Source: a virus
IMG/VR virus record: IMGVR_UViG_3300032073_000166
Coordinates: 1 to 29,070 of that record
Direction: 5' to 3' (one strand)
Length of the DNA stretch: 29,070 nt
Position 1 is the first letter of the stretch; every line of letters starts with the position of its first letter. The translations under genes were made by a program, and so were the position numbers. This document shows, piece by piece, positions 1 to 29,070 of this stretch. The notes under the pieces were generated by a model. It saw only the letters and a list, made by a program, of their open reading frames with translations, had not been told where the DNA came from and ran no database searches.

Positions 1-30
1 TACATTTCCTACACATATTAATTTATTCAT
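1..30 (-). CDS. ssb: ssb start, cut by left window end
   Basis: The first ten codons read MNKLICVGNV, matching the start MNKLLCAGNV of the intact ssb ending at 1709. A clear Shine-Dalgarno (AAAAAGGAG, then TTAATTG) precedes the ATG at 30. The gene runs off the left edge. A separate ssb fragment enters at the right edge at about codon 23-24, so the two pieces may be one gene on a circular or circularly permuted genome (inference). The product would be a single-stranded DNA-binding OB-fold protein used in replication and recombination. The gene follows the 140-aa paralog gene (162-584) with a gap of about 130 bases. Confidence 0.75.
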   Translation of the reverse strand, partial: MNKLICVGNV

Positions 31-161
31 CAATTAACTCCTTTTTTTGATCATTTTGATTTGAGGAAACCCTTTAAGTTTAGGGTTTAATTTAACTGCC
101 TTTTTTTGAATCCTTAAATATTTTTTATAGGTAAAATAACTATTAAGGAACTCTATTATTT

Positions 162-584
162 TTAGCATGCTATAAAATTCTTTATTTTTATTTTTAACCT
201 ATTATTCTTGTAATAATTCTTGTTGTATAATTTTTTGTATATTGGTTGATGGCTTATAGAAACGTCTGGAAGATTTAAAAACCAATACATCATAGGCCAA
301 AATAACCAATATCGCCGGCTCATGCTCATCAATCTCCTTTTGTTTTTATATTTAAAATGGTAGTAATCATGATGTTTTTTTTTGTTTTCTGGGTTTTCAT
401 ACCATTTCTTCCTTTTATTAATATAAACTACGCGATCATGTTTCCCTAGTAGCTGTTTTTTATGGCCCCTTTTTCTTTTATCAACATCTAACTTATATAG
501 AATTGTGTCTATATTCTTATTCTTATTATTATTATTTTTTTCAGTTGTTACCGTTTCAGAAGGTTTTAAATCTAAATCCAACAT
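162..584 (-). CDS. Hypothetical protein, paralog of the 2065-2448 gene
   Basis: The family is not recognised. The 140-aa product has an Asn/Lys-rich N-terminus (about residues 1-30), a basic middle, then a hydrophobic aromatic stretch containing YWLFWPMM and LPDVS, and a basic tail with YNKNYYKNN. The second half aligns closely with the 127-aa product at 2065-2448 (YWLYWPMM, LPDVS, HNYYKKN), so the two are paralogs. The hydrophobic segment suggests membrane contact, flanked by positive charge. The ATG at 584 has no Shine-Dalgarno and lies inside a short ssb-like start (556-609), so translation may depend on coupling to it. Like its paralog, it sits just upstream of an ssb. Function unknown. 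Confidence 0.7.
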   Translation of the reverse strand: MLDLDLKPSETVTTEKNNNNKNKNIDTILYKLDVDKRKRGHKKQLLGKHDRVVYINKRKKWYENPENKKKHHDYYHFKYKNKRRLMSMSRRYWLFWPMMYWFLNLPDVSISHQPIYKKLYNKNYYKNNRLKIKIKNFIAC

Positions 585-609
585 TGGCTACACATATAAA
601 TTTATTCAT
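556..609 (-). pseudogene. ssb remnant: ten ssb codons then early stop
   Basis: From the ATG at 609 the frame reads MNKFICVANV, nearly the ssb N-terminus (MNKLLCAGNV / MNKLICVGNV), then GFRFKTF and a stop. It keeps a Shine-Dalgarno (AAGGA, spacing about 6), and its ATG overlaps the RNA ligase stop as ATGA. After codon 10 the ssb similarity ends and sequence of the 140-aa paralog begins in another frame. I read it as the scar of a duplication or deletion that replaced an ssb body. It may survive as a translated 17-codon leader that feeds ribosomes to the overlapping ATG at 584. Confidence 0.6.
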
Positions 610-1142
610 ACTATATCCTTCTTTTTTATTTTAGCCATGCGCCCGTCTGGATGATGGAACACTACACCTTCATACGTTGTATTTTTTAGAAACTCATATA
701 TATCTTGCTTTGTTCTATCAACTTCAATCACTTCTGCTTCTCTGTGGCTTATTAAGACATGCTCACTATATCCTTCTGGGTTTTTTTGGATTTTTGGACC
801 ACATAACTCATAAGTGCCGTTTTCTTTGTTTTTTAAATTGTTAAACCCTTCAACGTGAAACTTATTAGTATTATCGTTAAAATCTACTGGAACCCATCCT
901 GTTGTTTTATTTGTAATAGCGTCCTGCGTCTCTTCAATAAACCCTTCTGGCACTGTTTGCCCTTTCTTAATTTCTCTTCGCTTGTAAAAAAGTCCATCTT
1001 TAATCATACAGCAAGTACCATCATACTTTCTTTTTGCTGTTCCTTCCCCATTAAATACCCATTCACATGCTGGATGGATCTCGTCTAGCAATTCCCTCAT
1101 ATTCTCTGGGTTTCTCTTGTATATTGTTGGTATTTTTTTCAT
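606..1142 (-). CDS. RNA ligase, RLIG1/DUF5565-like
   Basis: The 178-aa product carries covalent nucleotidyltransferase motifs. Motif I is KYDGTCC at residues 39-45, with Lys39 as probable AMP-accepting lysine; an EGVV motif IV is at 158-161 and motif V-like AKIKKKD at 170-176. The KxDGTCC signature and the EGVVFHHPDGR-AKIKKKD ending are what I know from the DUF5565/RLIG1 family, whose animal member joins RNA 5'-phosphate and 3'-hydroxyl ends. It is compact compared with the animal enzyme (about 325 aa). Expected role: sealing broken host or phage RNA, for example tRNAs cut in defence (inference). No polynucleotide kinase/phosphatase partner is visible. Start supported by AAGGAAGGAAAG. The stop overlaps the ssb remnant start (ATGA). 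Confidence 0.75.
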   Translation of the reverse strand: MKKIPTIYKRNPENMRELLDEIHPACEWVFNGEGTAKRKYDGTCCMIKDGLFYKRREIKKGQTVPEGFIEETQDAITNKTTGWVPVDFNDNTNKFHVEGFNNLKNKENGTYELCGPKIQKNPEGYSEHVLISHREAEVIEVDRTKQDIYEFLKNTTYEGVVFHHPDGRMAKIKKKDIV

Positions 1143-1191
1143 TTTTCTTTCCTTCCTTTAATTACCTAATATGAATATTGTTTTTATTTAA

Positions 1192-1689
1192 TCATTGCCT
1201 GCCTCCACATCGTTCTTCCAAAATAGGGTTATCGAAATCTCCATACTTGGTAAGCCTACCTTCCCAACTCGTGTCTATAATATCTTCATACCAAGGAAAA
1301 TACGCTATAATATTTTTACCTTTGCATTCATACCAATGGTGATTTGTATTTGTTGGAATTGTGAAGGTGTGGCCAATGCATGACAACGCTTTTTCTTGTG
1401 AATAATATTCTTCATCTGTCTCTTGCCATATCACAGCGGTACTGAACGGGTTAAATGCTACAATACCGCTGTAATAATCTTTGCAACTGTCATTAAAAAT
1501 AGGTACTTTTTTTGCCTTAGCAATTAGAACATTTTTCTCAAAATCATAATCGATTATAGTAAGTGTTATGGTCTCTGTTGTTTTCCAACGCAAACAAGAA
1601 AAATTAGTTATACGTCTAAATTCTTCTAGCGAAACTTCAATTACTGTTCCATCATTAAGTTCATATGAATATGGTTTTTCTTTATTCAT
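1192..1689 (-). CDS. Hypothetical protein, 165 aa
   Basis: I do not recognise this family. The predicted protein is soluble and acidic/aromatic, with no signal peptide, membrane segment or coiled coil. It has a short repeat-free N-terminus beginning MNKEKPYSYELNDG and a histidine/tryptophan-rich patch (TNHHWYECKGK) near residue 120. It lies 19 bases downstream of the intact ssb and about 50 bases upstream of the RNA ligase, on the same strand, so the three are probably co-transcribed. The ATG at 1689 has only a weak ribosome site. A nucleic-acid or host-takeover role would be a guess from context only. Confidence 0.6.
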   Translation of the reverse strand: MNKEKPYSYELNDGTVIEVSLEEFRRITNFSCLRWKTTETITLTIIDYDFEKNVLIAKAKKVPIFNDSCKDYYSGIVAFNPFSTAVIWQETDEEYYSQEKALSCIGHTFTIPTNTNHHWYECKGKNIIAYFPWYEDIIDTSWEGRLTKYGDFDNPILEERCGGRQ

Positions 1690-1708
1690 TTAAATACTTG
1701 CATGCCGT

Positions 1709-2068
1709 TTAATTAAAAAAACTTCCAGAATCGCTATTTACATCAAGCTCGCTCTCTTGGTGTGCCTTCCCTTTTTTTAATCGGTTTATTCTCTCAATGA
1801 TATAAATATCATTTGGGTAAGAATCATCTATTTTTTTTCCATTTTGAACCCTAGCCGTCACGGATACCACATCACCTTTTTTTATATATTTCTCTAAATA
1901 TTCGGCTGCCTTTGCAAAAGCCATAAAGTTCAAAAAATCGGATTCGTACTCATTCGTAATTTTATTTTTATATTCTCTCGTAATCGCTATAGTAAAATAC
2001 ACTAAGGACCCCCCCTCATTCCTTTTGGGGTCTTTTGTGACATTACCTGCACACAATAATTTATTCAT
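1709..2068 (-). CDS. ssb: Single-stranded DNA-binding protein
   Basis: The 119-aa product has the SSB OB-fold pattern: an N-terminal strand MNKLLCAGNVTKDP, the central FTIAITREYKN and FLNFMAFAKAAEYLEKYIKKGD, then VSVTARVQNGKK. It coats single-stranded DNA and works with the Rad52-like annealing protein and RusA resolvase of this phage. It is short for SSB (bacterial ones are about 170 aa). The C-terminus is SDSGSFFN, a weak version of the acidic host-protein docking tip (classical DDDIPF). The 3' partial ssb at the right end is a close paralog and ends similarly (SFFN). Its start overlaps the 127-aa gene by four bases. A run of seven Gs lies in codons 18-20. Confidence 0.93.
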   Translation of the reverse strand: MNKLLCAGNVTKDPKRNEGGSLVYFTIAITREYKNKITNEYESDFLNFMAFAKAAEYLEKYIKKGDVVSVTARVQNGKKIDDSYPNDIYIIERINRLKKGKAHQESELDVNSDSGSFFN

Positions 2069-2448
2069 TTTTTTTCTCCTTTCATTTGTTTTATTATCCG
2101 CTTCTCTTTGATTAACTGACTATTTTTTTTATAGTAATTGTGCTTATGCCAGTTTTGATAGAATTTCTGTCGAGACAACGACACGTCGGGCAACGAAATA
2201 AAAAAAAACATCATCGGCCAGTACAACCAATATTTTCTAGACATATTTATCATATAGCGTTTTTTTGAGTATTTTTTTGAGTATTCCTTTGCTTTTTCTT
2301 TGTTTAACGGGTCTCTATACCAATCCTTTTTTTGCTTTAAATATAAATAATACTTGGGCTCCCCCTTTTTAAACCTGCTTATATTTTGTTTTTTGTCAAT
2401 AATCAATTTAAAGAATACCGTACCATTCAGGCTCGCATGGTGGTTCAC
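2065..2448 (-). CDS. Hypothetical protein, paralog of the 162-584 gene
   Basis: Family not recognised. The product is very basic with a central hydrophobic aromatic stretch (YWLYWPMMFFFISLPDVS) at about residues 70-88, followed by HNYYKKNS and a Lys-rich tail; it aligns with the 140-aa product at 162-584 over the last 80 or so residues. The stretch is amphipathic or membrane-associating rather than a clear transmembrane helix. The stop overlaps the ssb start (ATGA-type, 2065-2068), implying translational coupling. The start is uncertain: the longest frame uses a GTG at 2448 without a ribosome site and overlaps a 26-codon ORF (2408-2488). A TTG just after that ORF's stop is an alternative. Function unknown. 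Confidence 0.65.
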   Translation of the reverse strand: MNHHASLNGTVFFKLIIDKKQNISRFKKGEPKYYLYLKQKKDWYRDPLNKEKAKEYSKKYSKKRYMINMSRKYWLYWPMMFFFISLPDVSLSRQKFYQNWHKHNYYKKNSQLIKEKRIIKQMKGEKK

Positions 2449-2488
2449 AAATTAAATTTTTTGACTCTGCGTAATCTTTCACTTTCAT
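2408..2488 (-). CDS. Tiny ORF, 26 aa
   Basis: An ATG at 2488 preceded by TTTTAAGGACTAATTAT opens a 26-codon frame reading MKVKDYAESK at the start and CEPPCEPEWYGIL at the end. It has two cysteines and no recognised family. It begins 12 bases after the 109-aa gene and overlaps the start of the 127-aa gene in another frame, so it may be a real microprotein or a leader that couples translation into the downstream gene. Support is the ribosome site and tight packing only. Confidence 0.4.
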   Translation of the reverse strand: MKVKDYAESKNLICEPPCEPEWYGIL

Positions 2489-2499
2489 ATAATTAGTCC

Positions 2500-2829
2500 T
2501 TAAAAGTATTCTTTCATCCATAAACACACTGCCTCATGTAAGTCTTTTTTTGTCCAATGTTGAGGGGGATCATCCTTAATATACCAGTTAGTACCTAGAT
2601 AAAGGACCATGGGCTTTTTAGTATCGGCTTTTTCTGTATATTCAGTTGCTTTTATATCCGATAATATAACAGGGGGTTCTATAATAGGTGTATTATTAGT
2701 ACTATCACTATCACTATCACTCGAAGCGGCCCAGTATTGCGGAAAACTCTTTGTACGCCGACGTAATAAGTTCAATCTTGTGTTTAACTTACTTGTTGGA
2801 ATTACAGCTTGTGACTTTGTTATATGCAT
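2500..2829 (-). CDS. Hypothetical protein, 109 aa
   Basis: Family not recognised. The N-terminus is basic (LNLLRRRTKSF at about 18-29), followed by a low-complexity SDSDSDS run encoded by a tandem 6-bp repeat, a proline-rich linker, then a C-terminal piece with LYLGTNWYIKDDPPQHW. The layout suggests two small ordered parts joined by a flexible acidic linker. It starts three bases after the stop of the 44-aa gene, with AGAGGGG upstream, and belongs to the operon headed by the promoter at 2997-3025. Confidence 0.55.
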   Translation of the reverse strand: MHITKSQAVIPTSKLNTRLNLLRRRTKSFPQYWAASSDSDSDSTNNTPIIEPPVILSDIKATEYTEKADTKKPMVLYLGTNWYIKDDPPQHWTKKDLHEAVCLWMKEYF

Positions 2830-2831
2830 TT

Positions 2832-2966
2832 TTATATACCCCTCTCTTTAAAAACGGCTTTTTTTTTACTTTCATACTCTTTTTCACCAAATAAAATTTT
2901 AGTAAACATAAGATCCATAACATCGTTTTCATAATCCATAACCAATTTATTTTTTTTATATATCAT
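2832..2966 (-). CDS. Small hypothetical protein, 44 aa
   Basis: The ATG at 2966 follows AAGGAGG with an 8-base spacing and lies about 25 bases past the -10 box of the promoter at 2997-3025, so it is the first gene of that transcript. The product (MIYKKNKLVMDYENDV at the start, KEYESKKKAVFKERGI at the end) is small and highly charged with no recognised domain. The strong ribosome site and promoter placement are the main support. Confidence 0.6.
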   Translation of the reverse strand: MIYKKNKLVMDYENDVMDLMFTKILFGEKEYESKKKAVFKERGI

Positions 2967-2996
2967 CGCTGATACCTCCTTATTTTGTATGCTTTA

Positions 2997-3025
2997 ATAA
3001 TAACACTTAACAACTACTAAATCAA
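2997..3025 (-). promoter_or_regulatory. Sigma70-like promoter of the repeated phage family
   Basis: Reading the minus strand, -35 is TTGATT (3025-3020), the spacer is 17 bases, and -10 is TATTAT (3002-2997) preceded by AGTGT. Downstream follows TAAAGCATAC and then AAGGAGG. It matches the promoters at 6266, 25336 and 26369. The -35 overlaps the last codons of the initiator gene, so it restarts transcription for the 44-aa gene, the 109-aa gene, ssb and the RNA ligase. Confidence 0.75.
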
Positions 3026-3913
3026 CTGTCTGTTTTTATCTAAAATTAATTTACTAAAGATTTCAAGGACAAAGGCTTTAGGTGGATTCTTGAAAAGTCT
3101 CTTTGCCTGTAAAAAAGCTGCTTCCATTACTTCCTTTTTTTCATCCTCCGATAATTCAAAAGCCAGATCCGTCGCCCTAAGTATCGATGTCTCTCTCTCC
3201 TTTTTAATTTTATTAATATTATTGATTTCATTTTTAGCCATTTTAGACATAGACGTTTTTCTATCTTCTATATTTTTCAAGGTTGCGATTTCATCGGTCC
3301 ATTTTTTAAGCTGTGATGGGTTTTTTTCTAAATCCTTGATAAGTGCAAGCTTAAAAGCCTCTTTATTCCTTATAGGGGATTTTTCAGACCTTACAGCCAC
3401 AATTTGATCAACGATAGATAAAGCGTCAGTCCCTTTTCTTGTGCTTTCTGTTTTTAGACAATATTTATCTGAACCAGCTTTAAAGCTATTTTTATTAAAG
3501 GGCTGCTGCCTTATATGTTTATTATCTGGTTTATTATCTGGTATAGGTTGTCCATTTTCGGACGTTCCATTGTCCGATTTTGGATCATGGAGCGTCCCTA
3601 TATTGGATTCTCGATAATCCAAAGATTTAAGGGTATACCATTTTGTCCTGTCATATGAGGAATTGTTAAAATTCCCCACTAGCAAAAGTCCTTCCACTTC
3701 CATTTCTCGTAAAATAAAACCCATGCGTTTTGCTTTAATATAAGGGAAGATTTCGGAAAATGCCGCATAGCTGTTATATGTCCAGTATCTACCTTTATAA
3801 TAGTGCTTATTGTTCGCTTTATTTTTTTTTATCCAAAAGTCTATATTCTTAAGTATAATAGCCTTTTCGATACCATGCTTTGTAGCAAGCTGTACACTAA
3901 AAGAGTGTTCCAT
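3017..3913 (-). CDS. Phage replication initiator-like protein (N-terminal winged helix)
   Basis: The 298-aa product starts MEHSFSVQLATKHGIEKAII, then FWIKKNKANN and YWTYNSYAAFSEIFPYI. This is the winged-helix N-terminus I know from phage replisome-organiser/initiator proteins that bind the origin and recruit the host helicase. A polar low-complexity linker (about 105-160) leads to a helical, charged C-terminal half (about 165-298) likely used for partner binding. No helicase, primase or polymerase gene is visible, so it probably recruits the host replisome. It starts just after the Gam/Gp157-like gene with GGGGAG upstream. The origin is often inside or beside such genes, but I see no clear iterons in it. 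Confidence 0.6.
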   Translation of the reverse strand: MEHSFSVQLATKHGIEKAIILKNIDFWIKKNKANNKHYYKGRYWTYNSYAAFSEIFPYIKAKRMGFILREMEVEGLLLVGNFNNSSYDRTKWYTLKSLDYRESNIGTLHDPKSDNGTSENGQPIPDNKPDNKHIRQQPFNKNSFKAGSDKYCLKTESTRKGTDALSIVDQIVAVRSEKSPIRNKEAFKLALIKDLEKNPSQLKKWTDEIATLKNIEDRKTSMSKMAKNEINNINKIKKERETSILRATDLAFELSEDEKKEVMEAAFLQAKRLFKNPPKAFVLEIFSKLILDKNRQLI

Positions 3914-3920
3914 TAATGCA

Positions 3921-4454
3921 CTACTCCCCGACTTTTCTAAAAGATAAAATTTGTTTTTCTTCTAAGCTAACGTGGGGCAACTCAACTAGTTCCCCGGTGT
4001 GCTTATCAACGATTTTCTCATCAACTAAATTATACCTTTCTTTAAATTTTATGCTATCAAATTTATTAACAGTTTTCCCAAATCCATTCTCTGCCCAATA
4101 ATCGGGGTCCGGCTTTAAATTTAGCTTAGGTTTAGCTAAAGAAATTTTCCCAATATCAGGGAAATGGTCAATAGACATGGAGCCACTTTTTGTTTTCCTA
4201 GCAAAAACATGCATATTAGACTTTATGTAGTTTTCTATTAAAACTAATTGCTCTTCTCGTTTTTTTATATCTGTAGAATAATGTGCAACAACTTCATTTT
4301 TTATTGATTTTTGTTCGGCAATCTCTTTTCTTGTATTTGTATATTTCTGCAACACTTTTCGCCAATACAACGCCGATTTCTTATCTTCATTTTCTAAACC
4401 ATGAAACATATTAAAATTCTCTGTACTCTCTTGATTGTTTTCGTTCGCTTTCAT
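3921..4454 (-). CDS. Gam/Gp157-like coiled-coil protein
   Basis: The 177-aa product has a long charged helix (about 30-95: LYWRKVLQKYTNTRKEIAEQ, then KREEQLVLIENYIKSNM) followed by a compact part with KTKSGSMSIDHFPDIGKISL and an ending DKHTGELVELPHVSLEEK. This helix-then-beta arrangement resembles Mu Gam-type nuclease inhibitors and siphophage Gp157 proteins, which sit beside annealing proteins in phage recombination modules; I cannot decide between them. Gam-type proteins bind DNA ends and block host exonucleases. Its place between the Rad52-like gene and the initiator supports a recombination role. The ribosome site is AAAAAGGAG. Confidence 0.5.
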   Translation of the reverse strand: MKANENNQESTENFNMFHGLENEDKKSALYWRKVLQKYTNTRKEIAEQKSIKNEVVAHYSTDIKKREEQLVLIENYIKSNMHVFARKTKSGSMSIDHFPDIGKISLAKPKLNLKPDPDYWAENGFGKTVNKFDSIKFKERYNLVDEKIVDKHTGELVELPHVSLEEKQILSFRKVGE

Positions 4455-4476
4455 TTGTATAACTCCTTTTTAAAAT

Positions 4477-4620
4477 CTAGACTGTATAACAGCTTTTTAT
4501 AAATAAATCCGCAATAGCAGACCCTTTAAAAACTCTGTTTAATTTTATATAGCTAAAATGATCTTTAGACCTTTTAGCGCATGCTTTTTCGTTCTTGACT
4601 TTTTTTTTCATATCTGTCAT
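4477..4620 (-). CDS. Small basic protein, 47 aa
   Basis: The ATG at 4620 has a strong site (AAAAAGGAG, spacing 7). The product is MTDMKKKVKNEKACAKRSKD at the N-terminus and FIKSCYTV at the end: basic first half, more hydrophobic second half, no recognised family. It lies 22 bases upstream of the Gam/Gp157-like gene and about 100 bases after the 81-aa gene. Charge suggests nucleic-acid contact, but this is not established. Confidence 0.55.
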   Translation of the reverse strand: MTDMKKKVKNEKACAKRSKDHFSYIKLNRVFKGSAIADLFIKSCYTV

Positions 4621-4686
4621 GATAAAACTCCTTTTTAAATTTAATTAATGCCACACGCTATTACTTAAATTTTTTGTATAACATTC

Positions 4687-4714
4687 ATGAGGCTAACGCC
4701 TCATTTTTGTTTTT
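4687..4714 (+). terminator. Hairpin with T-tract, oriented for plus-strand transcripts
   Basis: ATGAGGC-TAAC-GCCTCAT forms a perfect 7-bp stem with a 4-base loop, followed on the plus strand by TTTTGTTTTT. This is a standard intrinsic terminator shape for transcription running left to right. No gene I support is on that strand. On the minus strand the same stem follows the 81-aa gene but is not followed by T residues, so it would be a weak terminator there. It may act on antisense RNA, or simply as an mRNA-end hairpin. Confidence 0.5.
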
Positions 4715-4720
4715 AATCTG

Positions 4721-4966
4721 CTACTCTACCCAAAACATAAGCTCATCAAAGCTATATTTATTGTTAAATCCTGCCAAAATTCTACGAGCATAGGTCGTTG
4801 ACGCGGTTATATCAACCCTGTCCGCTTTCGATAAATTACTTAAATATTGAGGGTTTTCAGATCCTATTATCTTTGAAAATTCCTGTTGGTTTAATACCTC
4901 GTTTTTTAAAGCTGTAAAAAAAGGCTTTTCTTTTAATTTACATTTCAACCGTCGTTGCTTTCTCAT
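4721..4966 (-). CDS. Small putative DNA-binding protein, 81 aa
   Basis: The product begins with a basic segment (MRKQRRLKCKLKEKPF) followed by a helical region LNQQEFSKIIGSENPQYLSN that resembles a helix-turn-helix with a serine/glutamine recognition helix, and ends FDELMFWVE. I place it tentatively with small phage regulators. Its ribosome site (AAGGAGGTGAT) is almost a full match to the 16S tail, the strongest in the window. A candidate operator and promoter lie directly upstream (4996-5049), which would fit autoregulation. It is the only recognisable regulator candidate besides the 75-aa gene. Confidence 0.5.
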   Translation of the reverse strand: MRKQRRLKCKLKEKPFFTALKNEVLNQQEFSKIIGSENPQYLSNLSKADRVDITASTTYARRILAGFNNKYSFDELMFWVE

Positions 4967-4995
4967 TTTATCACCTCCTTAATTATACATTCTAC

Positions 4996-5024
4996 ATAAT
5001 AACACAAAGTAATAAAAAATTAAA
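4996..5024 (-). promoter_or_regulatory. Weak promoter before the 81-aa gene
   Basis: The -10 box TATTAT (5001-4996), preceded by GTGT, matches the repeated promoter family, but the -35 position at 17-base spacing reads TTTAAT, a poor match. The operator-like repeats at 5025-5049 abut the -35. A poor -35 with adjacent repeats is typical of an activator-dependent promoter (inference). Confidence 0.5.
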
Positions 5025-5049
5025 GAACATGTGTTCACCATGCGTTCAC
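5025..5049. promoter_or_regulatory. Operator-like repeats
   Basis: GAACA-TG-TGTTC (5025-5036) is a perfect 5-bp inverted repeat. On the plus strand GTTCAC occurs at 5033-5038 and again as GTTCAC at 5044-5049, 11 bases apart, so the half-sites lie on one face of the helix. The array abuts the -35 of the weak promoter before the 81-aa gene. It is a likely binding site for a dimeric regulator, possibly the 81-aa or 75-aa product. Confidence 0.45.
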
Positions 5050-5059
5050 TAGTCAATTT

Positions 5060-5287
5060 TTAGATTATATCTGTAATTTTTGATAATGTATTGTTTGTTT
5101 TTTCTAGTTTTGTGTAGCTAACCTTCATGGTTTTATCATAAGATCGCTTAAAATTCCTAGCTATCCATTGATGACAATTTTGGTACTGCCAATCATAAAT
5201 TTTAGATATTTGTCTAATGGTCAACCCGCTATTTTCAAGTTTTTGTATAGCTGAAATATTATAGTTTGAATTAGGTTTTTTTTTCAT
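5060..5287 (-). CDS. Small helix-turn-helix-like protein, 75 aa
   Basis: The product contains ISAIQKLENSGLTIRQISKI followed by YDWQYQNCHQWIARNF, a pattern like a resolvase/transposase-type or homeodomain-like helix-turn-helix (LTIRQISKIYDW as helix-turn, NCHQWIAR as recognition helix). The C-terminus is Lys/Thr-rich. It overlaps the Rad52-like stop by ATGA and has its own site (AGGAG, spacing 8). It ends about 10 bases before the operator-like repeats at 5025-5049. I infer DNA binding but not a specific role. Confidence 0.5.
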   Translation of the reverse strand: MKKKPNSNYNISAIQKLENSGLTIRQISKIYDWQYQNCHQWIARNFKRSYDKTMKVSYTKLEKTNNTLSKITDII

Positions 5288-5916
5288 ACTTGAAACTCCT
5301 GTAATCTCTTGATCATATTTGAGGCTTCATTTATGCCGAGATCTTCCAGAGACTTTACATCGTATTCACTCAACAAGTTTAAAAAATTAAAGTTGGGTTG
5401 CTTTGTTTTTACACTAAAAACCAGCTTTTCTATATAATTTGTTTGGGCCAGACTTAGCTTTTTTTTATTTTTCATTTTTATAGTATCCTCTCTCATTGAA
5501 CCATTGTCATTTTCGTCTTTTTTAATTTTGTCTAAAATCTCTGGGGGGACTTCTCCTTTAAAAACTGAACTTCCAATACCGTAATAACTCACGCATTTAT
5601 TTAATGCGTCGGTTACGGCAGATTTGTATGTGTCACCCCAAGAGGCGCCCTTTATTTTAATAGCTCCTCCATATTGCTCTATTTTCATGGTGTGTCTAGG
5701 CTTAAAACATACCCTAACCAAAACCTCTTGGTCTATTCGCTCGGTTTCTATAATATCAAATGTCCACTGTCCTGCACCGAAAACATCATTTATTCTTTCT
5801 GTGATATATCCGGCTTGAATAGTTGTTAATCTTCGTTGGCCAAAAAGTAAGGGTTTCATGGCTTTTGCTGGAAAATCCCTTTTTAATAATTCGGCGTTTA
5901 ATTTAAAATCACTCAT
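5284..5916 (-). CDS. Rad52-like single-strand annealing protein
   Basis: The 210-aa product has the Rad52/Rad22 core: LTTIQAGYITERINDVFG at about 30-47, GQWTFDIIETE at 49-59, and WGDTYKSAVTDALNKCVSYY at 93-112, the signature helix-turn of the family. These proteins form rings that anneal complementary single strands during phage recombination. After about residue 125 the protein is Lys/Asp-rich, a variable C-terminal tail likely to contact partners such as SSB. It starts directly after the 106-aa gene (TGA then ATG) and overlaps the 75-aa gene. The nearby SSB, Gam/Gp157-like protein and RusA make a coherent recombination set. Confidence 0.85.
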   Translation of the reverse strand: MSDFKLNAELLKRDFPAKAMKPLLFGQRRLTTIQAGYITERINDVFGAGQWTFDIIETERIDQEVLVRVCFKPRHTMKIEQYGGAIKIKGASWGDTYKSAVTDALNKCVSYYGIGSSVFKGEVPPEILDKIKKDENDNGSMREDTIKMKNKKKLSLAQTNYIEKLVFSVKTKQPNFNFLNLLSEYDVKSLEDLGINEASNMIKRLQEFQV

Positions 5917-6237
5917 TCAATTAATCCCTAGAAGACATACCGACTTTGTGTTGATTAATGGGATAGCTATAGATAAATTAATCGTCTTGATATCCCTGAT
6001 TTGATTATTTATAAGATTTAAAGCCTCTTGAAACCTTTTTTTTCTTATTATACTTGTTGAAAAGCATAGCCTCTTAAGATAAAGTTTCTTTTTATTTTTT
6101 AAGCGATTATACCTTCGATTCAAACTCTCTCTATTTTCTTTACTTGAAAAAACCCTCTCAAGGTGAATAATGTTTTTATCTGATAGATATTTATTTTTTC
6201 CGATACGCCTTAACCTTTTATACTCTTTATTATCCAT
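5917..6237 (-). CDS. Basic hypothetical protein, 106 aa
   Basis: The best start is the ATG at 6237 (MDNKEYKRLRRIGKNKYLSD), six bases after GGAG; a longer frame would begin inside the promoter region. The protein is strongly basic with helical segments (RRYNRLKNKKKLYLKRL) and a Ser/Ile-rich end (NLSIAIPLINTKSVCLLGIN). No family is recognised. It is the first gene after the promoter at 6266 and is immediately followed by the Rad52-like gene, so it is probably an early nucleic-acid-associated protein. Confidence 0.6.
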   Translation of the reverse strand: MDNKEYKRLRRIGKNKYLSDKNIIHLERVFSSKENRESLNRRYNRLKNKKKLYLKRLCFSTSIIRKKRFQEALNLINNQIRDIKTINLSIAIPLINTKSVCLLGIN

Positions 6238-6265
6238 GTGCAGCTCCTTTTTTTTGTATACCTTT

Positions 6266-6294
6266 ATAATAACAGAATACAAAAAATAAATCAA
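6266..6294 (-). promoter_or_regulatory. Sigma70-like promoter of the repeated phage family
   Basis: Minus strand: TTGATT (6294-6289), 17-base spacer, TATTAT (6271-6266), then AAAGGTATAC, an A-tract and GGAGC. It closely matches the promoters at 2997, 25336 and 26369. It separates the structural/lysis module from the recombination-replication module. Confidence 0.8.
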
Positions 6295-6327
6295 CACTAA
6301 TTAATACCGATTTATAACGTAAAGGAA

Positions 6328-6594
6328 CTAAACCTGATTAATTTCGGATATATTTTTAAGCTCTTTTTTTATACTTTCACTACAAATTTTAATTATTTCT
6401 AATCTGTCAAAGTGACACTTAACAAGTGCATCAACTCTTTTTATTAGATATGCTACTATTGGCCGAACCTCTTCTAGCTGGGTATATGCTTTTTTAAATT
6501 CCTTGTGGGCGCGATCAAATTTTACAGAAGCGCATAAAAACTCGTTTAAAATCGGCATGCACTCTTTAATTAAATTCTCTGTGCTTTGCTCCAT
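6328..6594 (-). CDS. Hypothetical helical protein, 88 aa
   Basis: The product is predicted mainly helical, with ENLIKECMPILNEFLCASVK and KEFKKAYTQLEEVRPIVAYL, and no clear membrane segment. It follows the 113-aa membrane-anchored gene by 12 bases and is the last gene before the promoter at 6266. Family not recognised. Position at the end of the lysis block allows a lysis-accessory role but nothing in the sequence proves it. Confidence 0.5.
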   Translation of the reverse strand: MEQSTENLIKECMPILNEFLCASVKFDRAHKEFKKAYTQLEEVRPIVAYLIKRVDALVKCHFDRLEIIKICSESIKKELKNISEINQV

Positions 6595-6606
6595 TTTTTT
6601 ATACGA

Positions 6607-6948
6607 TTAAATATTTTTAGTCATGGTCTGTATATATACTTCTAACTTTGACATGCTCTCGGTCAACCTCTCATGACGCTCCTCTTGTTTTTCGTCCATA
6701 GAGGCAAGTTTAGAGTGAATAGCCTCTAGTTTTATATCTAGAATCCTTTCTGGCACAAGTTCTTTTTTTAACTTATCAATTTCTTTATTAACTTGACTTT
6801 TTGAGTATGTATATAGTTCTATAAATTCCTTTGACGCGAAAAATTTATGCCTATAAAATAAACCTAGCAAACTACCTGATAGGATAAAAAACAATATGAT
6901 CAGGGTCCCGCCTTTTGAATCTATAAAAAATGCAAGTGAATCTATCAT
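6607..6948 (-). CDS. Membrane-anchored coiled-coil protein, possible lysis accessory
   Basis: The N-terminus has one transmembrane helix (about residues 14-32: GTLIILFFILSGSLLGLFY), followed by a basic stop-transfer HKF and a long charged coiled coil (about 45-110: VNKEIDKLKKELVPER, then ERHERLTESMSKLEVY). This single-helix plus coiled-coil layout resembles DUF2730/Mu Gp25-like proteins and some holin or spanin components near endolysins. It overlaps the 136-aa gene by four bases. Assigned as a candidate holin-type or lysis accessory protein from topology and position only. Confidence 0.5.
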   Translation of the reverse strand: MIDSLAFFIDSKGGTLIILFFILSGSLLGLFYRHKFFASKEFIELYTYSKSQVNKEIDKLKKELVPERILDIKLEAIHSKLASMDEKQEERHERLTESMSKLEVYIQTMTKNI

Positions 6949-7355
6949 AATTTTATATTGTAACCTAATTTAATTTTTTTGGATTTTTTGTCAAAATGTG
7001 TAGAGATATTCCCGATATTAACAGCTATTTTGTTGTCATTAATAGAAAAATCTATTTCTCTATTTTTATTTTTCATTTTATTAATTTGAGCCACAATAGC
7101 CACATTATCTGCCTTCGCCCCATTTATCATTTTAATAACTTTTTTTTCTAGCTTTTTCTTGTAAATTTTGAGCCAAAAGTCATCCCTTTTATTTTTAGAT
7201 CTCCTAACAAGCCTTTCTAGTTCCTTAATCGCATAATTATATATTACTTCCGCTGTCTTTTTTGCTATATATTGCCGATATGGCCAGATTATAGGCACAA
7301 TAACCCGTTTTATGAAATTGAATATGTTGTTTAATAAATTTCTAATTATAAGCAT
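6945..7355 (-). CDS. Membrane-associated basic protein next to endolysin
   Basis: The 136-aa product has an N-terminal hydrophobic and basic stretch (LLNNIFNFIKRVIVPIIWPY, residues 7-26) that looks like an amphipathic or membrane-inserting helix, then Lys-rich helices (KKKLEKKVIKM) and a beta-rich tail (FSINDNKIAVNIGNISTHF). Its ATG follows GGGAGG by 7 bases and overlaps the M15 peptidase gene by 10. Family not recognised; holin or pore-forming function is possible from context but unproven. Confidence 0.45.
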   Translation of the reverse strand: MLIIRNLLNNIFNFIKRVIVPIIWPYRQYIAKKTAEVIYNYAIKELERLVRRSKNKRDDFWLKIYKKKLEKKVIKMINGAKADNVAIVAQINKMKNKNREIDFSINDNKIAVNIGNISTHFDKKSKKIKLGYNIKL

Positions 7356-7801
7356 GTGAATGCCTCCCTTTTTTTATTTTTAAGTTTAGGTGGGTCAAAA
7401 AAAACAATGTTTTCTGTGCCTGTGTATAATCCATCAACGTGAAGCCATCCGACATCTCGTTCAATCCGTGTAATATATTTAAATTTCGCGCTATTTTTTA
7501 ATATATAATTCCTTGCCTCTTCGGCCGTTACGTCTTCAAAGACACAATCAATCGCCTCTCCGAATGAATGGGCACTTAGCGGCGAGTATATATTTATCGC
7601 ATTTTTATCCCGATACCCTGAATAGCTTCTGCGACCACCGAAGGCCCAGTCATTAATTACTGTTTTCCCAAAAACTACTCTTAATTCTTGCGCGGTTTCT
7701 ATCATCCCTTTTCGAATAAATCGACATGAATTTTCTTTGTAATTTTTATAAATATGTTCTGGTATAAATTCTTGTAAAATAAAGTTTTTTGATATTTTCA
7801 T
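7346..7801 (-). CDS. M15-family peptidase, probable endolysin
   Basis: With the ATG at 7801 the product is 151 aa. It has the M15 (D-Ala-D-Ala carboxypeptidase-like) zinc motif SAHSFGEAID, giving His78 and Asp85, and a second ligand WLHVDG with His121; a YS/SP lead-in (GYRDKNAINIYSP) precedes it. Such phage enzymes cut peptidoglycan cross-bridges at lysis, and some act from the tail. It has no signal peptide, so export would need a holin. Start choice: ATG at 7801 overlaps the upstream stop as ATGA, whereas a longer frame to 7828 also exists without a convincing ribosome site. Two membrane-associated small genes follow. Confidence 0.8.
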   Translation of the reverse strand: MKISKNFILQEFIPEHIYKNYKENSCRFIRKGMIETAQELRVVFGKTVINDWAFGGRRSYSGYRDKNAINIYSPLSAHSFGEAIDCVFEDVTAEEARNYILKNSAKFKYITRIERDVGWLHVDGLYTGTENIVFFDPPKLKNKKREAFTCL

Positions 7802-8286
7802 GGTCTTGGTGGTAATATTTCCGGCCATAAATTAAAAAGCTCTTCCGGTGTCGTTGCACCACTAAGGTCAAACGTTTGGGGGATATCCCTTAAAACCTGT
7901 CTTTCTGCTCTGAGGCTGTCTATATGATCTTGGTCTCCTGTATCTTCGGCTATGTAGATTTCTCTGTCTTTTTTGTTTAGCTCTTGATTTCTAATTATTC
8001 TAATATCGTCCATATGTATATCTCTCGCTACTGGCATGTAGACTACAACTTTATCATCATCTTTTACCCAAGCCCCCCTAAATAGCGTGGGTAATTCTGA
8101 CGTGTCTATTTCGCAATAGTCTGTAATATATGGGTAGTCCTTTGTCATTAATTCCTCTGTCGTGAGTGGCGGTATAATGATATCGTCGCCGCCCTCTTCT
8201 GGTGATGGCTCTCTATGTTCTTTAGTTGTATTTGTAACTCTTTTTAATAAATTATCATTACCCATAAAAATGATGATAGTTGACAT
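7798..8286 (-). CDS. Probable tail-fibre assembly protein
   Basis: The ATG at 8286 (MSTIIIFMGNDN) is preceded by GGGAGGCGGTATA, favouring it over a longer frame. The 162-aa protein has an acidic, Pro-rich middle (PSPEEGGDDIIIPPLTTEEL) and a helical C-terminus with IRNQELNKKDREIYIAEDTG and a LRAERQVLRDIPQTFDLS segment. The 'R-x-x-L-R-D-I-P' type ending is what I know from small tail-fibre assembly chaperones encoded straight after fibre genes. Its start overlaps the fibre-like gene stop (TAATG), giving translational coupling with its likely client. Confidence 0.55.
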   Translation of the reverse strand: MSTIIIFMGNDNLLKRVTNTTKEHREPSPEEGGDDIIIPPLTTEELMTKDYPYITDYCEIDTSELPTLFRGAWVKDDDKVVVYMPVARDIHMDDIRIIRNQELNKKDREIYIAEDTGDQDHIDSLRAERQVLRDIPQTFDLSGATTPEELFNLWPEILPPRP

Positions 8287-9101
8287 TATACCGCCTCCCA
8301 ATATATCGCTATTGATGTAAATTCAGCTGAGTAAGCTACATTCCCGCTGTTGGTGTTGGAACTTACCTGTATTATGCAATCAGTAGCATTTTTTTCAAAA
8401 ATTCTAGCAGCATGATCATACGAGTTAGAGGAATCTAGAATTCTATCTGAACCTAATAAAATTAAATATTCTGCGGCATTTGGTGGGGTGGCGTTTGTAT
8501 CAAAGGTCAGCGTCGCATAGTTTCTTTGTCCTTGACCTTGCTGAGTCCCAAAACTAATAGATGAGAAACCGTAAGATACTTGTACTGTATCTTGTCTGCC
8601 ATCAAATGCGGCGTAGGCTTTAGGGGCGTTATATGCTCTTAGCCTGCCATTTAGATTATAGCCCTCAATAAATTGGGGGGCCGCATTATTTATACCATGA
8701 GATATGCGGCCGCTTGTGTCTATTCCAACCCCCGCAAAATTCGGAGATGCCGTTGTTGTTCCATTTCGTGACATATACCCTATATTTGAATCTCTAAAAA
8801 CTCTATGACTTGACCCCGTGCCATCCGACATGCCAATGCCATCTGTAGGTCCATCTGTCCCTAATAAAACGCCCCCGATTCCAGGTTGTGGGTTATTCCC
8901 TAAATTGACCCTATCGCTGAAATTCCCTTCTCGCCATCGGTTAGTTTGATTACCTATATCTTGTTGTGCATCTGTATTTACGTGAGGCTCTGATAAATCG
9001 TTTGGTAAAAAATCCCCAAACAGTTGCTCGTTAATCGTTTGAAGTTTCACATCGTCCAAAATTTGACCGTTACTATATTCGCCTTGATTTAAAACTGTCA
9101 T
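8286..9101 (-). CDS. Tail fibre/receptor-binding-like protein
   Basis: The 271-aa product begins MTVLNQGEYSNGQILDDVKL and has DIGNQTNRWREGNFSDRVNL at about 48-67, a DIGs-x-x-NRW-type motif common in phage fibre repeats. It then has a Gly/Ser/Thr-rich beta region and a C-terminal beta domain (about 165-271: SSISFGTQQGQGQ, VAYSAEFTSIAIYWEAV). Composition and position downstream of the hub genes suggest a tail tip fibre or spike that contacts the host. Start supported by AAAGGAGAAAAAAA. It could also be a baseplate-decoration protein. Confidence 0.55.
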   Translation of the reverse strand: MTVLNQGEYSNGQILDDVKLQTINEQLFGDFLPNDLSEPHVNTDAQQDIGNQTNRWREGNFSDRVNLGNNPQPGIGGVLLGTDGPTDGIGMSDGTGSSHRVFRDSNIGYMSRNGTTTASPNFAGVGIDTSGRISHGINNAAPQFIEGYNLNGRLRAYNAPKAYAAFDGRQDTVQVSYGFSSISFGTQQGQGQRNYATLTFDTNATPPNAAEYLILLGSDRILDSSNSYDHAARIFEKNATDCIIQVSSNTNSGNVAYSAEFTSIAIYWEAV

Positions 9102-9114
9102 TTTTTTTCTCCTT

Positions 9115-10383
9115 TTAAAATTCCCTTAAAACAAATTGACTTGTCAGATTATCTAAATTAAGCGTTATAGATATTATTTTCGCGTCTTTGTCCCTAATAT
9201 TAATACTACCTTGAGAGCCTCCAATAGGGATGCTTGTGTCGCCTATAACAAAATCACCTATAATAATCTTCTCACCTGCTGTAGGTTCTCCTAGATAATT
9301 AATTTTTACCCAATCATTTAACTCTAAATGCGGAATAAACGTAGTTTTAATAGTGTATTCTCGCTTCGGATTTTGGTATATCTGCCTTATCTTCAAAGCC
9401 ATGGCGCTTGCCTCGCTTACAGACAATTCTTTAAGCGTATAATTAAATGTCCTTTCCCCATACAAGTCTTGGGGGCTCCCATCGTTTGGTGTCCAAGCGG
9501 CCGCGCTTACGGCCGTCCCATTACTATATTCGATTGCAGCCCTTCCCCACGTATTGTTTAAACCTTGTATAAGCTTTGGCAGTGTAACAATATTTACTCC
9601 AAAGTCATTATCAGTGATGCCAGGACCGTTAAAATACCAGCTTATAACATTCTTCTCTAATTTTTCATCCCACACAAACGCCCCCAGATTATCTACCCCG
9701 AAATAAAAATCATCAATTAAAGAATAGTCTTTTAATTTATCAAATACGCTTGCATCATCATCTATTTCGGGGTTATTGATATTAAGTAAACCTGTTATAC
9801 CTCTAGGGTTAATTTTGTACTTGTCGGCATCTGTCGCCCCTTCAAAAAAATTATCAAATATTCTTACACCACCCTGTGTTTTTTTTACTAATCTATCTAT
9901 GAGATCCTCTGTTGTTCCTGCGCCTGTAGCTATCCCCTCGGCTGCGTAATTAGAAAAAACTTTAAGTAAGCTGCTTAATTTAATGTTAATTGTTCCGTTG
10001 TCGTTTGTCGTTGGGTCTCCGTAAAGTATCCCATAAAAAACAAGCCCTTCTACTTCGTTCTGCTCGTCATCAAGGTAACCCACCTCAATTTTGAATTTTG
10101 TACGGTATCTTGTCTTGAACCCATTAAATAAACTTGTAATTGTGTTTTCGTCATTAAATTGTCCCCTCGAATTATCAAGCTTCAAAGTGGCCCCGGTTAC
10201 GTTTGTATTTCCTAAAAAAGTTATATCATTGTAAGAACTTCTGATAGTTCCGAATTTAATAACATAACTTGTTATATCACCCCAATCAGGCTCATATTGA
10301 TTATTGATTTGAAGGCGTTTGATTGATACACGCCTAAATATTGAATTAGAACCCCTTGTAACCAATTCTTTTATAGTACTCAT
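9115..10383 (-). CDS. Tail hub / distal tail structural protein
   Basis: The 422-aa product has N-terminal beta-rich signatures of hub-like tail proteins (VSIKRLQINNQYEPDWGDIT, GATLKLDNSRGQFND, FYGILYGDPTT) and a C-terminal piece with LELNDWVKINYLGE and IISITLNLDNLTSQFVL. The N-terminal 'strand-loop-strand' pattern with deviation from a rotated coordinate system (domain I of gp27-like hubs) is typical; this is by architecture, not a firm family assignment. It overlaps the preceding 308-aa gene by one base (TAATG). It probably forms the tip of the tail below the tape measure. Confidence 0.5.
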   Translation of the reverse strand: MSTIKELVTRGSNSIFRRVSIKRLQINNQYEPDWGDITSYVIKFGTIRSSYNDITFLGNTNVTGATLKLDNSRGQFNDENTITSLFNGFKTRYRTKFKIEVGYLDDEQNEVEGLVFYGILYGDPTTNDNGTINIKLSSLLKVFSNYAAEGIATGAGTTEDLIDRLVKKTQGGVRIFDNFFEGATDADKYKINPRGITGLLNINNPEIDDDASVFDKLKDYSLIDDFYFGVDNLGAFVWDEKLEKNVISWYFNGPGITDNDFGVNIVTLPKLIQGLNNTWGRAAIEYSNGTAVSAAAWTPNDGSPQDLYGERTFNYTLKELSVSEASAMALKIRQIYQNPKREYTIKTTFIPHLELNDWVKINYLGEPTAGEKIIIGDFVIGDTSIPIGGSQGSINIRDKDAKIISITLNLDNLTSQFVLREF

Positions 10384-11309
10384 TACCTGACGCCTGCTGC
10401 TTGTTCTATATCAAGCCTGCCTGATTTCCCATTAAATCTATAGTCCGCTGTAAACGCTTCAAGTTCAAATCGTTTAAAATTATAATGACCGCCTCGACCG
10501 TCCCAGAACTCATTAAGGCTTGTTATTATTGTTGAAACTGCAGGTTGATACGGGTTTCTTATAAATTCTATTCCGTTAGGTATAAATATAAAACTATCAG
10601 TTCTGTTGATACGCTCGACTTCGTTTATATTGTCCAGGTCTTCCCCTTTAACGTTAACTACTCGCATGTTGTAGTTATATATTTTTCTAATAAAGGTTTT
10701 ACTAGTTGACCCATCACTTAATTTTAATAATCTTTGTATTAATCTGGGCCTGTCTTTAATGACATGCCCCATGTTGCTTGAAAACTCCATGATCTCGTTA
10801 GTTGCTATAAACTGACCTAATTGATAAGGCGCCCCAATGGGGTTATATGTAGGGTCGAAAGGCTGATATAACCTTAATTCTGATATTTCTATTTCTGGAA
10901 ACTCAAAATAATAGCTTCTAAATGGCTGTACCCCTGTGCTTACTGTGTCTAAGGCTATATCAATAAAAAAAGTTTCAACACCTGAAGTATCTCTATAGCT
11001 AAATGTTATTCTTTCAGCTCCAAGACCAACCCCTGTCTTTTGGTCTTTGTTTTGTAAAATAATTCTACTAATTTTTTGTGGGGTAGCTGGTATCCAGTTT
11101 ACCTCTGCTCCCTGTTTTTGAGTATATCTCGCGTATACGTCTGGATTTCTATCAACAAGTTTATTAGCTTCAACAGAATTCATTGGAATGTTTATGCCTG
11201 CGGGGTCGTTTGGGTCTGTGGCTGAACTAGAATATAATTCTGTTGCCTTAATTTTATTTTTATATAAAAACTTAGGTCTAAATATGTTGTCGCCTGGGCT
11301 ATTTGGCAT
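10383..11309 (-). CDS. Distal tail protein-like, 308 aa
   Basis: The product follows the tape measure directly (TAG then ATG) and precedes the hub gene, the place where distal-tail (Dit-like) or minor tail proteins are encoded. It is rich in beta-type segments (RIILQNKDQ, ITFSYRDTSG, YFEFPEIEISELRLY) and contains a jellyroll-like IRKIYNYNMRVVNVKGEDLD stretch near 205-225. The family is not recognised by motif. Ribosome site AGGGGAT. Role inferred from order and composition. Confidence 0.5.
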   Translation of the reverse strand: MPNSPGDNIFRPKFLYKNKIKATELYSSSATDPNDPAGINIPMNSVEANKLVDRNPDVYARYTQKQGAEVNWIPATPQKISRIILQNKDQKTGVGLGAERITFSYRDTSGVETFFIDIALDTVSTGVQPFRSYYFEFPEIEISELRLYQPFDPTYNPIGAPYQLGQFIATNEIMEFSSNMGHVIKDRPRLIQRLLKLSDGSTSKTFIRKIYNYNMRVVNVKGEDLDNINEVERINRTDSFIFIPNGIEFIRNPYQPAVSTIITSLNEFWDGRGGHYNFKRFELEAFTADYRFNGKSGRLDIEQAAGVR

Positions 11310-13454
11310 CTAAACTATCCCCTTTTTTACTTGGTCCTGTATGTCTATAATCTTTTCCCCCAAAACATCCCCATCTAGTTCAATCATAACGTTAATCATG
11401 GGTAGATTCCCCCCCCCGAATCCACCTTCTTTGATATCGCGCATCAATTCTATTAATTCTGAACGCTCGGCCCTGCTCAATACCTCTTCCCCGGTTTGAA
11501 GCTTAGCTACAACCTCATCTGCTTTTACACCCCCCATGCTTGCGCTAGAACCTGTGGCCGTCCCGTTATCCTGACCAACTACGCCTCCTTGGTGGAATAT
11601 GGCGTTCACAGCTGCTTTAGCTGCTGCGCCTGCTGCTATTATAGGAGCAATGGCTGCAAGTGTAGCGCCAAAGCTCATTGGTCCAGCTGCTGTTGCCACC
11701 CCTACCTGCTCTATCACTTTTGCCTCTATCACCCTATTCGCTGACCTTTTAACAAAGTCTAGGGTCGCTTTCGCTATTTCGCCTTGATTGCCTGCTAGAA
11801 TGTCCGTCATTCCAGCACTATTTTTTAATATCTCGTTCGTTATTAATCTGTCAATGCTTAAATCTTTATCTCTATCCTTAGCTTTCTTTTTATAAAAGTC
11901 TTTAATTTTTTTTAGTCTTTCATCTAATGAAATGCTTTCGTTTTGAGCAAGTATTATAAGCCGTTCGGCTTCTTGCTCGTCATCTTCCATTTTGAGTTCG
12001 TCCATGAACTCTTTAAGTTCTAACGCCTGTTCTTTTTTTCGTTCAAGCTCTTCGGCTTCGGCTTCTGCCTTAGATGCTCTTGCTTCTTCTTCTTTCTCTT
12101 TTTCTTTTTCTAATAACTCTTTTTTTTGTGCTGACTCGTCATCTAATATTTTAGACTTTTTCTCTGCAACTTCTTCTAGCAATGCTATTTCTTGTTCAGA
12201 AACTTCTTTCCTACGCGCAATTTCTAGCGAAAGGCTTTCAAGGGTACTAGTTATATGTTTTTTTTGAGTGATACTTGAGTTTTCTAGTAGTTCTTCTTGT
12301 CTCTTAATTTCTCTGTTTAATTCCTCTATAGGCTTTGAGCTTAAACTATTAAAGCTATTCGCCCAGTCTTTTACATTTCCAACGGCGCCAAAAAGAGTAT
12401 TTGATACTTTTAAAAGCGGTTTTAAAATTGACCCGATAGCCTCCCCCGCAAATTTTGAGCCGGACATTATATTATTGATAAAAATAGCCCATTGACCGCT
12501 CAGGGTGTCGATTTGTTCTGCATTGGCTTTAGCGGCTGCCCCTGTTGAGTCCGCTACCTCGTCTATACTTTCTCTAAGCTTTTTAAAATCGTTTTTAGCT
12601 AGAGCAATGACGGCGTTTACTGCTTCCTGAGATCCTAAAAGCTTTTTAAGGGCTCCTACGTCTCCATTTGTAGCTTCTGTGACATCTTTCAATACGCCCT
12701 CTAACCCATTTGCTTCAATAGCAGTCTGATTCAACTCTATCCCATAGGCTTTAGCTGATTTTATAGCCTCCGCCGATGGAGCCGTAATAGCTGAAATCGC
12801 TGCTTTTAAACCTGTAACGGCCTCATTGGTATTAATTCCCTGTGCTGTTAAACTAGAAATACTTGATAATAATTCATCTAATGATATACCGGCCGCATTA
12901 GCTACCGGCGCGATCCTACCAATAGCGGTTGACAATTCCCCAACCGTAGTCTTTCCCTGCACCTGAGCAGTAAAAAGCTTATCGGCTATTGTTGTAGCGT
13001 CTGCCGAACTCAACGAATAAGCGTTCATTACAGACGTCAAGCCGTCTACGGCTGTCTTTACATCGGTTACGCCACCTACGGCAAGTTCGGAGGCCACCTT
13101 TAAAAATTTTATACTTTCCCCAGCATCCACGCCAGCGGACTGCACATCAAATAAGGCTGTGGCTAAATCATTTGCCGCTACAGGTGTCGTTTTAGAAAGA
13201 GCTATAACCTCTTTTGACATGCGCTCGACCTCTTCGCGACTTGCATTTGTAAGGTTGCCCACGTTAACCATTGATTTCTCAAATTCTGCAAAATCTTTTA
13301 CCGCGAATAGTGCTGCGGCTCCTAGTGCGGCTATTGAAAGCTTGCTATTTAAAACGGTTTTTGAAAAACTCTTTAAACTAGAGCCCGCGTTTTTAGATGC
13401 CCTCGATACGGTTTCTTTACCTTGAATTAGTACTTTTGTTATTTTTGTGGCCAT
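11310..13454 (-). CDS. Tail tape measure protein, TP901-type
   Basis: Starting at the ATG at 13454 (MATKITKVLIQGK) the protein is 714 aa; a longer TTG frame lacks a ribosome site. The TP901 core is clear: AVKDFAEFEKSMVNVGNLTN, SKEVIALSKTTPVAANDLAT, then FLKVASELAVGGVTDVKTAV and ISLDELLSSISSLTAQGINT. A long coiled coil rich in Glu/Lys/Arg (about 370-520) and Ala-rich hydrophobic helices (about 560-620) follow. It sets tail length; at about 0.15 nm per residue a tail near 100 nm is expected (estimate). A nine-G run encodes a GGG at about residue 690. Its start overlaps the 93-aa membrane gene in the -1 frame at an A7 tract. Confidence 0.85.
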   Translation of the reverse strand: MATKITKVLIQGKETVSRASKNAGSSLKSFSKTVLNSKLSIAALGAAALFAVKDFAEFEKSMVNVGNLTNASREEVERMSKEVIALSKTTPVAANDLATALFDVQSAGVDAGESIKFLKVASELAVGGVTDVKTAVDGLTSVMNAYSLSSADATTIADKLFTAQVQGKTTVGELSTAIGRIAPVANAAGISLDELLSSISSLTAQGINTNEAVTGLKAAISAITAPSAEAIKSAKAYGIELNQTAIEANGLEGVLKDVTEATNGDVGALKKLLGSQEAVNAVIALAKNDFKKLRESIDEVADSTGAAAKANAEQIDTLSGQWAIFINNIMSGSKFAGEAIGSILKPLLKVSNTLFGAVGNVKDWANSFNSLSSKPIEELNREIKRQEELLENSSITQKKHITSTLESLSLEIARRKEVSEQEIALLEEVAEKKSKILDDESAQKKELLEKEKEKEEEARASKAEAEAEELERKKEQALELKEFMDELKMEDDEQEAERLIILAQNESISLDERLKKIKDFYKKKAKDRDKDLSIDRLITNEILKNSAGMTDILAGNQGEIAKATLDFVKRSANRVIEAKVIEQVGVATAAGPMSFGATLAAIAPIIAAGAAAKAAVNAIFHQGGVVGQDNGTATGSSASMGGVKADEVVAKLQTGEEVLSRAERSELIELMRDIKEGGFGGGNLPMINVMIELDGDVLGEKIIDIQDQVKKGIV

Positions 13455-13720
13455 TTTTTTCTTTTTTTCTTTAAAAACGTTTGATGCAATTTCACATTTT
13501 GTAAAATGGGTTTTTTCGCTTTGTTGTATTCCCAAAATAGATTAATACTCGTACTTGATAACCTCCATAAGAAATAAAGAAACCGAAAAATAAAAATGCT
13601 TAAGAAGAAAAAAAGGTTAACGTATAAAGACTGTTTTGGGTCTTGCATTATAAAATTTAATCCGTATACGGAAACCCAAAATACTGCACTTATAACCGTT
13701 AACCTAAATAAAAAATTCAT
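13439..13720 (-). CDS. Small membrane protein before tape measure
   Basis: The 93-aa product has two hydrophobic segments, about residues 5-25 (FRLTVISAVFWVSVYGLNFI) and 33-52 (YVNLFFFLSIFIFRFLYFLW), then a basic tail ending KKKRKKWPQK. This predicts an inner-membrane hairpin. It occupies the slot where tailed phages usually encode the tail assembly chaperones, but it does not look like one. Its last 16 bases overlap the tape measure gene in the -1 frame at an in-phase A_AAA_AAA heptamer. A role in entry (channel), exclusion or lysis timing is possible; none is shown. Confidence 0.55.
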   Translation of the reverse strand: MNFLFRLTVISAVFWVSVYGLNFIMQDPKQSLYVNLFFFLSIFIFRFLYFLWRLSSTSINLFWEYNKAKKPILQNVKLHQTFLKKKRKKWPQK

Positions 13721-13743
13721 TCTTTGCCTATTTTTTTTTACCT

Positions 13744-14793
13744 TTAAACGTCGTAGGTTCCGGCCACTGCGTCTACTACTTGAATTTGTACTGTGTAGCC
13801 CTCTGCCGCATCTTCTAACGCTTGAAATCTTACTGGGGTCATGAACTGCTGAGTTCCACTTACATTTGGGGTGTCGCCTAGCAATGTAACTCTAGGAATA
13901 TTTACAGTGATTTTATAATTACCTGAAGAGGTACCGGCTAGTGCATCACTAGTTAGCTCTATAATCATGGCTTGATCTGTGTTATTTTTCCACGCCCCAT
14001 AAAGTCCGCTAGCTATTAAATCTGTTGTTATTTGGTTTAGCTGTATGGTGTAGTCTGGTTTGTCAAAAACTGCGCAGTCTGGATACTGGCTTGACCCATC
14101 TGGGGTTAATACCACATTTTTATTTATTGAAAAGGTAGCGTCTGCATATTTAATCTGTGTAGCTGTTCCTAATGTATCCCCGATTTTAATAACTGCCTGC
14201 CATGATTCAATTTGCGGAACCTCTGAAAAAGTTGGGGTCACGTTCGGGGTTGCATTGTATTCCTCTTTTATTCCTACCCATTCAGCAGAGATAGAAACAT
14301 TATCATTTTCGGGTAAAGTTAATGTGAGCGTGTTTGCAAAGCACCCAATATACTTAAAAAGGTTTTCATTAGCTACCCCTATGGTAGCTTCAGACCCCCT
14401 TAATACTTCAATAGTTTCCCCAAATATTGGGAATTGAGATTTACTTGTCGGCTCTTGAAAAGTATGCGTATACCCTATAGTTGAATCCCCTGTAACTGTT
14501 TGGTTGTTCCCAAGTATTGCCGCGTAAATTTTAGCAAAATAATAATCATTGGGATACAAAAAACCAGTTCCGCTAGCTCCTTCCACTGACTTCTTACCCC
14601 TACGAACCGTAACTTTACTCTGTGAATACCGTATTCCACCGGCCACGGCCGCTTTATCTGCCTCAACCTCTTGTAATGATTCGTCCCCATTAAATTCTTG
14701 AAATATTGTAGGGTCCGATGGTGTGAACTGATCAACGGTTTGTGTACCGAATCCAATATATGAACTCCAGCCCTGGGCTATATTACATGTCAT
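13744..14793 (-). CDS. Major tail tube protein
   Basis: The 349-aa product starts MTCNIAQGWSSYIGFGTQTV, continues with GGIRYSQSKVTVRRGKKSVE and then TLTLPENDNVSISAEWVGIK, and ends in a beta-rich part (KITVNIPRVTLLG, QQFMTPVRFQALED). Long tail-tube proteins with this N-terminal 'GIGWGT'-like opening and alternating beta strands are known among siphophages. The first part (about 1-200) would polymerise into the tail tube; the extended C-terminus may be a decorating domain. It lies after the tail-terminator gene and before the tape measure, the expected position. The start overlaps the 61-aa gene by 11 bases. Confidence 0.7.
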   Translation of the reverse strand: MTCNIAQGWSSYIGFGTQTVDQFTPSDPTIFQEFNGDESLQEVEADKAAVAGGIRYSQSKVTVRRGKKSVEGASGTGFLYPNDYYFAKIYAAILGNNQTVTGDSTIGYTHTFQEPTSKSQFPIFGETIEVLRGSEATIGVANENLFKYIGCFANTLTLTLPENDNVSISAEWVGIKEEYNATPNVTPTFSEVPQIESWQAVIKIGDTLGTATQIKYADATFSINKNVVLTPDGSSQYPDCAVFDKPDYTIQLNQITTDLIASGLYGAWKNNTDQAMIIELTSDALAGTSSGNYKITVNIPRVTLLGDTPNVSGTQQFMTPVRFQALEDAAEGYTVQIQVVDAVAGTYDV

Positions 14794-14968
14794 CTTCTTT
14801 TTTCTCCTTTAATTTTATTTTTTCTGTTATTTCTACGGCCTTGAAAAATGGGGTCTTTATTAAATTTATAGCATCGTCTGGCAATTCTTTGATATCATTC
14901 AAACTAAAACTGTACTTTTTACCATTAAATGTTACACTCCTACTTTTACTAGTGCATTTAACTTTCAA
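14783..14968 (-). CDS. Small protein before tail tube, 61 aa
   Basis: The product (KSRSVTFNGKKYSFSLNDIK, then LPDDAINLIKTPFFKAVEIT and a charged KLKEKKEDDM end) resembles small head/tail connector-associated proteins of the type 'insert-of-tail-module', but I cannot name the family. Two short beta strands followed by a helix are likely. It follows the 166-aa gene by two bases and overlaps the tail-tube gene by 11. Its ATG at 14968 lacks a strong ribosome site but the packing supports it. Confidence 0.55.
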   Translation of the reverse strand: MKVKCTSKSRSVTFNGKKYSFSLNDIKELPDDAINLIKTPFFKAVEITEKIKLKEKKEDDM

Positions 14969-14970
14969 TC

Positions 14971-15471
14971 TTAATCCCTCCTCCTGTTTATTATAAAGTC
15001 TTTTGTATTTACTGTGAAATTAATATCACAAAAAACTATATCATCACGATATGTAGAGATATTACCAACAGAGATTATGCTAGATTTTCTCCCATACTGT
15101 AAAAGTCGAGGATCTACACTACCATCTATTTTAGAGCTTGCAACGTCTAAAACCCTCTCAATAAGGGGTAATATCCCCCCTCCCTCGCTATCAAAATAAA
15201 AATTGTATGAGCCTGTACCTGTTGTCCGGCACAGTAAAGTTAAAACTAATTCCATATCAGCCTCTTTTTTATTAACCGAGCAAGCCTCAAACGTCTCAGT
15301 TATAAAGCTTCCCCCTGCATTTAAAATTAATTTTGGAAAAGCGTTTGTACCATCGTTTTGTAACTTATTTCCAGTTTGAAAACTAACAACATCCTCTAGT
15401 AAACCACCTGCAAGCATAGCTGTATCAATTCTTTGTTGAAACTCTTTGATAATATTTGTATATATACCCAT
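14971..15471 (-). CDS. Tail terminator-like protein
   Basis: The 166-aa product has the compact alpha/beta composition of siphophage tail-terminator/completion proteins (MGIYTNIIKEFQQRIDTAML at the start; FPKLILNAGGSF, MELVLTLLCRTTGT and LPLIERVLDVASSKIDG in the middle; DIVFCDINFTVNT near the end). Its place between the gp10-like gene and the tail tube is that of the tail terminator (lambda gpU-like). It caps the tail so that the head can dock. It overlaps the gp10-like gene at one base. No catalytic residues expected. Confidence 0.6.
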   Translation of the reverse strand: MGIYTNIIKEFQQRIDTAMLAGGLLEDVVSFQTGNKLQNDGTNAFPKLILNAGGSFITETFEACSVNKKEADMELVLTLLCRTTGTGSYNFYFDSEGGGILPLIERVLDVASSKIDGSVDPRLLQYGRKSSIISVGNISTYRDDIVFCDINFTVNTKDFIINRRRD

Positions 15472-16025
15472 TACACAAAACCAATTTTTTTAAGCATGTC
15501 TACTGTGTTTTTTTTCATTTCTATATCTATTAATGGACTGAAAATTTTTTCTAGGGGCTTTCTTGCTTTTCGTGCGGGTATTTTAGCTTTTTTTGCTAAG
15601 ACTATCCCCACATTCTGAAAAACGTCGCGTGTTGTCTTCCCTTTCTTTCCTCTTGTTTTTAATTCTTTAAAAAGTTTATTTAGTGCGCTTTTTTTTATTC
15701 CTGACTTTGTTTTTACGCTGTTTTTAATAGGAATTGTTAGGAATTTTTTGCGCTTCGGTCTAATAGTGTGCGCTTTTGATCCATTTTCAAGTACCGCCAC
15801 TTGTGGTGCTTTTGATTCTATTTTGTAACTTGTCGGAGTTAGGCTTGCAAGCTGAAAGGACTGCCGAGCAAATCCGCTTTTTTTTGGGTATTTAGTTTTT
15901 ATCTCTTTAAACCCAAAAATGGCGGTTTTTTTTATAGCCTGTGGATAAAGTTTTTTTATGTCTTTTTTTATTCGATCGATTTCGGTTATTGTTTTATCTA
16001 GTTTTAAGGTTTCTATAGATATCAA
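15471..16025 (-). CDS. HK97 gp10-like tail completion protein
   Basis: The 184-aa product matches the gp10-like pattern: an N-terminal helix (MISIETLKLDKTITEIDRIK), then KTKYPKKSGFARQSFQLASL and KAPQVAVLENGSKAHTIRPK, where the 'vEnGT/S-x-x-H' and P-K-K motif are typical. It then has a basic helical region and an aromatic end. It belongs to the head-tail junction. It overlaps its neighbours on both sides (ATGA-type with the connector, one base with the terminator). It is more Lys-rich and longer than usual for the family (about 110-140 aa). Confidence 0.75.
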   Translation of the reverse strand: MISIETLKLDKTITEIDRIKKDIKKLYPQAIKKTAIFGFKEIKTKYPKKSGFARQSFQLASLTPTSYKIESKAPQVAVLENGSKAHTIRPKRKKFLTIPIKNSVKTKSGIKKSALNKLFKELKTRGKKGKTTRDVFQNVGIVLAKKAKIPARKARKPLEKIFSPLIDIEMKKNTVDMLKKIGFV

Positions 16026-16582
16026 ATAATTACACTCCTATACCTTACTAATGATTTTTTTATAATACTAGGTATTTTATTACTTATAAACCCTTCTATA
16101 TCTCCTTCATCACCTTGCACAACCTGAACCCCTAAACCGGTTAAGATTTGGGCTATTTCAAGACATGCGGCAACGATATCATTCGGAGGCTCTATATATC
16201 CAACAGAGCATGAAATGTTTACAGACTTTCTTTTTGAAGAAAAACAGTCCTTTTTTTCTATCGTACCAGAGGTTTTATATATAAAAAAATCAATATCCTG
16301 TATCAAAGTCTTTCCGTTTTCAACAATAACAGGCGTGACCGTTTCCGTTAAAGGTGCATTTAAAAAGATTGTGTTTTTTATTATGTGTATATTCTGCTCA
16401 GAAGTGTACCTATCAATTAATAAACCAGATATAGTTTTTTCATAAAAAAAAGTACTACTTAATGTGTCAATTATTCTACTTGAACGCGTTATCGCTTCAT
16501 TCAGATAGTTGTCGTTGTAAACGTCCGCTGAATCGGGCCTTTTTAATTTTCTTTTTAACTGAGCGAGTGTGCAGTAGTTCAT
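16022..16582 (-). CDS. Head-tail connector (adaptor)-like protein
   Basis: The 186-aa product starts MNYCTLAQLKRKLKRPDSAD and has LNEAITRSSRIIDTLSSTFF, the helical N-terminus of gp6/gp15-like adaptors (helix, then a 'R-A-S-r-x-ID' helix). A beta-hairpin insert and a C-terminal helix (NDIVAACLEIAQILTG) follow. This protein docks under the portal at the vertex. The separate head-tail stopper gene usually next to it is not obvious; the 52-aa gene at 16592-16750 is too short to be a standard one. Confidence 0.7.
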   Translation of the reverse strand: MNYCTLAQLKRKLKRPDSADVYNDNYLNEAITRSSRIIDTLSSTFFYEKTISGLLIDRYTSEQNIHIIKNTIFLNAPLTETVTPVIVENGKTLIQDIDFFIYKTSGTIEKKDCFSSKRKSVNISCSVGYIEPPNDIVAACLEIAQILTGLGVQVVQGDEGDIEGFISNKIPSIIKKSLVRYRSVII

Positions 16583-16591
16583 TTTATAACC

Positions 16592-16750
16592 TTAATCAAT
16601 TCTTTTTTTTTTCGTTTTTTTAAGCTCTGTACCTTTAACAAAATATCCCTTTTCTATTAAATCTTTTGTTATTGGAACCGATGCCCCTGCTTTAAAATGG
16701 TACCCTTCTTTTATAAAACCAACTCTTAAAACTCCATTTTTACTTTTCAT
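16592..16750 (-). CDS. Small protein between capsid and connector genes, 52 aa
   Basis: From the ATG at 16750 the frame reads MKSKNGVLRVGFIKEGYHFK, AGASVPITKDLIEKGYFVKG and a basic TELKKTKKKRID end. It has a compact beta-hairpin plus helix pattern with a highly basic tail and no recognised family. A GAGGT Shine-Dalgarno lies about 6 bases upstream. It follows the hairpin at 16770-16815 and ends 9 bases before the connector gene, so it sits where small head-completion proteins occur. Function unknown. Confidence 0.6.
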   Translation of the reverse strand: MKSKNGVLRVGFIKEGYHFKAGASVPITKDLIEKGYFVKGTELKKTKKKRID

Positions 16751-16769
16751 TTTTTACCTCATTTACTGG

Positions 16770-16815
16770 GAAGCCCCCCAAAAAAAAAGGGGGGGAGTGC
16801 TACTTGGGGGGCTTC
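16770..16815 (-). other. Strong hairpin after the major capsid gene
   Basis: GAAGCCCCCC (16770-16779 on plus) pairs perfectly with GGGGGGCTTC (16806-16815), a 10-bp stem with a 26-base loop that itself contains A9 and G7 runs. The second G run (16789-16795) can also pair with the C run, giving a competing A-loop hairpin. On the minus transcript no T-tract follows, so this is not a standard terminator. It may protect the capsid mRNA 3' end or partially stop transcription before the tail genes. A TATAAT-like sequence lies between it and the capsid stop but has no good -35. Confidence 0.6.
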
Positions 16816-16846
16816 TTGTATATTATACTACTTCTTCAATATAAAA

Positions 16847-18196
16847 CTATCCTAATGGGTTGTTTTTAACGCCTTGAAGTGTAACAAATTTGCTCGCAGA
16901 TTGTGTCGGCATTGCCTGCTTGAAGTGAATCTGTACACGCATGGCAGTCTCCGCACTTGCAAAAGCATAGTCCGTACTTGTAGCGATCTCTAGCTGACCT
17001 TTTTGGTATATTCTAAAATTAGGTAGAGACCCAAAAAGAACAGTAACGTCGGTTCCCCCAGTGTTAGCAACTAGAGCATTGTTAGTTCTAGACATTAAAT
17101 CAGAGGATATAATTTGTCGGCCTGTAGCATTATGAATCATTAACCCATTAACCATAGATACCGCATTTATTGGCATGCCCTGGCTGTCTTTCTCATTTTT
17201 AACCCTTAACCATTCTTTTGTATCAAGAATAAACACTCCTTGGTTACGGCCTTGGCTAGCAGCTGCTGCATACATATTTGATAAATCGTTATCAACAATA
17301 TCGCCGTTACCTGTGCCGGAACCTCCCGAAATATTAATACAGTCCAAGGCCGTTACACCTGCACTAAAATTAATTCCTAAGAAGGCACTTGAGCTGTCGC
17401 CTGATGCGATTAAGGGCTCTAACAATCTTATTTTTGCATCTGCCGCCAGCGATGTTAACTCTGACACTAGGTTATAGTCAACGTCCTCAAACATGGTGTT
17501 TGCGATTAAAATTAATTGACCTGCTGTTTTATACTCTACAACTTCTGCTAGTGTGTCTGGTCTTTGCTCTAAATAGTCTGCACGCGTGTCAGCTCTAAAG
17601 CTAAAATCAGTGCTTGTCAGTCCATTTATTTGTGTTTTTTGTGTTCCCTGTCTGATTTGAACGGACTCAAGTAGTTGACTGCTAGTATATACGAGCTTGT
17701 CTACTTCTTGGTCAAATTCAATCCTAATAGGGTTTCCGCCCTCTAATGCAATATCAGGGGTTAAGCCGTTTACAGATTTTCTGACATTCTCTGCTTTTTG
17801 GCAAAGATCGGACATATCGCTAGCATCCTTTGCAGTGTACGTTCCCTCACACTGTTTTTTCTTTAACCTAAATGCTTTCGCCACGTCTGCACGCCATGCC
17901 CCTGCTGGCTCTGAAACTTCAACGTTTGAAGATGATTTTTCTAGCAAAGATGGAACTTTAATTTTTTTTAGTTTTTCTTCTATTGCTTTATCTACTTTTT
18001 CGTTTAAAGCGTCGGAGGCTCTTTTTTCTGCGGCACTTTTTTCTAAAGATTTTTTTATTTCAAATGCTCTTTTTGCAGTTTCAATCCCTTTTACGATCTC
18101 ATGATCGCTTAGTTCTGAAAACTTTTCAGCACACTTAGAAATAATTTTTTCAACACACACATTTTTAGATAATAATTCTGTTACATATTCGTTCAT
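16847..18196 (-). CDS. Major capsid protein, HK97-type
   Basis: The 449-aa product has an N-terminal helical, charged part (about 1-95, SLEKSAAEKRASDALNEK) like the scaffolding delta domain removed by protease, then a capsid fold with VSVE/PAGAWRADVAKAFRLK, LVYTSSQLLESVQIRQGTQK, DTLAEVVEYKTAGQLILIAN, FEDVDYNLVSELTSLAADA, GVFILDTKEWLRVKNEKDSQ and a beta-rich C-terminal end (MRVQIHFKQAMPTQSA). HK97-like coats assemble as icosahedral shells. Start supported by AAGGAG with spacing 8. It lies directly downstream of the protease. Confidence 0.88.
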   Translation of the reverse strand: MNEYVTELLSKNVCVEKIISKCAEKFSELSDHEIVKGIETAKRAFEIKKSLEKSAAEKRASDALNEKVDKAIEEKLKKIKVPSLLEKSSSNVEVSEPAGAWRADVAKAFRLKKKQCEGTYTAKDASDMSDLCQKAENVRKSVNGLTPDIALEGGNPIRIEFDQEVDKLVYTSSQLLESVQIRQGTQKTQINGLTSTDFSFRADTRADYLEQRPDTLAEVVEYKTAGQLILIANTMFEDVDYNLVSELTSLAADAKIRLLEPLIASGDSSSAFLGINFSAGVTALDCINISGGSGTGNGDIVDNDLSNMYAAAASQGRNQGVFILDTKEWLRVKNEKDSQGMPINAVSMVNGLMIHNATGRQIISSDLMSRTNNALVANTGGTDVTVLFGSLPNFRIYQKGQLEIATSTDYAFASAETAMRVQIHFKQAMPTQSASKFVTLQGVKNNPLG

Positions 18197-18201
18197 TTTA
18201 T

Positions 18202-18801
18202 TTACTCCTTAATTAATTTTTTAAGCCTTTTTATACGTGTTGTAATACTCTCTTTGGGTTCCATAGGTTGTACTGCCTTAGATTTCTCTTGTATTGTTTT
18301 GACTTTAAATTTCGCTTGATCGTTTGCGGGTATGGGCACGATCGAAGCCTCTAGCAATATGACATCCTTAATCATTTTGTTGTTCTCATATTTGCATAAG
18401 CCACCCATTGAAAAGCTGTTTAGAGCTCCATCCTTAATTAATTGTCGCTCGTGATTTGTTTCGGGTGTGTTGCTTATGTACCCCTCTGCTAATACCCCTT
18501 TGTCGTCGATAGTAAATTTAGTAAAAGCCCCCATCTGGTCCTTTGTTGAATTAACATGATTTCTTAATAGTGGGACAACTTTATTTACTTTTAACGTTTC
18601 GTTGAACGCTTCTTTATCTACAATATCGCCTTCTAAATCCATATTTTCAAATGTTGTTATATATCCCTTTATATATAATTTATCGTCCCCATCGATGCAG
18701 GAAGGGCATATTTTATTGATAGTTTGTATGGTTGCGTGGGTTGCATCAAGTTCTATATTCTTGCTTTTAAGATATGTTATTGCTTTTTGTTTTAATTCCA
18801 T
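18202..18801 (-). CDS. Prohead protease, HK97 U35-type
   Basis: Using the ATG at 18801, after AAGGAGTTAAA, the protein is 199 aa; the longer TTG frame is less likely because the ribosome site would be inside it. The catalytic pattern LLRNHVNS gives His82 and NSFSMGG gives Ser131, with the acidic EASIVPIPANDQ near residue 155-165, as in U35 prohead proteases. It trims the capsid N-terminal domain during maturation. A pair of cysteines (CPSCIDGDD, 32-35) near the N-terminus is unusual. Its ribosome site lies in the last codons of the portal gene. Confidence 0.82.
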   Translation of the reverse strand: MELKQKAITYLKSKNIELDATHATIQTINKICPSCIDGDDKLYIKGYITTFENMDLEGDIVDKEAFNETLKVNKVVPLLRNHVNSTKDQMGAFTKFTIDDKGVLAEGYISNTPETNHERQLIKDGALNSFSMGGLCKYENNKMIKDVILLEASIVPIPANDQAKFKVKTIQEKSKAVQPMEPKESITTRIKRLKKLIKE

Positions 18802-18802
18802 T

Positions 18803-20779
18803 TTAACTCCTTGGTACAATCGTTCCTGTGTGATTTGGGTGAAAGCTTAATTTAGATGCTTCTTCAATAGGTACATTTTTTTTATTACAGTCCGGCTCTT
18901 CGTCCTCACATCCCACTACATCAACTACTTTAACTTCTAACTCTTTGTAAGATTCAATGCTCGCTGTATCCCACGTCTTACTTGCTTCTGTACGTGCTAT
19001 TCGCATCGCACGGCTTCCGCTGGTGCTGTCTAATGTTCCATATAAATCTTCGATTTTCCCTGAAAGCTCGCTAAGGCTTAACCCCTCGTCTACCATTACA
19101 TTTAAAAGACGCTCTAACTCTTCCTTGCGGGTATGCGTGATCTGTTCAACTATCTTATCTGTTAATGTGCCCACTTGTTTATTGAATACGGGGTTTTTTG
19201 TTGTAGCATCAAAATCTATATCAAAGTACTCGTTTAAATCGTTGTACGAAAGTGTTAGGGCGGAGGTAAACATTTTTTTAGCTGTTTTTTTTAGCTCTTG
19301 AGTTTCAACGCTGACATTATAAAGGTCTTTTATTTTTGCGGCTTTTTTTAAACCGGTTTGTACTCTTTTTTCTTGATTCTTGTAAAAAAAGGCTATATCT
19401 TTAGCTATTTTATTTGAGATTTTCTCTCGGCTTCTTTTAGAAAATCGTATAAAATTATCCTGGTTAAAATCCTCTAATGCTTTTGATATATAAGTTTTTT
19501 TTAATAATTTTCCTGTTGTTTGGGCTAAATTGCCTGCATTTAAATTCCCTAAATCGTCCACATTTATATAATTGGTTTTTATGTATCGGTTGTTTGCTTC
19601 TTTATCCTTTGCAATCGGTAGCCCCAACATTTCCCGAAACTCGTTTTGTGAGATAGCCCCTCTATCAAAAAGCCTCTCGCCGACCTCGGCCTCTTCTTTT
19701 CTGTCTATGGCGATGGGGTACTTAAAGTTAAATGTTAAACTTTTATCAAATATATTTAATATAGCTTGATAAGCATAGGCGAGCTGCCGGCTATACTTAG
19801 GTAAGGTGTTTTTAAAGTAACGCTTCATTTGCTGTGTGGAGCTATACCCCTGAACTTTATTTAAGTCACCGGATATTACCGGGGGTAATTCAAAAATACT
19901 AGCCACGTCTTGCCTAGTCATTTCTTTCTGAGCCAAAAAATCCATATCTTTGTGAGATAAGTTTAGGGGTTTGATTTCTGTGTTTGGTGGTAGCTTCATT
20001 ATTTTATGCATATTTGAAAGCCCTTGATATTGCATATCAATCGATTTTTTCCATAATTCAAACTGAGTAGGGCCTAGATCCTCTTTCTGGATGGCCGCTA
20101 GATTCGACATGGCACCTTGTGAAAAGAAAGCTTGATTAAAAATATTTTGATACCTATCTATTTCTAACATGGGCGCGTTTGCTTGTATTTTTCCCATACC
20201 ACGGATGGCGTTATAAGGACTAGAGTTTTTTACATGGATAACGGCATCTTTATTTAAACTTTTATTATTTAAAGTCTGTAGCAGAGTTCCATTTGCTTGG
20301 TAATGACTAATTGTATTATAACTATTTACATCCTTAGCCTTAATGATGGTGCCATTTGCAACGATATCTATTTCAGAAGGATTTAAAATACTAATCCTGC
20401 TGGGCTTCTTATTCATTAAGGCCAGCGCATCGCCTTGCTCTGGTAGCCAGAAAAAATTCCCCTCAAGTAAAAAATGTAATACTGAAATCTGCCGTAATTC
20501 AAAACCCGTCAAGTTTTCGTTTGGATAATCTATCAGATTTTCAAATTCTAAATTTCTAACTATTTCCCCATTTTTATTAAGCAAGTTATAGTCTAGGGCC
20601 GCAACATCTGAGGATAAAATGCCGGCCATCGTTGAAATATAATTAATTTTATTGTATGCGCCTATGTATTGCTCTGGGCTGTCCAGTGCTGGGGAACCGT
20701 TAATAAAAGACGGTTTTTCAAATGCATGAAACTGTGACAAACCTTTATTTGTCTTTTTTTTTAAAAAAAAGCTTAACAT
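18803..20779 (-). CDS. Portal protein fused to MuF-like minor head domain
   Basis: Starting at the ATG at 20779 (MLSFFLKKKTN; the annotated longer GTG has a weaker case) the product is 658 aa. Residues about 1-420 are an HK97-family portal: INYISTMAGILSSDVAALDY, LVIHFLLEGNFFW-like FLLEGNFFWLPEQ, QEMTRQDVASIF and LPPVISGDLNKVQGYSSTQQ. About 430-658 is a MuF/SPP1 gp7-like domain with GSRAMRIARTEASKTWDTAS and the end CEDEEPDCNKKNVPIEEASK then FHPNHTG. The portal is usually separate from MuF, so this is a fusion; the normal HPN-C-R-C ending is replaced by HPNHTGTIVPRS. The portal forms the DNA entry ring. Confidence 0.85.
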   Translation of the reverse strand: MLSFFLKKKTNKGLSQFHAFEKPSFINGSPALDSPEQYIGAYNKINYISTMAGILSSDVAALDYNLLNKNGEIVRNLEFENLIDYPNENLTGFELRQISVLHFLLEGNFFWLPEQGDALALMNKKPSRISILNPSEIDIVANGTIIKAKDVNSYNTISHYQANGTLLQTLNNKSLNKDAVIHVKNSSPYNAIRGMGKIQANAPMLEIDRYQNIFNQAFFSQGAMSNLAAIQKEDLGPTQFELWKKSIDMQYQGLSNMHKIMKLPPNTEIKPLNLSHKDMDFLAQKEMTRQDVASIFELPPVISGDLNKVQGYSSTQQMKRYFKNTLPKYSRQLAYAYQAILNIFDKSLTFNFKYPIAIDRKEEAEVGERLFDRGAISQNEFREMLGLPIAKDKEANNRYIKTNYINVDDLGNLNAGNLAQTTGKLLKKTYISKALEDFNQDNFIRFSKRSREKISNKIAKDIAFFYKNQEKRVQTGLKKAAKIKDLYNVSVETQELKKTAKKMFTSALTLSYNDLNEYFDIDFDATTKNPVFNKQVGTLTDKIVEQITHTRKEELERLLNVMVDEGLSLSELSGKIEDLYGTLDSTSGSRAMRIARTEASKTWDTASIESYKELEVKVVDVVGCEDEEPDCNKKNVPIEEASKLSFHPNHTGTIVPRS

Positions 20780-20859
20780 ATTCACCCTATTTTTTTTTTA
20801 TACCTAGCCAATTAAAATTAAATAATTAATTCTTATTCATATTTTACACTATATTGAGT

Positions 20860-22173
20860 CTAAAATGTAGACTTTAAATATTTTCTTGATGAAAAGGACG
20901 CATATCTAAGCGCATCAATACTATCATCATTTTCCTTTATGGGCTCTTCGGCCTGGATTTCTTCTTTGTTTTCTTTCCAGCGATATTTTGGAATTTCGCG
21001 TATCAAATCCTTACATGTAGTGTTGATTGTTATTCGGGTATGATTATTTTCATCAATGTTAAAAAATGTAGATAAGTACTGAATACCCGCACTTACGGCA
21101 TTATCTGCCTTTCTGCATGGGTACACTCCCGACCTCTTGAACTGGTCTATATGTTCGGGCTCATCTGGAGCTAAAAAAAACATTTCTATGTGATATTTGT
21201 TTAATATCTGTTTTGCTAAAGAAACCCACGTGATCGCGCTAGGGTCTTGACTAACAACAGGTATTCTAGGCTTTGCGATTTCCTCTAGAACATGAATATT
21301 ATCATCTTTTGTTATACCAATTACGCATATACAACCATTATGCGTGTAGCCCCAATCTACACCGGCAAAAACATACTTGTATTTATCTTTTTTATATTCG
21401 ATTTTCTTAACATGAATAGATCTATCATAGCTATCTAATATTTGACCTTGAAAAGCATCACCGCATGCTAAATAATTCCTTTTGAAATATCTTTCTGGCA
21501 TTGTTCTTCTTGCGTTTTCTACCTCACTTATCAAATCGGGGTTTGTCGTGTTTTCTGCTGTGGTCCAGAAATGCCCTTCCCAGTTAACGTCCTTTTTTTC
21601 GCCTTGCTGCGATAATGGTCTTATGTCCTCCATGTACCAATTCGGTAGCGGGGTTGTCGTCATTATAGCCCAACCCTGCTTATCTGATAGTGTGGGTCTT
21701 AAATTGTCATTCCAAACGGCTTTTTTAAGTCGGGCCGTTTCGGTAATGTAACAGCCATTTAGGCCAGACCCTACAAGAGATTGGGGGTTATCGCCTGACT
21801 TAAAATGTATTAAAATATTAGGCTTTAGCCATATTTTGGGCGGGTTTGAGCGGGATTTATCATCTTGTATTAATTCTTCCGGTAAAAACATAAAAATATG
21901 TTGCATAACCTCTTTTATTATTGTATAAGTTGGAGCTAAAAACCAGTACTCTAGCTTGGGAACGTTGCGTTTAAAATTAACTTTTTCGTCTGGTATGCCT
22001 TTTCCGTCGGCTAAATCTCTGTATATATACTGTATAGCTTTTCTTGTGCCTATCCAGTCCTTGCCCCCACGACGGCCAGCCATAATATCAATAAATCTTG
22101 CAGTACTTTGCCATACCTTTTCCTGCTTTTTATGCCCCCCTATTTTTTCTGGAAAATTAAGGGTTAACGCCAA
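20860..22173 (-). CDS. terL: Terminase large subunit
   Basis: The 437-aa protein has a Walker A-like GRRGGKD (33-39), a Walker B position YITETARLK (142-150, where the usual D-E is T144-E145), a coupling motif TTTP (172-175), and nuclease residues in VFAGVDWG (Asp273), FLAPDEPEHI and NDDSIDALRYASF. It is the ATP-driven DNA packaging motor with its cutting nuclease. The TTG at 22173, straight after the upstream TAA, is preceded by AAAAGGAAAG. No T-rich terminator follows. A 74-base AT-rich gap lies before the portal gene. Confidence 0.9.
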   Translation of the reverse strand: MALTLNFPEKIGGHKKQEKVWQSTARFIDIMAGRRGGKDWIGTRKAIQYIYRDLADGKGIPDEKVNFKRNVPKLEYWFLAPTYTIIKEVMQHIFMFLPEELIQDDKSRSNPPKIWLKPNILIHFKSGDNPQSLVGSGLNGCYITETARLKKAVWNDNLRPTLSDKQGWAIMTTTPLPNWYMEDIRPLSQQGEKKDVNWEGHFWTTAENTTNPDLISEVENARRTMPERYFKRNYLACGDAFQGQILDSYDRSIHVKKIEYKKDKYKYVFAGVDWGYTHNGCICVIGITKDDNIHVLEEIAKPRIPVVSQDPSAITWVSLAKQILNKYHIEMFFLAPDEPEHIDQFKRSGVYPCRKADNAVSAGIQYLSTFFNIDENNHTRITINTTCKDLIREIPKYRWKENKEEIQAEEPIKENDDSIDALRYASFSSRKYLKSTF

Positions 22174-23670
22174 TTATAAAGCCCACTTTCCTTTTAAATA
22201 GTTATATATGTCTGTATCTGTAGCTGCGCTTGTTGCCTCGTGTACTATAATCATTTCAAGCCAATTTTGAATCAAACCCTGCGTCTGATCGGCTTTGTTT
22301 GCGTTTAAGTAAAAATCACCTGTCGTTAAATTGGCTGCGTAGTCATTAACTTGGCCTCTGAATATATTGTCAATAACAAGGCTTGCAGTTCCAGCAACAC
22401 CATCTAACTTGTATATATAAACGTGATATAGCCCAGTGTATGGCGTACCGGTAGGGGTTAAGTTGCTATGAAAGGTACTACTCCCGTCCGCTCGACAATT
22501 AAACACATTGCTACTTGAACCTGATTCAATATTAAAATCATTAGGGAATTGGCTCCACGATATTGCAGACTGATTAATATTAGTTATATTAACTGGTATG
22601 ACATTTGTCAAAAATACAAACGTCATTGAAGAGTTAAGATTAACAACGGGAAAATTAATTTTCTTCATAGACTTCTGAATATTATCAAATTCTACTGAGT
22701 TAAGGCCGTTTCGTTTGTTTGTCGGTGATTGAGTAATTGGACGATATAGAGCCGTAGAATCAAGGTTGTTACTGCCACCACTTAAATCAATCAATGTATT
22801 GAGTTCAAAACCACCCCCTAACGCTGGGCCAATCAATTGCCCTCTAAGATTAGATGCATCATAGAATGCTGCTATATTTGTTAGGTCTCTAGGGTCTAAT
22901 ATCGCCCATTTATTTTTAAAAAAACTAATAAGGTTAGCGTCATCAACGGCTGGAACAACCCCTTCATAAAACATAAATTCGGCTAAATTAGCTTCTAAAA
23001 ATCGGACATTTTGCACGTCTCTACCGATTTTAATAGTAGCAGTAGTCCCCATCGTGCCAGTGTAAGTTGTTTGACCAATTTGATTCCCATTAATAGATAA
23101 TGTAGCCGTATTGTTTAAATGATCTAATTGATATTTATAAATCATATAATTGTATTCATAGGGTGCGTCTGCTGGGATAATATCTGAATGAAGACTGCTT
23201 ACAACGGCAGAATCGAATTTAGCAGAATTATTAGAAACAATTGATACAGTGTTTCCTAGATCATCTTCAATTGCTATTAATGCATCTAAAACGTTATTAA
23301 CAGTTTTAACCTTAGCCACAAGATACATTGTGAAACTATTAGTCATATCAATGGTTCCTGATATCAACGCTGAATTTTGACCTTCAATCAAATCGACTAC
23401 ATTTAGGCTATTTTGCTGGAATCCATTTATTTCAGGTGTGCCAAGCACAGTGAAATTATTGTTATTACCTGATTTATCGTTAACTTGCGTAACATTATCG
23501 CCAGTCGCAACAATGCTTGATAAATCGTCAAACTCTAATAATACAGTTCTATTAGTTGGAACAGGGGGCGGCTCTGGTGGCAAATCTGTTACTTGTAAAT
23601 ATAGCCCTTGATAGGCTACCCCTTCTAGGTCACTTACTCCTTGAAATGAGGTTTCAAGCTCTCCCCCCAC
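22174..23670 (-). CDS. Double LamG/concanavalin-like structural protein
   Basis: The 498-aa product has two tandem LamG-like beta domains after a Pro-rich linker (DLPPEPPPVPTNRT, 31-44). The first (about 45-260) has FTMYLVAKVKTVNN and ends LISFFKNKWAILDP; the second (about 262-498) has MTFVFLTNVIPVNI and ends DIYNYLKGKWAL, so it arose by duplication. Such domains bind sugars or decorate heads/tails. The start is unusual: GTG at 23670, two bases after the upstream TGA, with no Shine-Dalgarno, so translation may be coupled or frameshifted. It sits between the DUF5681/120-aa genes and TerL, an unusual place for an adhesin-like protein. Confidence 0.7.
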   Translation of the reverse strand: MGGELETSFQGVSDLEGVAYQGLYLQVTDLPPEPPPVPTNRTVLLEFDDLSSIVATGDNVTQVNDKSGNNNNFTVLGTPEINGFQQNSLNVVDLIEGQNSALISGTIDMTNSFTMYLVAKVKTVNNVLDALIAIEDDLGNTVSIVSNNSAKFDSAVVSSLHSDIIPADAPYEYNYMIYKYQLDHLNNTATLSINGNQIGQTTYTGTMGTTATIKIGRDVQNVRFLEANLAEFMFYEGVVPAVDDANLISFFKNKWAILDPRDLTNIAAFYDASNLRGQLIGPALGGGFELNTLIDLSGGSNNLDSTALYRPITQSPTNKRNGLNSVEFDNIQKSMKKINFPVVNLNSSMTFVFLTNVIPVNITNINQSAISWSQFPNDFNIESGSSSNVFNCRADGSSTFHSNLTPTGTPYTGLYHVYIYKLDGVAGTASLVIDNIFRGQVNDYAANLTTGDFYLNANKADQTQGLIQNWLEMIIVHEATSAATDTDIYNYLKGKWAL

Positions 23671-23671
23671 T

Positions 23672-24034
23672 TCAAACCCCTGATTGAATTACAGATAAAA
23701 ATAGTTCTCCACCGGTAATACTTGAAACATTCAGCCTAACCGCGCTTACTGGTACCGTAAAATTTCCGTCAAGATCGTCGGGGTCACTTAATTCATTAAG
23801 ATTTTTTAAATATTTATGTTGTTTAATGGCGTTTACCGGTGCTGTTTCAGGGTTTTTTCTAGCGGTATACTCTACAGTACACTCAAAGGCACTTGTCAAA
23901 CCGTCTGTTGATATAAATATACCTATAGGATAATTACCAGTTCTTTTATTGTTTAGCTGTAACCAATCCGTTACACCGGCACTTGTCAAGCCAAGTCTAT
24001 TTTCTACGCCTAAAACTATGTTTTTTGTCGCCAT
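23672..24034 (-). CDS. Hypothetical structural-like protein, 120 aa
   Basis: The product is a small beta-rich protein (MATKNIVLGVENRLGLTSAG, SAFECTVEYTARKNPETAPV, VSAVRLNVSSITGGELFLSV). A V-x-A-V-R-L-N-V pattern is typical of jellyroll decoration proteins. It ends GELFLSVIQSGV just two bases before the GTG of the LamG protein in the +1 frame. The ATG at 24034 follows AAGGGG. I propose a companion or N-terminal anchor of the LamG protein; the family is unrecognised. Confidence 0.6.
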   Translation of the reverse strand: MATKNIVLGVENRLGLTSAGVTDWLQLNNKRTGNYPIGIFISTDGLTSAFECTVEYTARKNPETAPVNAIKQHKYLKNLNELSDPDDLDGNFTVPVSAVRLNVSSITGGELFLSVIQSGV

Positions 24035-24044
24035 GAAATACCCC

Positions 24045-24371
24045 TTATTTGTTAAAATTAATTATTATGTCTTCCTTATTTAATTCTATAGCATTCTCAA
24101 ATGTTTGCAAGGGCCGACCTTCCATCCGGTCCAATATAGTCTGAATTGCTTTAATATTTCCCTCTAAGGCAGAGCCCACCAATTTAGCCGCAACCCCATA
24201 AGCAAAGTTTTTGTCGCTTGCAAGTTTAACCACCTTTTTTTTTCCTTGCACGCAAAACTCAATACTAATAGAATTAGCATTTAATATTTCTCGCAAAGCC
24301 TCGGAAATAGTTTTTGTGTTTTTAGGTCTTCCCCTCGGATTCCCTGATACACCTTTAATAAATTTTGTCAT
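24045..24371 (-). CDS. DUF5681-like protein, possible small terminase
   Basis: The 108-aa product begins MTKFIKGVSGNPRGRPKNTK, the DUF5681 signature (KGxSGNPxGRPK), then a helical body with NANSISIEFCVQGKKKVVKL and KLVGSALEGNIKAIQTILDR, MEGRP. The basic N-terminus suggests DNA contact. DUF5681 proteins are found next to TerL and often proposed as small terminase-type or DNA-binding proteins. It lies two genes upstream of TerL with the 120-aa and LamG genes between, so a TerS role is likely but not certain. Confidence 0.65.
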   Translation of the reverse strand: MTKFIKGVSGNPRGRPKNTKTISEALREILNANSISIEFCVQGKKKVVKLASDKNFAYGVAAKLVGSALEGNIKAIQTILDRMEGRPLQTFENAIELNKEDIIINFNK

Positions 24372-24374
24372 TTG

Positions 24375-24635
24375 CTACATTTCTCTAATTAAATTAGTCC
24401 TGAAAACTCTGCCATAGTCAGATTCCCTATGTATAATAAAATAATCATTATAATTATCCCTACAAACCAACTGCAAAAAATTAAATGATATTATATCTTT
24501 ACAGTCTTTGGGTATCTTTATACTTTCTATACTTTTCTCACCCCAAGGCAGTAAATCATAAATATTTATCTTAGATTTAGAGTAAACTATAGATGTATTC
24601 ATTAATAAAAAAATAAAAAGTATTTTAATTAACAT
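24375..24635 (-). CDS. Small secreted or membrane-anchored protein, 86 aa
   Basis: The N-terminus MLIKILFIFLLMNTSIVYSK has a charged start, a hydrophobic core (ILFIFLLM) and a small-residue cleavage region (IVYS-K), a typical Sec signal. The mature part (KINIYDLLPWGEKS, IPKDCKDIISFNFLQLVCRD) has two cysteines that could form a disulphide in the periplasm or outside. It overlaps the 71-aa gene. Family not recognised. A superinfection-exclusion or envelope-modifying function would fit a small exported phage protein but is an inference. Confidence 0.5.
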   Translation of the reverse strand: MLIKILFIFLLMNTSIVYSKSKINIYDLLPWGEKSIESIKIPKDCKDIISFNFLQLVCRDNYNDYFIIHRESDYGRVFRTNLIREM

Positions 24636-24840
24636 GCTTTCCTTTTTTCAAACTTTTATTTATGTATTTAATTAAAGCCTCAATAGTTTTTTTCTCTCTC
24701 CCCTGCTTTTCTTTAGCAGCTAAAAAAAGCTCTGGTGAATTTCGGGATATAGTTTTAAGGGTATTATTTGAAGAGTACCACCCTTTTTTAAAAGAGTCTC
24801 TAGCTTTCATTAATTGCTCTATTTCTACAAAAGAATACAT
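24625..24840 (-). CDS. Hypothetical helical protein, 71 aa
   Basis: The product is a short helical, basic protein (MYSFVEIEQLMKARDSFKKG, then LFLAAKEKQGREKKTIEALI, then YINKSLKKGKHVN). It has a good ribosome site (AAGGAG) and is the first gene after the promoter at 24874-24902, so it heads the structural transcript. The 86-aa gene overlaps its end by 11 bases. Family not recognised. Confidence 0.55.
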   Translation of the reverse strand: MYSFVEIEQLMKARDSFKKGWYSSNNTLKTISRNSPELFLAAKEKQGREKKTIEALIKYINKSLKKGKHVN

Positions 24841-24873
24841 GTTAAACTCCTTATTTTTTCTTATATAAATTTA

Positions 24874-24902
24874 ATAATAATACTATTTGAATTGTATGTA
24901 AA
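24874..24902 (-). promoter_or_regulatory. Promoter before the structural operon
   Basis: Minus strand: TTTACA (24902-24897), 17-base spacer, TATTAT (24879-24874), then TAAATTTATAT, and AAGGAG before the 71-aa gene. The downstream GTATAC-like element seen in other copies is not present. This is the last recognisable promoter before a run of about 18 kb of head, tail and lysis genes. Confidence 0.6.
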
Positions 24903-24919
24903 CATTACGTTTTATCAAC

Positions 24920-25303
24920 TTATATTATAAAGTTTCGATTAGTTGTTATCGTTGAAACCATAAAAACACCGCCTACAGAAATAAATTTGTCTATTGTGAC
25001 TTTATTTGTATCGGGGTTATAGACTAAAGCACCTATTAGGGCCTCTTTTATTTCTAAAAGGCTCTTGTATTGGCATTCATCGGACCTATCGTTATCGCCT
25101 GATTGCGTGTAGGAATCTACAAAATCCCCACCTTTAGTTTTAAAAAATCGCATATCTGCCCCTTCGCCATCCATGACTTTTGAGTGTATATCACAAAAAA
25201 AATCACATCGATAGTATACCTCGGGTCTAGAATCAAGCAACTCAAAATCTGTTTTCCCCTCTGTGTCAATATCTAAAACCTCATAATCTTTAAAATCAAG
25301 CAT
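24920..25303 (-). CDS. Hypothetical acidic protein, 127 aa
   Basis: The ATG at 25303 (MLDFKDYEVLDIDTEGK) follows GGGAG by about 10 bases; a longer frame would cross the promoter. The product is acidic with DFFCDIHSKVMDGEGADMRF and KGGDFVDSYTQSGDNDRSDE, resembling a small single-domain protein without signal or membrane segment. No family recognised. It heads a short transcript from the promoter at 25336-25364. Confidence 0.55.
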   Translation of the reverse strand: MLDFKDYEVLDIDTEGKTDFELLDSRPEVYYRCDFFCDIHSKVMDGEGADMRFFKTKGGDFVDSYTQSGDNDRSDECQYKSLLEIKEALIGALVYNPDTNKVTIDKFISVGGVFMVSTITTNRNFII

Positions 25304-25335
25304 TTTCTTTTTCTCCCTTTTTTTAGTATACGTAT

Positions 25336-25364
25336 ATAATAACACTATGTATTTCCTAAGTCAA
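25336..25364 (-). promoter_or_regulatory. Sigma70-like promoter of the repeated phage family
   Basis: Minus strand: TTGACT (25364-25359), 17-base spacer ending AGTGT, TATTAT (25341-25336), then ATACGTATAC and an A-tract with GGGAG. The TATACGTATA just past the -10 is a perfect 10-bp palindrome. The promoter starts three bases after the DUF4116 gene stop and is one of the closest matches to the 26369 promoter. Confidence 0.82.
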
Positions 25365-25366
25365 CA

Positions 25367-26038
25367 CTAAATAATTAGAACCCTTTCCCCTTTTTTTACA
25401 GCTTTTAAAATCTCCTTATCTTCTTGTAGCTCTTTACTTGCATACTTTAAGGCGAAAGCGTCCTTATTTACTGCAGCCAGTACCACATCCCTGTCAGCCT
25501 GCAGTTCCTCACTTGCATACTCTAAGGCACAAGCGTCTTTATTTATCGCAGCCATTACTATAGCCCTGTCTTCCTGCAGCTCTTTACTTAGGAAGCGCAA
25601 GACGTAAGGGTTTTCATTTATCGCAGCCAGTACTACATCCCTATCTTCCTGTAACTCTTTACTTAGGAAGACCAGGAGGTAAGCATTTTTATTTATGGCA
25701 GTAAGCACTAAATCCCTATCTTCCTGTAACCCTTTACTTGCATACTTCAAGGCCCAAGGGTTTTTATTTATCGCAGTAAGCACCAAATCCCTGTCAGCCT
25801 GCATCTCTTTACTTGCATATTCTAAGGCGAAAGAGTTTTTATTTACTGCTGCAAGTACAATATCCCTGTCCGCTCTCAGCTCTTTACTTGCATATTCTAA
25901 GGCAAAAGCGTCCTTATTTACTGCTGCAAGTACGACATCCCTGTCAGCCTGTAGCTCTTCACTTGCATACTTTAAGTCTGAACCCCATTTATTTACTGCA
26001 GCTAAAACGAACCCCTTATCACTTTGCCTTTTATTCAT
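25367..26038 (-). CDS. DUF4116 repeat protein
   Basis: The 223-aa product is built of about eight repeats of 25 residues (75 bp), with the pattern DRDVVLAAVNKDAFALEY followed by ASKELxx; the first and last units are partial. Each unit is a two-helix DUF4116-type repeat, forming a superhelical scaffold for protein contacts. I know the family from intracellular bacteria and large DNA viruses; a copy in a phage is noteworthy. Units vary at positions 12-18 (NKDAFAL, NKNSFAL, NKNPWAL, NENPYVL) while the DRDxVLxAxNK frame is kept. It lies between promoters at 25336 and 26369 and has a ribosome site AGGAG. Confidence 0.8.
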   Translation of the reverse strand: MNKRQSDKGFVLAAVNKWGSDLKYASEELQADRDVVLAAVNKDAFALEYASKELRADRDIVLAAVNKNSFALEYASKEMQADRDLVLTAINKNPWALKYASKGLQEDRDLVLTAINKNAYLLVFLSKELQEDRDVVLAAINENPYVLRFLSKELQEDRAIVMAAINKDACALEYASEELQADRDVVLAAVNKDAFALKYASKELQEDKEILKAVKKGERVLII

Positions 26039-26049
26039 TTTTATAACTC

Positions 26050-26337
26050 CTATAATTTAGTTGACAACCCAGTATTAGATTCTATCAATACAGACAGCTG
26101 GTTATTATATACATTATTTTCTGTATTGATTATTTTATACTCAAATTTTTTGCAATTATAAAATTTAATGTCGTACAGGTCCTTACTATTTAGTTCAATA
26201 GATATATGGGTGACTTTTTTTGAGTTTCTCATAATTTTAAACATCGCACCTTTTTCATTTACGGTTAAATTTTTAGCCCCGACCATAAATAAAGTTTTGT
26301 TGCCTAATTGATTATATATTGTTTGCCCTATTTCCAT
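26050..26337 (-). CDS. Conserved-looking hypothetical protein, 95 aa
   Basis: The product begins MEIGQTIYNQLGNKTLFMVG, continues AKNLTVNEKGAMFKIMRNSK and HISIELNSKDLYDIKFYNCK. The pattern 'QLG-x-K-x-x-x-M-x-GAKN' and 'FKI-x-RN-x-K' with 'LN-x-KDLYD' is familiar from many phage and plasmid accessory proteins of unknown role. It is the first gene after the promoter at 26369 (GGGAG, spacing about 8) and precedes the DUF4116 gene by 11 bases. Confidence 0.65.
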   Translation of the reverse strand: MEIGQTIYNQLGNKTLFMVGAKNLTVNEKGAMFKIMRNSKKVTHISIELNSKDLYDIKFYNCKKFEYKIINTENNVYNNQLSVLIESNTGLSTKL

Positions 26338-26368
26338 TTTTTTAACTCCCTTTTTTTAGTATACCTAT

Positions 26369-26397
26369 ATAATAACACTATGTAGTTATTAAGTCAA
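26369..26397 (-). promoter_or_regulatory. Sigma70-like promoter of the repeated phage family
   Basis: Minus strand: TTGACT (26397-26392), 17-base spacer ending CATAGTGT, TATTAT (26374-26369), then ATAGGTATAC, TAAAAAAA and GGGAG. The whole block is nearly the same as at 25336. The -35 lies within the last codons of the RusA gene. Confidence 0.82.
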
Positions 26398-26719
26398 GGT
26401 TAGTTATATGCACCTTAAAATACTCATCCCCTTTTTTAACTCTGGTTTTTATGATTTTACATTCAAAAATCAGGCTGTCATTAAATTTGTATTTTTTTTG
26501 TAGAATGTCTTGAAGCGGTTTAACGGGATTATCTATATCCGCCCGCATATTTGAAAATCCAAACTCATAAGTTATAGACAATTTCCCTTCAGGGATATCC
26601 ATTCTAGGCAATGTATACAATAAATACTTTTCATAGTCTTTATATTTATTAGTTTTGAAGCGCCGGCCTTGCCAACACTCATTAACCGAGAGCGGTTTAA
26701 TTTTTTTATGTATCTGCAA
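26378..26719 (-). CDS. rusA: RusA-type Holliday junction resolvase
   Basis: The 113-aa product has the RusA pattern: IKPLSVNECWQGRRFKT at 7-23, and the catalytic core MRADIDNPVKPLQDIL (58-73) with Asp61, Asp63, Lys67 and Asp71, matching the conserved acidic DxDN-x-x-K-x-x-x-D. It cuts branched recombination intermediates and helps prepare concatemers for packaging. It is close to the family size (about 120 aa). Its start directly follows the small 51-aa gene, and the methyltransferase gene is upstream. With the Rad52-like protein and SSB it completes a recombination set. Confidence 0.85.
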   Translation of the reverse strand: MQIHKKIKPLSVNECWQGRRFKTNKYKDYEKYLLYTLPRMDIPEGKLSITYEFGFSNMRADIDNPVKPLQDILQKKYKFNDSLIFECKIIKTRVKKGDEYFKVHITNLDLITT

Positions 26720-26875
26720 TTATTTTACTAACTGGCTTATGCCAGGTACACCCATAATGACAAGCCCCACACAATCATTACTTGACAACGTTTTGCCGAC
26801 GTCAGCAAAACGACCTGACACCTTGTGACCTGAAGTTTCGCAGGAAGATTTTGCTTTTAAAACTATATCACTCAT
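26720..26875 (-). CDS. Small hypothetical protein, 51 aa
   Basis: The ATG at 26875 lies just inside the end of the methyltransferase gene (AATGAGTGA overlap), giving MSDIVLKAKSSCETSGHKVS and the end IMGVPGISQLVK. A longer frame starting at 26944 would overlap the methyltransferase by 77 bases. No family recognised. It is coupled to the methyltransferase and directly followed by rusA. Neither start has a good ribosome site. Confidence 0.45.
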   Translation of the reverse strand: MSDIVLKAKSSCETSGHKVSGRFADVGKTLSSNDCVGLVIMGVPGISQLVK

Positions 26876-28085
26876 TAAAATCTGAGCAGACTGCCCCATT
26901 TCTTTTAACAGTATATTTTTTATTGTTTTTCTTGCAGAAATCAACGTATCTCTTGACTATGACATCGCAATACTTCTCATCTAATTCCATGCCATAGCAT
27001 TTACGATTTGTTTTCTCGCAGGCTATTAGGGTAGACCCTGAGCCGAGGAATAGATCGAGGCATGACTTTACCTTATGATTATTAATAGCTCTTTCTGCTA
27101 ATTCAGTGGGCTTTTGCGTTGGGTGAAAATCGTTTTTAGCATCTCTTTTCATTTCCCAAATCGTTGCCTCGGTTGTCGCTCCGCACCATCTAAGCGTTGA
27201 GCCTTTTGGCTTCCAGTAAAGGCACGGCTCATGCCTCTGTTTATATTGTGCATTCATAGCCGCATATTTTGCATTTACCTTGTGCCATATTATTAAGGAA
27301 TGAATTTTACCAATTTTATTTACTGCACTATATAAATCAATTGGTTTTGTATCAGCAAACCACGTATAACAAGGGCCATCACAAATCGACGCCAAAATTG
27401 GAATAACGTCTGTATATATATTTGACGATTGATCGTTTTTTAACTTTTCTCTTTTTCTTGTTATATTTACATTGCCAGAATGAAAATGCCCCCCCTCATA
27501 ATTGACGCCATACGGAGGATCGGTAAACACCATATCAGCCTTTTCACCATCCATTAGCTTATCAACATCATCAATCATAGTGCTATCACCACACATAACC
27601 CGATGCTCCCCTAACTCGTATAAATCGCCCTTAACAGTAATGGCTGGCACTGCCTCTGGCACTTCGTCATCCCCTGTAGTTTCGTCTTCTTCATCTTCCC
27701 CCATGATATCTATTAAGCCATAATCGCCCATATCAAAAAAATCGCCTATATCTAACAATTCCCCCTTTAAAATGTCATTATCAATCTGGGCTGCTCTGCT
27801 GCTTTCATTGTCGGCAATTCTTGCAGCTGCCGCCTTTTCTGGCGTGTCTAAAGTATGATTAACAATAACTAAAGGTATTGTTTTGTGATTAAGTTCCTTC
27901 AAGGCTTCATATCGCCCATGCCCTTTAACGATTACATAATCAGGATCTACAACAATAGGTACGTCAAAATTGAAATCTTCTATGCTATTTTTTATATGTT
28001 CCCTGTTAAGCTCGTGCGATTGATAGTTCTTTTCATATGGTTTTATTTTCGTTATTTCCACATGTTCAAGCGTTTCTATTTTCAT
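26868..28085 (-). CDS. ParB-like domain fused to DNA methyltransferase
   Basis: The 405-aa product has an N-terminal ParB-like nuclease domain (about 1-110; VIVKGHGRYEALKELN at 51-66) and a C-terminal N6-adenine/N4-cytosine methyltransferase. Motif IV is TDPPYG (188-193), and motif I, DLFLGSGST (344-352), comes after it with HPTQKP (321-326) between, giving the beta-type order. Such ParB-methylase fusions are common in phages as orphan methyltransferases, and protect DNA from host restriction or mark packaging DNA. No restriction gene is nearby. A G7 run lies at codons 197-199, just after DPPY, so length changes there would cut the enzyme. Confidence 0.9.
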   Translation of the reverse strand: MKIETLEHVEITKIKPYEKNYQSHELNREHIKNSIEDFNFDVPIVVDPDYVIVKGHGRYEALKELNHKTIPLVIVNHTLDTPEKAAAARIADNESSRAAQIDNDILKGELLDIGDFFDMGDYGLIDIMGEDEEDETTGDDEVPEAVPAITVKGDLYELGEHRVMCGDSTMIDDVDKLMDGEKADMVFTDPPYGVNYEGGHFHSGNVNITRKREKLKNDQSSNIYTDVIPILASICDGPCYTWFADTKPIDLYSAVNKIGKIHSLIIWHKVNAKYAAMNAQYKQRHEPCLYWKPKGSTLRWCGATTEATIWEMKRDAKNDFHPTQKPTELAERAINNHKVKSCLDLFLGSGSTLIACEKTNRKCYGMELDEKYCDVIVKRYVDFCKKNNKKYTVKRNGAVCSDFNE

Positions 28086-28115
28086 AAGTTGCCCCTTTTT
28101 ATTTTAGATACGTTT

Positions 28116-28144
28116 ATTATAAAGAATTAATTATATGAAGTATA
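28116..28144 (-). promoter_or_regulatory. Possible promoter before the methyltransferase
   Basis: TATAAT (28121-28116) is a perfect -10, followed by AAACGTATC, resembling the downstream element of the repeated promoters. The -35 position at 17-base spacing is TATACT (28144-28139), a poor match. The tandem repeats at 28153-28182 lie just upstream. A protein-controlled promoter is plausible. Confidence 0.35.
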
Positions 28145-28152
28145 GTTGATGA

Positions 28153-28182
28153 ATATAGTTCCATATAGTTCCATATAGTCCC
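28153..28182. repeat. Three tandem 10-bp repeats upstream of methyltransferase
   Basis: ATATAGTTCC, ATATAGTTCC and ATATAGTCCC are arranged head to tail at 28153, 28163 and 28173, one helical turn apart, with a related TATAGTTGAT just to the left (28141). They occupy the 105-base gap between the cysteine-rich gene and the methyltransferase gene, next to a -10 box. Same-face repeats of this kind are typical operator or iteron sites. Confidence 0.6.
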
Positions 28183-28190
28183 CTGTCCAT

Positions 28191-28712
28191 TTAATGATTG
28201 ATATAAATATAATCAGAATCAAGACAATTTTTACATTGCCAACGCCACCGATCTTCTGCTCCCATTAGCTGGTACTTTGGGATTGGAACAAGACACTTGC
28301 AACCCTCATTGTACCGCTCAATAAGTGCCTTTTTGTTTTTCACTTCTTTTCTTTCGACATAATCGCTAAAACTGTCTAAATACCATTTATCATCCTTACC
28401 TTCAATTTTAAAGGTTTTGTGGCAGAAGGAATCGCAAACCCAACTTTCGTACCGATTTAATTTTATACTGGTTTCAATGAAACGCATTATTTCGTTTTTT
28501 TTGCTGTACGATGAAATACGTTCAGATATAAAAACTTTTATTTCTTCCGTAGTCATTTCTTCTTTTTGGATTATTTCATAAATATGGCTACTGATAGCCT
28601 CTCCTTTTTTTAACCCTATTTCTTTTTCGTATGGTATTAATTTATTTTCAGTGGTTTCTTCTACCCAGCCAAAACTTACTTTATAAATTGGGTATTTTGG
28701 ATATTCACTCAT
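28191..28712 (-). CDS. Cysteine-rich hypothetical protein, 173 aa
   Basis: The ATG at 28712 (MSEYPKYPIYKVSFGWVEET) follows AGGAGG by 7 bases and is preferred to the longer frame. The central part is helical (ISERISSYSKKNEIMRF) and the C-terminal half has WVCDSFCHKTF, GCKCLVPIPKY and WQCKNCLDSD, six or more cysteines arranged like a zinc-binding ribbon (CxxxC, CxC, CxxC). It follows the 3' part of an ssb by about 60 bases. Family not recognised; zinc-stabilised nucleic-acid or protein binding is an inference. Confidence 0.6.
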   Translation of the reverse strand: MSEYPKYPIYKVSFGWVEETTENKLIPYEKEIGLKKGEAISSHIYEIIQKEEMTTEEIKVFISERISSYSKKNEIMRFIETSIKLNRYESWVCDSFCHKTFKIEGKDDKWYLDSFSDYVERKEVKNKKALIERYNEGCKCLVPIPKYQLMGAEDRWRWQCKNCLDSDYIYINH

Positions 28713-28775
28713 TTTTTTACCTCCTATTAATCCCCCACATGCGCCCTGCATATCAGGGGCTTTTATAGCCTCTTT

Positions 28776-29070
28776 TCAATTGAAAAAACTAATAGATTCA
28801 TCACTAAAACTTTCTGCATTCTCGGTATGGCCCTTACCCTTTTTCAATCTATTAATTTGATCCACAAGGTAAATATCTGATGGGTACTCACCATCAACTT
28901 TTTTACCGTTTTTAATCTTACCTATAATAGATACCATGTCCCCCTTTTTGATGTTTCGCTTCACATATTCGGCAGTTTTCGAAAAAGCCATGAAGCTTAA
29001 AAAGTCAGACTCATACTCGTTTGTTTCTTTGTTTTTATACTCTCTTGTTACCGCAACAGAGAAATAAGTC
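28776..29070 (-). CDS. ssb: ssb, 5' end cut by right window edge
   Basis: The readable 97 codons begin TYFSVAVTREYKNKETNEYE and end NAESFSDESISFFN. They align with the intact ssb at 1709-2068 (YFTIAITREYKNK, FMAFAKAAEY, IKKGDVVS, INRLKKGK), starting at about its codon 23-24. The partner 5' end could be the ten codons at 1-30 if the molecule is circular. As a full gene it would make about 120 aa. The C-terminal tip DESISFFN is acidic and aromatic, closer to the host-docking SSB tip than that of the other copy. Confidence 0.88.
   Translation of the reverse strand, partial: TYFSVAVTREYKNKETNEYESDFLSFMAFSKTAEYVKRNIKKGDMVSIIGKIKNGKKVDGEYPSDIYLVDQINRLKKGKGHTENAESFSDESISFFN

Follow-up and report, generated by a model that had tools for sequence, protein, structure and literature searches.

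A gene on the minus strand of a tailed-phage record very probably encodes a single-domain ATP-dependent 5'-phosphate/3'-hydroxyl RNA ligase of the RLIG1 family (DUF5565, PHROG 14301). The window analysed here is the whole virus record, 29,070 bases long, in which genes for a terminase, an HK97-type portal, a tape measure protein and an endolysin are found. The ligase ORF runs from 1142 to 606, from ATG to TGA, and codes for 178 amino acids; the original prediction named no strand, and the plus-strand frame over the same interval is closed by several stops. This very small RNA ligase, from a phage record of about 29 kb, has its catalytic motifs complete; should it prove active, it would make a convenient reagent and a clear-cut test of the lower size limit for RNA ligases. 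The gene and its motifs are located as follows.

606..1142, minus strand: RLIG1/DUF5565-family RNA ligase, single nucleotidyltransferase domain, 178 aa (profile, PDB sequence match, model and fold comparison)
1151..1158, minus strand: Shine-Dalgarno sequence AAGGAAGG, 8 nt ahead of the ligase ATG (read from the sequence)
1017..1028, minus strand: motif I, KYDG, codons 39-42, with the predicted adenylylated Lys39 and Asp41 (aligned with Yasminevirus K73/D75; invariant in 97 of 97 loci)
978..980, minus strand: motif Ia, Arg55 (aligned with Yasminevirus R89)
807..809, minus strand: motif III, Glu112 (aligned with Yasminevirus E174)
744..746, minus strand: motif IIIa, His133 (aligned with Yasminevirus H195)
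669..671, minus strand: motif IV, Glu158 of EGVV (aligned with Yasminevirus E240)
630..632, minus strand: motif V, Lys171 of AKIKKKD (aligned with Yasminevirus K253)

Family, fold and active-site residues could all be established by computation. The PHROG 14301 'RNA ligase' profile matches residues 1-177 with an E-value of 2.5e-57, well beyond what chance would give. A phmmer search of the PDB with the single sequence retrieved 9c6l (E 7.4e-13), the match strengthening to 1.4e-22 with a profile, and the two Yasminevirus RLIG1 chains (9c6l and 9c6m) are the only convincing sequence matches in the PDB. The Pfam RLIG1 model (PF17720) matches the query alone weakly (E 1.4e-4, 21.3 bits, just below the curated cut-off of 25), in a local alignment spanning only residues 103-175, motifs III to V; it matches all 17 viral members, with a best E-value of 8.8e-16. 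The phrog_562 profile (RNA ligase and tail fibre attachment catalyst) also gave a weak hit, at E 0.004, which we discounted as similarity at the superfamily level. The original prediction had assigned the ORF to RLIG1/DUF5565 from KYDGTCC, EGVV and AKIKKKD; these are all present in the 178-aa product, at residues 39-45, 158-161 and 170-176, and the assignment proved right on profile, fold and active-site residues.

An AlphaFold2 model built with a 17-sequence alignment has a mean pLDDT of 92.8 and a pTM of 0.81, and shows a single nucleotidyltransferase (ATP-grasp-like ligase) fold as in 9c6l. The top Foldseek matches of this model are twelve 9c6l/9c6m chains (E 5e-12 to 3e-9). VIA-align superposes it on 9c6l with a Z-score of 17.4, at 2.3 A over 173 of the 178 residues and 30% identity; a Naegleria RNA ligase (Z 9.6) and T4 Rnl1 (Z 9.1) come next, and T4 Rnl2 (Z 7.5) and Lig E DNA ligases (Z about 7) lie lower. 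According to the model, the protein is the nucleotidyltransferase core alone, with all 178 residues used and no added RNA-binding domain.

The catalytic residues named for Yasminevirus RLIG1 are K73, D75, R89, E174, H195, E240 and K253 (PMC11494293); the 9c6l PDB chain numbering is one higher than the numbering used in that paper. All seven are matched in the phage ligase, by K39, D41, R55, E112, H133, E158 and K171, and the spacings within blocks are identical in the two proteins (16 from motif I to Ia, 21 from III to IIIa, 13 from IV to V). The seven residues are invariant in 17 viral sequences and kept in 96-97 of the 97 loci, viral and cellular, that were compared, the one row without motifs III-V being probably the truncated contig L017. 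Mutation of the equivalent residues in Yasminevirus RLIG1 lowered adenylylation and ligation (PMC11494293).

By homology, Lys39 would attack ATP to form a ligase-AMP intermediate, the AMP would be passed to the 5'-phosphate end of an RNA, and a neighbouring 3'-OH would then attack with release of AMP. R55, E112 and H133 would position the nucleotide, and D41, E112, E158 and K171 would bind Mg and the phosphates. RNA ligase activity of the phage protein is likewise expected from tested homologs. Constructs of several RLIG1 homologs have been made, including one bacterial and one 'C. phage RLIG1', and tRNA halves bearing 5'-P/3'-OH ends were ligated by several of the bacterial and viral homologs (PMC11494293). 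Cellulophaga phage phi10:1, the only phage with the initial C among our hits, may be the 'C. phage' of that study, whose protein may or may not be one of the active homologs.

The phage ligase is a new member of a family whose name, phage members and homolog activity are already on record. Members of PHROG 14301 and RefSeq DUF5565 such as Cellulophaga phage phi10:1 gp057, Mycobacterium phage Collard gp74 and the Streptomyces and Deinococcus plasmid copies resemble it in length, carry all motifs and are roughly 40-48% identical; they occur in other phages, with no structural difference from the window ligase. In phi10:1 gp057 (L106 4001-4549, NC_021802.1), the alignment with the window protein begins at residue 2 of the latter, 16 codons before the annotated start, which has therefore probably been placed too far downstream.

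Yasminevirus RLIG1 shares the fold, the catalytic residues and their spacing, and the absence of a separate RNA-binding domain, but its chain has 277 aa. From the residue numbers, the phage ligase lacks some 28 residues in the interval from motif Ia to III and some 20 from motif IIIa to IV; as these segments are missing, its RNA preference may differ. Human RLIG1 (C12orf29, PF17720) has in common with the phage ligase a family-level sequence match and the KxDG motif; the human protein has an extra segment at aa 81-111, and the Pfam model extends over 324 positions, with the phage query falling below its cut-off. T4 RNA ligase 1 (Rnl1) shares the nucleotidyltransferase core and, presumably, the 5'-P/3'-OH chemistry, whereas the phage ligase lacks the Rnl1 RNA-binding domain, is distant in sequence and was found with no Pnkp partner.

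Such an enzyme would probably serve to rejoin nicks in structured RNA, with tRNA cleaved in the anticodon loop by defence nucleases of the host as the most likely target. It would act on cuts that leave 5'-P/3'-OH ends, or on ends that host enzymes have healed. We infer this RNA target and an anti-defence role in tRNA repair with about even confidence. The repair of RNA cut by host defence was also predicted for viral RLIG1 by the authors of PMC11494293.

The original prediction that no kinase or phosphatase partner lies nearby holds for the whole record. No match to the kinase AAA_33 (PF13671), the phosphatase PNK3P (PF08645) or RlaP was found in this record or in 14 related viral records, some of them perhaps incomplete, in profile searches in which the named control genomes did match. 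Yasminevirus, a giant virus, also encodes a Pnk-like protein, whereas no such partner was found with the phage ligase. Since no healing partner was found, substrates need 5'-phosphate/3'-OH ends, or else host enzymes must heal them. This yields a simple prediction of which defence nucleases could be countered. A stand-alone ligase could still be of use, since at least one defence tRNase, AriB of PARIS, generates a 3'-OH, with a 5'-phosphate expected at the other end of the cut (PMC12409363). It is possible, if on balance doubtful, that compact phage RLIG1 proteins act alone, with no end-healing enzymes, as dedicated antidotes to defence RNases that leave directly ligatable 5'-P/3'-OH ends (PARIS AriB-like or of PIN type). 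Such an answer would contrast with that of T4 to PrrC, which uses Pnkp together with Rnl1.

An active RLIG1-type ligase could also serve other RNA processing (circularisation, tRNA or mRNA, of phage or host), or the gene could be a neutral mobile passenger; we rate this alternative a little short of an even chance. The searches turned up relatives in 17 viral contigs, 20 phage records, many of them already annotated as RNA ligase, 13 plasmid records, some of them as 'DUF5565 family protein', and 191 loci of bacterial and archaeal genome contigs. Many bacteria have copies on chromosomes or plasmids with no phage or defence context visible here, which favours a role outside defence. So does a 96-row tree in which viral and cellular members are interleaved, with 12 label changes, at least six of them forced by well-supported branches, some of the cellular contigs being possibly prophage themselves. 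The window ligase has mixed neighbours in this tree, and the interleaving suggests repeated transfer of the gene between phages and cells.

The missing partner and the lack of a constant neighbour point in the same direction. Clustering the neighbours within six genes at the loci retrieved gave no family that was seen in more than five of them; the few recurring families look like local synteny among related Actinomycetes, the gene calling being crude for high-GC genomes. Bacterial DUF5565 neighbourhoods are enriched in RNA-related domains and tRNA genes (PMC10364804). The window contains no tRNA genes and no Rfam RNAs, and tRNA genes are present in only four of the 17 viral loci, in one of them (L016) close to the ligase. 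No tRNA gene, partner enzyme or constant neighbour points to a particular target, which counts against the tRNA-repair reading. The catalytic residues are fully conserved in diverse phages and cells, which argues against a mere passenger, and RNA-damage repair, the known or proposed role of the tested homologs, speaks against this alternative.

A minimal DNA ligase or other covalent nucleotidyltransferase, for example of Lig E type, sealing nicked DNA in phage replication or recombination, is very unlikely. The superfamily fold is indeed common to Lig E DNA ligases, and the gene lies in a DNA-metabolism region with SSB, Rad52-like and RusA-like genes. However, the model matches the RLIG1 structures much better than any DNA ligase (Z 17.4 compared with about 7), no DNA-ligase profile in Pfam, PHROGs or NCBIfam matches the protein, and human RLIG1 ligates RNA and not nicked DNA (PMC11494293). 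A decayed or inactive leftover of a longer RNA ligase, as the roughly 100 residues that it lacks against the Yasminevirus chain might suggest, is hardly credible given the intact catalytic residues, a model confident from end to end and relatives of equal length.

The median length over 97 loci of the family is 185 aa, so that the small size belongs to the bacterial and phage branch, in which some 180-190 aa are normal. The description of the protein as nearly a minimal catalytic unit thus stands for its 178 aa, but this is the usual size across that branch and does not set the window ligase apart.

No phage near-identical to positions 1-25000 of the window was found in the phage collection. 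Three contigs with an 89% identical terminase were found as sister phages; these IMG/VR contigs (L103, L104 and L105) are partial, and in the structural region their DNA matches the window at 78-84% identity for long stretches. None of the three covers the ligase locus, the longest ending just past the replication gene, and neither an empty site nor a close orthologue was found in them.

Besides the structural genes, the window encodes a replication initiator, a Rad52-like annealing protein, a RusA-like resolvase, SSB and a DNA methyltransferase. An orphan ORF of 165 aa (1192-1689), immediately upstream of the ligase, has no family match and, by pattern search, no relatives in IMG/VR, where none were found for the ORF at 2065-2448 either. 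A two-gene block made of a small basic ORF and an SSB gene is duplicated and flanks the orphan ORF and the ligase on both sides (162-584, 2065-2448, 1709-2068 and 28776-29069); the small ORFs are 42% identical to each other and the SSBs 61%. By comparison with SSB1, a single SSB gene seems to be split across the window ends (1-30 and 28776-29070), with MNKLICVGNV at the left end, on the minus strand, and TYFSVAVTREY at the right end. As this gene apparently spans both ends, the record looks like a near-complete circular map with about 40 bases missing. The methyltransferase at 26868-28085 is a DNA N6/N4 methyltransferase whose N-terminal domain is ParB-like, and the ORF at 25367-26038 encodes a protein built from seven copies of the functionally uncharacterised DUF4116 repeat (Pfam E 7.8e-108).
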